Shown: in pieces, positions 1 through 56,576 of the stretch
How positions within the stretch are numbered: position 1 is the first letter of the stretch
Layout: each line of letters starts with the position of its first letter
From: an uncultured Methylococcaceae bacterium
GTDB taxonomy: Bacteria > Pseudomonadota > Gammaproteobacteria > Methylococcales > Methylomonadaceae
Length of the DNA: 56,576 nucleotides
Assembly (NCBI GenBank): GCA_903908165.1
Contig: CAIVQX010000190.1
Location: 1-56,576 of the forward strand
Direction: 5' to 3'
Translations under genes and position numbers: made by a program
The notes under the pieces: generated by a model
Seen by the model: only the letters and a program-made list of their open reading frames with translations
What the model was told of the DNA's origin: nothing
The model's database searches: none

Positions 1-818
1 AGCGCATTCAATAAAAAAGAAGACTTACGGTATAAATTTCCACCGCTGATTGCACCAATAAAAGAAGCCAATAAACCCGAAGCAATTTCTGCGCTGTACA
101 AAACTGGACACTGACGGGTGCTTAAACTGCGCCCTTCCAATCGTCTCAATACACGTTCTGCAGCTTTTTTACCAATTTCTTTTGGTGACTCCAAATTGAT
201 TGCATTTCTTGCAACGCTATACCAGTAATCCCGTTGCATACTGTCGCCACGTTGCGCTAATACAGAACAACTTAAGGAATGACGGGTTGTTGGGTAGCCA
301 TGCAAAAAACCCAAACTATTCCCCATTACATAGTTACCTTGATGGGTGTTAATAGAAGCGCCTTCCGAATTGGTAATATGAGCGTGAAAATTGCGGGCAG
401 CTTCTTCACATTCTAGCGCCAACTCAATAGCATTTTCCGTACCAAGATGCCAAGGATGATTAAGATCAAGATCAGGAAATTCAGTTGCCAGCAATTCTTT
501 ATCGGGCAAGCCTGAGAACTCATCCTCACTGGTATAACGGGCAATACTACAAGCCGCACTGACCGTTTCTTTAATAGAGGCTGGTGATAAATCGGTCGTA
601 CTGGCTGAGCCTTTACGCTGACCAAAATAAACGGTGACGCCAAGGCCCTGACTGCAATGATGTTCTATTGTTTCAACATCACCTAAACGTACTGACACCG
701 ACAAGCCCGTTTCTTGGCTTAAGCCCGCTTCCGCTGCACTGGCACCTTGTTTTTTAGCTTCGTCCAATAAATCTTGTACGATATTTTTTATAACGTTCTG
801 TTCTTCCTGATTTTGCAC
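1..818 (-). CDS. pmbA: PmbA/TldE, metalloprotease subunit (C-terminus beyond left edge)
   Basis: Partial gene: about 272 N-terminal codons lie in the window and the rest runs off the left edge. The reading frame begins at GTG (position 818); an in-frame TAA four codons upstream and no early ATG make GTG the likely start. The protein reads VQNQEEQNVIKNIV, then a GLSVSVRLGDVETIEHH strand typical of the modulator-of-DNA-gyrase family. In known systems PmbA (TldE) pairs with TldD to form a cytoplasmic protease that matures microcin B17 and degrades CcdA. The partner tldD lies 112 bases upstream on the same strand. The small yjgA gene that often accompanies pmbA is not in between. Identity is firm from sequence and context. 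Confidence 0.93.
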   Translation of the reverse strand, partial: MQNQEEQNVIKNIVQDLLDEAKKQGASAAEAGLSQETGLSVSVRLGDVETIEHHCSQGLGVTVYFGQRKGSASTTDLSPASIKETVSAACSIARYTSEDEFSGLPDKELLATEFPDLDLNHPWHLGTENAIELALECEEAARNFHAHITNSEGASINTHQGNYVMGNSLGFLHGYPTTRHSLSCSVLAQRGDSMQRDYWYSVARNAINLESPKEIGKKAAERVLRRLEGRSLSTRQCPVLYSAEIASGLLASFIGAISGGNLYRKSSFLLNA

Positions 819-930
819 TGTATTCTCTTAAAAGGCTTGTTTACGACTTATCTGCTGAAGTCAACTTCATTAATTTCTTTGATCTTGATCAGTGGATGTT
901 CTAAATACTCGGGAATATCATATCGCGCTT

Positions 931-2370
931 TTAAACACTCGTTCCACCGACTGTCAAACCATCAATCTTTAAAGTTGGCTGTCCGACCCCTACAGGGACA
1001 CTTTGGCCTTCTTTACCACATGTACCGACACCACTATCCAATTCAAGATCGGTGCCTACCATAGATACTTTGGTCAATACGTCAGGCCCATTGCCAATCA
1101 GGGTGGCGCCTTTAATTGTACGAGTTATTTTGCCATTTTCAATTAAATACGCTTCACTGGCGGAAAATACAAACTTGCCCGAGGTTATATCAACTTGCCC
1201 ACCGGCAAAGTTTTTAGCATACAAGCCTTTTTTAACTGATTTTATGATTTCTTCAGGATTATGCTTACCTGCCAACATATAGGTATTGGTCATACGGGGC
1301 ATAGGCAAACTCGCATAAGATTCTCGGCGACCATTACCGGTAGAGTTAACACCCATTAAACGGGCATTTAGTTTGTCTTGCATATAACCTTTGAGAATAC
1401 CCTTTTCAATCAGAACTGTTTGTTCTGTGGGCGTTCCTTCATCATCAATAGTCAACGAACCACGTCGCCCTTGCAACGTTCCATCGTCAACAACTGTACA
1501 TAAATCAGACGCCACTCGCTCACCTACTCGGCCACTAAAGGCAGAAGTCCCTTTACGATTAAAATCACCTTCCAACCCATGTCCAATCGCTTCATGTAAA
1601 AGAATACCCGGCCAACCTGGTCCCAGAACCACCGTCATATTACCTGCTGGAGCTTCATCTGCTTCCAAATTAACCAGTGCTAATCTTACTGCTTCTTTTC
1701 CAAACTCAAGCGCCTTGTTTTGATCGATAAAATAACTATAATCACTTCGCCCTCCGCCACCCATACTGCCCTGTTCACGGCGACCGTTTTCTTCAACAAT
1801 AACCGTTACATTCATGCGGACCAAAGGCCTGACATCGGCCGCTAAAGCACCATCTTGATTTGCCACCATGATAGTTTCATGGCTGCCACTGAGACTAACG
1901 ATCACCTCTTCTATACGGCTATCCAACTTACGCGTCTCACTATCAACGTGGCGCAATAAATCTATTTTCTGTTGATCATCCAAGGATTTCAAAGGATTAA
2001 CAATTGAATAATAGCGTGGCCAATTAGCCGCTTTTACCAGTCCTACTTGTGCATCTTGACCTTGTCGCACAATGGCTTTTACATTATTAGCCGCTTCCAG
2101 TAACACCGGTAATTCAATTCTGTCACTATAAGCAAAGCCTGTTTTTTCACCTGCTACCGCACGAACACCTGCACCTTGCTCAATGCTGTGACTACCCTCT
2201 TTAATGATACCGCTTTCCATTACCCATGATTCACTATGACTGGATTGGAAATAAATATCCGCCGCATCAACAGACGAACTGAGCAATCGGTTCATGATTT
2301 TTTCGATATCACCATCTTGAATACCAGCAGGTGTCAAAATAGCGTGTCTTGCAAAGTTTAATAGTTCCAT
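931..2370 (-). CDS. tldD: TldD, zinc metalloprotease of the TldD/PmbA pair
   Basis: 479 residues, close to the 481 of E. coli TldD. The zinc-binding HEAIGH motif is at about residues 259-264, followed by [20 protein letters not shown], a strongly conserved block. An N-terminal [20 protein letters not shown] stretch also matches the family. The frame is open to a GTG immediately before ATG 2370; I chose ATG, but the one-codon-longer GTG start cannot be excluded. TldD is the catalytic, metal-bearing subunit and PmbA the second subunit, acting on unfolded peptides in the cytoplasm. It lies in the conserved run rng-yhdP-nitrilase-tldD-pmbA, here interrupted by a BamC-like lipoprotein gene just upstream. 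Confidence 0.97.
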
Positions 2371-2469
2371 CACAACATCAAAATAAAGGTTTTAGGCAAA
2401 GGTTTACGGTAGAAAGATCAAAAGTAAGCTCTAATTGCTTTAGCCTTAAATCTTTCACTATTACCTTAA

Positions 2470-3174
2470 TTATTCTTCTTTTAAATCATCACGCAGCATT
2501 TCAAAGACCTGCTTTAATAAGTCTTCTGGGCCAGTACTAGGCTGGCTAGTGCTATTGTCTTTAGGTGCACCACGCTTTTTACCCCGATTACCGGCGCTGT
2601 TTTGTTCAGTTGCATTACCCAATGCTGCCGTTACTTTTGTTTCTGTACCTTCACGCTTTACCGTGAGCACATAAATTGCATTATTACTATTTTTACTACT
2701 AAATAATGATGGATCAGCATCGTATGAAACGAAATAAAGTCCCTTTTCATGATCATGATCAGTAATTTCGATATCGCTTTGTTTTAAAGCCAGACCTAAC
2801 GAATTCCAAGCCTCATCATAGGTTTGTTTAATGATCAACTGTGAAGGTCGAGCAGCCCAGATATCTTCATTCGTTTGTGGTGTCGGCTCTTGCTCGACCA
2901 AAGATACCTTATCCCCCAAACCAGTCTTATCTGATTTTTTTCGAATAACACTATTATCTTCAGCAGTCGTAGCCGCTGCTACTTTAGCGACTTCTTCAGG
3001 CGCTCCACTATCATCAAACACCGGTGTTGCCGTATCTTTCTTACTAAACACTAGAGTGGGCGGGCGTTCCAGTGCCATAGTATCATAATAACGCTTGTCT
3101 TCTGCTGCACTAGTACACCCCGCCAAGAATGCGACAAGCAGCACTATTTTCAGAGTAAGAAAAGGATTATTCAC
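2470..3174 (-). CDS. bamC: BamC-like (NlpB/DapX family) outer-membrane lipoprotein
   Basis: 234 residues with a lipoprotein signal peptide: hydrophobic segment 9-18 and lipobox LAGC with the lipidated Cys at residue 20. A YYDTMALERPPTL stretch follows, resembling the unstructured N-terminus through which BamC contacts BamD. Residues about 108-234 form one helix-grip-like domain (LIIKQTYDEAWNSLGLALKQ, then EKGLYFVSYDADPSLF). E. coli BamC has 344 residues and two such domains, so this copy is shorter. In that family it is an accessory lipoprotein of the outer-membrane beta-barrel assembly complex. It starts at GTG, overlapping the nitrilase stop by 8 bases, so it is probably translationally coupled. 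In enteric bacteria bamC follows dapA; here it sits between the nitrilase and tldD genes. Family call good, exact orthology less certain. Confidence 0.75.
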   Translation of the reverse strand: MNNPFLTLKIVLLVAFLAGCTSAAEDKRYYDTMALERPPTLVFSKKDTATPVFDDSGAPEEVAKVAAATTAEDNSVIRKKSDKTGLGDKVSLVEQEPTPQTNEDIWAARPSQLIIKQTYDEAWNSLGLALKQSDIEITDHDHEKGLYFVSYDADPSLFSSKNSNNAIYVLTVKREGTETKVTAALGNATEQNSAGNRGKKRGAPKDNSTSQPSTGPEDLLKQVFEMLRDDLKEE

Positions 3175-3985
3175 AAAAATATCGCCTATGACTTAAAACC
3201 GGAAAACTTTTTCGTACTTTCTGCAGTCGTTCTAAATCTATTTCAGACATCACATAACCTCCGCCTGTTTTATAACAATCTAAAACGACGCCCCAAGGAT
3301 CTACAATCATACTATGGCCAAAGGTTTTTCGGCCATTTAGATGAAAGCCACCCTGATTGGGTGCGATAACGTAACACAAGTTTTCTACTGCTCGTGCTCG
3401 CAACAAAACTTCCCAATGAGCAGCACCCGTCTCTGCAGTAAAAGCAGAAGGCACGACCAGTATTTCAACCCCCAGCTTGCTCATTTTGCGAAAAAACTCG
3501 GGGAACCTCAAGTCGTAACAAACAGCAACTCCCAATTTACCAAAAGGTGTATCAAAAACCCTCGACTCAGTACCCGGCTCAATTGAATCAGATTCACGAT
3601 AGACTTCATTGGTATCAGGAACATTAACATCAAACAAATGAACCTTATCGTAACGTCCGACCCTTACCCCTTTATCGTTATAAATCAAGCAACTTGCTCG
3701 CACCTTATGACTATCATCACTAGCAATTGGTATAGTTCCACCAACCACCCATACGGCATACTTTTTTGCAATATTGGCCAAAAAGTCCTGAATTGGCCCT
3801 GAACCATCAATTTCTTTTGCTTTTAACTTATCGGTTTCATGATCACCCATTAACGCAAAGTTTTCTGGTAACGCTACCAGTTTTGCCCCCGCCTTAACTG
3901 CCTCTGCAATAAGCTTTTCGGCTTCCAGCAAGTTAAAACTTATATTAGGGCTTGAGGCCATTTGAATTGCCGCACACTTAGTCAT
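3167..3985 (-). CDS. Nitrilase-superfamily amidohydrolase (Nit1-like, deaminated-glutathione-amidase type)
   Basis: 272 residues of the carbon-nitrogen hydrolase fold. The Glu-Lys-Cys triad is visible: E41 in ALPENF, K114 in YDKVHLFDV and C156 in AVCYDLRFPE. The branch resembles Nit1/YbeM proteins, which hydrolyse deaminated glutathione, a product of transaminase side reactions. The ATG overlaps the yhdP stop (ATGA), and the 3' end overlaps the BamC-like gene by 8 bases. The order yhdP-nitrilase-tldD recurs in Pseudomonas and relatives. Catalytic class is sure; the physiological substrate is inferred from family membership. Confidence 0.92.
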   Translation of the reverse strand: MTKCAAIQMASSPNISFNLLEAEKLIAEAVKAGAKLVALPENFALMGDHETDKLKAKEIDGSGPIQDFLANIAKKYAVWVVGGTIPIASDDSHKVRASCLIYNDKGVRVGRYDKVHLFDVNVPDTNEVYRESDSIEPGTESRVFDTPFGKLGVAVCYDLRFPEFFRKMSKLGVEILVVPSAFTAETGAAHWEVLLRARAVENLCYVIAPNQGGFHLNGRKTFGHSMIVDPWGVVLDCYKTGGGYVMSEIDLERLQKVRKSFPVLSHRRYFCE

Positions 3986-6900
3986 TTTTTATTCTCTTCT
4001 GATTGTTCTGTATTTTTTTGTACCCAAGGAAAATCGGTTATTCCGCCCAGTGTTTTCTGTAATAAACCATCATTTTCTCGTAACGGAATCAGTTGTATAT
4101 TTCCCCAACCCCCTTTAATCAAATATTGGGAGCCAAAGAAAAAACCTTCCTGATTTTTCCCAGTCAACGCACGACCAATAAAATCGGATATTTTACCTAC
4201 AATTGTACCAGCAACCGGAACAACATCAGCACCTTTTGGCACAACACTAACGCCATAATCGACCGTTTTATTATTCAAATCAGTGTTCCCTACTATGGTA
4301 ATTTTTGCTGGTATGGCATCAACCACAACGTCATTAGTCGTTGCTTTACCACCCAATAAACTGAAATTACCTTTTATACTAATGAACGTCATGCCATCCT
4401 CAAAGACGTTACTAAAATCCAGTTGAAAATGATTTATCCATTGCGAGATTGCCAAAATACCCAGCACCCGCCCAAAGCCAGGTTCTATTCCTAAAATACG
4501 GCCATTTCTAAAATCAATTTCGACCTGAGCTTGCGCACTTGCCCACGAAAACTGATAAGGAGCGCCCTTCCAATCAGCAACAAAATCGACATCGGCATTG
4601 GTTTCGACCAACTCTTTAGTTATACCCAATTTGTTTAAAAACTGACCTGCTTGCGGCATAGTAAGCTTTCCTTTTATATGCGTTTTTGTGTCCTTACCGT
4701 CAATTATCCAATCACCCGTCAAAGCAAGCTTTTGATCAACTCCATTTAATTCGACCCGCTTAAATACGACACCATTGGGTATACGTTCCGTTTCAATAAT
4801 CATTTGACCAAGATCAACAGCCTGCCATAAAGTTTTTTGACTGGCCAATGTCAATAATGGCAGTATATCCGGTGTCGATAAAGAAGCCAGATCATCATCT
4901 GATTTAAGTTGCTTCAATACATCAAGATTCAACAAATCCATTGTAAAATCCATACTATGAGAACTTTTTAAATTGAATGGGATTTTAAAGCCACCTTTAG
5001 CTATTGACGCATCAATATTACCCGCCCAATATTTTGCTTCGGGCTTAAAAACCAGATCAAAATAACCCAAATCTGCTTTCTTCCATAATCCATGAGCACT
5101 GTGGATTTTAACCTCCCTAATATTGCTGGCGACATTAGCGATCGCTTCATGATCTTTCTCTTGCACAAAGGACAAGCCAACACCCATCCAGTCTTTTAGA
5201 TCTAATCGTTCACGATTAATTTCTAACTTTATTCCGGGCTCTTGACTTTGATTGACATTGCCCGTGCCAATCAAAACATTTCCCGATTCAATTGTCTGTT
5301 GCTCGACATTATATTTAACAGCCGCACTCATTTGATTGTCGTAAGCTATATTAATCGGCAATAAGGTTTCATTTGTTAAATTAAACTGCAAGCTTAAAGG
5401 TCTTTGCTGCTCTCTGTTTTTGGCTAAGCTATTAGGTAAATCTAATGCCATCCCAGCCAAATTTGAATTCACAACCAAATCCGGAAAACTATTATCGTAG
5501 GGGAGTTGTAATTTTAAATTGTAATCTGTCGAACCTTCAGCCAACTCTAATCCGGGTATCTTAAACTGTTTCAAAATATCACTAACTCCAACATGGCCAT
5601 CCACATTAACCGTAGTCAGAACATCAGAACTTTTGATAGTAATCTTAATAGGATTATCAAGAGTTTTAGCCGTAATCATTTGGCTGTAAACACCTTGCTC
5701 ATTAAACTTTAACGCACCTGTTATTTGACTAACCCCTAAATCAAGCGCTTTAACTTTAAGCGTTCCTTTATTTAACTGTGCTGAACCGTCAACGATTGCT
5801 TTAGCACCATCCGCTAAAGGTAATTTTAAATCCAAAGTGACTTCGGTTGTTCCTTGCGGATCTACCGCCTCCAAAAAGCTATTTGCTGAAGAATTAAGAG
5901 GCGTATTCTGCAAAAACTTTAACCCTTGCAAAACATCCGTGTCCAACTTTCCCTGAACTAACAAATGTTCACTTTCACCCAGCATTGGTATAACCACTCT
6001 GGCCTGCTTGATTTTTAAGTTGTTACTGAAGCCCTTGTTTAAATCAACCTGTAAACCACCCTGTAAAAATACAACTTCGCCACCCAACTCTGTTAAATAC
6101 GGCCAATCCGAAAGATAGGATATATCCATCTGATCGACGTCAAATCTTGCTTCAAAAACACCTTGCCCCTTGTCAAACGGAAAGCCATTTAAATCACCGT
6201 AAAACAATATGCCACCCTTAGGAACACGTCCTTTGATAAAAGCATGATCAAGCCAATCAACCACCGACTCCTTTAACACACCGACAGGCAAATAATGTTT
6301 AACCTGAGTCACATCCTCAGCAGAAAAACCCATTTGTAAGTCCAAAAATGGCGACTTACCCTCCTTCTTTGGAATCCGTAAATTAAATCGATTACTTGTT
6401 ATTATATCGGGTGAATCTACATCAATATGCGGACTGGATACTAACCACTCATCCGCTGTTTGTTGCCAGGCAATCTTACCCACCAGTTTTTTTATACTGA
6501 GTGCCTCGCGAAACAACCCAGAAGTTGTCATACTGGCATCTTTGGTTACCAAATCCAATTGCCCTTTTTCATCCGTACCTTTTAATCGTCCGGTTAAATT
6601 TTCTATACCTGGAATTGCATCTGATGGCGCTATTTTCAAATGATTGAAATTGCCATTAACGGCGAAGTGCTTTGCATCTAAATCGGCAAAATAAAACAAC
6701 TGCTCTACTGATCCTTTTAACGAAGACTTTTCTAAAAAACTGCTTGCATTTTTTGGTAACGTTCCAAAAAATTGCAACAATGTTGAAGCATTTTGCAAAT
6801 CCACTGATTTTACAAACAGTGCCAACTTATGCAATACACTATCATTAGTCTGATTCCCAGAAGCACTAAAGACTATCCCTGGCCATTGCTTATCATTGGT

Positions 6901-7839
6901 TTGCAACAAAAACTGAGGCACATCGAGACGCCATTGATCGTCATTGTGCTGCAAATGCACATTGGTTTTGAGTTGTTTGGCAAAAAAATCTTCCTTATCC
7001 GGTCTAGTGAGCTTTAATTCTTGTAACTGAATATCCGCTTCCAAAGACGTTATTTCTGAATGTTTTAGAGTACTCCATATCTTAACATCACCAAAACCCG
7101 AGTTAATCTTCATCTCAAAAGGCAATTGTCCCGCCACCCATGCAGCTGGATTTATGTTTTTTCCTTCAACAAAAATGCTGCCATCAACCAATGAAGGTTC
7201 AAATAAATTCCCTATCACCTCCATGGAAAGTCTTAATTCATCACCATATCGTTTAGGAGGTCTTACTAAAATATTTACTTGATGCTGCTGATCTTTATTA
7301 ACGATCGCAAAATCAACCATACCCATCATATTCAGCTTGGCTGAATTAAGCTCATCCTGCCAACTAATTTCACTTTGTAAAACTTCGTACTTACTCCCTT
7401 GTAACAACCATAAAGGTTTTTCATCGGTTGCCTTTAAACCAACAATAGAGATACTGCCATCTTGCTTACGTTTTACTGTCAGCTTTGCTCCAACTAAAGT
7501 AACCCACGACGATGCTAAGTGATCACCACTCATTAGGGCATTAAATAAATTAATACCCACACGGACTTCCTTGAGCTGAATGGGTGCGACTGTATTAGCA
7601 GCAGAAGCGCTAACTTCAATATCCTTTAACACCAATTCTGGGCTATACCCACGCATATTGGCACGCATATGACCTATGGTTATTGGCGCACCTATGAGTT
7701 TGCTAATATGTGAAGACAAATCGGCTTTATAATCAGCTATACCCCACAGCAAAAAACGTAAAACTGTCAGGCTAATTGCTGAGGCAATTAAAGACCAAAA
7801 AATAAGATGGCGAGTTGCGCGTTTAATATGATGAATCAT
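3982..7839 (-). CDS. yhdP: YhdP, large AsmA-like inner-membrane-anchored envelope protein
   Basis: 1285 residues, close to the 1266 of E. coli YhdP. One N-terminal transmembrane segment (about residues 13-33) precedes a very long periplasmic, beta-rich region with AsmA-type repeats. The C-terminal block VSVVPKGADVVPVAGTIVGK is typical of the family's end. AsmA-like proteins of this group (YhdP, TamB, YdbH) are thought to bridge the periplasm and move phospholipids to the outer membrane; YhdP also affects enterobacterial common antigen in E. coli. It lies between rng (90 bases upstream) and the nitrilase gene (4-base overlap), its usual neighbours. Confidence 0.94.
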   Translation of the reverse strand: MIHHIKRATRHLIFWSLIASAISLTVLRFLLWGIADYKADLSSHISKLIGAPITIGHMRANMRGYSPELVLKDIEVSASAANTVAPIQLKEVRVGINLFNALMSGDHLASSWVTLVGAKLTVKRKQDGSISIVGLKATDEKPLWLLQGSKYEVLQSEISWQDELNSAKLNMMGMVDFAIVNKDQQHQVNILVRPPKRYGDELRLSMEVIGNLFEPSLVDGSIFVEGKNINPAAWVAGQLPFEMKINSGFGDVKIWSTLKHSEITSLEADIQLQELKLTRPDKEDFFAKQLKTNVHLQHNDDQWRLDVPQFLLQTNDKQWPGIVFSASGNQTNDSVLHKLALFVKSVDLQNASTLLQFFGTLPKNASSFLEKSSLKGSVEQLFYFADLDAKHFAVNGNFNHLKIAPSDAIPGIENLTGRLKGTDEKGQLDLVTKDASMTTSGLFREALSIKKLVGKIAWQQTADEWLVSSPHIDVDSPDIITSNRFNLRIPKKEGKSPFLDLQMGFSAEDVTQVKHYLPVGVLKESVVDWLDHAFIKGRVPKGGILFYGDLNGFPFDKGQGVFEARFDVDQMDISYLSDWPYLTELGGEVVFLQGGLQVDLNKGFSNNLKIKQARVVIPMLGESEHLLVQGKLDTDVLQGLKFLQNTPLNSSANSFLEAVDPQGTTEVTLDLKLPLADGAKAIVDGSAQLNKGTLKVKALDLGVSQITGALKFNEQGVYSQMITAKTLDNPIKITIKSSDVLTTVNVDGHVGVSDILKQFKIPGLELAEGSTDYNLKLQLPYDNSFPDLVVNSNLAGMALDLPNSLAKNREQQRPLSLQFNLTNETLLPINIAYDNQMSAAVKYNVEQQTIESGNVLIGTGNVNQSQEPGIKLEINRERLDLKDWMGVGLSFVQEKDHEAIANVASNIREVKIHSAHGLWKKADLGYFDLVFKPEAKYWAGNIDASIAKGGFKIPFNLKSSHSMDFTMDLLNLDVLKQLKSDDDLASLSTPDILPLLTLASQKTLWQAVDLGQMIIETERIPNGVVFKRVELNGVDQKLALTGDWIIDGKDTKTHIKGKLTMPQAGQFLNKLGITKELVETNADVDFVADWKGAPYQFSWASAQAQVEIDFRNGRILGIEPGFGRVLGILAISQWINHFQLDFSNVFEDGMTFISIKGNFSLLGGKATTNDVVVDAIPAKITIVGNTDLNNKTVDYGVSVVPKGADVVPVAGTIVGKISDFIGRALTGKNQEGFFFGSQYLIKGGWGNIQLIPLRENDGLLQKTLGGITDFPWVQKNTEQSEENKK

Positions 7840-7929
7840 AATGAGCCAGTATAATAAGCATCACTGGAAACCATGAAAGACTGCAATTGTCGATCTGATA
7901 ATTTCAAATTTGCCTCGTGGCTTCGAAAC

Positions 7930-9384
7930 TTACAGCAGCACAACGTCATACTGCTCCTGGTTATATTGTGTTTCTACCCTAAATTTTATCTGAACATCTA
8001 AAAATATTTCTAATTCAGCAAGCATGTCGGCTTCTTCATCAAGGAGCATATCTACTACTTCATTCGACGCCAGAACCAAGATAGTCTGAACTTTGTATAG
8101 CCTTACTTCTCGAATGATCTCTCTAAAAATTTCCAGGCACATAGTTTCCGGAGTTTTTAAAACGCCTCGACCACCACACGCGCTACATGGCTCACAGAGT
8201 ATATGCTCCAAACTTTCTCGCGTTCGCTTACGAGTCATTTCTACCAGACCCAGCACCGAAACCTCAGTAATTCTGGTTTTTGCTCGGTCTTTTTCCAAAT
8301 GCCGCTCAAGCGCCTGCAAAACTTGCATCTTGTGCTCTTCACTTTGCATATCAATGAAATCGATAATAATGATTCCACCCAAATTTCTTAACCTAAGCTG
8401 ACGGGCAATGGTTTGAGCTGCTTCAAGATTAGTTTTAAAAATTGTCTCTTCAAGATTTCGACCACCCACATAACCACCCGTATTAACATCTACTGTCGTC
8501 ATCGCTTCGGTCTGATCAAATATTAAATAGCCCCCAGACTTTAGTTTAACTTTACGATCTAATGCCTTTTTAATTTCATCTTCGACACTGTAGATATCAA
8601 ATACCGGACATTCCCCAGAGTAATGCTCTATAACAGGGACGATTTCCGGCACAAAAACTTCTGCAAACTCAAGCAATCGTTGATAAGTTTCTTTGGAATC
8701 TACGCGAACCCTATCAATACCTTCTTTGTATAAATCTCTAAGTGTTCTGATGCTTAAAGGTAAATCCTTATGAATAAACTGCTTAGGCTTTGCTACGGCA
8801 ATCTTTTTTACAATAGACTCCCACAGCTTTAGCAAAAAGGCCATGTCTGCAATTAAAATAGATTCTTGTACACATTCTGCGGCTGTTCTTGCAATAAAAC
8901 TGCCACACTTATGGGTTTGCCTAAACGCATCAAGACACGTCCTTAAACGTATTCGCTCAGCCTCATATTCAATACGTTGGGATACGCCGGAATTATTCGC
9001 ATAAGGCATATAAACTTGGTATCGCGAGGGGATCGATATTTCAGTGGTTAAGCGTGCTCCTTTTGTTCCTAATGAATCCTTAACAACTTGTACAACAAGA
9101 TGCTGACCTTCATTCAGGTAATGCTCAATGACGTCTGAACCTTTCTCTTCCAAATCTTTCGCGCACAAATCTGAAATATGAATGAACGCCGCCTTGGGCA
9201 AACCAATATCAACAAAAGCGGCTTGCATACCAGGTAGAACACGGCAAACTTCGCCTTTATAAATATTACCTACCAATCCTCGCTCACGGGTTCTTTCAAT
9301 AATGAGTTCTTGTAAAACACCATTTTCAATGACCGCAACCCTTGTTTCAGGGGGAGTTACATTAATTAAAATTTCTTCACTCAT
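7930..9384 (-). CDS. rng: Ribonuclease G
   Basis: 484 residues (E. coli RNase G has 489). An N-terminal S1-like RNA-binding domain (about 35-125) precedes the RNase E/G catalytic core. The catalytic aspartates are visible as D299 in TVDVNTGGY and D342/D345 in IIDFIDM, and the zinc-link cysteines lie in CEPCSACGGRG (C400, C403). There is no long RNase E-type scaffold, so this is RNase G, which matures the 5' end of 16S rRNA and takes part in mRNA decay. Its ATG overlaps the maf stop by 4 bases, keeping the maf-rng-yhdP order known from many gammaproteobacteria. Confidence 0.97.
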   Translation of the reverse strand: MSEEILINVTPPETRVAVIENGVLQELIIERTRERGLVGNIYKGEVCRVLPGMQAAFVDIGLPKAAFIHISDLCAKDLEEKGSDVIEHYLNEGQHLVVQVVKDSLGTKGARLTTEISIPSRYQVYMPYANNSGVSQRIEYEAERIRLRTCLDAFRQTHKCGSFIARTAAECVQESILIADMAFLLKLWESIVKKIAVAKPKQFIHKDLPLSIRTLRDLYKEGIDRVRVDSKETYQRLLEFAEVFVPEIVPVIEHYSGECPVFDIYSVEDEIKKALDRKVKLKSGGYLIFDQTEAMTTVDVNTGGYVGGRNLEETIFKTNLEAAQTIARQLRLRNLGGIIIIDFIDMQSEEHKMQVLQALERHLEKDRAKTRITEVSVLGLVEMTRKRTRESLEHILCEPCSACGGRGVLKTPETMCLEIFREIIREVRLYKVQTILVLASNEVVDMLLDEEADMLAELEIFLDVQIKFRVETQYNQEQYDVVLL

Positions 9385-9956
9385 TTAAAAAACTCAATGC
9401 CTTGTTTGGATAAAAGTTGTGCCGTCTCAAACAATGGTAAACCGACCACTCCGGAAAAACTGCCTTTTATTGACTCAACAAATACCCCACCTCGCCCTTG
9501 AATAGCATAGCTACCGGCTTTATCAAGCGGTTCTCCAGTATCCCAATAATCTAATATTTCTTGCTCTTTCAGGCACCTGAATGTTACCTCAGTAATACTT
9601 ATGGCCTGATTGTGCTGATGTCCTCTTAGTGAAATGGCCGTATAAACATGATGGGTTTTGCCCGATAACTGTGTCAACATACTGAGCGCATCTTGCTTGT
9701 GCTTAGGTTTTCCCATAATCAGGGACCCTAAAACAACTGTGGTATCCGCTGCCAAAACTGGCAAATCCGTTTTAAGCTGAATTAAACATGCCGCAGACTT
9801 TTCAGCCGCTAAACGTCGCACATAAGCAAGCGGAGCTTCATTATTTAAAGGTGTTTCATCTAGATCAACTGGATAAGTCGTATAAGAGACCTTAATTTGA
9901 TCCAACAGTTCCTTTCTGCGTGGCGATGCAGATGCAAGAATAATTTGTACCGACAT
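9381..9956 (-). CDS. maf: Maf/YhdE-type nucleoside triphosphate pyrophosphatase
   Basis: 191 residues with the family opening SASPRRKELL and the substrate-loop motifs DLDETP, AADTTV and DKAGSYAIQGRGG. The SASPRR form and the C-terminal GSFSGVVGLPLFET block match the YhdE (dTTP/UTP) class rather than YceF. Members hydrolyse dTTP, UTP and modified pyrimidine nucleotides and so sanitise the nucleotide pool. The gene overlaps rlmH by one base upstream and rng by four bases downstream, implying one transcript. Substrate class is inferred from motif similarity. Confidence 0.94.
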   Translation of the reverse strand: MSVQIILASASPRRKELLDQIKVSYTTYPVDLDETPLNNEAPLAYVRRLAAEKSAACLIQLKTDLPVLAADTTVVLGSLIMGKPKHKQDALSMLTQLSGKTHHVYTAISLRGHQHNQAISITEVTFRCLKEQEILDYWDTGEPLDKAGSYAIQGRGGVFVESIKGSFSGVVGLPLFETAQLLSKQGIEFFK

Positions 9957-10423
9957 TAGCGATGATAAGGGTGATTATGAAGAATACTCCAAGCACGATA
10001 AAGTTGTTCAGCCACTACGATTCTTACCAGTGGATGCGGAAATGTCAGTTTAGATAAGCTCCAAGACTCTCTTGCCAATTGCTTAGCAGAATCAGCTAAA
10101 CCTTCTGGCCCACCTACCAACAAAGTAATATGCTGCCCACTTTCTAACCAACGCTGCATAGCTTCCGCCAATTCTGGTGTGGTCCAAGGCTTACCAGGTA
10201 TGTCTAAAGTTACAATATGCGTACCCTGAGGAATTGCTGCAAGCATACGTTCGCCCTCGTCTTTTACAATACGAGCAACATCACTGTTCTTGGTACGCTT
10301 ACCCGGAACAATTTCCTTAAGTACCAATTCACATTCTCGCGGCAAACGCTTGGCATATTCATCGTAACCCAACTGAACCCAGCTTGGCATTCGATTTCCT
10401 ACTGAAATTAAATTTATTTGCAT
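9956..10423 (-). CDS. rlmH: RlmH, 23S rRNA pseudouridine-1915 N3-methyltransferase
   Basis: 155 residues from ATG 10423, the same length as E. coli RlmH. It is a SPOUT-class methyltransferase: [19 protein letters not shown], then the cofactor-binding loop LLVGGPEGL and the C-terminal [16 protein letters not shown] and NHPYHR. It methylates pseudouridine 1915 in helix 69 of 23S rRNA on assembled 70S ribosomes. The frame stays open upstream to TTG 10447 and another ATG at 10429, but [16 protein letters not shown] aligns with the E. coli N-terminus, so 10423 is chosen. A terminator separates it from panD upstream. Confidence 0.96.
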
Positions 10424-10542
10424 GGGCATGCAGGATACAGACAACAAGGCATTGTTGCAATGTGCTTATCTCTATAAAAACATCTATTTAGCCATTTATT
10501 GGAACGAACGGGGATAATCTTTAATTACTTAACCATACCCAT

Positions 10543-10574
10543 AAAAAAACCCGCTAAGCTAAAAAGCTTGCGGG
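10543..10574 (-). terminator. Intrinsic terminator downstream of panD
   Basis: Read on the minus strand, CCCGC then AAGCT pair with AGCTT then GCGGG around a four-base loop, giving 10 base pairs with one bulged base. Seven consecutive T residues follow. It lies just past the panD stop and separates panD from rlmH. Confidence 0.88.
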
Positions 10575-10597
10575 CTTAAGATGATTCATCTATTTAT

Positions 10598-10978
10598 CTA
10601 AGTGAGCTGCACTGGAATCGACGAAGCAGAACGTAACACTTCATTTTTTTCATTAAAATAAACCAAGGTGGGTTTATGTTGCTCTGCTTCTTGTTGATCC
10701 AAAATTGTATAAGCACAGACAATAATAAGATCACCAGGGCAGGCTAAACGAGCAGCAGCACCATTAACTGAAAAAATACCTGACCCCTCTTCTGCACGAA
10801 TTGCATAAGTGGTGAAACGTGCACCATTGTTAATATTATAAATCTGAATTTGCTCGTATTCTTTGATGCCCGACAGGTCAAGAATAGTGCTATCAATTGC
10901 ACAAGATCCCTCGTAACCCAACTCTGAACGCGTCACGGTGGCTCGGTGTAACTTCGCTTTAAGCATCGTAATTTGCAT
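10598..10978 (-). CDS. panD: Aspartate 1-decarboxylase proenzyme
   Basis: 126 residues, the same size as E. coli PanD. The self-cleavage site is visible as Gly24-Ser25 in YEGSCAID; cleavage turns Ser25 into the pyruvoyl cofactor. Other conserved pieces are MLKAKLHRATVT and NNGARFTTYAI. The enzyme makes beta-alanine from aspartate for pantothenate. The gene follows panC with a 160-base gap that shows no terminator, and a strong terminator follows it. It probably belongs to the panB-panC-panD run or has its own promoter in that gap. Confidence 0.98.
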   Translation of the reverse strand: MQITMLKAKLHRATVTRSELGYEGSCAIDSTILDLSGIKEYEQIQIYNINNGARFTTYAIRAEEGSGIFSVNGAAARLACPGDLIIVCAYTILDQQEAEQHKPTLVYFNEKNEVLRSASSIPVQLT

Positions 10979-11138
10979 AATAAAACACTATAAATACATT
11001 TTAAAACCGATCATTATCCATTAATTACTACAATCCATCAACTTTTTAACTATCCAAACGAGTTCAACTTTACCCTTTATAAAACAAAGACATTAGGTCT
11101 CTTGCTTTTTATCTGAACCATGATGAGATAAAGGCGGA

Positions 11139-11981
11139 TTACCTTGAAAAGCAAAGATTATCGATTAACCGCGTTTTTCCTAATTTTGCTGCCACCAATA
11201 AAACTAAATTGACATCTTCTATTGTTGCTTTTTTTAAATCGCTAGCACGACATACAGAAAAATAATCAGGTTGAAAACCAATTTGACTTAGAGATTGCAT
11301 GGCTTTTTTTTCTATATCAGCAAAATTCTCATTTCCCGCTAAAATGGCCTCGCGTGCAATACCCAACGTATAGTAAATCATTGAAGCAACTTTTTTTTCA
11401 TCCTCCGTCAAATACCCATTTCTGGAGCTCATCGCTAAACCACTGGGATCTCTAACTGTATCTACACCTATTATTTCAACAGGTATATTTAGATCGCGAA
11501 CCATCATTTTAATGATCGTCAATTGTTGAAAATCTTTCCGTCCAAATAAAGCAACATTAGGTTGTACTATATTAAATAATTTACATACTACAGTTGCAAC
11601 ACCACTAAAATGTCCTGGTCTAAATGCTCCGCAGTAAGCTTCAGAAAGACCCGCTACCGTAATATTCGTATTGGCTTCTGAACTATACACATCGATAACC
11701 GAAGGCAGAAATAACAAATCCGCACCCTCTTTCTTCAACTTTTCTTGGTCTTCAAGCTCTGTACGCGGATAAGCCTCAAAATCCTCACCGACTCCAAATT
11801 GTGTCGGATTAACAAAAATACTAACAACAACTCGATTAGCATTTTCTTTGGCACGACGTACCAGTTGGAGATGACCTGCGTGCAAATTACCCATGGTGGG
11901 GACAAAAGCTACCGTTTCTCCGGCAGCTTGCCATGTCTTGATGACCTCACGTATATCCGTAATTGTTTTAATTATTTGCAT
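11139..11981 (-). CDS. panC: Pantothenate synthetase (pantoate-beta-alanine ligase)
   Basis: 280 residues (E. coli 283). The nucleotidyl-transferase HxGH signature is H34-A-G-H37 in GNLHAGHLQLV, and the KMSKS-like loop is AMSSRNGYL. It joins pantoate and beta-alanine with ATP through a pantoyl-adenylate intermediate. It starts five bases after the panB stop, so the two are cotranscribed, and panD on the same strand supplies its beta-alanine substrate. Confidence 0.98.
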   Translation of the reverse strand: MQIIKTITDIREVIKTWQAAGETVAFVPTMGNLHAGHLQLVRRAKENANRVVVSIFVNPTQFGVGEDFEAYPRTELEDQEKLKKEGADLLFLPSVIDVYSSEANTNITVAGLSEAYCGAFRPGHFSGVATVVCKLFNIVQPNVALFGRKDFQQLTIIKMMVRDLNIPVEIIGVDTVRDPSGLAMSSRNGYLTEDEKKVASMIYYTLGIAREAILAGNENFADIEKKAMQSLSQIGFQPDYFSVCRASDLKKATIEDVNLVLLVAAKLGKTRLIDNLCFSR

Positions 11982-11986
11982 TTGAC

Positions 11987-12802
11987 TTAAAAACTATGCT
12001 CAGCAGAAGGAAATCGCACCTGTTTAACCGACTGATAATAGCCATCTATGGCAGCTTCTATAGTGTCTGTACCTGCCATAAAGTTTTTAGAAAATCGCGG
12101 GCGTTTATGCACCCCTATATCAAGCATGTCATAAAGCACCAATACTTGTCCGTCACAGTCAATACCCGCGCCGATACCAATAACAGGAATACTAAGCTGA
12201 GTACTTATTTCTTTAGCAAGCTCTGCCGGCACACATTCTAATACCAACATCGCTGCACCTGCCTGCTGCAACTGATAAGCATCGGTCATAATTTGTTTAG
12301 CCTCAGCCGGCTCTTTTCCTTGAAGCTTATAAGTGCCCAACTGGTTGATCATTTGCGGCAACAACCCTAGATGGCCACAAACAGGAATTCCTTGATCAAC
12401 TAAAAAACTAACTATTTCAAAGCGAGGACCTTCCAGTTTTACCATTTGTGCACCACCCACCTGCATTAACTTTGCTGCATTTTTAGCTGCATTAGCAGGT
12501 GTGCTGTAACTCATAAACGGTAAGTCTGCAATAACGAAAGCCCTCTGCCTAGCTTTACTGACACAGCGTGTATGGTAAACCATATCAGTAATAGTTACAG
12601 GAAGTGTTGTATCACAACCTTGAATAACCATTCCTAAAGAATCTCCAACCAGCATCATGTCAACACCCACCTTATCAATTAAAGCACTAAAGCTGGCGTC
12701 ATAAGCAGTCAAACAGGTAATTTTTTCACCGCGCTGCTTCATGGCAGCAAGATCATTAACTGTTAAAAGAGGTTTTACAGGGTTGTTATTCATTGGCTTC
12801 AT
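11987..12802 (-). CDS. panB: 3-methyl-2-oxobutanoate hydroxymethyltransferase
   Basis: 271 residues from ATG 12802 (E. coli 264). Motifs: LTAYDASFSALI, MLVGDSLGMVIQG (metal and ketoacid binding), VKLEG, GIPVCGHLGL and PVIGIGAG. It transfers a hydroxymethyl group from 5,10-methylenetetrahydrofolate to alpha-ketoisovalerate, the first committed step to pantoate. The frame continues upstream to 12844, but that would run 41 bases into folK; ATG 12802 has a GGA nine bases ahead and gives the family's normal N-terminus. ATG 12793 is an alternative. Confidence 0.97.
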   Translation of the reverse strand: MKPMNNNPVKPLLTVNDLAAMKQRGEKITCLTAYDASFSALIDKVGVDMMLVGDSLGMVIQGCDTTLPVTITDMVYHTRCVSKARQRAFVIADLPFMSYSTPANAAKNAAKLMQVGGAQMVKLEGPRFEIVSFLVDQGIPVCGHLGLLPQMINQLGTYKLQGKEPAEAKQIMTDAYQLQQAGAAMLVLECVPAELAKEISTQLSIPVIGIGAGIDCDGQVLVLYDMLDIGVHKRPRFSKNFMAGTDTIEAAIDGYYQSVKQVRFPSAEHSF

Positions 12803-12803
12803 T

Positions 12804-13307
12804 TCAATTAATCCGTTTGAGCCCCGATAATGGGCACTTGGCAATTAGATCGACAATAGAGCCCTTATTTGGAACATATAACTCCGGAGCAATCTCGAAC
12901 AAAGGGCACAAAACAAAAGACCTTTCTTCAATGCCTTTATGAGGAACAATCAAATCAGGCTCATCAATTTCCTGGTCGCCATAGGTCAATATATCCAAAT
13001 CTAATGTTCTGGCCCCCCAACGCTCACCAGTTCTAATACGTCCTTGTATATTCTCAATATGTTGCAAATTACGAAGTAAATCCATGGGTAACAATTTTGT
13101 TACCACACCCATTACGGCATTGACATAATCAGGTTGATCTTGAGGTCCCATAGGTAAACTGTGATATAAACTGGAAAAGGTCATCTCTTGGACACCTTCA
13201 ATTGCAGCAACTGCAATACGCGCTGATTTAATTTGTACAATAGGATCGACAAGGTTACTGCCCAAGCCAATATAAGCAATAACAGGGGGGCTTAATGAGG
13301 TTTGCAT
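12804..13307 (-). CDS. folK: HPPK, 6-hydroxymethyl-7,8-dihydropterin pyrophosphokinase
   Basis: 167 residues (E. coli 159). The HPPK signature RWGARTLDLDILTYGDQ carries the two magnesium-binding aspartates, and PHKGIEERSFVLCPL matches the C-terminal conserved block. It transfers pyrophosphate from ATP to hydroxymethyl-dihydropterin in folate synthesis. The gene lies between pcnB and panB, the same order as in E. coli, and abuts panB. The link makes sense because PanB consumes a folate one-carbon unit. Confidence 0.97.
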   Translation of the reverse strand: MQTSLSPPVIAYIGLGSNLVDPIVQIKSARIAVAAIEGVQEMTFSSLYHSLPMGPQDQPDYVNAVMGVVTKLLPMDLLRNLQHIENIQGRIRTGERWGARTLDLDILTYGDQEIDEPDLIVPHKGIEERSFVLCPLFEIAPELYVPNKGSIVDLIAKCPLSGLKRIN

Positions 13308-13362
13308 AGTTAATCGATATTCATAAAGTTCAAAGCGAAAACAACCACTTCCAATTTATAAT

Positions 13363-14733
13363 CTAAACCTCTTTTTCGGTAGTACTATCTTTGCTCTTTC
13401 CACGATAACTTCTTTTTCGCCCTACTTTGTTACCTGGCGCTTTACGTGGTGGTCTGGTCATTTTTCTTTGTTCATTTTCATCAGCAACCTGATATTTTTC
13501 CCACCACTGAGCGACCTCTAAATCTGCTCCACCCGTCTCTGCGCGCAACAATAGAAAATCATAACCTGCTCTGAATCTGGGATGGGCAAGCAAACGACTG
13601 GGCTTAGAACCCACCCGTATATTAAACTTGGGCTGTAAGCTCCAGACCTCACGCATTGCCATAGTAATATGACGAGGTAATGCCGTACTTTTAATCTGTA
13701 AAGAAATTATTTCGTTAGCTGCTTCTTGATAAGCCATAAACTCTACCATGCCACGAGCCATCATTTCTTGCGCCCGAGTCTTAACTGGTTCCCACAAAAA
13801 AGCAGCAAATAAAAAATAGGCGGTGACAGTCCTACCCTCAGCGATTCTATTGTCAGAATTATCCAAAGCTTTAATCAATAATAACCGCGGAAACCCATCA
13901 TCCTCAACCGACAAAGATCTTTCTGTTGCTGGAAATAATATTTGAAACAGCCCGTAATGTCTCAACATTTCAAATGTTTGCAACCCATAACCGGACAATA
14001 ACAATTTTAATGTCTCATCATAAAGCCGCGCAGAAGGTATACTGGACAATAAATCTGCAACTTTATGCATTGCCGCTTCACAATCCGGATGCAATCTGAA
14101 GCCCAACTTAACCGCAAAACGAACCGCTCGTAGCATCCGCACCGGATCTTCGCGGAACCGAGTTTCAGGGTCACCAATAAGTCTTAACGTGGCGGCTTGA
14201 TGATCAGCCATACCCGATACATAATCCACCACCGAAAAATCTTTTATATTGTAGTAGAGTGCATTGACCGTAAAATCGCGGCGCCAAACATCCTCCTCAA
14301 TAGTGCCATAAACATTATCGCGCAATAAGCGGCCCTCATTATTAAGCACCTGCTTGTCATTTTGAATCTCTGATGCACCTCTGAATGTTGCAACTTCTAT
14401 AACTTCTCTGCCAAAATGCACATGTGCCAAACGGAACCTGCGTCCAATCAACCGACAATTACGAAATACTTTTCTAATTTGTTCTGGATCAGCATTAGTT
14501 ACGACATCAAAATCTTTAGGTTCTCGCCCCAACAATAAATCGCGCACACAACCGCCAACAAGATAAGCACTGAAGCCTTCTTTTTGTAGCTTATAAAGAA
14601 CCTTCAGTGCATTATCACTAATCTGTGAGCGTGAAATATTGTGCTCAGACCGCTTATAAATCCTGACTAGTGCGGCGGTTGGTTCAGCTCTATTTCTAGC
14701 TGGATTAATCAATTTTCTAAAGAAATTTAAAAT
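13363..14733 (-). CDS. pcnB: Poly(A) polymerase I, likely AUU start
   Basis: 456 residues if translation begins at ATT 14733. The class II nucleotidyltransferase core shows LVGGCVRDLLLG and the catalytic aspartates in KDFDVV; RNCRLIGRRFRLAHVHFG is the signature that separates poly(A) polymerase from CCA-adding enzymes. The C-terminus is strongly basic (RPPRKAPGNKVGRKRS), as in E. coli. PcnB adds 3' poly(A) tails that target RNAs for decay. There is no ATG near the N-terminus. The open frame has TTG at 14712 and ATT at 14733; the ATT start adds an N-terminus MLNFFRKLI that matches ANFCRKVL of E. coli PcnB, and AGGG and AGAGG lie just upstream. E. coli pcnB is known to start at AUU. Confidence 0.93.
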   Translation of the reverse strand: MLNFFRKLINPARNRAEPTAALVRIYKRSEHNISRSQISDNALKVLYKLQKEGFSAYLVGGCVRDLLLGREPKDFDVVTNADPEQIRKVFRNCRLIGRRFRLAHVHFGREVIEVATFRGASEIQNDKQVLNNEGRLLRDNVYGTIEEDVWRRDFTVNALYYNIKDFSVVDYVSGMADHQAATLRLIGDPETRFREDPVRMLRAVRFAVKLGFRLHPDCEAAMHKVADLLSSIPSARLYDETLKLLLSGYGLQTFEMLRHYGLFQILFPATERSLSVEDDGFPRLLLIKALDNSDNRIAEGRTVTAYFLFAAFLWEPVKTRAQEMMARGMVEFMAYQEAANEIISLQIKSTALPRHITMAMREVWSLQPKFNIRVGSKPSRLLAHPRFRAGYDFLLLRAETGGADLEVAQWWEKYQVADENEQRKMTRPPRKAPGNKVGRKRSYRGKSKDSTTEKEV

Positions 14734-14811
14734 GGCCTCTAACCCTATTTGTCGTTATTTATGGCAATCATACCATTTGCTTCATTCTATCCTAAAATCA
14801 ATCTTCTTTTT

Positions 14812-14841
14812 TTTACATTACCCTTTCGATTATAGTAAAAT
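14812..14841 (+). promoter_or_regulatory. Candidate sigma-70 promoter for the 59-residue ORF and RDD gene
   Basis: TTTACA at 14812-14817 and TAAAAT at 14836-14841 are separated by 18 bases, five of six matches to each consensus hexamer. It points toward the small membrane ORF about 110 bases downstream and lies in the divergent gap opposite pcnB. Confidence 0.5.
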
Positions 14842-14950
14842 CACAATGCTGGTTTTTACAAGCGCTCATTGTAAATTTAAGTGGATATAAAGATCAGGCA
14901 ACCATTTTTAAACATTCGCACTAAAATTTTACGTAATTAACGGGATTGTT

Positions 14951-15130
14951 ATGTTCAAAAAGATTCTTAATGGCTTCATTGACCATCCTATATTGACCAG
15001 CATCTTTGTAGCAGATTTTGGCATTCTTCTGTTCCATAGACCCCCCTTTTTCTTTTCCCTAATAATGCTGGGATCACTAATGGGCATGTGTATGTATTTT
15101 GGTCAAAAATTAGCTTTATTTAAAGTTTAA
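14951..15130 (+). CDS. Small membrane protein of unknown function (59 residues)
   Basis: A 59-codon frame from ATG to TAA, not recognised as a known family. It begins MFKKILNGFIDHPILTS, followed by a hydrophobic region (about residues 14-29), a PPFFF break and a second hydrophobic stretch (about 33-50), so one or two membrane segments are likely. GGGA lies five bases before the ATG as a weak ribosome site. The TAA is followed directly by the TTG start of the RDD gene, which suggests coupled translation. Support for it being real: a candidate promoter upstream, the tight junction, and a protein-like N-terminus. It could still be chance. Confidence 0.55.
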   Translation: MFKKILNGFIDHPILTSIFVADFGILLFHRPPFFFSLIMLGSLMGMCMYFGQKLALFKV

Positions 15131-15598
15131 TTGTCTTCAAAAACAAAAGAACCGTTAAAATCAGGTTGCGACATAGCGTTGGCACCTGGTTTTTTTCGTC
15201 GTTTAGGGGCACAATTGTATGATGCCTTCCTTTTGATAGCACTTTTAATCTTTGCCAATGCTCTTTTATATCTATTCGCTACTGACGAATCAATAAGATA
15301 TCATCAATCACTTCACCGTAGCTACTTAGTCGCTGTTAGTTTTATATTTTACGGTTGGTTCTGGACGCATGGCGGACAGACACTAGGTCTTCGTGCATGG
15401 AAAATAAAAGTTTTGACTCTTGATCAAAAACCGATAAGCTGGAAGCAGTCTTTATTGCGGTTTATAACAGCTATCATTTCTTGGGCTGGACTGGGCTTAG
15501 GGTTCGCATGGATTTTAATCGATAAAAAACGTTATAGCTGGCATGACCACCTTTCAAAAACGGCTTTGTTTTGTGATAAGTTCCAGAAAAAAAACTGA
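15131..15598 (+). CDS. RDD-family membrane protein
   Basis: 155 residues. The RDD domain is recognisable from GFFRRLGAQLYDAFLLIALL at the N-terminus, a central GQTLGLRAWKIKV motif and the C-terminal RYSWHDHLSKTAL. Three hydrophobic segments (about 31-50, 67-82 and 110-132) imply an integral membrane protein. No ATG is available near the start; TTG at 15131, touching the stop of the preceding 59-residue ORF, is the likely initiation codon. RDD proteins have no settled general function; some are linked to ion transport. I infer membrane location only. Confidence 0.82.
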   Translation: MSSKTKEPLKSGCDIALAPGFFRRLGAQLYDAFLLIALLIFANALLYLFATDESIRYHQSLHRSYLVAVSFIFYGWFWTHGGQTLGLRAWKIKVLTLDQKPISWKQSLLRFITAIISWAGLGLGFAWILIDKKRYSWHDHLSKTALFCDKFQKKN

Positions 15599-15696
15599 TG
15601 TAACATCATTATCCTAATTTAAAGCTAATCAAGACAGTTTTTACTTGTTTTACACCGCTCACAATTACCGTAATAACCACATAAAAAATCGCCTAC

Positions 15697-17739
15697 ATGA
15701 ATAACCCATTATTATCCAATAACACCAATCTGCCTTTATTTTCAGAAATAAAAACTGAACACATTGAGCCCGCTATTACACAGCTATTGGAAGAAGCTCG
15801 TGCTGTTGTTGAACAGCATCTTAAGGCGACAACAAAATATACATGGGGAAACTTGATTGAACCGCTGGAAAATGTAGCCGATAATCTAAATAAAGCGTGG
15901 TCTCCAATCAGTCATATGAATTCGGTAGTCAATACCGACGAACTTCGCTCTGCCTATAACGCCTGCTTACCAAAACTCAGTGCTTATTCCACTGAGATGG
16001 GACAAAACGTAGGGTTATTTAATGCTTATAAAGTTATTGCAGATAGCACTGAATTTGAAACATTAGACAATGCCCAAAAAAAAATCATACAAAATGCACT
16101 ACGTGATTTTAGATTATCAGGTGTTGATCTGGATGATGAAAAAAAACAACGCTATAAAGATATTAGCCAAGAACTTTCGCGCCTTGCTAGCAACTATGAA
16201 GAAAACCTCATGGATGCCACTAATGCTTGGAGCAAAGTCATAAGAAATGAACAAGACCTAGCCGGACTGCCTGCTTCTGCAATGGCCCAAGCTAAACAAA
16301 CAGCAGAAAGCCAAGGCCAGGATGGTTGGATGATAACCCTGCAATTCCCTTCTTACCAAGCCGTTATGACTTACGCAGATGACAGGGAATTACGTCGTGA
16401 ACATTATGAAGCATATAGCACTCGCGCCTCGGATCAAGCGTCAGGTAATGAACAGTGGGACAACAGCCTCCTTATGGAAGAAATTTTAGCGCTTCGTCAT
16501 GAAAAGGCCCAATTATTAGGCTTCAAAAATTATGCCGAGTTATCTTTGGCTACTAAAATGGCAAAACAACCCGACGAGGTTATTAATTTTCTGGAAGATT
16601 TAGCCGATAAATCGTGGCGTCAAGCCCGCAAAGATTTTGCAGACCTACAAAGTTTTGCAAAGCAATATTACGGCATTAATAACCTTCAATCTTGGGATTT
16701 AACTTATTATTCTGAGAAAATGCGCCAGCATTTCTACCAATTATCTCAAGAAGAAGTTAAAGCCTATTTTCCCATTACCCGTGTCTTACTGGGATTATTT
16801 GCCGTAGTTGAAAAACTATATGGTTTACAAATATCTGAAATTAGTGACTTTGACAGTTGGCATCCTGACGTACGCTTTTTTGAAATACATGATGAATTCG
16901 GTGTGTTACGTGGCAAATTTTATTTTGATTTATATGCGCGCTCAAAAAAACGTGGTGGAGCGTGGATGGACGACTGTATTGGACGCAAAAAATATAACAA
17001 TCACATTCAAACACCCGTTGCTTATCTAACTTGTAACTTTACTCCACCAACAGGTCCTGAGCCTTCTCTACTAACGCATGACGATGTGACTACTCTGTTC
17101 CATGAATTTGGTCATGGTCTCCAACACATGCTTACTAAAGTTGATCACTTAGGCGTTTCGGGTATTAATGGGGTTGAATGGGATGCAGTCGAATTACCCA
17201 GTCAATTCATGGAAAATTGGTGCTGGGAGCACGAGGCGCTGGCATTAATGTCAGGGCATTATCAAACAGGCGAACCATTGCCAGAAGCCCTATTTAATAA
17301 AATGTTAGCCGCAAAAAACTTTCAAGCAGGCATGATGACCCTAAGACAACTTGAGTTTAGTCTTTTCGATTTTAGAATACACAAAGATTATGATCCTGAA
17401 AAAGGTGCTCGCATCTACCCCATTTTGGAACAAGTCAGAGCCCAAGTTGCCGTGGTTAATCCTCCCAAATTTAACCGCTTTGCCCACAGCTTCTCACATA
17501 TCTTTGCAGGTGGCTATGCCGCCGGGTATTACAGCTATAAATGGGCAGAAGTACTCTCCAGTGATGCTTTCTCATTATTTGAAGAAAAAGGTATTTTTGA
17601 CAAGGAATCCGGTAAATTATTTTTAACCACTATTCTTGAAACAGGCGGTAGTGAAGATGCAATGGCCTTATTTATCAAGTTTCGTGGACGCAAACCAACT
17701 ATTGATGCCTTACTCAAACATAATGGCATAGCTGCATGA
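15697..17739 (+). CDS. prlC: Oligopeptidase A (M3 family)
   Basis: 680 residues, identical in length to E. coli OpdA/PrlC. The zinc motif HEFGH is at residues 469-473 ([14 protein letters not shown]), with further conserved blocks [20 protein letters not shown] near the C-terminus and [18 protein letters not shown] before the active site. It is a cytoplasmic metallopeptidase that degrades short peptides, including cleaved signal peptides. The stop overlaps the ubiD ATG (ATGA). Confidence 0.97.
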
Positions 17740-19196
17740 AATATAAAGATCTCCGTGATTTTATCAAACAACTAGAAATTCAAGGTGAACTGAAACGAAT
17801 CACAATTCCAGTCGACCCCTACCTAGAAATGACGGAAATTTGTGACCGCACTTTAAAACAAGCTGGTCCTGCCCTTCTATTCGAAAATCCGACTGGCTAT
17901 AACATTCCAGTATTGGGCAATCTGTTTGGCACTCCCCGACGAGTAGCAATGGGTATGGGCGCAGAATCAGTCACTGAATTACGTGGCATTGGTGAATTAT
18001 TAGCCACTCTAAAAGAACCAGAACCACCTAAAGGCATGAAAGATGCGTGGGAAAAGTTGCCTTTATACAAGCAAGTTTTAAATATGGCACCTAAACTAGT
18101 ATCCTCACCGCCTTGCCAAGAACTGGTTAGGGAAGGCGATGAAATTGATTTGAGTGTTTACCCTATTCAAACTTGCTGGCCGGAAGATGCCGCACCTTTA
18201 ATTACTTGGCCACTAGTCATTACCAAAGGGCCACACAAACATAGGCAAAATTTAGGTATTTATCGACTGCAAGTTATTGCCAAAAACAAAGTCATTATGC
18301 GCTGGCTAGCGCATCGAGGAGGCGCATTAGACTTTAAAGAATTCCAAGCCGCCAATCCTGGCCAACCTTTTCCAGTTTCAGTAGCCTTAGGCGCGGATCC
18401 TGCAACAATACTTGCTGCCGTTACACCGATACCAGACTCTCTATCTGAATACGCTTTTGCTGGTTTATTACGCGGCAGTAAAACCGAAGTTGCCACATCC
18501 CTTATGAATGATCTACAAGTTCCCGCCAGTGCAGAAATAGTTCTCGAGGGCTTTATTTATCCAGATGAGTTTGCCCCTGAGGGCCCTTATGGCGATCATA
18601 CTGGCTATTATAATGAAGTTGCTGAGTTCCCAGTTTTTACTATCGAACGAATTACCCAACGCCAAGCACCCATTTATCACAGCACTTTTACGGGCAAACC
18701 ACCCGATGAACCGGCTATTTTGGGCGTTGCCTTAAACGAAGTATTTGTCCCTATTTTACAGAAACAATTCCCAGAAATAATTGATTTTTACCTGCCTCCA
18801 GAAGGTTGCTCTTACCGAATGGCAGTTATCAGCATGAAAAAACAATATGCCGGCCACGCAAAACGAGTCATGTTAGGCACTTGGTCATTTTTACGGCAAT
18901 TTATGTACACCAAGTTTGTCATCGTAGTAGATGACGACATTAACGTCCGAAACTGGCAAGATGTTATCTGGGCAATGACCACTCGCATGGACCCCGCAAG
19001 AGATTTAACCATACTGGAAAACACGCCTATTGATTATCTAGATTTTGCGTCACCTGTTTCTGGATTAGGCTCCAAAGTAGGTTTTGATGCGACCAATAAA
19101 TGGCCAGGAGAAACTAACCGAGAGTGGGGTAGGACAATCGTTATGTCACCACATATCATCAAAAAAGTAGATGATATGTGGGATTCTTTATTTTAA
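17736..19196 (+). CDS. ubiD: UbiD, 3-octaprenyl-4-hydroxybenzoate decarboxylase
   Basis: 486 residues (E. coli 497). Conserved blocks include [26 protein letters not shown] and [10 protein letters not shown]. The family uses prenylated FMN, supplied by UbiX, to decarboxylate the ubiquinone ring precursor at the inner membrane. No ubiX lies in the window. The gene is translationally coupled to prlC and ends ten bases from a convergent DUF2147-like gene, leaving no room for a separate terminator. Confidence 0.97.
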
Positions 19197-19206
19197 CTAA
19201 TGGCTT

Positions 19207-19551
19207 TTATATTTCTTTCGTCCAAATAACCGTTTTAGAAAACAACCCCTTGCTTGCCACAATTTTAAGTTGATTACCTTCTAAATAAAGTTCGCAATCC
19301 GCTGTTACGTCTTTCTTGGGGTTGTATATAGCCGATAACCATTTACCATCAGAAAAATTAATATCTTTCAAAATTACTATTTTTTTCTTTTCTGCTTCTC
19401 CTACAAATCCTGCAGCGGATTTGCTAATAACAATTACATCGCCCTCTTCGGTTTTCCATTTTCCAGAAAAGTCATCAGTTTCCCCTTGAGCAAAAGCAGC
19501 GGCACTTAATAAAACTGCAAAAAAAATAGAAAATACCTTTTTATAAATCAT
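19207..19551 (-). CDS. Small secreted protein, DUF2147-like
   Basis: 114 residues. A signal peptide (basic MIYKKV, then a hydrophobic core ending AAAFA-QG) predicts cleavage after about residue 21, so the mature protein is periplasmic or secreted. FSGKWKTEEGDVIVI, a central AIYNPKKD and the C-terminal KTVIWTKEI fit the DUF2147 beta-barrel pattern, although it is shorter than many members. The function is unknown. It starts 39 bases after the hemY stop on the same strand and may be the last gene of the hem operon. Confidence 0.7.
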   Translation of the reverse strand: MIYKKVFSIFFAVLLSAAAFAQGETDDFSGKWKTEEGDVIVISKSAAGFVGEAEKKKIVILKDINFSDGKWLSAIYNPKKDVTADCELYLEGNQLKIVASKGLFSKTVIWTKEI

Positions 19552-19590
19552 AATGTTTTATCCAATTTAACTAAAAAATAAAATTAAAAA

Positions 19591-20820
19591 CTATATAGTT
19601 GAGTTTATTTGATCAATAGCACCACTAGATGCGAGCTGCATACCATTCTTATAACAATTAATAGCATTGTCATTATCACCTTGTTTCAATAACAAATCGC
19701 CTAATAGTTTATAGGCCTGAACAGTGGGTTCTGCCGCAATACTTTTTGCTAAATAGCTTTCAGCCTTTGAAGTATCCCCGCATTTAGTCGCTAATTTACC
19801 TAATACTGTTAACAATACTGCATCTTCCTGATGAATATATGACCATTTTTCCGCTCGTTCAAGCTGATTCAACACATTATTTGACTCGATACTACCGAAT
19901 AAAACGACCAAATTTAGATCCCAATCAACGGATAACTGCTCAGCCAACTCATTTTCAATTTCACCGCCCAAACCGGCATTAATAACCGCAGCAAAATAAA
20001 TGGCTGCAATACTTGATATATTTTTTATATTATCAGGCGTTTCCAACCATAATAACTTCAACTCTGCAATATCGTTTTTTTCAACTGACTGCTTTAACAA
20101 TTGGCTGAATAGTTTAATTTCAAGTTGCTTTACCTCTGCCTCCATTATCACTTTATGAGTATGTAGCAATGGCAGTAATTTTCGTAAACCTTGCCAATCT
20201 CCAACATGCTGATAAGTTTGGTGTAATAATTTTAAAACCTTAGCATGAGTTGGATCGATAGCATGTAATTTAGTCAGAGTTTCCAACGCCTCTTCAAACT
20301 GATTGCCTGATAAACTGAGTTCAGCATGGGTTAAACCAATCATAATGGTTGAATCGGGTGCTTCTTGAGTCGCTTTTCTTAAATAATCATCCCTTTTATC
20401 AAACGCCCCGCGCGATTGAGCTGCTTTGGCCGCCGTTAAATAATGAATTAAAGGTGCACCACTATGAGAGGCATGCTTTATTAAAACATTCTCTGCTCTT
20501 TCCCAGTTACCTTCAGCAGAATCTACCAAACCGGCAATTAATGCTTGCTGAGAACGGTTAAAATTAATGTTTTTGCCTCGATTTTTGAGCTGTCCTGGCA
20601 ATCTAAACAACCAACCCATCCATCTAAAAAACAAATAAAGAACATAAAATGTTATGAGCTGTATTGCTGAAAAAGTCACTAATGATGTTTCTAATGACCA
20701 ATGTCCAATACCGATGAGCACATAGCCAGGATTATTAAACTGATGTAACCAGTCATTTACAAAAAATGCGAGTGCAACAGTAATTAGCAAAGGAGCTAGA
20801 AAATAAAATAATTTTTTCAT
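19591..20820 (-). CDS. hemY: HemY, TPR-containing inner-membrane protein of the heme operon
   Basis: 409 residues (E. coli HemY 398). Two N-terminal membrane segments (about 5-22 and 48-67) are followed by the HemY_N region and TPR-like helical pairs through the rest of the protein. This is the gammaproteobacterial HemY found behind hemX, not the Bacillus coproporphyrinogen oxidase of the same name. It is thought to organise heme enzymes at the membrane, but no catalytic activity is established. It starts 10 bases after hemX. Confidence 0.92.
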   Translation of the reverse strand: MKKLFYFLAPLLITVALAFFVNDWLHQFNNPGYVLIGIGHWSLETSLVTFSAIQLITFYVLYLFFRWMGWLFRLPGQLKNRGKNINFNRSQQALIAGLVDSAEGNWERAENVLIKHASHSGAPLIHYLTAAKAAQSRGAFDKRDDYLRKATQEAPDSTIMIGLTHAELSLSGNQFEEALETLTKLHAIDPTHAKVLKLLHQTYQHVGDWQGLRKLLPLLHTHKVIMEAEVKQLEIKLFSQLLKQSVEKNDIAELKLLWLETPDNIKNISSIAAIYFAAVINAGLGGEIENELAEQLSVDWDLNLVVLFGSIESNNVLNQLERAEKWSYIHQEDAVLLTVLGKLATKCGDTSKAESYLAKSIAAEPTVQAYKLLGDLLLKQGDNDNAINCYKNGMQLASSGAIDQINSTI

Positions 20821-20830
20821 TACGTACTCT

Positions 20831-22042
20831 CTATTTTGGCTTCGCAGTTACTGCTTCATTTGGAGCTACTGTTTCAGAGGGTTTTGTTGACTCCACTTTT
20901 TCATCAGGCGCTGAAGTTACAGCTAATGGCATAGCCTTATCTGCTTCTATTCTTAACTTAGTAATATCTCTTAGCATTTTTAATGAGCCACTTATGTCAG
21001 GAAACTGGCTACGTATTTTAGTGCGAAGAAATTGATCCAATACGGAAATAAAATTTTCTAGATCATTATTCTTTGTAAAATGTTGCTCTGCCCACTTTCT
21101 TGTATCGGCCAAGCCAGATTGGAAAAGCATTTCATTATGTTGAACCAAGGCTATCTTTACCATTTCCAATTTAACTCTTAACTGCTCTTGAATAAATTGA
21201 GCTTCTTCGGGTGTCAATATTTCTTTAACCTCATGCTCGGTATGCCGAATGGTCACAATACCTTCCAATTGATTAATAGCAGAATCAATTAACCCCTGTT
21301 CTTCAGATGATTGCGTAGCTGTCTCTTTTACTTCAGGTGCTGCTGTTAAGGCTTTACCTATATACGGCAGAAACAATACCAGCTTATCAACTCGATCTTG
21401 CAATGTCTGAATTGATGCATAAATACCAACAACATCTGCTGTTTGAACGCCTTTGATATTTGCCAATTCCTTGGCAATCTCTTCACGTACTTTAAAGGTT
21501 CCTGCATCACCGCTTTCTCTTAAGCGTTGATCTGCTGCTTCCAACGCTTCGCGCGTTGTATTAATGTCACCAATCAAATGTAATCGTTCATTAGCAACGG
21601 TTAATAGATATTCAGCATCAGCAATTAACCAATCACCTCGAGTTTTCCCAAGCTGTCTTTGAACTTGGGTAATAGCGCCATTTAACTCTTTACGAGTACC
21701 TTCCAATTTTTCACTGTGTAATTGGGAGAAATCAGCGAGCGTCTTGGTAAAATGCGTATCTTTTCCAGCAACATTGGCTTCAATGCTGGCAAGTTGCGAT
21801 TGAATGGCCACAAGTTGTGATTGATAGTCAGCCATCTGTTTTGTCATTTCTCCTTTGACTTCACCCCCTAAACCTTCCTGTTTATCTCGCAATTGCGTAA
21901 AGAGATAAAAACCAGCGCCTGCAAGTCCCATAATAATGAGTATTATAATAATACCAAACCAAAATCCACTTTTCGCTCGGCGCACCTGCTTTATTTCGCC
22001 TTGATCTTGTTCTTGTTCTGGTTGCTCACTCATTTCAGTCAC
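20831..22042 (-). CDS. hemX: HemX, membrane-anchored coiled-coil protein of the heme operon
   Basis: 403 residues (E. coli 393). A single membrane segment (about residues 27-48, WFGIIIILIIMGLAGAGFYL) precedes a long coiled-coil region (about 55-135) and a helical C-terminal domain. The start is GTG 22042: an AGGGGG ribosome site lies six bases ahead of it, while the ATG at 22033 would be 15 bases away. The GTG overlaps the hemD stop (GTGA). HemX was once called a uroporphyrinogen III methyltransferase, but this type lacks the methyltransferase domain and its role is unsettled. Confidence 0.92.
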   Translation of the reverse strand: MTEMSEQPEQEQDQGEIKQVRRAKSGFWFGIIIILIIMGLAGAGFYLFTQLRDKQEGLGGEVKGEMTKQMADYQSQLVAIQSQLASIEANVAGKDTHFTKTLADFSQLHSEKLEGTRKELNGAITQVQRQLGKTRGDWLIADAEYLLTVANERLHLIGDINTTREALEAADQRLRESGDAGTFKVREEIAKELANIKGVQTADVVGIYASIQTLQDRVDKLVLFLPYIGKALTAAPEVKETATQSSEEQGLIDSAINQLEGIVTIRHTEHEVKEILTPEEAQFIQEQLRVKLEMVKIALVQHNEMLFQSGLADTRKWAEQHFTKNNDLENFISVLDQFLRTKIRSQFPDISGSLKMLRDITKLRIEADKAMPLAVTSAPDEKVESTKPSETVAPNEAVTAKPK

Positions 22043-22812
22043 GCTATTCCCCCTGTTACACTCATTATTACTGTTTCAAGAACTGCATTATCTGAAGGAC
22101 TCTGCGTCACTGCAATTCTTTTAAATCCTATCTCGGCAGCTATCTGCCTAATTCTGTTGCTAACCACCACCAATGGTATTTCAAATAACGATTGATGTGA
22201 GCTTTTTCCAACCATGCTTACTAAGTTTTTTAAGGCTTCACCGCTGGTTATAGTAATAACATCCAGCTTTTTTTTCTCAATCATAATCATTACTTGAGAA
22301 GAATCAATAGTTGGCATTATTCTTTTATAAACGTCCAAATACTCAACAGTTGCACCTCTGGTTCGCAGTGTGTCTGCCAATTCTTCATGACCATTCTCAC
22401 CACGAATAATTAAACATTTTTGGCCTTTTATCATTTGCATATCAGCCATTGCCAACAAAGCTTGACTGTTATAACCACTTTCGGGCACTAAATCAACAAC
22501 CAAAGCTCGCTGTTGCAAAGCTTGCGCCGTTGCTTTGCCTATCGCCGCAATCCGTGTCGATGACAAGTTTTTTATTTTATCACTATCTGAATAGTAACCC
22601 TGCATTGTTACAGCATTGGCACTGATAAAAATAAGCCATTGGTAGCTTTCCAACTGCGCCATTGTATTTTGTATCTGCAATGAATGATTCAGCGGCACAA
22701 TCTCAAGCGTTGGAAACCTTATCGCCACTCCATTCGTTGCTTCAATTAAACTGCTTAATTTTTCTGCTTGATGTTCAGGCCGAGTGACTAAAACGTGCGC
22801 ACCATTCAACAT
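22039..22812 (-). CDS. hemD: Uroporphyrinogen-III synthase
   Basis: 257 residues (E. coli 246). HemD is poorly conserved, but LVTRPEHQAEKLSSLIEA at the N-terminus, the IFISANAVTMQG strand, AIGKATAQAL and ITITSGEALKNLVSM match the two-domain fold. It closes and isomerises hydroxymethylbilane to uroporphyrinogen III. It lies five bases after hemC and overlaps hemX by four, so the supply and use of the unstable hydroxymethylbilane are encoded together. Confidence 0.95.
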   Translation of the reverse strand: MLNGAHVLVTRPEHQAEKLSSLIEATNGVAIRFPTLEIVPLNHSLQIQNTMAQLESYQWLIFISANAVTMQGYYSDSDKIKNLSSTRIAAIGKATAQALQQRALVVDLVPESGYNSQALLAMADMQMIKGQKCLIIRGENGHEELADTLRTRGATVEYLDVYKRIMPTIDSSQVMIMIEKKKLDVITITSGEALKNLVSMVGKSSHQSLFEIPLVVVSNRIRQIAAEIGFKRIAVTQSPSDNAVLETVIMSVTGGIA

Positions 22813-22817
22813 TTTAT

Positions 22818-23744
22818 TTAATGAAATAATGCTTGTAGAAGCTTATCTGCACCTTGTGCCAATAAATCTTCAGCTATTTGAATACCAATTGCCTCCGCTT
22901 GATCTGAATCACCAATAGATTCAGCTCGATAAAGAACGCTGCCATCAGGATTGCCGACCAATCCTCTCATAAAAATTTTCCCCTCTACTAGCTGAGCAAA
23001 ACCGGCAATAGGCACTTGGCAGCCACCATTCAATCGTTTGTTCATAGCTCTTTCTGCGGTGACGCACAAGCCTGTTTCAGCATCATGCAAAACACGAAGC
23101 ATGGCATTTATTTCCGCATCATCAACCCGACATTCTATACCAATAGCACCCTGTCCAACGGCTGGCAAACTGGTATTTGCATCCAAAGATTGCGCAATAC
23201 GATCAGTCATAGCCAATCTTTTTAAACCAGCTGATGCCAAAATAATAGCATCATAATGACCTGCATCCAGTTTAGCCAATCGCGTATTCACATTGCCTCT
23301 TAAAGGCATCACTTCAGCATAAGGAAACTGTTCTTTAAGCTGACATTCTCTGCGTAAACTAGATGTGCCAATTTTTGCATTAGCTGGTAACTCATTCAAT
23401 GTTGCATACATATTCGATACAAACGCATCAGTGGGGTCTTCACGCACCAAAATAGCCGATAAATGTAAACCCTCAGGAAACTCTATAGGCACATCCTTCA
23501 TTGAGTGGACGGCAATATCAGCCGAGCCTTCTAACATACCTTGTTCTAACTCTTTGACAAATAATCCTTTACCACCGATCTTAGCTAAAGGTGCATCAAG
23601 GACTTTATCACCTCGAGTCACCATTTTGACCAATTCCGTCTTAATTCTGGGAAAAGCTTTTACCAATAATGCTGCGACGTGCTCAGCTTGCCACAATGCC
23701 AAAGGACTCTGGCGTGTCGCAATACGAATAATTTTATCAGCCAA
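22818..23744 (-). CDS. hemC: Porphobilinogen deaminase (hydroxymethylbilane synthase)
   Basis: 308 residues (E. coli 313). The dipyrromethane cofactor attaches to C242 in [13 protein letters not shown], the same number as in E. coli. [25 protein letters not shown] and [11 protein letters not shown] are the other signature blocks. It polymerises four porphobilinogens. No ATG is in frame: the start is TTG 23744, with AGGG six bases ahead and an in-frame TGA just beyond. It is the first gene of hemC-hemD-hemX-hemY, divergent from pdxA across 164 bases. Confidence 0.97.
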
Positions 23745-23908
23745 AAGAAGCCCTCATTTTTCAAAAATATTATTATTGTAACCTTATTTAAGTTAAGGGT
23801 CTGTCCTCAAACCTTAAAAGTTTGTTAGAGTCTTATAAATAAATTAACGATAAGAAAATAATTATGTCATTTTGCTGTAAAATTATTTATTTTTAGTTTT
23901 TATGGTAC

Positions 23909-24901
23909 ATGTCTATCAATAGCATACCGCGTATTGCCTTAACGCCTGGAGAACCAGCCGGCATTGGCCCTGATCTTTGCATACAACTTGCACAACAAGA
24001 CTTCCCCTGCCAACTGATCGTAATAGCCAGCCCGGAACTATTATCACAAAGAGCCAAACTATTAGGTTATGCTCTTAAAATAAATGAATTTGATATCGCC
24101 TTACCCGCAGTCGCCCAATCAGCAGGCGCCTTAACAGTCCTACCTGTTACACTAACAGAAGCGGTAGTCTGTGGCCAAACAAACCCAGCAAACAGTCGCT
24201 ATGTTTTAAAAACGATTACTAAAGCTACCAAAGGTTGTATGACTGGCGTTTTTGACGCCATGGTCACTGGTCCGGTCGACAAAGGCATTATTAACGATGC
24301 CGGCTTTGTCTTTAGCGGTCACACTGAATATATTGCCGAGATTACCGGTGGAAATCCAGTGATGATGCTAGCAACAAAGGGTTTGCGTGTTGCCTTAGCC
24401 ACCACACACTTACCTCTCAATAAAGTCAGTTCAGCAATTACTATTAGTCGCCTTAGAGCAATTATCCGTATACTGGATCATGACTTACGCACCCGTTTTC
24501 ACCTCAAAGATCCTAAAATATTGGTGTGTGGACTGAATCCACATGCCGGAGAAAATGGACACCTTGGTCGTGAAGAAATTGACATTATCAATCCCGTATT
24601 AAAAGACTTGAGACAACAAGGCATTAACCTTCAGGGGCCACTTCCCGCTGATACCTTATTTACCCCCAAATATCTGGCAACTGCCGATGCCGTATTAGCG
24701 ATGTATCACGATCAAGGCCTACCTGTACTTAAATATATGGGTTTTGGCACCTCGGTTAACATTACCTTGGGGCTACCTATTATCCGAACCTCTGTTGACC
24801 ACGGCACTGCTATTGATCTGGCGGGTACTGGCAAAGCAGACTTAGGTAGTATGCTAGTTGCTTTGCAAACGGCATTAACTATGGCAACTCAACATTCTTG
24901 A
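23909..24901 (+). CDS. pdxA: 4-hydroxythreonine-4-phosphate dehydrogenase
   Basis: 330 residues (E. coli 329). Conserved blocks are [27 protein letters not shown] (metal-ligand His), [14 protein letters not shown] and [12 protein letters not shown]. The NAD-dependent enzyme oxidises 4-phosphohydroxy-threonine in pyridoxal-phosphate synthesis. Four bases separate it from rsmA, the pairing seen in E. coli (pdxA-ksgA). The ribosome site is weak; another ATG at 23902 is out of frame. Confidence 0.97.
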
Positions 24902-24905
24902 CGCT

Positions 24906-25697
24906 ATGACACACACTCCACGCAAACGCTTTGGTCAAAATTTTTTACATGACCACACCATTATTTACAATATTCTTTCCAGTCTACAAGCAACCTCAGA
25001 AGAGCATTGGGTTGAAATAGGTCCTGGTATGGGCGCACTCACCGAACCCTTATTAACTATGGGGCTACATCTTGATGTTGTTGAACTTGATAGAGATTTA
25101 GTCGCGCTTCTTAAAGATAAATTTAAACAACAAGATAAGTTACAAATCTTCAGTGCTGATGCCCTAAAATTTGATTTCTCGGCATTACCGCAACATAACG
25201 AGAAACTCCGTATCATCGGCAACTTACCCTATAACATCTCAACACCGTTGATGTTTCATTTGCTGGATAATTCCGCTTGTATTGAAGACATGCATTTTAT
25301 GTTACAAAAAGAAGTGGTTGACCGAATATGCGCAATACCTGGCAGTAAAAAGTACGGCAGACTGAGCGTTATGATGCAATATTATTGCACGACAGAATTA
25401 TTATTTGACGTACCTCCTGAAAGCTTTGATCCTGCACCTAAGGTCATGTCAGCCATTGTTCGACTTGTTCCCCATGAACAGCCGCCTGTAACGGTTAATA
25501 ATTTAAAAATGCTTAATAGAGTGGTTATACAAGCATTTTCTCAGCGACGAAAAACCTTACGTAATTCTTTAAAAAAACTCATTGATGAAAATGCCATTAT
25601 CGCCTTAAACATAGATCCGGCATCGAGAGCAGAAGTCTTATCACTGGCTGATTTTGCAAGCTTAAGTAATCTTCTCATTGAAGAAGACTTAACATAA
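24906..25697 (+). CDS. rsmA: 16S rRNA A1518/A1519 dimethyltransferase (KsgA)
   Basis: 263 residues (E. coli 273). The SAM-binding motif is VEIGPGMGALTEPLL and the catalytic motif GNLPYNIS. FGQNFLHDHTI is the typical N-terminus and QAFSQRRKTLRNSLK the C-terminal rRNA-binding block. It dimethylates two adenines of the 3' terminal hairpin of 16S rRNA, acting as a late quality check of 30S assembly. A strong terminator lies about 110 bases downstream. Confidence 0.98.
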   Translation: MTHTPRKRFGQNFLHDHTIIYNILSSLQATSEEHWVEIGPGMGALTEPLLTMGLHLDVVELDRDLVALLKDKFKQQDKLQIFSADALKFDFSALPQHNEKLRIIGNLPYNISTPLMFHLLDNSACIEDMHFMLQKEVVDRICAIPGSKKYGRLSVMMQYYCTTELLFDVPPESFDPAPKVMSAIVRLVPHEQPPVTVNNLKMLNRVVIQAFSQRRKTLRNSLKKLIDENAIIALNIDPASRAEVLSLADFASLSNLLIEEDLT

Positions 25698-25807
25698 TCG
25701 CCGCGACAATATGTCACATTCCATTAATTAGAATTTGTAGTTAGTATTAACTTAACTCTTGAGATGCAAAATTCCTCTCGGAATTCAGAGTGTTATATGC
25801 TTACTTT

Positions 25808-25835
25808 AATGCGACCAAACTGGTCGCATTTTTTT
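25808..25835 (+). terminator. Strong intrinsic terminator downstream of pdxA-rsmA
   Basis: AATGCGACCA and TGGTCGCATT form a perfect 10-bp stem with a three-base loop (AAC), followed directly by five more T residues, making seven in a row. It closes the pdxA-rsmA transcript, or an RNA starting after rsmA. Confidence 0.9.
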
Positions 25836-25968
25836 GCCCGCTGTTTTTTTAAGAAGCAATACGATTTACATCCAACTATAGTTAAGCTTGTATTGTTTAT
25901 CGCATGGATGCATAAATTTCGATTTAGTGGCACACTACGCTCATTTATAAACTTCCTTTGATATCAGC

Positions 25969-26445
25969 ATGAACTACTGGCTAATGAAATCCGAACCCGA
26001 TGCATTTGGTATAAACGATCTTTATAACAAGCCCAAGCAAACCGAACATTGGGATGGTGTGCGTAATTATCAGGCTAGAAATATGATGAGAGATGCCATG
26101 AAACTAGGTGATCAGGTGTTTTTTTATCATTCAAACTGCGAACAACCCGGCATTGTTGGCATCATGGAAGTTGTTAAAGAAGGTTATCCTGATTTTACTG
26201 CTTTTGATCCAGATGATAGTCATTTTGACCCTAAAAGTGATCCTGGCAAGCCTCGCTGGATGATGGTCGATGTTAAATTTGTAAGAACCTTAGCCAGAAC
26301 CATTGGCCTTAGAGAATTAAAAACCAAACCGGAATTAGCTAATATGGCGGTGGTAAGACCAGGCAATAGACTATCAATCATGCCGGTAAGTGCAGATGAG
26401 TGGCAGTTTATACTAGACCTAGAACATCAAGACACCCTTGTTTAG
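25969..26445 (+). CDS. EVE-domain protein
   Basis: 158 residues that are essentially a single EVE (DUF55) domain: WLMKSEPDAFGINDL at the start, WDGVRNYQARNMMR, GDQVFFYHSN and LVRPGNRLS-like ending. EVE domains are PUA-like folds that in studied members bind modified bases; human THYN1 is a relative. In bacteria a stand-alone EVE protein is common but has no settled role. It lies after the rsmA terminator and convergent to uvrA, so it is probably its own transcription unit. Confidence 0.9.
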   Translation: MNYWLMKSEPDAFGINDLYNKPKQTEHWDGVRNYQARNMMRDAMKLGDQVFFYHSNCEQPGIVGIMEVVKEGYPDFTAFDPDDSHFDPKSDPGKPRWMMVDVKFVRTLARTIGLRELKTKPELANMAVVRPGNRLSIMPVSADEWQFILDLEHQDTLV

Positions 26446-26503
26446 GTCTCTTATCCTGTAGATGACTACATAAAAGTACCTCCACAAAATCCAGAAACTC
26501 TAA

Positions 26504-29320
26504 TTATTGAAAAAATCGCTTTAAATAATGTCCTGTATAGGAAGCCTCATTTTCAGATACCGCCTGAGGCGAGCCTTCAGCAACCAGAGTACCGCCACCA
26601 TCACCACCTTCCGGTCCCATATCAATTAACCAATCAGCAGTTTTGATCACATCCAGATTATGTTCAATAACAATCACAGTATTGCCATGATCACGGAGGG
26701 TATGAAGAACACCCAATAATTGTTTAATATCATGAAAATGCAAGCCGGTAGTTGGCTCATCCAAAATATATAAGGTCTTACCTGTATCCCGCTTCGAAAG
26801 TTCTTTGGCGAGTTTAACCCGTTGCGCTTCACCACCCGACAACGTGGTAGCATTTTGCCCCAGTGTTATATAACTCAAACCCACCTCAGTTAAGGTATGC
26901 AACTTTCTGGCTAAGCTGGGCACGGCACTAAAAAACTCAGCAGCATCTTCCACCGTCATATCCAACACTTGATTAATGGTTTTGCCTTTGTACCGTATTT
27001 CCAAAGTTTCACGGTTATAACGCTTTCCCTGACAGGCATCACAATGGACAAAAATATCCGGCAAAAAGTGCATTTCAACTTTAATAACGCCATCGCCTTT
27101 GCAGGCCTCACAACGACCACCTTTTACATTAAAACTAAAGCGACCAACCGTATAACCTCTCGACCTGGCCTCATGGGTCGCTGAGAAAAGCTCCCGTATG
27201 GGTGTAAACAAACCGGTATACGTAGCGGGATTGGAACGGGGCGTTCGACCGATTGGGCTTTGGTCGATATCAACGACCTTATCAAAATGCTCAAGCCCTT
27301 CAACCCCATCACAGGGCGCAGGAATAATGCCGGCACGATTGATCAATCGTGCGGCATAAGCATATAAAGTATCATTAACCAGCGTTGATTTACCCGAACC
27401 CGACACGCCGGTGACACAAGTTAACAAGCCAACAGGAAAAGAAATATCAACATTCTTTAAATTATTACCCTGCGCATTTCGAATGGTTATTTGCTTGGTC
27501 TGATCAACCGGCGTTAAAGTTTGAGGAATTTCAATACTCACTTTACCTGACAAATACTGACCCGTTAACGATTCTTGGCAATTTAGAATATCCGCCAAGG
27601 ATCCTTGCGCAATAATATTACCGCCATGAACGCCCGCACCGGGACCAATATCAACGATATGTTGCGCAGCACGAATGGCATCTTCATCATGCTCAACAAC
27701 AATAACCGTATTACCCAAGTCACGTAGATGAAAAAGTGTGTTAAGTAAGCGATCATTATCCCGTTGATGTAAACCAATAGATGGCTCATCCAAAACATAC
27801 ATCACGCCCACCAAACCAGCACCAATCTGGCTTGCAAGACGAATGCGTTGTGCCTCACCGCCTGAAAGGGTATCTGCACTCCTATCCAGCGTTAAATAAT
27901 CCAGACCGACATTAACCAAAAACTCCAATCGCTCTTGAATTTCTTTAATAATTTTTACTGAAATTTCACCGCGTTGACCTGGCAAAGATAAGGTTTCGAA
28001 AAAAGCCAAGCATTTACGGATGGGTAAATGGGTCAACTGATGAATGGGGAACTCTTCAATAAAAACATGCCGTGCTGCCACGTTAAGCCTGGCGCCATCA
28101 CAAACATTACAAGGCCTATGAGATCTATATTTAGCCAACTCATCGCGCACCATCTGCGAATCAGTTTCATGATAACGCCGTTCCATATTGGCAATAATTC
28201 CTTCGAAACGATGCCTCTTTTTCTTAACCGATCCTGTTCCAGTCATAAACTTAAACTCAATCGCTTCATTGCCACTTCCATAAAGGACAATCTCTTGCGC
28301 TGCTTTAGACAACTCTGAAAAAGGCACTTCAAGATCGAAGTCATAATGCTGTGCCAACGAACAAATCATTTGATAATAATAGGCGTTACGTCTATCCCAG
28401 CCACGAATTGCACCGCCAGCAAGACTAATGTCGGGATTATGAACAATCAAATCCGCATCGAAATGCTGTCTTACGCCTAAGCCATCACAACTGCTACAAG
28501 CGCCCTTAGGATTATTAAAAGAGAAAATGCGCGGCTCTAACTCAGTTAAACTATAACCACATTGATTACAGGCATAACGCTCGGAAAAAATAATCTCTGT
28601 CGCATCTTCAAGACACGCCGCAATGGCCATACCGTCAGCAATGCGCAAAGCTGTTTCAAAGGATTCAGATAAACGTAAAGCAACATCCTCACGAATTTTA
28701 AAGCGGTCTACCACCACTTCAATCGTATGTTTCTTTTTTAAATCCAAAGCCGGCGCTTCATCCAAGTCATAAACCGTGCCGTCAATACGGGCACGAATAA
28801 ACCCTTGCGCACGCAAATCATCCAGTAACTGACTATGCTCACCTTTGCGATCATTAATAACCGGCGCCAACAACATCCAGCGCTGCTCTTGTGGCTGCGC
28901 AAGGAGATGGTCAACCATTTGGCTAACCGTTTGCGCTGCTAAAGAAACATGATGCTCAGGGCAACGCGGTGTGCCAGCCCGTGCATACAACAATCTTAAA
29001 TAATCATAAATCTCGGTGATGGTACCGACTGTGGAACGCGGATTATGTGAAGTGGATTTTTGCTCTATGGAAATAGCCGGTGACAAACCTTCTATATGAT
29101 CAACATCTGGCTTTTCCATAATGGATAAAAACTGACGTGCATAAGCAGAAAGCGATTCTACATAACGGCGCTGGCCTTCAGCATAAATCGTGTCAAAAGC
29201 GAGTGAGGATTTACCAGAACCGGATAAACCGGTAATCACTATCAGCTTATCTCTGGGCAGATCAATATCAATATTTTTCAGATTATGCGTTCTGGCACCA
29301 CGAATGCTAATAGTATCCAT
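26504..29320 (-). CDS. uvrA: UvrA, excinuclease ABC subunit A
   Basis: 938 residues from ATG 29320 (E. coli 940); the frame also has TTG one codon earlier. Two ABC ATPase modules are present: the first Walker A is GLSGSGKSS (31-39), the second [10 protein letters not shown], each with an LSGGEAQR signature. Zinc modules are seen as [13 protein letters not shown] with CSSCDGLG, and CEACKGDG with CDACQGKR. UvrA dimers recognise bulky DNA damage and load UvrB. No clear LexA box of the E. coli type is visible in the 170 bases upstream. Confidence 0.99.
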
Positions 29321-29406
29321 CAAATAATTCCGGCAATTAAAACAACTGGATAATATACGTTCAAACTAAAAGATTCTCAAATGTAGTATCACCTACTCTA
29401 ATGATT

Positions 29407-29444
29407 AAAAAAAACAAAAAGGCATAATATTCATAATTAAGCCT
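29407..29444 (-). terminator. Intrinsic terminator downstream of rnd
   Basis: On the minus strand AGGC and TAAT pair with ATTA and GCCT around a seven-base loop with one T-T mismatch, followed by TTTTTGTTTTTTTT. It lies between rnd and uvrA, separating the two. Confidence 0.7.
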
Positions 29445-29490
29445 ATCAATATTCATAACCATCTATATCTCTTCTCTACTTCAAAATGTA

Positions 29491-30645
29491 TTATTTTTCT
29501 ATAATAGCTAATCTGTCTGTATCAATTCCCAATAATAGCTCACCTTTTAACAAGCCCACCAACTCCCTGCCAGCCATACTGTATCGCCAACCATGCAATA
29601 AGGGACATTCGTCATCACCATTACTTAACAATTCTTCAAGATCTCTACGCGACGCCAGAATGGTTGGGTTTAATGCATTCTCCTCTGCTCTAACTCTTAC
29701 CAAAGCTGTTAAAATATCCAATATGGCTTCTTGTTGCTGGGTCTTTTTGGCAGACCGATCTTTTTCATGCAAAGGAATGGGGAGACGATTTTTAGCGGCT
29801 GTAATTAATTGACAGAGTTCTTTACCATAGCGATTTACAGATCGCTCATTAATGCCTCTTACGTTAGCCAACTCTTGTACTGTTTCAGGCTGCAATTTGG
29901 CCAAATCAAACAATAATTCATCGCGCAATAACCAGCTTTTTGGGCGATCCTCCGCTTGTGCAGTTTTTTCTCGCCATTGCGCCAAGGCTTGAACAATAGA
30001 CAGCTGCTTACCTGTTAATTTATTTTTTCCTTTGATTTTAACCCAAGCTGTTTCAGGGTCTACGCTATAAAGTGCGGGGTTTGTTAACTCGGCAAAATCA
30101 TTTTTTAACCAATCAATCCTGCCTAATGCTGTTAGTTTTTGCACCATAATCTGATAAATTTGACATAAATAAATCACATCATCGGCGGCATATTCAAGTT
30201 CTGCTCCTGTTAATGGCCTTTTACTCCAATCTGCACGGGTATGGGCTTTATTAAGATTAACACTTAGTAAACTAGAAACCAGCATGGCATAACCCGGATT
30301 GTCTTGAAAACCCAATAACGGCGCGGCGATTTGTGTATCAAAAATGGGCGAAGGTAATTTACCTGTCCATTGAAAGAAAATTTCTAAATCTTGTCGACAG
30401 GAATGAAATACTTTTACGATAGCAGGATCATATATCACCTCAAAAAGCGTATCTAATTGAGGCAGGGCTATTGGATCAATGCAAGCAACCCATTCGGGTG
30501 TTGCAATTTGTAATAAACAAAACTTGGGGTAATAAGTTTTTTCACGCAAAAACTCGGTATCCAATGCCAACCAAGGCTCTTTCTTGATTTGTTCGCACAA
30601 TTTGGCTAACTGGTCAGGTGTGTCAATATACTGTATTGATGTCAT
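29491..30645 (-). CDS. rnd: Ribonuclease D
   Basis: 384 residues (E. coli 375). The DEDD exonuclease domain starts with LALDTEFLREKTYYPKFC (catalytic Asp and Glu), continues with FHSCRQDLEIFF and ends with YAADDVIYLCQIY. An HRDC domain follows (about 205-285, QLSIVQALAQWREKTAQ). RNase D trims tRNA and other small RNA 3' ends. It is followed by a terminator and preceded by a 109-base gap from ttcA, so it is probably a single-gene unit. Confidence 0.96.
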   Translation of the reverse strand: MTSIQYIDTPDQLAKLCEQIKKEPWLALDTEFLREKTYYPKFCLLQIATPEWVACIDPIALPQLDTLFEVIYDPAIVKVFHSCRQDLEIFFQWTGKLPSPIFDTQIAAPLLGFQDNPGYAMLVSSLLSVNLNKAHTRADWSKRPLTGAELEYAADDVIYLCQIYQIMVQKLTALGRIDWLKNDFAELTNPALYSVDPETAWVKIKGKNKLTGKQLSIVQALAQWREKTAQAEDRPKSWLLRDELLFDLAKLQPETVQELANVRGINERSVNRYGKELCQLITAAKNRLPIPLHEKDRSAKKTQQQEAILDILTALVRVRAEENALNPTILASRRDLEELLSNGDDECPLLHGWRYSMAGRELVGLLKGELLLGIDTDRLAIIEK

Positions 30646-30754
30646 AAGTGTTCACAAGCAATTATTAAAGTTAGCCAAAAAGGGATATTCATTACTGATA
30701 AACAAAGTGACCAAGTGTATAGAATAAAAACAGACTGAATGATAACTGTCTAAC

Positions 30755-31609
30755 TTACATAGTTAATACATCCAATTCAGTATCGGATGAAAGAATTGAA
30801 TCTTCAAATTCCGTACCGTGCATTAGGCCTTTAAAATCAAACAAATTTCTATCGGCTAATTGTGATGGTGCAACATTCTGTAGACTTGTAAATATGGTTT
30901 CCAATCGCCCAGGAAATTGTTTATCCCAATTTTTCAACATAACCTTCATTACTTGCCGTTGAAGATTAATCTGTGATCCGCATAAGTTACAGGGAATAAT
31001 CGGAAAATTTTTAAACGCACAAAAACGCTCTATATCCTTCTCTCTTGTATAAGCCAGTGGCCTAATAATAATATTTTTTTTATCATCACTTAATAATTTG
31101 GGCGGCATAGCCTTAAGCTTACCACCATAAAATATATTAAGAAAAAACGTCTCCAGAATGTCATCACGATGATGACCTAAAGCGATTTTGGTCACACCAT
31201 TCGCTTCGGCGTAACCATATAAAGTTCCACGCCGTAACCGAGAACATAATCCACAGGTAGTTTTACCTTCCGGAATTACCCGCTTTACTACACTGTAGGT
31301 GTCTTTCTCAATGATATGGTAAGGCACTCCCAGTGATTCTAAATAAGTAGGTAATACATGCTCGGGGAAACCAGGTTGTTTTTGATCAAGGTTAACCGCT
31401 ATCAGCTCAAAATCAACGGGCGCGGTTTTCTGCAAATTTATCAAAACGTCTAACAAGGTATAAGAGTCCTTACCACCTGAGAGGCACACCATAACCTTAT
31501 CGCCATCTTCGATCATGTTATAGTCAGCAATCGCATCACCAACGGTGTGTCGCAAACGTTTTTGTAATTTATTAAATTGAAATCTGGATTTTTGCGTTGA
31601 ATCTGACAT
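30755..31609 (-). CDS. ttcA: TtcA, tRNA cytidine-32 2-sulfurtransferase
   Basis: 284 residues (E. coli 311). The PP-loop ATPase motif is [11 protein letters not shown], and the two CxxC pairs that hold the iron-sulfur cluster are [10 protein letters not shown] and [21 protein letters not shown] is also typical. It makes 2-thiocytidine at position 32 of certain tRNAs. It lies downstream of the fabA-fabB terminator and is probably transcribed separately. Confidence 0.97.
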
Positions 31610-31636
31610 GGTCAGAAATATATTGAATGATAAAAG

Positions 31637-31674
31637 TAAAAAAGAAACCGGGACTCATAACTTACTGAATCCCG
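31637..31674 (-). terminator. Intrinsic terminator downstream of fabA-fabB
   Basis: On the minus strand CGGGATTCA pairs with TGAGTCCCG (nine pairs, one G-T) around an eight-base loop, followed by GTTTCTTTTTT. It lies just past the fabB stop and before ttcA. Confidence 0.85.
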
Positions 31675-31685
31675 ATAAGAAGGAA

Positions 31686-32906
31686 CTAGGCGTTATACCG
31701 CTGGAAGATCAAGGTTGCGTTTGTGCCACCAAAACCAAAACTATTGGACATAATCGTGTTTAAGGTAATATTATCCATACGCTCACGGACAATAGGAATC
31801 CCCTCAGCACCTGGATCAAGGTTTGTAATATTGGCTGAAGCACTGAGAAAGTTTTCTTTCATCATCAATAATGAATAAATCGCTTCATTAACACCAGCTG
31901 CACCTAAGGCATGTCCGGTTAGTGATTTAGTAGAACTTACCCACGGTACATTTGCTTCACCAAATACCTCACGCAATGCTTGCAGTTCTTTAGTATCTCC
32001 AACAGGTGTACTAGTACCATGTGCATTGATGTAATCAATCTTACCTTCAACTGTGGCCATTGCTTGTTGCATACAACGCACTGCACCTTCACCTGAAGGT
32101 TGAACCATATCGTAACCATCTGAAGTTGCGCCATAACCGACCAGTTCAGCATAAATTTTGGCTCCACGTGCTTTAGCATGCTCCAGTTCTTCAATAACTA
32201 AGACACCACCACCGCCGGAAATAACAAAACCATCTCGAGTTTCGTCATATGCTCTAGACGCTGTGGCAGGTGTATCATTATATTTTGATGATAAAGCACC
32301 CATGGCATCAAATAAAACTGACATGGTCCAATGTAATTCTTCACCACCACCCGCAAAAACGACATCCTGTTTGCCCATCTGAATTAATTCCATGGCATGA
32401 CCAATACAATGCGCACTGGTGGCGCACGCTGAACTTATGGAATAATTAACTCCTTTTATTTTAAATGGAGTCGCTAAACAGGCTGTGTTAGTACTGGACA
32501 TGGTTCTAGGCACCATATAGGGACCTACTTTTTTAACACCTTTTTCACGCAAGATATCAGCTGCTTCAACAATGTTGGACGTTGACGGTCCACCAGAACC
32601 CATTACCAAACCGGTTCTGAAATTAGAAACTAAAGACTCATCTAGACCTGAATCATTAATCGCTTGCTGCATGGCAACATAGTTAAAGGCCGCACCATCG
32701 CCCATAAAGCGCTTCACTTTACGATCAATAAATTCATCCAAATCAATATTAATGGCACCATGGACATGACTACGAAACCCTAAGGCTTCATAATCTTTTG
32801 TGAAGGTAATTCCAGAGCGGCCTTGTTTTAGGGAATCAACCACTTCTGTGGCGTTATTTCCTATACTTGAGACAATGCCTAATCCGGTTACGACAACTCT
32901 TTTCAT
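31686..32906 (-). CDS. fabB: FabB, 3-oxoacyl-ACP synthase I
   Basis: 406 residues, as in E. coli. The catalytic Cys161 lies in [14 protein letters not shown]; the two histidines are in [11 protein letters not shown] and [11 protein letters not shown]. FabB elongates unsaturated as well as saturated acyl-ACPs, and pairing with fabA defines anaerobic unsaturated fatty-acid synthesis. It starts 11 bases after the fabA stop and is followed by a terminator, so the fabA-fabB transcript is well defined. Confidence 0.98.
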
Positions 32907-32917
32907 CGCTGTAGCCC

Positions 32918-33433
32918 TTAAAAGTTTTCTGTTGAAGTAAATAAACCAACTCGCAAATCAGTAGCCTCATAGATAAGCTTACCATCTACTTCCATAGTAG
33001 CATCAGCTATACCCATAACGAGTTTACGCATAATCAATCTCTTCAAGTTAATTCTATATATTACTTTTTTAGCGGTTGGTAATACCTGGCCTGTAAATTT
33101 AACTTCACCAACACCTAAAGCGCGACCTTTTCCAGGACCACCCATCCAACATAAATAAAACCCTACTAATTGCCACATAGCATCTAAGCCCAAGCAACCG
33201 GGCATAACCGGATCACCTTGAAAATGACAGGCAAAAAACCATAAATCGGGGGTTACATCCAGTTCAGCTATGATTTCACCTTTTCCGTATGTACCACCTT
33301 CATCAGATATATGAGTAATACGATCCATCATCAGCATATTTGGGAGCGGTAATTGCGCATTATTAGGTCCGTACAACTCCCCTCTACCGGACTTTAATAG
33401 CTCTTCGCGCGTAAAACTATGCTGTTTCTCCAT
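32918..33433 (-). CDS. fabA: FabA, 3-hydroxydecanoyl-ACP dehydratase/isomerase
   Basis: 171 residues (E. coli 172). The active-site pair His70 and Asp84 lies in [20 protein letters not shown]. It dehydrates 3-hydroxydecanoyl-ACP and isomerises the product to the cis-3 form, the branch point for unsaturated fatty acids; FabB downstream elongates that product. The 215 bases upstream hold no gene I can support; I see no clear FadR or FabR operator there. Confidence 0.98.
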
Positions 33434-33648
33434 TCTATTCGTACACCTTGATCATTATTATTATAAATAGTTCGACATTATCTAACAGACTCTGAAAAAA
33501 ATCAGCTCAATTTTTTATATAAAAGCACATCAAATAACAAGCCTATTAGTTTTAATGTATTTGTTGCTACTTTACCAACTCTATAAAGCTTAAAAATAGG
33601 TCGCCAAACATATACCACTTCAGAAAGTTCACCTGCAAATTAGTCCTA

Positions 33649-34716
33649 CTAGCCGGCATTAGCGTCTAAATAACGTGATTTAATAGCCTGTGCCAATTGA
33701 TGCACTGCCATCGCATATTTATTACTGTTATTATATTTTTTGATGACTCTAAAATTAGGATAGATATGCCAAAACTCACTCCCTTGATAGGTACTAAGTT
33801 CTATAACGTTTGCATCATTAGCTGGTGTTGAGCGTTTTGCTACCGGATTATTTAGTTGCCACCCACTATTTGAAAAATAATGCGCTACACTACCAACAGC
33901 ATCCTTAGGATGCCACAAATCCCGCCGCCCATCTTTATTAAAATCCACAGCCAACTTTCGAAAACTACTAGGCATAAATTGCCCATAACCCATAGCACCA
34001 GCCCATGAACCTTGAGGCATTAATGGATCAAAATCTTCATCACGCGTCATGAGTAAAAAATGTTCCAACTCTGACATAAAATATTTTGATCGCCTTTGCG
34101 TATCAAAAGATAAAGTAGTTAAGGCGTCAAATATGCAGGTTTTACCGAAATTTTTACCAAAATAAGTTTCAACCCCAATAATTCCTACAATATATTCCGG
34201 ATCAACACGATAAGTTATACTTGCCAAGCGAATAGAATCGGCATTATTTCGCCAAAACTCTACCCCATTACTAATATGTGCATCAGTGAGAAATTTATTA
34301 CGATAACGTGTCCAACTACCCAAACTTGGTTTTGATGGCCCTGAAGGAGCAGGGCTCTCCAAGCGAATAACTGAATCTAAGCGATTAGCGCGGGAAAATA
34401 AACCGTTCAAATAGGTTTCAGAAAATCCATATTTATGAACCATATACTGAATAAATTTTTTCACTGCTGTTGAGTGTGCATAAGTCCCTGTTAACATGAA
34501 AGCTTCATAACTGTTCGAATAAGGGGCTTTTGTCTTACCACCCTGAAAGTCTTGAATAGATTGGTCAACCGGAAGATGTAGCGAAGACACTGTACTTTGT
34601 TGACTACTGTTATTAGAATGTTCCGCAGAGTTATTAGTTAAACGTTCGTTGGCGCAACTGACAAGTAGCAAAGTCAATACTAGCATAACCGAGCAGTTAT
34701 AAAACCTGTTTGTCAT
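33649..34716 (-). CDS. mltB: MltB, membrane-bound lytic murein transglycosylase B
   Basis: 355 residues with a lipoprotein signal (lipobox LVSC, Cys21), a Ser/Asn-rich linker and the GH103 domain from about residue 70. The catalytic Glu183 lies in IIGVETYFGKNFG; GAMGYGQFMPSSFRKLAVDF and the calcium-loop-like DFNKDGRRDLW follow. It cleaves peptidoglycan to 1,6-anhydromuropeptides at the inner face of the outer membrane. The neighbouring divergent ampD acts on the recycled products. Confidence 0.96.
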   Translation of the reverse strand: MTNRFYNCSVMLVLTLLLVSCANERLTNNSAEHSNNSSQQSTVSSLHLPVDQSIQDFQGGKTKAPYSNSYEAFMLTGTYAHSTAVKKFIQYMVHKYGFSETYLNGLFSRANRLDSVIRLESPAPSGPSKPSLGSWTRYRNKFLTDAHISNGVEFWRNNADSIRLASITYRVDPEYIVGIIGVETYFGKNFGKTCIFDALTTLSFDTQRRSKYFMSELEHFLLMTRDEDFDPLMPQGSWAGAMGYGQFMPSSFRKLAVDFNKDGRRDLWHPKDAVGSVAHYFSNSGWQLNNPVAKRSTPANDANVIELSTYQGSEFWHIYPNFRVIKKYNNSNKYAMAVHQLAQAIKSRYLDANAG

Positions 34717-34945
34717 AAAACTCCTCTTTACTGTGTATTGTTAACTGAGCTTTCACGTTTTTTCAATAGACAAAATAGATGTCTTTCTTAATTAATACCC
34801 GATTTATTATCACAAAAAAACGAGTGTCGATCATCATATAAATTTATAAGCTAAATCATTATTCCCGAAAATGAAAACTGTTATATTGAAGTTATATTCT
34901 CGCAGCCAATTCAGTTATTAAATTTTACACGACTTTTTTGATTTT

Positions 34946-35476
34946 ATGATTATAGAGCAGCACTGGCTAACAAATGCCAAACACACACCGTCCCCCAATT
35001 ATGATGACCGCCCTAACCCAGTCGACATTTCATTATTGGTTATTCACTGCATTAGCTTACCACCCGGTGAATTCAACAATCCTTACATAGACCAACTGTT
35101 TTGCAATACGCTCGATCCCGACACACATCCGTATTTTAAAGAAATTTATCAACTAACCGTATCTGCTCATTTACTCATTAAACGTGATGGAAGTTGTGTG
35201 CAATATGTGCCTTTTAACAAACGCGCGTGGCACGCAGGAAAATCAAATTATCAAGGTAAAGAACGCTGTAATGATTTTTCTATCGGTATAGAACTTGAAG
35301 GCACCGAATCGATACCTTACACCGAAGCCCAATATCTTCAACTTACAGAAATAATTGACTGCCTACTTAAGACTTACCCCAACCTATCCAAGCAAAAAAT
35401 TACGGGTCACAGCGATATTGCACCAGGACGAAAAAACGATCCGGGTGCATCATTTGACTGGCAAAGAATCATCTAA
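34946..35476 (+). CDS. ampD: AmpD, 1,6-anhydro-N-acetylmuramyl-L-alanine amidase
   Basis: 176 residues (E. coli 183). The amidase_2 zinc ligands are the His of LLVIHCISLPPGEF and the His and Asp of ITGHSDIAPGRKNDPG; FSIGIELEGTE is also conserved. There is no signal peptide, as expected for the cytoplasmic recycling enzyme. It removes the peptide from anhydro-muropeptides during cell-wall recycling and in enteric bacteria thereby holds down ampC induction. It is divergent from mltB across 229 bases in which I see no other gene. Confidence 0.96.
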   Translation: MIIEQHWLTNAKHTPSPNYDDRPNPVDISLLVIHCISLPPGEFNNPYIDQLFCNTLDPDTHPYFKEIYQLTVSAHLLIKRDGSCVQYVPFNKRAWHAGKSNYQGKERCNDFSIGIELEGTESIPYTEAQYLQLTEIIDCLLKTYPNLSKQKITGHSDIAPGRKNDPGASFDWQRII

Positions 35477-35514
35477 GACTAAGACCAATCATTATTCAAC
35501 TTTTGTCTTAATTT

Positions 35515-36003
35515 TTATTCTGACTTTTTTAGGCCTACCCAGCCAAAGGACTCAAGAAGCATTAAAACAACCCCTAAAGTTATCGCTGAATCAGCAATAT
35601 TAAATGCCGGCCAATGCCAAGTTTGATAATAAACATCAAGAAAATCGATAACGTAGCCATAAGCCAACCGATCAATTAAGTTTCCAATCGCACCACCCAA
35701 TACTAAAGATAAAGCGATCGCAAGAAAAGTCTCATGCTTTTTTAAACGAGCCAACCACACTGCGATAACAGCACTAATTACCAAAGCCAATCCAGCAAAA
35801 AACCATCGTTGCCATCCACCTGCTTCACTTAAAAAACTGAATGCCGCCCCAGTATTGCGTACGTAAGTTAATTTAAAAAAAGAGGTTATAGGAATAGATT
35901 GGTAAAGCTGCATGGAACCCGCAATAATCAATTTACTCACTTGATCCAACACTAAAGCCAACAAAGAAAGCCATAACCATTTCAACATATTCAAATCACG
36001 CAT
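35515..36003 (-). CDS. lspA: Lipoprotein signal peptidase (signal peptidase II)
   Basis: 162 residues from ATG 36003 (E. coli 164). Four membrane segments are visible. The catalytic aspartates lie in [17 protein letters not shown] and [11 protein letters not shown], and [12 protein letters not shown] is the other signature. The enzyme removes signal peptides from prolipoproteins such as the BamC- and MltB-like proteins here. The open frame extends to 36051 inside ileS; the ATG overlapping the ileS end by 8 bases gives the normal length, with ATG 35988 as an alternative. Confidence 0.96.
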
Positions 36004-38815
36004 AGAATCTGCGCTCTCCATTACCCACGACATTTTCTTCACAACGACCACAGAGCTCTGGATGAGCTACATGCTCACCCACGTCATAACGTTGATGCCA
36101 ACAGCGTACACATTTTTTATACTCAGAAACAATCACTTTCAACTTAACTCCTTCGAATTCAGTCTGAATAGCATCATCTGGTGCAAATTGATCAGCAATC
36201 ACCAAAGCATTGGAGGTAATAAAAATAAAATGTAGTTCACCAGACAACTGATTTAGCGTATCAAACAGTTCAGGATTACAATACAACTCGATTTCAGCAT
36301 TCAGAGAAGATCCTATATCACCTTTCGCACGACTTTTCTCGAGTTCTTTACTGACTGCCGCTCTTACAGACATTATCGTTTGCCAAAACTCACGATTCAT
36401 AACAGCGTTATCATCCAGTTTGACTAAACCTTCATACCAAGTCTCTAAAAAAACCGATTCACTACGCTGACCAGGAATAAACTGCCAAATTTCATCTGCA
36501 GTATAACTAATAATAGGCGCCAACCAACGTGTTAAGGCTTCTATCACATGATACATTGCCGTTTGAGCTGAACGTCGAGCCAAACTATCTGCTTTTGCTG
36601 TATATTGGCGATCTTTAATGATATCAAGGTAAAAACCACCCAGATCAAGTACGCAAAAATGATGTACTTTCTGATAAATATGTTGAAACTGATACGTTTC
36701 GTAGGCGGCTTTTACTTCTTCCTGCAATAAATAAGCCCTATCCATCAACCAACGATCCAATGCTAATAAATTAGGTGTTGAAACTAAATCTTTTGCAGGA
36801 TCAAAATCATCAAGACTAGACAATAAGAATCTCGCCGTATTCCTTAACCGTCTATAACCGTCCGAAGTACGCTCCAAAATTTCATCAGACACCCGCATTT
36901 CGCTACGATAGTCTGTCGAAGCAATCCATAAACGTAATACGTCTGCGCCTAAGTTTTTCATCACCGATTGTGGGGGGATTACATTACCCTTGGACTTTGA
37001 CATCTTTTCTCCGTTTTTATCAACGGTAAAACCATGCGTCAAAACAGCTTTATAGGGCGCCACATCATTCATTGCAGTTGATGCCAACAATGAGGACTGA
37101 AACCAACCTCGATGCTGATCAGAACCTTCCAAATATAAATCTGCTGGAAACCTTAATTGCTCACGCTTATCTAGCACACAGGCATGAGTAACACCTGAAT
37201 CAAACCAAACATCTAAAGTATCGGTCATTTTTTCATAATCCGCCGCCTCAATGCCAAGTAACTCTTCCTTTTTCAGCTCAAACCAAGCTTCTATTCCTTT
37301 TTCTTCAATTCGTTTAGCAACTTGCTCAATTAACTCAACGGTTCGTGGGTGTAACTCGCCAGTTTCTTTATGAATAAAAAATGTAATCGGCACGCCCCAT
37401 GTTCGTTGACGTGATATACACCAGTCAGGGCGACCCTCTATCATACTTTCTATTCGTGCCTGACCCCATTCAGGGATCCAGTTGACACGCTTAACCTCAC
37501 TTAATGCTTTTTTTCGCAATCCATTCTGATTCATAGAGATAAACCATTGCGGGGTCGCTCTAAAAATAATCGGCGTTTTATGTCGCCAACAATGAGGGTA
37601 GCTATGCAAGATCGCTTGCTGATGCACCAACTTGCCTTTGCTTTCCAACACTTCCAAAACATGAACATTAGCGTTAAATACATGCTCACCCGCAAAAAAT
37701 TCCGTATTTGACAAAAACACACCATCGCCACCGACTGGATTATCAATTGGCAAACCGTATTTCTTACCAACGATATAATCATCTTGTCCATGGCCTGGGG
37801 CGGTATGTACAGCGCCTGTACCCGCCTCTACAGTAACGTGGTCACCCAAGATAACAGGCACTTGTCGATCATAAAAAGGATGTTGCAGTAACTGATATTC
37901 CCAAGCTGATCCTTTACAATAACCAATGACATGATAGTTATCATTGCCATAACGTAACATCGTATCTTTAAGCAAAGCTTCAGCAACGACCAAACGTTCG
38001 GTTTCACATTGAACCACCACGTACTCCAAATCTGGACTTAGGGCAACGCCCTGATTGGCCGGTAAAGTCCAAGGGGTTGTCGTCCAAATAACCACAGACA
38101 AAAGACCGTGCCCTTCATGCTCAAGTGCGTGATGGCACAAGCCCATAAAAGCACTCTCATCCACTACTTGAAAACGCACATCTATGGCTGGTGAATGCTT
38201 ATCTTCATACTCCACCTCTGCCTCTGCCAATGCTGATCCACAATCGGTACACCAGTGAACTGGTTTTGCTCCCGCTACAACGTGACCTTTTTGAGTAATT
38301 TTTCCCAATGAACGAACAATGTCAGCTTCAAAAGCAAAATCCATTGTCAAATATGGATTATCCCAATCACCCAATATACCTAATCTAACAAACGCTTCTT
38401 TTTGAATATCTACCTGCTTTGCTGCATATTCACGACAGGCCTTTCGAAAAACAGCAGGAGATACTTTAATATCCGCTTTGCCTATTTTCTTTTCAACCAT
38501 CAGCTCAATTGGCAGACCATGACAATCCCACCCAGGAACATAAGGCACATCAAAACCACTCAACGTTTTTGATTTAACAATAATGTCTTTTAAAACCTTG
38601 TTAACCGCATGACCGATATGAATTTCACCATTTGCATAAGGAGGGCCATCATGCAATATAAATTGATGCCGTCCAGCAAAAGCCTGCCTAATTTTGTGAT
38701 ATAAATCTGCTTCCTTCCACTTTTTTAACCGCTCTGGTTCGCGTTGCGCAAGATTCCCTTTCATAGGAAAACCGGTATTGGGTAGGTTGAGTGTTTTTTT
38801 ATAATCCATTGTCAT
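35996..38815 (-). CDS. ileS: Isoleucyl-tRNA synthetase
   Basis: 939 residues (E. coli 938). HIGH is at residues 66-69 ([13 protein letters not shown]) and KMSKS appears as [14 protein letters not shown]. The central editing domain ([14 protein letters not shown]) and the C-terminal zinc site (CVRCWHQ with CGRCEE) are intact. The ATG overlaps the ribF stop (ATGA) and its end overlaps lspA, giving the conserved ribF-ileS-lspA operon. Confidence 0.99.
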
Positions 38816-39753
38816 AATTTTTTAGTCTCAGCAAAAATCTTTTTAGTCTCCGCCACATCTTTAACGATCTGGTCTTTTAATTCTTCTAGAGATTGAAATC
38901 GTAATTCATCTCTGATCTTTTGATGAAAATGTACTTCCACATAACGCCCGTAGATTTCCTTATTAAAATCGAACAAATGCGTCTCAAGAATTACCTTAGA
39001 ACCACCATCAAGTGTCGGCCTAGTACCGACATTTGCAATCCCTTCAAATTCCAATCCGTCAATCCCTGTCATGGTAACGGCAAACACACCATTAACAGGA
39101 GTATTTTTCCTGTGCATTTTTATATTTGCAGTAGGGTAACCAATAGTACGACCAAGTTTATCACCATGAGCTATTCTTCCACACACTGAATAACAATGTC
39201 CCAACAGTTTTTCTGCCTGTTTCAGATCACCAGCAACCAAAGCATCCCTAATAAGAGTACTACTTATACGTAAACCTTCTGATTGGAAAGAACCGGTATC
39301 TTCAACCGTAAAGCCATTTTGCTTACCCTTTTCTTTGAGCATTGCAAAATTACCCCGCCTAGCCTTACCAAAATGGAAGTCATCGCCAATTACAAGGTGC
39401 TTCACATTAAGTGTATTAATTAATATATGATCAATGAACTGCTCGGCATCACGGTTAGCAAATTCTCGATTAAAACGCACTATCAATAAGTTATCAACCG
39501 GCAGTTTAGCCATTTCAATTACTTTTTCGCGCAAACGCATTAAACGTGAAGGCGCATTATCCCCTAAAAAATACTCCAAAGGCTGCAACTCAAAAATCAT
39601 AATCACATTTGGTAATCCTAGCACTCTGCCGCGATCAACAAGCTTCTGAATAACTGCTCGATGACCTAAATGCAAACCATCAAAATTTCCTATGGACAGG
39701 ACGCAACCGTTCTTGAATGGTTCAAGATGAGATAGGCCTCTAATTAAATGCAT
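38812..39753 (-). CDS. ribF: Bifunctional riboflavin kinase/FAD synthetase
   Basis: 313 residues, as in E. coli. The N-terminal FAD synthetase domain has the HxGH-type motif [10 protein letters not shown] and the loop [11 protein letters not shown]; the C-terminal kinase domain begins near [13 protein letters not shown]. It converts riboflavin to FMN and then FAD. It heads the ribF-ileS-lspA run. A CRP/FNR-like palindrome lies about 50 bases before its start. Confidence 0.97.
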
Positions 39754-39804
39754 GATCTTTTTGCCAGCAAAAATAATTTTATTCTATCATGTGCAACGGC
39801 TAAA

Positions 39805-39820
39805 TGTGATGATCATCACC
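39805..39820. promoter_or_regulatory. Candidate CRP/FNR-type operator upstream of ribF
   Basis: TGTGA-N6-TCACC with the spacer TGATCA; the inner GTGATGATCATCAC (39806-39819) is a perfect 14-bp palindrome. It differs from the core CRP consensus TGTGA-N6-TCACA at one base and also fits the GTGAT-N4-ATCAC spacing of FNR-like sites. It sits between the end of murJ and ribF. Function is inferred only. Confidence 0.35.
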
Positions 39821-39825
39821 AGTTA

Positions 39826-41403
39826 CTAATCACTAATATTATGTAAATTTACACTTATTTTTTGGCGTTTCTGGGTAACAGATAAATCCCTCAAACGTAA
39901 TCCGACTGCCAATAATGTCGCTATATAGATGAGTAGCCCTATTAGAATCCATTTAAATAAATTAATAACTCTCTCTGATAAGCTCCATTGATTCCACCAA
40001 CTAACATCAACCCAATAATAAAGCGCTAATGACATAGCTGTACTGGCCAAAAAAACACGAAAACAAAATAGCCCCCACCCACTGACGGGGCGATAAACCT
40101 TTTCTTGCAAAATTTTTATTAATAATAAAATTGTATTAAAAAAAGCCCCCAACGAAGTTGCCAAAGCCAGTCCTGCATGAGCAAAAGGAAAAACCAACGC
40201 AATATCTAAAAGCAAACTGACTACCATTGCATAAAGACCGTAACGAACTGGCGTTTTCATATCCTGTCTGGCCGAAAAACCTGGCACCAAAACCTTGATC
40301 ATGACATAACCCAATAAGCCAATCGAATACGCCCTCAAACTCATTGCTGAATAATGAACATCTCTCGAGCTAAACTCATTATACTGAAATAGCGTTGAGA
40401 GCATAGGCTCCGCCAGCAACACCAAACCTATAGTCGCAGGCATGCATACCAATAAAACAAGACGTAAACTCCAATCCAGTACATTTGAAAAAGCAATCGC
40501 ATCTTCTAACGCATGATCTTTTGCTAACTTCGGCAAAATAACAGCACCCAGCGCTAGCCCCAATATCCCCAAGGGGAATTCCACCAAACGATCGGAATAA
40601 TATAACCAAGAAACGCTGCCTACCGCTAAAAAAGAGGCTATCAATGTATCCAGTAATAAATTAATCTGTGTGACAGATACACTAAAAATCGCCGGAGCCA
40701 TCAGACCAATAATTTTTTTTACACCCGGATCATTAAATCTTAACCTACACCTTGGCATCATTCTCAACGCTAACAATGCCGGAATCTGAAACAATAACTG
40801 AACAACCCCACCCGCAAAAACACCCCATGCCAACGCTACAACCGGCTCATCCATAACTGGCGCAAGCCAAACTGCCGCTCCAATCATACAAATATTAAGA
40901 AAAACCGGTGTTAAAGCAGGGACAGCAAACTTGCCATATGCATTCAATATAGCTCCAGCAAAAGCTACCAAACCTATAAACAACAAATATGGAAAAGTAA
41001 TTCTTAACATAATTACTGCCAACTCATGCTCGGTTCCCTGCCAATCAAATCCAGGAGCCATTAGTAAAATAAGTAAAGGTGCTACCAACACACCTACCAC
41101 ACTAATCAGCATCAAAATTAACGTCAAAGCACCAGCAGTCCTATCTATAAACAACTTTAGTGCTACTTTACTGCCTTGCTCTTTGTAATCACTGAGAACA
41201 GGTACAAAAGCATGCGCGAACGCCCCTTCTGCAAACAAGCGCCGAAAAAAATTAGGTATTTTGAATGCGACAAAAAAAGCATCAGTCGCCGCATTGACAC
41301 CAAAAATACGCGCGATTAACATATCACGAATAAAGCCTAAAATACGCGAGACCAACGTCATACTTCCCACAATGACCGTTGATTTAAAAAGCTGGTGACT
41401 CAA
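39826..41403 (-). CDS. murJ: MurJ, lipid II flippase
   Basis: 525 residues from TTG 41403 (E. coli 511), with about 14 membrane segments. Family blocks: SMTLVSRILGFIRDMLIARI, ATDAFFVAFKIPNFFRRLFA and EGAFAHAFVPVLSDYK. MurJ flips lipid-linked peptidoglycan precursor across the inner membrane. The open frame extends to 41463, but GGAG five bases before TTG 41403 and alignment of SHQLFKSTVIVGSMTLV with the E. coli N-terminus favour the shorter form. It is divergent from rpsT, as in many gammaproteobacteria. Confidence 0.96.
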   Translation of the reverse strand: MSHQLFKSTVIVGSMTLVSRILGFIRDMLIARIFGVNAATDAFFVAFKIPNFFRRLFAEGAFAHAFVPVLSDYKEQGSKVALKLFIDRTAGALTLILMLISVVGVLVAPLLILLMAPGFDWQGTEHELAVIMLRITFPYLLFIGLVAFAGAILNAYGKFAVPALTPVFLNICMIGAAVWLAPVMDEPVVALAWGVFAGGVVQLLFQIPALLALRMMPRCRLRFNDPGVKKIIGLMAPAIFSVSVTQINLLLDTLIASFLAVGSVSWLYYSDRLVEFPLGILGLALGAVILPKLAKDHALEDAIAFSNVLDWSLRLVLLVCMPATIGLVLLAEPMLSTLFQYNEFSSRDVHYSAMSLRAYSIGLLGYVMIKVLVPGFSARQDMKTPVRYGLYAMVVSLLLDIALVFPFAHAGLALATSLGAFFNTILLLIKILQEKVYRPVSGWGLFCFRVFLASTAMSLALYYWVDVSWWNQWSLSERVINLFKWILIGLLIYIATLLAVGLRLRDLSVTQKRQKISVNLHNISD

Positions 41404-41430
41404 AGCGACTCCATCTAAATAATGTTTAAG

Positions 41431-41459
41431 TTGACAATAATAACATTTAAAAAGATAAT
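41431..41459 (+). promoter_or_regulatory. Near-consensus sigma-70 promoter for rpsT
   Basis: A perfect -35 TTGACA (41431-41436), a 17-base spacer and a -10 GATAAT (41454-41459, five of six matches) lie 38 bases before the rpsT ATG. This is the strength expected for a ribosomal-protein gene. Confidence 0.85.
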
Positions 41460-41497
41460 ACAAGGCTATTTAACTAATTCTAATACATTGAGACACT

Positions 41498-41761
41498 ATG
41501 GCTAATACAGCACAAGCTAAAAAACGCGCGAAACAAGCGGAAAAAAGCCGTATTCGCAACGCAGGACAACGTAGCAACCTACGAACATTTGTAAAGAAAG
41601 TTATTGCCGCTGTTAACGCAGGCGATAAAGAAAAAGCACAAGCAGCCTACCAAATTGTAGTGCCCATCATTGATTCCGCAGTTAACAAAGGCATTATTCA
41701 TAAAAATAAAGCGGCACGCGGCAAGAGCAGACTCAATTCAAAAGTAAAAGCTATTGCTTAG
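41498..41761 (+). CDS. rpsT: 30S ribosomal protein S20
   Basis: 87 residues, as in E. coli. It is Lys/Ala-rich with the family opening [18 protein letters not shown] and the ending [18 protein letters not shown]20 binds 16S rRNA early in 30S assembly. The start is ATG, unlike the inefficient UUG start of E. coli rpsT. The gene stands alone between its own promoter and a strong terminator, divergent from murJ. Confidence 0.99.
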
Positions 41762-41785
41762 TTAATTTAGCCTTTTATTTAATTT

Positions 41786-41816
41786 AAAAACCGGACCTTT
41801 AAGTCCGGTTTTTTTT
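41786..41816 (+). terminator. Bidirectional terminator between rpsT and the ABC operon
   Basis: AACCGGAC and GTCCGGTT form a perfect 8-bp stem (11 with the flanking A-T pairs) with a six-base loop. A run of T follows on the plus strand and the matching run of A precedes it, so it can stop both rpsT and the convergent ABC-transporter transcript. Confidence 0.9.
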
Positions 41817-41839
41817 GCTTAAAAATATTAACCACTCAC

Positions 41840-42580
41840 TTACAGCAACTGTTTTATCTCAGGATAATCATTTAATAATTGCTGACGAAACACTTCGACC
41901 ACGCCTTCGTTATGGCGCCCAGCTCTCGGAATAGTCACCGCAATCTCACTAACAACAGTCATAGGTCTGGCCGATAAAAAAATAATCCTATCTGCCAATG
42001 TGATTGCTTCTCGTAAATCATGCGTCACAAACAACACCGTATGTGGACGGTTACACCACAATTTTACCAATAGTTCCCTTACCTGCCGCGCTGTTGGCGC
42101 ATCCAGTGATACAAATGGCTCATCCATGAGTAACACATCAGGCTCTATTGCAAAAGCACGAATAATTGATACCCTACGACTCATTCCTAACGACAAGCGT
42201 TCCGGATAAACCTGCTGTGCCTCTGTTAACTGCATCACCCCCAGTAATTCATCAACGATAGTGGAAGAGTGCCCACTATTCATTACTAGTTCTATATTTT
42301 CCCGTACCGTTCTCCAAGGTAACAAACGTGGATTCTGAAAAATATAGCCGATTTTAGAGTCCGTCTCATTACAGCCAACTGTAATTTCCCCCTCATAATC
42401 CTCATCCAACTCAGCAATTAGATTTAATAAGGTCGTTTTACCACTACCCGAAGGTCCTACCAAACAAACAAACTCACCTGAATCAATCGAGAATTGAAGG
42501 TTTTTAATGGCCAAGTTCTCACCTGCTTTCCCTATAGCAGGAAAAATTTTGCAGTGGATATTGATGTCAATAGCACTCAT
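41840..42580 (-). CDS. ABC transporter ATP-binding protein, NitT/TauT type
   Basis: 246 residues. Walker A is GPSGSGKT (42-49), the Q-loop Gln82, Walker B LLMDEP (150-155) and the H-loop VTHDLREA. The signature reads LSLGM (129-133) instead of LSGGQ, a variant in which the second glycine is lost. The start is ATG 42580: AGGTGG lies five bases ahead and the ATG overlaps the permease stop (ATGA). It would energise the importer formed with the two upstream genes. The substrate class (nitrate, sulfonate, taurine or other) cannot be read from the sequence. Confidence 0.92.
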   Translation of the reverse strand: MSAIDINIHCKIFPAIGKAGENLAIKNLQFSIDSGEFVCLVGPSGSGKTTLLNLIAELDEDYEGEITVGCNETDSKIGYIFQNPRLLPWRTVRENIELVMNSGHSSTIVDELLGVMQLTEAQQVYPERLSLGMSRRVSIIRAFAIEPDVLLMDEPFVSLDAPTARQVRELLVKLWCNRPHTVLFVTHDLREAITLADRIIFLSARPMTVVSEIAVTIPRAGRHNEGVVEVFRQQLLNDYPEIKQLL

Positions 42581-43323
42581 CGACGCCACCTCAATGATTT
42601 TTTATCCAGCGGCTTTAATATCATTAATTCTATCAACTGAATGATCGCAACAAAAGCTATCGTATAAGCCAAAATACTGGCCACATCAAATAGTTGAAAA
42701 AATAAATGTAATTGATAGCCCATACCATTGCTACGGCCCAACAACTCAACAACTAAAATAATTTTCCATATTAAGGCCAAACCAGATCGCGTTGCCGCCA
42801 TCACAAAAGGATGTAGTTGTGGCCAGATGACATGGACCAACATCTTACGGGCGCTAAAGTGAAAACTACACCCCATTTCCAATAAGTCTTGATCCAACCT
42901 CCGCGTACCTTCCCTGATTGTCACAATAACATTGGGCAATTTGTTCACTACAACAGCCAAGATAGCAGCCGACTCAACCAATCCGAACCAAACATAACAC
43001 AAGATAATAGTTACTAGCGCTGGTACATTCAAAAAAATAACTAACCAATTATCAAAAAAAGCATCCAGTTTTTTATTACGCCCCAAGGCAATACCTATTG
43101 CACAACCCAAGAACATGGCAATAGAAAAACTAGCCAACAATCGGAGCAAAGTAACTCCCATATGATAAGGCAGCTGACCTGAAACAGATTCCAACCAAAA
43201 CACTGTTGCCACTGTTGCCGGAGTGGGTAAAAGATTATTATTAAGATAAATTGCCAATGCTTGCCATACAGCTAACAAAACCAGCAAGGACAAAACCGGC
43301 ATCGTTCTTTTCAAATACCTCAA
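42577..43323 (-). CDS. ABC transporter permease, NitT/TauT type
   Basis: 248 residues with about six membrane segments. The EAA loop appears as DLLEMGCSFHFSARKMLVHVIWPQ (key residues E, G and the final P). VWQALAIYLNNNLLPTPATV is the usual N-terminal block. It starts at TTG 43323, one base after the binding-protein stop; the downstream ATG 43302 would remove the basic RYLKR that typically precedes the first membrane helix, so TTG is preferred. It is tightly coupled to both partner genes. Confidence 0.9.
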   Translation of the reverse strand: MRYLKRTMPVLSLLVLLAVWQALAIYLNNNLLPTPATVATVFWLESVSGQLPYHMGVTLLRLLASFSIAMFLGCAIGIALGRNKKLDAFFDNWLVIFLNVPALVTIILCYVWFGLVESAAILAVVVNKLPNVIVTIREGTRRLDQDLLEMGCSFHFSARKMLVHVIWPQLHPFVMAATRSGLALIWKIILVVELLGRSNGMGYQLHLFFQLFDVASILAYTIAFVAIIQLIELMILKPLDKKSLRWRR

Positions 43324-43324
43324 G

Positions 43325-44290
43325 TTATTCTATCGCCCAAAAAGTGCCTGGCTGCAGATTTTCTGATTGTACGGTCAAGCGATTATTACTGACAGCCCGT
43401 AACAACGTATAAATTTGCCTCGCCGCTTTTTGTTCTTTTTCACCCCATTCCACTACAACCCCTTCGCAATAACGCTGACGGAGCTTGCTTCGCGTCAGCA
43501 CATCGTCAGCATGCAACAAAGGCAATACTTTTTGCCAAGCTTGCTCGCTTGTACATAAACTGTTTTTTGCTTGCTTGCTCGCCTTAAAAAAACTGATAAT
43601 CGCTTGCTGATTTTTTTCAGCCCAGCTTTGCCTAAACACATAACCGATACTAGGTACATTTTCAGTTACACCTAAACCTTTCAAAAGTCCTCTGCCATCA
43701 ATCAACTGCCGATATCCCTGTGCCTCAAGTCTAGCCGCAAAATGCCAGTACGTTAGCACTGCATCAACACGCTTTTGTTTGATTTGTTCATTGATTAAAG
43801 GTGGCGCACCTACTATTTTCTCTACCGATTCATTCAAGTTCAACCGCTCTTTTTGCCCTAAAGCTTGTAATAGCAACCAGTTTTTATCCAATTCACTACC
43901 AGCAATACCCAACCGTTTACCCTTAAGATTAGCTATGGAATGGATAGGGCTATTATCGGCTACCATCAACGCACCCGTGGTAGTTGAATAGGGGTAAAAA
44001 GTAAAATCAGCACCGGTAGCTCTAAGGCTAGACACCCATACCCAATCAGAAACGATCATATCCACCGCGCCTGACTGCAATGCAATCTTACCCGCTTCTG
44101 CTGTCGCCAGTGGCTGCAAGTGTAGCTCAAAATCAGCGGATTGTAGTTGTGGGTTATCTTGTAAAATTCGCAATTCCCATTCTAAGGTACCAGTCGCTTG
44201 AACACCAATACGAATTGTAGTTTTTTCTACAGCAAAACTATTGTTTGAGAGCCATAAAAAAAAACCTAAAAAAAAGACTTTAAACTTCAT
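43325..44290 (-). CDS. ABC transporter periplasmic substrate-binding protein, NitT/TauT type
   Basis: 321 residues. The signal peptide (MKFKVFFLGFFLWL core, cut after about SFA-VE) predicts periplasmic location. The SBP_bac/NMT1-like fold is recognisable: TIRIGVQATGTLEWELRIL, then AVDMIVSDWVWVSSLRATG, GALMVADNSPIHSIANLKGK and AVLTYWHFAARLEAQGY. It is the first gene of the three-gene importer. Two Cys residues near the C-terminus (in SLCTSEQ and RYCEG) may form a disulfide. The ligand is unknown. Confidence 0.88.
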   Translation of the reverse strand: MKFKVFFLGFFLWLSNNSFAVEKTTIRIGVQATGTLEWELRILQDNPQLQSADFELHLQPLATAEAGKIALQSGAVDMIVSDWVWVSSLRATGADFTFYPYSTTTGALMVADNSPIHSIANLKGKRLGIAGSELDKNWLLLQALGQKERLNLNESVEKIVGAPPLINEQIKQKRVDAVLTYWHFAARLEAQGYRQLIDGRGLLKGLGVTENVPSIGYVFRQSWAEKNQQAIISFFKASKQAKNSLCTSEQAWQKVLPLLHADDVLTRSKLRQRYCEGVVVEWGEKEQKAARQIYTLLRAVSNNRLTVQSENLQPGTFWAIE

Positions 44291-44367
44291 ACAAATTATC
44301 TCAACACATAAACGTCATATTCTATAGAGTTCAAGAGAGAATGTTTAGATTATTATATAACATGCTA

Positions 44368-44417
44368 ATTATCACTTAATATCAGCTAGGACTTTAGCGC
44401 AACTAGTATGTGATAAT
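44368..44417. promoter_or_regulatory. Inverted repeat in the ABC importer/PepSY divergent promoter region
   Basis: ATTATCAC (44368-44375) and GTGATAAT (44410-44417) are a perfect 8-bp inverted repeat with a 34-base spacer, in the 155-base gap shared by the two divergent units. GATAAT is also the hexamer from which Fur boxes are built, but a full 19-bp Fur box is not present. Operator function is inferred. Confidence 0.35.
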
Positions 44418-44445
44418 ATTGGTTTAACCGCTTATCAATGCCTTA

Positions 44446-45774
44446 ATGCGAAAACCTATCTTCCGCTTACCTACAAAGCCAACTTGGCTTAAGGTTCACC
44501 TCTATTTAGCGCTTAGCGTTGGCTTGTTTTTTGCTCTAATGGGAATTACTGGCAGCATAAGTCTTTACCGAGAAGAAATAGATGGGCTACTCAATCCACA
44601 ACTGATTATCGAAAAACCGCAAGGTAACTATCAGTCGCTAGATAAAATCATGGCATCAGTGCATGCTGCACATCCAACCCGTTACGGTTCATGGACATTA
44701 GAAATGCCCAACTCTCCTCAAGGCATGATAACCGCATGGTATGAAAAACCGACAGAAACATTTTTTGAACTTTATGCGCCCTTAATGGTATCAGTAAATC
44801 CTTATACCAGTGAGGTTGTAATGAGTCGCTTTTGGGGCAAAACGGCTACAACTTGGTTGCTTGATTTACATACACAATTTAGATTAGATCGTTTTGGCTG
44901 GAACGCCGTCGGTATGTTAGGAGGGCTATTATTTATTTCTTGTGGTTCAGGACTTTATTTATGGTGGCCGGGACTTAAGGCAGTAACCGAAACATTTAAA
45001 ATTCGGCACAAAGCTGGCTTGATGCAATTTACTTTTGATATACACCGTTGCTTAGGTGCACTTAATGCTACCGCCTTGCTACTATTAGCCTTCACAGGTT
45101 TTTTCCTAAGTTATCCTAGTTTACTGGAAACCTTAACAAGCTCATCCGGCATGGAGCATGGGCAAACTGGACGAACGATTACCAGCTCAGCCATTCCTAA
45201 TAATCACCCAACAGGCTTGCAAGCCGCTTTTTTCGTTGCACAAGGCGCCTTTCCAAAAGCTAAATTAAGAAGACTCTCTACTCCAACCGGTGATACAGGA
45301 ATTTATCGCATCAACTTTAGACAAAGCAGCGAAATTAATCAACGACATCCGTTTACGAGCGTATGGGTCGACCGCTGGAGTGGTCAAGTTAAAGAAGTCA
45401 GGAATCCCAATAAGTTTACCTTAGGCGAAACTTTTGCTTCTTGGATATGGCCATTACATACGGGAGAAGCTCTCGGCAAAAATGGTAAGTTTATTTGGTT
45501 TCTAGCAGGATTAAGTCTTTTTATGCTTTATGTGAGTGGCTTAATGAGGTGGCTATGTCGCATCAGGCTGATTAAAAATCGTAATGTAAGCTTTAAAGCA
45601 ATGCATACCTTTCTCAATAGACTTGGAAAAATCAGCTACTGTGTCATTTTAAAAATCTTCATACTGATCAAGTTACTAGCACAAAGATTGTACACATACC
45701 TTTTGAAGGCCTATTTTATCTCATCAATTTCGATGAAAAAACTCACTTATTACTTTTTAATAATCAAAAAATAA
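44446..45774 (+). CDS. PepSY-associated transmembrane protein (putative periplasmic/iron reductase-like)
   Basis: 442 residues. Opening WLKVHLYLALSVGLFFALMG and GSISLYREEID, then WLLDLHTQFRLDRFG, FDIHRCLGALNATALLLLAFTG and WPLHTGEALG, mark the PepSY_TM family with four membrane segments and conserved histidines. In studied relatives such as FoxB these histidines bind heme and the protein reduces ferric-siderophores. The last roughly 80 residues after the final typical segment form an unusual basic and hydrophobic tail. The gene is divergent from the ABC importer. Iron-related function is inferred from the family. Confidence 0.82.
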   Translation: MRKPIFRLPTKPTWLKVHLYLALSVGLFFALMGITGSISLYREEIDGLLNPQLIIEKPQGNYQSLDKIMASVHAAHPTRYGSWTLEMPNSPQGMITAWYEKPTETFFELYAPLMVSVNPYTSEVVMSRFWGKTATTWLLDLHTQFRLDRFGWNAVGMLGGLLFISCGSGLYLWWPGLKAVTETFKIRHKAGLMQFTFDIHRCLGALNATALLLLAFTGFFLSYPSLLETLTSSSGMEHGQTGRTITSSAIPNNHPTGLQAAFFVAQGAFPKAKLRRLSTPTGDTGIYRINFRQSSEINQRHPFTSVWVDRWSGQVKEVRNPNKFTLGETFASWIWPLHTGEALGKNGKFIWFLAGLSLFMLYVSGLMRWLCRIRLIKNRNVSFKAMHTFLNRLGKISYCVILKIFILIKLLAQRLYTYLLKAYFISSISMKKLTYYFLIIKK

Positions 45775-45797
45775 ACACTTATCTACTATAACATCAC

Positions 45798-45839
45798 AAA
45801 GGAAAAGAAACGAAGAACAAGCTTCGCTTCCTTTCCTTT
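45798..45839. terminator. Long hairpin between convergent PepSY and winged-helix genes
   Basis: AAAGGAAAAGAAACGAAG and CTTCGCTTCCTTTCCTTT pair over 16 of 18 positions with a six-base loop. It fills the gap between two convergent genes and probably acts as a two-way terminator, although no long T run follows. Confidence 0.55.
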
Positions 45840-45847
45840 GACCGAAT

Positions 45848-46045
45848 TTATTTCAACGACAACGTTTCGGTACGACCTACCATTTCAAATATCAACTTGT
45901 CCTCTTTAAGCAACCAGCCAATTGCACGCTGTACATCATTTTTATTAAGCCCAGTTTCATTCGTTATTTTTGTAACACTGGCAGAACCATTTTTATCCAA
46001 ATAACGCCAGACCTGACCCGCCGCATCATCAATTTTATTTTGCAT
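45848..46045 (-). CDS. Small winged-helix protein (DUF2582 family)
   Basis: 65 residues forming a single winged helix-turn-helix: AGQVWRYLDKNGSASVTKI, then ETGLNKNDVQRAIGWLLKED. The DUF2582 family contains small proteins of this type with no defined function; a nucleic-acid-binding role is inferred from the fold. It follows minE by 34 bases on the same strand and may be read through from the min operon. Confidence 0.82.
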   Translation of the reverse strand: MQNKIDDAAGQVWRYLDKNGSASVTKITNETGLNKNDVQRAIGWLLKEDKLIFEMVGRTETLSLK

Positions 46046-46079
46046 CTTAGAATACCCGTATCACTATAAATAAAAGTTA

Positions 46080-46346
46080 TTAACTATTTTTGGCTTGCAT
46101 ATCTGGTAATACTATATTTAATTCAAGCGTTTCTTGCTTGTCATCCTGTTCAAAACTAACAGAAATGGCATCTTCACTAACATTCACATATTTGCGTATA
46201 ACTTCCAATAATTCTTTTTGTAATTTTGGCAAATAAGAAGGTTGATTAATTGAAGTCCGCTCATGAGCAACCAAGATCTGTAATCTTTCTTTTGCCAAAG
46301 AGGCTGAACTAACTTTAGATGATCTGAAATAATCTAATAAACTCAT
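46080..46346 (-). CDS. minE: MinE, cell-division topological specificity factor
   Basis: 88 residues, as in E. coli. The N-terminal membrane-targeting helix is MSLLDYFRSSK, the MinD-contact helix lies within KERLQILVAHERTS, and the C-terminal dimerisation region contains LQKELLEVIRKYV. MinE stimulates MinD ATPase and drives pole-to-pole oscillation. The ATG overlaps the minD stop by one base. Confidence 0.97.
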   Translation of the reverse strand: MSLLDYFRSSKVSSASLAKERLQILVAHERTSINQPSYLPKLQKELLEVIRKYVNVSEDAISVSFEQDDKQETLELNIVLPDMQAKNS

Positions 46347-47155
46347 TAATTACCCCCAAAAAGTTTCCTAAAAAACCCTTTATCATTATCTATAAAACGA
46401 TGAGGTATATCTTCACCTAAATAACGGTCAACAATGTCTGCATAGGCTTGACCTGCATCGCTCTTGTCATTAAGAATGACAGGCATTCCGGAATTTGATG
46501 CATTTAATACTGACTTTGATTCTGGAATAACCCCTAACAAATGTAATGACAAAATATCTTGCACATCTTCTACGCTAAGCATTTCACCTAACTTCACTCT
46601 TTCAGGTGAATAACGCGTTAACAGCAGGTACTCTTTGATGGGCTCTTCGTTCTGTTCGGCCCTGCGTGATTTACTGGATAAAATCCCCAGCATCCGATCC
46701 GAATCACGAACTGAGGACACTTCAGGATTTGTAACAACAAAAGCATCATCTGCAAAATACATGGCCAAATGCGCACCTTTTTCAATACCGGCCGGAGAAT
46801 CACAGACTATATATTTGAAGTCTTTTTTTAATTCATCCAATATTCTTCCGACACCCTCTTGACTTAAAGCATCTTTATCACGGGTTTGTGAAGCGGGTAG
46901 AATATAAAGTAAATTACAATTTTTATCACGAATTAAAGCCTGATTTAGGGTAGCTTCTTCATTAATAACATTTACAAAATCATAAACTACACGGCGCTCA
47001 CAGCCCATGATTAAATCTAAATTGCGCAATCCTACATCAAAGTCAATGACCACTGTTTTATGACCTTTTTTTGCAAGCCCCATGGCAATGGCGGCACTTG
47101 TTGTTGTCTTACCAACACCGCCTTTACCCGATGTAACTACTATAATTCTCGCCAC
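46346..47155 (-). CDS. minD: MinD, septum-site-determining ATPase
   Basis: 269 residues (E. coli 270). The deviant Walker A motif is GKGGVGKT (residues 10-17, signature Lys11). Other conserved blocks are VIDFDVGLRNLDLIMG and the C-terminal amphipathic membrane helix GFFRKLFGGN. It starts at GTG with GGAG seven bases ahead. MinD recruits MinC to the membrane and oscillates with MinE to place the division site at mid-cell. Confidence 0.99.
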   Translation of the reverse strand: MARIIVVTSGKGGVGKTTTSAAIAMGLAKKGHKTVVIDFDVGLRNLDLIMGCERRVVYDFVNVINEEATLNQALIRDKNCNLLYILPASQTRDKDALSQEGVGRILDELKKDFKYIVCDSPAGIEKGAHLAMYFADDAFVVTNPEVSSVRDSDRMLGILSSKSRRAEQNEEPIKEYLLLTRYSPERVKLGEMLSVEDVQDILSLHLLGVIPESKSVLNASNSGMPVILNDKSDAGQAYADIVDRYLGEDIPHRFIDNDKGFFRKLFGGN

Positions 47156-47170
47156 AAATTTTCTCCGCGT

Positions 47171-47935
47171 TTAATGGTGTAATACAATTTCTTTGATGAT
47201 TAATGATTGACCCTGCAAATAAATTTGCACTGGCTTATTACGCATAGACTCATCTAAATCTTCACTGACTTTATAATTACCAGCAATGGAAATAAGTTCT
47301 GCCTGAAGATCAAAGCAGAAAATACGCGCTTCAATATTTCCCTGCACACCGGCCAAAGCTCGTCCTCTTAGTGTATTGTAAACATGAATATTACCTTCAG
47401 CGATAATTTCTGCCCCAGCACTTACTTGTGCCAAAATAACCAAATCACCTGCCGCATAAATTCTCTGTCCAGATCGTACTGGCTGAGTAATTAATGTTGT
47501 CTCTAAAACGTCCGCTTCGATTTCTACATTATCTTTTGGTGGCAATAGCACTTCTTTTTGTTTTTTACTGTCTGCAGAAATCTCACTAGAATTCCCTGAA
47601 TAAACCGGTATAAGTAACTCGAGCGCCTTTTTATTCTGCAAAATGTTTCCACCACGAACCCCTACCGGAAACAAACCCATTTTACGAATAATATCAATAA
47701 TTTTCTCAAGATTAATAAGACAACCCTGTTTATTTATTTCCTGAAGATCAATAACTAAAGGCGTATTTTTGAAGAACTCGGGAGCTAAACTGATTTTCTG
47801 TTGAAGCTTTTTTTCAATAGCATCTAAGTTATCAGTAGATAACATTAAAACGGGCAAGGAAAAAGTACTGCTCTTAAACTCAAGAGCTTGCGATGTGCTT
47901 GTTGTATGAGTTGTTTTTTTAGCGTCTGTCGACAT
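47171..47935 (-). CDS. minC: MinC, septum-site-determining inhibitor of FtsZ
   Basis: 254 residues (E. coli 231), with a slightly long linker. The N-terminal FtsZ-binding domain (about 14-115) is followed by a Lys/Glu-rich linker and the C-terminal beta-helix dimer and MinD-binding domain (VRSGQRIYAAGDLVILAQVS, GRALAGVQGN, AELISIAGNY). It begins the minC-minD-minE operon. The 238 bases upstream hold the rpsI terminator and a repeated AT-rich palindromic motif but no gene. Confidence 0.96.
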   Translation of the reverse strand: MSTDAKKTTHTTSTSQALEFKSSTFSLPVLMLSTDNLDAIEKKLQQKISLAPEFFKNTPLVIDLQEINKQGCLINLEKIIDIIRKMGLFPVGVRGGNILQNKKALELLIPVYSGNSSEISADSKKQKEVLLPPKDNVEIEADVLETTLITQPVRSGQRIYAAGDLVILAQVSAGAEIIAEGNIHVYNTLRGRALAGVQGNIEARIFCFDLQAELISIAGNYKVSEDLDESMRNKPVQIYLQGQSLIIKEIVLHH

Positions 47936-47984
47936 CTTTGTAAATAATTGGTGGCTTAGTTATATAGAACCGCTAATAAGATCA

Positions 47985-48072
47985 TATTTTCTAATAGAAA
48001 ATAAGTTAATTAACACTCTAACTAACTTAATATCTCATTAATGATGAAAATTATAACTCTATTAGAAAATAA
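47985..48072. repeat. Repeated CTA(A/T)TAGAAAATAA motif upstream of minC
   Basis: CTAATAGAAAATAA (47991-48004) and CTATTAGAAAATAA (48059-48072) are a 13-of-14 direct repeat. The first copy sits within TATTTTCT-AAT-AGAAAATA (47985-48003), an 8-bp inverted repeat. The location suggests a promoter or operator for the min operon, but the composition is so AT-rich that chance is possible. Confidence 0.35.
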
Positions 48073-48093
48073 TTCTGGATTTATTTAGCCCAT

Positions 48094-48126
48094 AAAAAAA
48101 GGCCCCATCCTTTCGAATGCGACCTT
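48094..48126 (-). terminator. Intrinsic terminator downstream of rplM-rpsI
   Basis: On the minus strand AAGGTC pairs with GGCCTT (one G-T), then CATTC pairs with GGATG (one G-T) across a one-base mismatch, closed by a GAAA tetraloop. Seven T residues follow. It ends the rplM-rpsI transcript before minC. Confidence 0.85.
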
Positions 48127-48173
48127 TTAGGTGTTATTTTAATTAACTACTATTAGAAGTCAAAAATAAATAA

Positions 48174-48566
48174 TTAACGTTTTGAGTACTGAGGACGCTT
48201 TCTAGCTTTATGTAAGCCAATTTTTTTACGTTCTACAATACGAGAATCACGCGTTACAAAACCCGCTTTTCTGAGGGCTGGTCGTAAAGCTTCATCATAC
48301 ACCATCAGCGCCCGTGTCAAACCGTGACGAATAGCACCAGCTTGGCCAGAAGGACCACCGCCTTTAACAATAACATTTATATCAAATTTACTCACCATAT
48401 CAACGCACTCAAGTGGTTGACGCGAAACCATTTGATCTGTTTTTCGACCAAAATAATCTTCGATGGCTTTCTTGTTAATAATAATTTTTCCGGTGCCTGA
48501 TGTTGCGTAAACCCGTGCTACTGCACTTTTACGACGACCTGTTCCGTAATACTGAGCTGCTGCCAT
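48174..48566 (-). CDS. rpsI: 30S ribosomal protein S9
   Basis: 130 residues, as in E. coli. [15 protein letters not shown] at the start, [20 protein letters not shown] in the middle and the basic tail [12 protein letters not shown] (its last residues reach the P-site tRNA) are diagnostic. It starts 11 bases after the rplM stop; the pair is the conserved S9-L13 operon. Confidence 0.99.
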
Positions 48567-48577
48567 GGTCTACTCGC

Positions 48578-49006
48578 TTATAATTCTAATACTTTTGGCT
48601 GTTGAGCCTGATGATCGTGTTCAGGTCCTGCGTAAATTTTCAATTTCTTGAACATTGCGCGACCCAATGGATTGTTCGGTAACATACCTTTAACTGCATT
48701 ATTAAGAATACGGTCAGGAAATGTTTTTCTTAATTTACCCAGCGTAACGGTTTTCAGATTGCCAATATAACCTGTATGATGCTGATATAACTTATCTTTC
48801 TCTTTATTGCCAGTCACGCCAATTTTTTCTGCGTTTACTACAATAATATAATCGCCTGTATCAACATGCGGGGTGTATTCTGGTTTATGTTTACCACGAA
48901 GACGTAGCGCAATTTCAGAAGCAAGGCGGCCTAGCGTCTTCCCATCTGCATCAACTACATACCAATCGCGCTTAACTTCTGCTTCTTTTGCACTAAATGT
49001 TTTCAT
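48578..49006 (-). CDS. rplM: 50S ribosomal protein L13
   Basis: 142 residues, as in E. coli. Diagnostic blocks: [40 protein letters not shown] and [20 protein letters not shown]. It heads the rplM-rpsI operon. The near-consensus promoter just upstream leaves a leader of about 35 bases containing GCTC...GAGC, which could form a small hairpin; in E. coli L13 represses its own operon through the leader, so similar control is possible here. Confidence 0.99.
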
Positions 49007-49048
49007 CGTTACTTAGTCTTTCTCTAAAGGCTCAATAAAAGAGCTAGA

Positions 49049-49077
49049 ATTGTACTAAACATTATCATTTCTTTCAA
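49049..49077 (-). promoter_or_regulatory. Proximal promoter of rplM-rpsI
   Basis: On the minus strand TTGAAA (49072-49077), a 17-base spacer and TACAAT (49049-49054) lie about 43 bases before the rplM ATG. Spacing is ideal and the hexamer matches are good. Confidence 0.7.
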
Positions 49078-49196
49078 TGTTTATTTATATGTTAGGCACG
49101 GATTAAAAATTCAAATATTTTATAATCTTCGAGTCATTGCGTTTATAACACTTAAATCATACGCGATGAATCAACACATGCTTATCTTAGCCGAGC

Positions 49197-49226
49197 ATTA
49201 TAACGCAATACATCTTACCCCATCAA
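49197..49226 (-). promoter_or_regulatory. Possible distal promoter of rplM-rpsI
   Basis: On the minus strand TTGATG (49221-49226), an 18-base spacer and a perfect TATAAT (49197-49202) lie just past the ntrX stop. The -10 falls within one arm of an imperfect inverted repeat, ATTGCGTTTATAA (49136-49148) against TTATAACGCAAT (49198-49209). Confidence 0.45.
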
Positions 49227-49248
49227 GGCCTAAATATTTATATACCGC

Positions 49249-50613
49249 TTATAATTTAATATTCAAAGAATGCAGCTTACGATAAAGATGCGTACGCTCC
49301 ATCCCCACTGCCGCAGAAAGCTTAGCCACACTCCCTCCTGTTCGCTCAAAATGATACTCAAGATAAGCTTTTTCAAAATGGTCCCTAGCATCTTTTAATG
49401 GTAAGTTGAAAAACTCGGGGACTGAAGAGGATGTCGCTAAACCATCACTAACAACCGTTCCTAATGCTGCCTTGACCTCATCCAATTCTATTTCTTCGCC
49501 AACCCCCAAGATCATTAATCGCTGTACTAAATTTTTTAACTCTCTTACATTGCCTAGCCAGCTGTAATTCCGTAAAAAGTTTTGCGCGGCCATTGAAAAC
49601 TTTCTAAAAGACAATTTATCATGATTTACAAAATAATCGACGTAAAAGCCTAATAACCCAGGTACATCCTCACTGTGCTCCCTAAGTGGCGGAATATTGA
49701 GCGTAACTTCATTTAATAAATAGTATAAATCTTGCCTGAATCGTCCCGACCTAACCTCTTCATCCATAACAATCCGTGTTGAAGCAACCACTCTAACATC
49801 TACATGCACGGCTTCGCTTCCGCCCACTCTTAAAAAAGAACTTGATTCCAAGGCGCTAAGCAGTCTCAACTGTGTTTCCTTATCCATGCCACCTATTTCA
49901 GTCAAGAGCAGTGTTCCTTTATGCGCTCTTTCCAACAACCCAGGAAAAACCCTACCTTGACTTTCTTTGCCAAAAAACTCTACGGCCGAATTCTCAGGGG
50001 ATATGCTACCCACCGCCACATCAACAAATGGGCCATTTTTATAGGCGCTGTTATTATGTAAATACCTCGCATAAAGCTCTTTACCAACACCTGCTTCTCC
50101 GCAAAACAATACACGCGTTTCGTGCTGAGCCAATCTTTTCAACTGATCTTTTATCTTAAAGACCGAGGCACTTTTTCCTACCGGCTCAATGTCAGCAACC
50201 AATTGCCGCCTTAACCCTGCATTTTCAACCTGAAGACTACCCGCTTCGAGAGCTCTATCAACTATCAGCAATAATTTTGCCAATGACAATGGCTTCTCAA
50301 GAAAATCATAAGCGCCCAAGCGAGTTGCCTCAACAGCCGCCTCAACTGAACCATGCCCCGACATCATTACCACTGGACACAACATAGCATCTTCGGCCAC
50401 CCATTCTTTTAACAACGTTATCCCGTCAGTATCCGGCATCCAAATATCCAATAAGATTAAGCTAGGCTGATGCGATTTCTTTAGTTCTCGAGCCTCACTT
50501 GCATTTTCCGCCATAGCAACCTGATAACCCTCATCCTGAAGTATTTCACAGACCAATCTACGAATATCGGGCTCATCATCTACGACTAATATACGCGCTG
50601 TATTTATGTTCAT
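49249..50613 (-). CDS. ntrX: NtrX-like response regulator with degenerate AAA+ domain
   Basis: 454 residues: receiver (1-120; phospho-acceptor D56 in LLDIWMPDTDG, K107), AAA+ domain (about 142-375) and a Fis-type DNA-binding helix-turn-helix (about 415-454). Walker A is GEAGVGKE (172-179). The sigma-54 contact motif GAFTGA is absent: the region that should hold it reads FFGKESQGRVFPGLLERAHK. Walker B reads GTLLLTEIG, with Thr238 where Asp is usual. It is therefore unlikely to activate sigma-54 RNA polymerase in the classical way and may act as a DNA-binding regulator only, as proposed for some NtrX proteins. The gene lies six bases behind the kinase. Confidence 0.88.
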   Translation of the reverse strand: MNINTARILVVDDEPDIRRLVCEILQDEGYQVAMAENASEARELKKSHQPSLILLDIWMPDTDGITLLKEWVAEDAMLCPVVMMSGHGSVEAAVEATRLGAYDFLEKPLSLAKLLLIVDRALEAGSLQVENAGLRRQLVADIEPVGKSASVFKIKDQLKRLAQHETRVLFCGEAGVGKELYARYLHNNSAYKNGPFVDVAVGSISPENSAVEFFGKESQGRVFPGLLERAHKGTLLLTEIGGMDKETQLRLLSALESSSFLRVGGSEAVHVDVRVVASTRIVMDEEVRSGRFRQDLYYLLNEVTLNIPPLREHSEDVPGLLGFYVDYFVNHDKLSFRKFSMAAQNFLRNYSWLGNVRELKNLVQRLMILGVGEEIELDEVKAALGTVVSDGLATSSSVPEFFNLPLKDARDHFEKAYLEYHFERTGGSVAKLSAAVGMERTHLYRKLHSLNIKL

Positions 50614-50619
50614 AATAAT

Positions 50620-52776
50620 TTAAGTCTGTTCCGGGTTACATGCGGGAAATTGGATTATAAAGCCTGCACCTACATTACGACTAGTGTCAATCCATATTGC
50701 ACCGCCATGCTCTTCTATTATTTTTTTTACTATGGCTAATCCAAGACCGGTACCCTTTGCTTTAGTTGTTACGTAAGGCTCAAAAATTTTTTCAACCTGC
50801 TCCTCTTTAATACCTGGCCCATCATCATAAAGTGCTATTTCTATAAAATTCGTATCATTTTTTAACACCCTACGCATACTGAGTTCGATTAGACCTTGAG
50901 CACCTATTGCCTCCAATGCATTTTTTATTACATTATGAAGCACCTGTCGTATGCTGACCGGATCACCATTAATGAACAGCAACCCCTTTTCATATTCAGT
51001 TTTAAATTTTACCCCAGATCTTAATGCATAAAGTGCCAATACCTCCTGCACCAAGCGAAACAAATCAATATCAACAGCCTGCTTTTTAGAGGGTTTAGCA
51101 TATTCAGAAAAATCATCTACCATTTCTTTCATTGCCTCTACCTGCTGAACAATTGTTTGAGTTGACCTCTCCAAAAATGACGCATCATTGACTCCCAGCT
51201 TATCCGCCAACTTATGTTGCATCCTTTCTGCAGATAATTGAATTGGAGTCAATGGGTTCTTTATTTCATGAGCAAGTCTTCTCGCCACTTCACCCCATGC
51301 TGCATTTTTTTGGGCCTGAATCAAATCTGTCACGTCATCAAAAACAACAACTGCACCAACATGCGCACCTTCCTGTGAAAATAAAGGAGTCCCTCTACAA
51401 AGTAATTCCTGTCGACCATTAGGACCCAAAAATGCAATTCGCTGCTGCCAAATATCATCTGCTTGTATCAATAAACGATGAATTGATTTCAAAGGCTCCG
51501 CCAATTCTGAATAACTCTGAACAAGCTCTAATAAACTTAACCCAATGAATTGATTAACATGAACATGGAAAATTCTATAAGCCGCCTGATTAGCTGTGCG
51601 AATTTTATATGATTCATCAAAACTGATTACACCGGCTGTTAAATTCGCCAATATAGTTTCCAAATAAGCTCGTTGATTCTCCACCTCAAAACTAGCCTTT
51701 CTGGTCTCGTCTCTTCCTTGCGCGATACGATGAGTCATTTCATTAAAAGACTCTACCAAGAAACCCAAATCATCCTGCGTAACAACCGGCAACTGTTGTC
51801 CATAATGACCAGAAGCCACTGCCTGCGTCCCTTTTACCAGCTCTTTTACAGGCGCTATAATATGACGAACACTAATAAATGCGACCCAAATAGCCGCCAA
51901 TAAACTCATTAATAAAACCAACGAGAGTGCTAAAGAAAAACTAATTTTCAATGACTCTCTTAAATAATTCATTTCCTTATAACGTACAAAAGCAAATTCT
52001 ACCGAATCAGACAAATCGGCGATTCTTACTGGAACAGGATATAAGGCCTGTAAATACTGCCGATCCAAAGACTTGACACTAACGATAATCCGGACCATTA
52101 GTTCTTCTTCATGCACAGGAGCCAAAGCGGCATATATGCCATTTTGACGCAACTGTAACCAGATATGTTCGTCAGGCAAACTCGGCAAGATATCAGCTGG
52201 GTTAACACTACTTGAACTAATAATTCGACCTTGATGAGAAAACAGAGTCATCTCAGAAGCTCCGGATGACTCTCTCAAATTCTCAACATCAAGAGCCACC
52301 AAATTATCAGATGAATTTTCAAGCTTTTCAATCAATTGCTGAGTTTGCTTCAAATGCCAGCGGGTCCTTTGGTCCAGCGATGCTTGACTTAGTTCTAAAG
52401 CATCCTCCATAGCACGGTCTATTTCAACATTGAACCAACTATCAATTCCTTGGTGTAAAAATTGCATTGAAAAATAGAATACTATAACCGCTGGCGCTAA
52501 CGCCAACACCACAAAAAGAGAGACCATTCGAGTTGTTAAACGTGAACCTGCTTCACGTCTCTTTGTATTTTGAATTAATGAATAAATATTGGCACCAACT
52601 AATACCAATAATACTACTGACCCAAGCGCATTAAATAATAACAACCAAGAATATACTTCACTTAATTCTGAAGAGGCCTGCATTGCAGAACTCATCATCT
52701 GCAACGATATTAATATTAACCCAAACAGGATTAATACAGACAAATTAACGGGGAGTTTTATTTTTTCAGTGGACAT
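50620..52776 (-). CDS. ntrY: NtrY-like membrane sensor histidine kinase
   Basis: 718 residues from ATG 52776; TTG three codons earlier is also possible. Three N-terminal membrane segments (about 10-95), a periplasmic loop, a fourth segment (about 277-300), HAMP, PAS (about 370-480), HisKA with the phospho-acceptor in RRLAHEIKNPLTPIQ, and HATPase (NGDPVSIRQVLHNVIKNALE; DDGPGI; GTGLGLAIVKKI). This order is that of NtrY, which senses nitrogen or redox state in other proteobacteria; the signal here is unknown. The start overlaps the DUF4390 gene by 19 bases, tying it to the rsmB operon. Confidence 0.92.
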   Translation of the reverse strand: MSTEKIKLPVNLSVLILFGLILISLQMMSSAMQASSELSEVYSWLLLFNALGSVVLLVLVGANIYSLIQNTKRREAGSRLTTRMVSLFVVLALAPAVIVFYFSMQFLHQGIDSWFNVEIDRAMEDALELSQASLDQRTRWHLKQTQQLIEKLENSSDNLVALDVENLRESSGASEMTLFSHQGRIISSSSVNPADILPSLPDEHIWLQLRQNGIYAALAPVHEEELMVRIIVSVKSLDRQYLQALYPVPVRIADLSDSVEFAFVRYKEMNYLRESLKISFSLALSLVLLMSLLAAIWVAFISVRHIIAPVKELVKGTQAVASGHYGQQLPVVTQDDLGFLVESFNEMTHRIAQGRDETRKASFEVENQRAYLETILANLTAGVISFDESYKIRTANQAAYRIFHVHVNQFIGLSLLELVQSYSELAEPLKSIHRLLIQADDIWQQRIAFLGPNGRQELLCRGTPLFSQEGAHVGAVVVFDDVTDLIQAQKNAAWGEVARRLAHEIKNPLTPIQLSAERMQHKLADKLGVNDASFLERSTQTIVQQVEAMKEMVDDFSEYAKPSKKQAVDIDLFRLVQEVLALYALRSGVKFKTEYEKGLLFINGDPVSIRQVLHNVIKNALEAIGAQGLIELSMRRVLKNDTNFIEIALYDDGPGIKEEQVEKIFEPYVTTKAKGTGLGLAIVKKIIEEHGGAIWIDTSRNVGAGFIIQFPACNPEQT

Positions 52777-53327
52777 GGCATCCAATCACTGGAGAGATAC
52801 CATTCTGCGTCAATATAAGCAATTGGACGCAATGGTAATGGCAAAGAATTACGATCAAAATTTATTTTTACAAAGCATACATATTTTTTTTCGGGATCAA
52901 TTTTTAATTTATCTATGACAGGGAAGCCGGCTATTGAAGACATCAACCCCAGAGCTGCAGGTAGCGTAGAAAAATTATAAAATTCACCACTATCTTCGTT
53001 TCTGACCCTATACATATTTAACAGCGCCAGATATTGGATGCTATAGCGTATTGACTTATAAACCAGTTTTTTATCCCAAAGAAAATCTCGATGCTGCAGC
53101 AATTTAATTTGTAAATCCCAAAATAATGGAACACCATTTTGCAAGGCATCCTTTGATTTTTCGCTCAATTGAAAAACAATGTCTGCCGTTAATACATAGT
53201 TAACTCCCTGCAACCTCATTTCCGCCTGCTTCACTTCTGCCCCATAACCTAAAAAAGGCAACAACAGGAATATCAAAGTGCTACAAAGCATATGTCGCGG
53301 GCGCTTATTTCTTCCTGATAAGTGCAT
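52758..53327 (-). CDS. DUF4390 secreted protein
   Basis: 189 residues from ATG 53327, which has GGATGG eight bases ahead. A signal peptide (basic HLSGRNKRPRHM, hydrophobic LIFLLLPFLG, cut near YGA-EV) predicts periplasmic location. LQGVNYVLTADIVFQLSEK, SIRYSIQYLALLNMYRV and the ending AEWYLSSDW fit the DUF4390 family. Its function is unknown, but the family commonly lies between rsmB and an NtrY-type kinase, as here, so it may feed into the kinase signal (inference). It overlaps rsmB by 23 bases. ATG 53291 is an alternative start. Confidence 0.82.
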   Translation of the reverse strand: MHLSGRNKRPRHMLCSTLIFLLLPFLGYGAEVKQAEMRLQGVNYVLTADIVFQLSEKSKDALQNGVPLFWDLQIKLLQHRDFLWDKKLVYKSIRYSIQYLALLNMYRVRNEDSGEFYNFSTLPAALGLMSSIAGFPVIDKLKIDPEKKYVCFVKINFDRNSLPLPLRPIAYIDAEWYLSSDWMPCPLKK

Positions 53328-54591
53328 AATAAAAACCATCCATTGCCGACTCACCCGTTAAAATTTGTCGACCATAGTGTCCTGCCAAACCCCAATCTGC
53401 ATTGATAGGTATTTCAATAGCATCCGCATATTTCGCCAAAAAAGTCTCAATTTGTCGTTCATTTTCTTTTTTTAAAATGGAGCAAGTTGCATAGAGCATT
53501 ACCCCACCGGGAGCCAACAAAGGCCAAACAGCACACATTATGTTTTGCTGTAAAACCTGTAGTGGATTAATATCATCTGGCCGTCTTAATAACTTAATAT
53601 CTGGATGACGACGAATAACACCTAACGCAGAACAAGGTGCATCCAATAAAATACGATCGAAAAGTTGACCATCCCACCAATCTTTTGGCTTTAATGCATC
53701 ACCCACGATAAGCTTGGCTGATAGATTGAGACGCTGAAGATTATCATTAACACGCTGCAAGCGTATTTTATCTATATCTACAGCCACCAACTCTTTTACT
53801 TTTGGCTGATACTCCAGAATATGAGCCGCTTTACCACCTGGCGCTGCACACACATCAAGAACTCTGTGTCCAATTTGCACGTCTAATAAATTGGCTGCCA
53901 ATTGTGCCGCAGTATCCTGAACAGAAACCCACCCTTTATTGAATCCGGGCAATAAGTCAACCACTATTGGGTTATGTAAAATAATTGCAGAACGACAAAA
54001 GCTAACAGTTTCTGCCTCAATTCCCTGCTTTTTCAACTGTTGCAAATAATTATCTTGACTGATATGTGCCAAATTAACGCGCAAAACCATAGGTGGCTGC
54101 TCATTATTTTTCTGAAAAATTTGCTGAGCCTGCAATGGCCAATCTTGCTCAATTTGCTGTATAAGCCAATCAGGATGACTGACTAGCGCAGGCTTTACGT
54201 TATTGGCTTTCTGTTCTAAGCCCTCTTGATCTCTTAAATAGCTTCTAAGTAACGCATTAATAAGTGCTTTTGCCCATGGCTTCTTACGAGCCGCCAAAAC
54301 AGTTTCCGAGACGGCTGCATGGGATTTTACTCGCATAAATTTTAACTGATATAAACCTATTAAAGCTAATGCCTTAACATCCAAGTCTTTTAGCGGTTTG
54401 TCCAACATTTGACTCAAAATATAATCAAGCCGATGATAATTTCTACAAACCCCGTAACAAAGTGCTTGAATGAATGCCCTATCTTTAGCTGATTCAACTA
54501 CCCCTAATGCGTTATCCAATGCCACCGTTAAGGATTGACCATCTTGTAAAACCCTCGTTAATACCTTTACTGCAATCAATCTAGTATTCAA
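53305..54591 (-). CDS. rsmB: RsmB, 16S rRNA m5C967 methyltransferase
   Basis: 428 residues (E. coli 429). An N-terminal NusB-like RNA-binding domain (about 1-140) precedes the SAM domain with LDVCAAPGGKAAHI, the motif DAPCSALGVIRRHPDIK and the catalytic YATCSILKKEN. It methylates C967 of 16S rRNA. No ATG is in frame; TTG 54591, seven bases after the fmt stop, is the likely start because NTRLIAVKVLTRVLQDGQSL aligns with the E. coli N-terminus. It belongs to def-fmt-rsmB. Confidence 0.95.
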   Translation of the reverse strand: MNTRLIAVKVLTRVLQDGQSLTVALDNALGVVESAKDRAFIQALCYGVCRNYHRLDYILSQMLDKPLKDLDVKALALIGLYQLKFMRVKSHAAVSETVLAARKKPWAKALINALLRSYLRDQEGLEQKANNVKPALVSHPDWLIQQIEQDWPLQAQQIFQKNNEQPPMVLRVNLAHISQDNYLQQLKKQGIEAETVSFCRSAIILHNPIVVDLLPGFNKGWVSVQDTAAQLAANLLDVQIGHRVLDVCAAPGGKAAHILEYQPKVKELVAVDIDKIRLQRVNDNLQRLNLSAKLIVGDALKPKDWWDGQLFDRILLDAPCSALGVIRRHPDIKLLRRPDDINPLQVLQQNIMCAVWPLLAPGGVMLYATCSILKKENERQIETFLAKYADAIEIPINADWGLAGHYGRQILTGESAMDGFYYALIRKK

Positions 54592-54598
54592 TGAACAT

Positions 54599-55522
54599 TC
54601 AACCTAATTTAACTCCATCAATATCATGTGCATTAAGAAATGCTTGAGATGACATCCGCTTTCCTCCGGGAAGTTGGACCTCATGCAAACGTAGCACCCC
54701 CTTTCCAGTCGCCACATCCATATTTTTATTAGCGCAACTAACACGGCCAGGATCTAAATCAATCTCTGTTGCTAAAGCTTGAGCTTGCCAAATTCGTAAT
54801 ACCTTGTCTTGATAAATCGTCTGAGCCACTGGCCATGAATTTAAACCTCTAACTTTTAACTCAAGTTTATTAGCTGTCTGACTCCAATCTATCATCGCTT
54901 CATTTTTGCTCAGCTTCTCAGCATAAGTCACCAAACACTCATCTTGTGCTTCTATTAAAACTTGTCCAGCCACTAATCCAGCTAACACTTTACTTAAACC
55001 TGTAGCACCCAATTTAGCCAATTTATCATGTAAATCACTGGCGGTATCTTTAGCGCCAATGACATAGTCTTCCTTATGTACCATATCACCTGCATCCAAC
55101 TTATGAACTATCTGCATAATAGTGATTCCCGTTTTCTCATCTCCTGCCATTAATGCTCGCTGTATGGGTGCAGCTCCTCGCCAGCGTGGTAACAGTGAAG
55201 CATGGACATTAATGCAGCCCAATTTTGGTACATCAAGTACTGCTTGAGGTAAAATAATGCCGTAAGCTACCACCACCATTAAATCAGCATTAAATGATAC
55301 GAGCCGTTGTAACTCATCATCATCTTTGAGAGTAAGCGGTTGAATCACTGGAATTGAATGCTTCAAAGCCAGCTCTTTCACTGGACCTGTATGATTATGC
55401 CTTCCTCTACCCGCAGGACGATCAGGCTGTGTATAAACTGCGCACACTTCATGATCCGAATCAAGTAACACTTGAAGACTAGGAACGGCGAATTCTGGCG
55501 TTCCGGCAAAAATAATCCTCAT
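54599..55522 (-). CDS. fmt: Methionyl-tRNA formyltransferase
   Basis: 307 residues (E. coli 315). The catalytic triad is N105, H107 and D143 (INVHASLLPRWRGAAPI, HKLDAGDM). FAGTPEFAVPSLQVLL is the Rossmann start. It formylates initiator Met-tRNA with 10-formyl-tetrahydrofolate. It starts two bases after the def stop, so making and removing the formyl group are coupled in one operon. Confidence 0.98.
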   Translation of the reverse strand: MRIIFAGTPEFAVPSLQVLLDSDHEVCAVYTQPDRPAGRGRHNHTGPVKELALKHSIPVIQPLTLKDDDELQRLVSFNADLMVVVAYGIILPQAVLDVPKLGCINVHASLLPRWRGAAPIQRALMAGDEKTGITIMQIVHKLDAGDMVHKEDYVIGAKDTASDLHDKLAKLGATGLSKVLAGLVAGQVLIEAQDECLVTYAEKLSKNEAMIDWSQTANKLELKVRGLNSWPVAQTIYQDKVLRIWQAQALATEIDLDPGRVSCANKNMDVATGKGVLRLHEVQLPGGKRMSSQAFLNAHDIDGVKLG

Positions 55523-55524
55523 GA

Positions 55525-56043
55525 TCAGTTTTTATCCATCTTATGAATTTTTTCCAACTTTTTCTTAATTCGCTGTCTTTTTAATGATGAAATATAATCA
55601 ACAAACAACTTCCCATTCAAATGATCCATTTCATGCTGCACACAAATAGCCAATAACTCGGTTGCCACAAATTCGAAAGCCTGTCCCTCTCTGTTAAGTG
55701 CTCTCACTTTTATATGTTCAGCTCGATTTACCTTTTCAAAAAAACCCGGCACCGAAAGACAACCTTCTTCAGATTCCTTAATACCATCCTTTTCAATAAT
55801 GACAGGATTTATTAAAAACAAAGGATCATTTTTTTCATCACTTACATCAATGACAATAACTTGTTGATGCACATCAACCTGAGTAGCAGCCAAACCAACG
55901 CCATGAGATTGATACATTGTCTCAAGCATATCATCGATTAATTTTTTGATTTTATCATCGATCCTTTTGACCTCTGCAGCCTTTTTGCGCAATCGGTCAT
56001 CCGGAAATTCGAGAATAGTTAAAATACTCAACAAACTCTCCAT
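55525..56043 (-). CDS. def: Peptide deformylase
   Basis: 172 residues (E. coli 169). Three diagnostic motifs are intact: GVGLAATQ (48-55), EEGCLSVPG with the metal ligand C95, and QHEMDHLNG with H137, E138 and H141. It removes the formyl group from nascent proteins. It is the first gene of def-fmt-rsmB-DUF4390-ntrY-ntrX and is divergent from a LysM-protein gene, the arrangement known in Pseudomonas. Confidence 0.98.
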
Positions 56044-56108
56044 TAAAAATAATTCAGTACTAGAATTCTATATTAATTCATATAAACTTTAAAACTATAA
56101 AGACTAAA

Positions 56109-56576
56109 ATGATCCTCCAAGTTACTATGGCTTCTCGAACACCATTAGGATTTATAATTATTTTGCTCCTTAGTATAAATACCTGGGCTTCAGAAATACA
56201 AATAAACCCTACCCACCCTGACCAATATACTGTTTCAGCAGACGATACCCTATGGGATATATCAAGTAAATTTCTAACTCACCCGTGGCAATGGTCTGAA
56301 CTATGGAACAAAAACTCCCCCTCCAAACCTCAAGCAATTTTCCCTGGAGATATTCTTTATTTTTCCATTACCAACAAAATCCCTTCAATTCGATTATCTA
56401 AAAATACACAGGAGGTTCATTTACAAAATCATAATGGCTGCGTACTTAACGATGAAGATTTTAAAAAAGGCCGTTCAGAATTTGCGACCTCCAACACAGG
56501 AAAGCTTCTACCCTGCATACGTGAAACGACAATAAAACAAGCTATCAACTTGATTCCTGCAGGCTCTGTTGCTCAA
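56109..56576 (+). CDS. LysM-domain secreted protein (C-terminus beyond right edge)
   Basis: Partial: 156 codons from ATG 56109, open to the window end; ATG 56127 is an alternative start. A signal peptide (hydrophobic FIIILLLSINTWA, cut near TWA-SE) is followed by a LysM domain (about residues 40-84: YTVSADDTLWDISSKF, WQWSELWNKN, IFPGDILYF), which binds peptidoglycan. Such proteins are often found beside def-fmt-rsmB-dprA clusters; they resemble the Pseudomonas PA0020 type. The rest of the protein is outside the window. Confidence 0.88.
   Translation, partial: MILQVTMASRTPLGFIIILLLSINTWASEIQINPTHPDQYTVSADDTLWDISSKFLTHPWQWSELWNKNSPSKPQAIFPGDILYFSITNKIPSIRLSKNTQEVHLQNHNGCVLNDEDFKKGRSEFATSNTGKLLPCIRETTIKQAINLIPAGSVAQ

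Follow-up and report, generated by a model that had tools for sequence, protein, structure and literature searches.

Comparative evidence for a selected AUU start codon of pcnB in a Methylococcales clade and for recurring weak pcnB starts in Gammaproteobacteria

Which codon starts translation of pcnB, the gene for poly(A) polymerase, when its reading frame offers almost no ordinary candidate? The question arises in a 56,576-nucleotide stretch of DNA (the window), which is part of a 210-contig draft genome of an uncultured Methylococcaceae bacterium. The nearest relatives, taken from the best 80 of 569 matches, are uncultured Methylococcaceae and Methylobacter with ~76-95% protein identity, and the named relatives are methane-oxidising Methylococcales. 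The minus-strand frame at 13363-14712 is identified as pcnB by a profile match to TIGR01942 (517.5 bits). Because this score exceeds the curated cut-off of 305.65, the protein is assigned to the PcnB-type poly(A) polymerases. Downstream of pcnB lie folK and then panB, and upstream are divergent frames.

Read from the in-frame stop TAA at 14757, the codons are CGA CAA ATA GGG TTA GAG GCC ATT TTA AAT TTC TTT AGA AAA TTG. Neither ATG nor GTG occurs between this stop and TTG 14712, which is the sole ordinary candidate. The original prediction, made from the letters of the window, proposed instead that pcnB starts at ATT 14733, and the letters that it cited (the ATT, the TTG, upstream AGGG and AGAGG, and the absence of ATG) are present as described. 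The features discussed below are as follows.

13363-14733, minus strand: pcnB coding region, poly(A) polymerase I type, 456 amino acids (TIGR01942, with the ATT start as argued here)
14731-14733, minus strand: proposed ATT start codon of pcnB (conservation among 81 relatives and changes on the tree)
14743-14747, minus strand: Shine-Dalgarno-like TAGGG at an aligned spacing of 5 to ATT (pairing score 11; of 81 relatives, 91% have G at -11)
14707-14733, minus strand: codons for the N-terminal peptide M-LNFFRKLI, which is conserved (116 of 118 Methylococcales have an LNFFKKL-like motif)
14755-14757, minus strand: in-frame stop TAA bounding the start region (codon reading)
14710-14712, minus strand: TTG, the rejected ordinary start candidate (ordinary start in 9 of 81 relatives)
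12804-13307, minus strand: folK, the next gene downstream, used as a control (TIGR01498, 129.9 bits)

Some other elements near the 5' end of the gene were noted in passing. On the plus strand, a small open frame of 59 codons at 14951-15130, read by eye from an ATG, diverges from pcnB and is followed directly by a TTG-started frame at 15131, for which no NCBIfam match was found. Also on the plus strand, an inverted repeat of 13 pairs followed by a T run (14677-14710) resembles a terminator in antisense orientation within the first pcnB codons.

The AUU start of E. coli pcnB is said to have been described by Binns and Masters in 2002. Passages of later papers state that poly(A) polymerase is held at a low level in E. 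coli by its AUU start together with a poor ribosome site (PMC9764084), that AUU reduces expression of E. coli pcnB (PMC1780047), and that the AUU-started genes of this species are infC and pcnB (PMC9410913, PMC4245954). The RefSeq annotation of E. coli pcnB begins at ATT, and we read this codon. The likeness that had been claimed between the two loci is real: they share the gene, the ATT codon, a Shine-Dalgarno sequence at usable distance, folK downstream and similar N-terminal peptides (FTRVANFCRKVL in E. coli, LNFFRKLI in the window). There are also differences. E. coli has GAGGTG as its ribosome site where the window has TAGGG, and four more codons separate its start from the NFxRK motif. 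Upstream, E. coli has gluQRS and dksA, and the window has divergent frames. The ATT start does extend the peptide, as had been proposed. However, the residues that precede the Leu encoded at TTG are the seven of MLNFFRK, rather than MLNFFRKLI.

Relatives provide a way to choose between the two codons. All sets of relatives consist of best matches up to a set limit (the best 30 per search in some cases) plus stretches chosen across families. For the window's clade, 81 distinct 5' ends were compared, corresponding to an 82-row clade of the protein tree (support 88, which is moderate) minus one row, L005, that carries a CTG two codons upstream. The 81 rows are related, and at least 15 come from one genus. 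The 5' ends were anchored on the peptide LNFFKKL; scoring was confined to the seven residues that follow the codon, with position 0 unused. The tree was likewise built from residues that exclude the start position.

In this alignment, the start column contains ATT in 78 of the 81 rows, ATC in 2 and GTT in 1; the GTT row (L039) has an in-frame ATG 14 codons upstream. The codon identity of the column, 0.963, is the highest of 179 columns, which argues that ATT is present more than by chance. Among comparison columns, the best Met column reaches 0.962 and the best Trp column 0.926, and a Lys column five codons past the start has 0.91. For the 86 amino-acid-conserved columns after the sixth that are neither Met nor Trp, the median is 0.50 and the maximum 0.86. 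Five other columns are mostly Ile, and these have ATT in only 22-57 of 81 rows. On the tree, the start codon changed 3 times versus 18-28 times for the five Ile columns, and the median for 89 amino-acid-conserved columns is 27 changes. Few tree changes and top codon identity together indicate that the column does not behave like an ordinary Ile codon. The comparison thus shows selection on the codon ATT itself in the relatives.

Pairing with the ribosome points the same way. TAGGG at 14743-14747 gives the score listed above for ATT, and TTG 14712 reaches at most 6; AGAGG ends just 2 nucleotides before ATT 14733. If pcnB instead starts at TTG 14712, the codons upstream would be an untranslated leader. 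In its favour, TTG is among the accepted start codons, and an open reading frame list limited to ATG, GTG and TTG begins at 14712. However, this position varies among the 81 relatives (ATT 18, ATC 14, ATA 12, TTG 9, CTC 8, and others), with an ordinary start codon in 9 rows only, and its ribosome site is weaker than that at ATT in 77 rows and stronger in 3. Moreover, Leu, Asn, Phe, Phe, Lys and Lys upstream of the TTG are conserved in frame: codon positions 1 and 2 are conserved at 0.83-0.99, and the third positions of the Asn, Phe and Phe codons at only 0.41-0.49. We consider the chance that TTG is the start to be negligible. The pattern that would speak for it, an ATG at or below the TTG together with unconserved extra residues, is absent from the aligned 5' ends, in which relatives conserve these residues.

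The motif was also read across the order. Among 118 distinct Methylococcales 5' ends (with duplicates and two rows whose upstream sequence is too short, L015 and L261, left out), 116 carry an LNFFKKL-like motif, counting two rows with a weak motif (L053 and L070, 4 of 7 residues) that also belong to the 81. The first codon of the motif is ATG, GTG or TTG in none of the 116; it is ATT in 88, ATC in 20, ATA in 4, CTC in 2, GTT in 1 and TTT in 1. Two cultivable relatives, Methylomonas sp. LW13 (L050) and Methylotuvimicrobium buryatense 5G (L046), are among those with ATT, and the N-termini predicted from it are of the M-FSFFKK or M-LNFFKK kind.

A conserved stretch of this kind might also be a regulatory element of RNA or DNA, with the true start elsewhere, for example upstream. 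Such an element would account for conservation of both the codon and the Shine-Dalgarno-like G beyond what the amino acids need. However, in 32 of the 81 rows only 4-8 codons separate the in-frame stop from ATT, codon-type conservation begins at ATT, and similar N-termini elsewhere start with ATG. No Rfam family is detected at the gathering threshold within 12000-16500, and predicted folding is unremarkable (z -0.72), so an RNA element at the ATT region was rejected. A promoter scan of 14650-15000 revealed no sigma-70-like site on the minus strand. We regard a regulatory element as a very improbable explanation. The comparisons instead indicate that pcnB starts at ATT 14733, in agreement with the original prediction: a codon behind a ribosome site precedes the conserved N-terminus, in a setting that ordinary start codons do not explain.

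A stricter test asks whether a frame offers any ordinary start codon. In 30 of 119 Methylococcales pcnB frames and 19 of 121 from other Gammaproteobacteria, the stretch from the upstream stop to the conserved core has no ATG, GTG or TTG (8 loci were dropped from this test); CTG is also absent in 20 and 18 of these, respectively. The folK control from the same loci yielded no such frame (0 of 129). In all 19 cases outside Methylococcales, the best ribosome-site score of an ATT, ATC or ATA is 8-16. A caller that scores ribosome sites without regard to the codon picks AUH for 80-83% of the 119 Methylococcales pcnB genes and 63% of 140 from other Gammaproteobacteria, compared with 17-20% of 149 folK controls. 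This caller provides rough support only and fails where an ATG has no ribosome site. It is also noisy, choosing AUH for 39% of 18 loci in an order whose pcnB appears to start with ATG, after 12 of 30 were dropped; L401 was also left out of that run.

AUU is not used throughout Methylococcales. In a Methylococcaceae-like clade, the motif codon varies (ATC, ATT, ATA, CTC), and 24 of 28 rows have a CTG two codons upstream of the motif; in the remaining four, no Leu codon is present at that place. This is the fair count, because the column test for CTG used rows picked for having CTG. In Methylothermaceae-like rows, a TTG occupies the same place in 8 of 8, and the motif codon includes ATA and TTT. 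Little Shine-Dalgarno sequence is seen by eye before these CTG and TTG codons. The two clades more likely start at CTG and TTG, respectively, two codons upstream of the motif, so their rows should not be added to the tally of AUC or AUA starts. Thus, the suggestion of an AUU or AUC start across the whole order was rejected.

The leaders of some of these genes have features of their own. In L057, L061, L205, L220, L250, L251 and others, a pyrimidine-rich leader (TCCTCTG, CCCCTG) ends in the presumed CTG start. No Shine-Dalgarno sequence is visible by eye in the pyrimidine-rich leaders of the Methylococcaceae-like clade, and several leaders in this clade contain a GTAATATT-like element ~40-50 nucleotides upstream.

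The trait extends to other orders. The order of genome G148, which is probably Enterobacterales judging from its E. coli-like PcnB N-termini, has a pcnB match in 197 of 199 genomes. In 36 of 70 loci read, Arg-Cys coded by AGGTG precedes the start (one false motif hit, L409, was removed by hand), and the start codon of these loci is ATT (33) or ATC (3). The start column of these 36 loci ranks first of 70 amino-acid-conserved columns, although the loci are largely from two families, with 15 from one, and the motif used to select them is itself the ribosome site. Other loci of this order differ at the N-terminus, and ATG is present in some of them (L367, L378 and L391, for example). In the order of G342, all 16 loci read have ATC or ATT at the corresponding position, as do 7 of 9 in the order of G231 (the exceptions are L296 and L302); in one set of loci drawn on for these counts, L303-L318 were read and L319-L321 left out. 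The expectation that AUU or AUC starts of pcnB extend beyond enteric bacteria is therefore borne out by Methylococcales and by these two orders.

Strict conservation of AUU is not: besides the CTG and TTG of the sister families and the 2 ATC and 1 GTT codons within the 81 rows, some orders use ATG. One such order, that of G355, is probably Burkholderiales; pcnB is matched there in 148 of 150 genomes and has ATG in 30 of 30 loci read. This ATG directly precedes IRKLI-like residues in 28 loci and is located four codons upstream in 2. Because the N-termini are similar, these genes place the initiator where ATT stands in the window. Little ribosome site is seen by eye before the ATG codons of this order. 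Two more loci, L113 and L114, have ATG before LKKLF; we take their N-termini to be Pseudomonas-like.

A different arrangement is seen in five other loci (L074, from Sedimenticola selenatireducens; L078, from a Solemya symbiont; L081; L087; and L106). Here, pcnB lacks the N-terminal FKK peptide and apparently starts at ATA behind AAGGA or AGGAA. In L106, an in-frame ATG is also present upstream of the apparent ATA start.

Near-cognate starts have been described for a few other genes. According to passages of PMC5472188, IF3 represses the non-canonical starts of infC and of sigR. E. coli infC, with an AUU start and IF3 autocontrol, resembles pcnB in having a near-cognate start that IF3 rejects. 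It differs in encoding the discriminating factor itself, which creates a feedback loop that pcnB lacks. Streptomyces sigR, with a GTC start, shares the non-canonical start and IF3-repressed translation; codon and gene are different, and the effect of IF3 is experimental there, whereas for pcnB of the window it is predicted from sequence. In Staphylococcus, as described in parts of PMC13009471, relatives conserve the near-cognate starts of cvfC1 (AUU) and ccpN (AUA) together with Shine-Dalgarno sequences, and these starts give ~10% of an AUG reporter in poor medium, with ccpN reaching up to 30% in rich medium. These genes are unrelated to pcnB, belong to another phylum and have extended Shine-Dalgarno motifs.

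A mechanism for the window can be proposed by analogy. Initiation of pcnB would occur at AUU 14733, which is suitably spaced from the UAGGG ribosome-binding site upstream. Initiation there with formyl-Met would produce a poly(A) polymerase of 456 amino acids that begins (M)LNFFRKLI. The near-cognate AUU, a start codon that is very rare and inefficient, is expected to form unstable initiation complexes, with IF3 as the presumed discriminator, as for E. coli pcnB and infC. Unstable initiation would yield little enzyme per mRNA, and scarce PcnB would in turn keep polyadenylation, and hence RNA decay, low. Taken as a whole, a weak AUU start at 14733 behind UAGGG that would limit PcnB is the best explanation, and we hold it with high confidence.

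The occurrence of infC starts bears on the part played by IF3. A search of 41 genomes of relatives of the window gave an infC match in 36, and all 30 loci read have ATC where infC starts. Thus, the arrangement for self-discrimination by IF3 appears to exist in the window's order. No infC match was found in the window's own draft genome, whose listed completeness is 99.38%; perhaps this reflects an assembly gap. In the order of G355, 25 of 30 infC loci have AUC or AUA before an AQEK-like start (17 AUC, 8 AUA), and the other 5 fall outside the pattern used for reading; an upstream ATG is present in L434 and L449 and an upstream TTG in L421, L423, L427, L429 and L435. Because this order pairs an ATG pcnB with an AUC or AUA infC, the type of pcnB start does not merely track that of infC.

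Within the window's genus, the infC leaders (L281-L295 of L266-L295) mostly read TTGGAGGATTAG, then one codon, then ATC. In L279, a TTG also lies two codons upstream of the infC start. In this genus group, pcnB has ATT and infC has ATC, each gene keeping its own third base.

AUC is rare in the groups that use AUU (2 of 81 and 3 of 36). Because IF3 is expected to reject AUU and AUC alike, conservation of the third base must have some cause besides rejection by IF3. The ATT start might only set a low constant level of enzyme, with no regulation by IF3, which is compatible with the best explanation given above. The uncoupling of the two traits in the order of G355 fits such a constant level, and low dose is favoured over strict IF3 control because sister clades use other weak starts, CTG and TTG, with no ribosome site obvious by eye. 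However, AUU persists behind good Shine-Dalgarno sequences in two distant groups, which would be odd if only yield mattered and favours a role for IF3. On balance, a low constant level seems slightly the better bet relative to IF3-responsive regulation, and we lean toward low dose. Control of pcnB by IF3 is nevertheless plausible by analogy.

Comparison of these genes indicates the position of the start, selection on its codon, and the recurrence of weak starts (AUU, AUC, AUA, CUG and UUG) in Gammaproteobacteria. The property that is conserved appears to be weak initiation, mostly at AUU or AUC in the rows read, rather than AUU universally. This pattern suggests that low output of poly(A) polymerase has long been selected for. 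A stronger reading is possible but less likely than not. It holds that a weak, IF3-discriminated pcnB start is old and actively maintained in many gammaproteobacterial lineages, which would switch among AUU, AUC, AUA, CUG and UUG rather than settle on AUG. The capacity for polyadenylation would then depend on the fidelity of initiation and rise when IF3 activity falls.

The AUU start in E. coli has been known since 2002. A search of the open-access literature, with subscription papers mostly outside it, turned up no account of a pcnB start at AUU or another AUH codon that is conserved across Gammaproteobacteria. In the papers cited above, AUU starts figure as peculiarities of two E. coli genes, infC and pcnB. 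The comparisons indicate instead that the AUU of pcnB has been maintained in distantly related groups because selection acts on this very codon. By implication, pcnB starts predicted under ATG/GTG/TTG rules would be wrong in many gammaproteobacterial genomes. The order that has an ATG pcnB and yet AUC or AUA before infC offers a natural contrast, and thus a comparative system for studying the tie between polyadenylation and IF3. If it is true that IF3 discriminates against the pcnB start, this codon would be a conserved link from the translation-initiation machinery to RNA decay.
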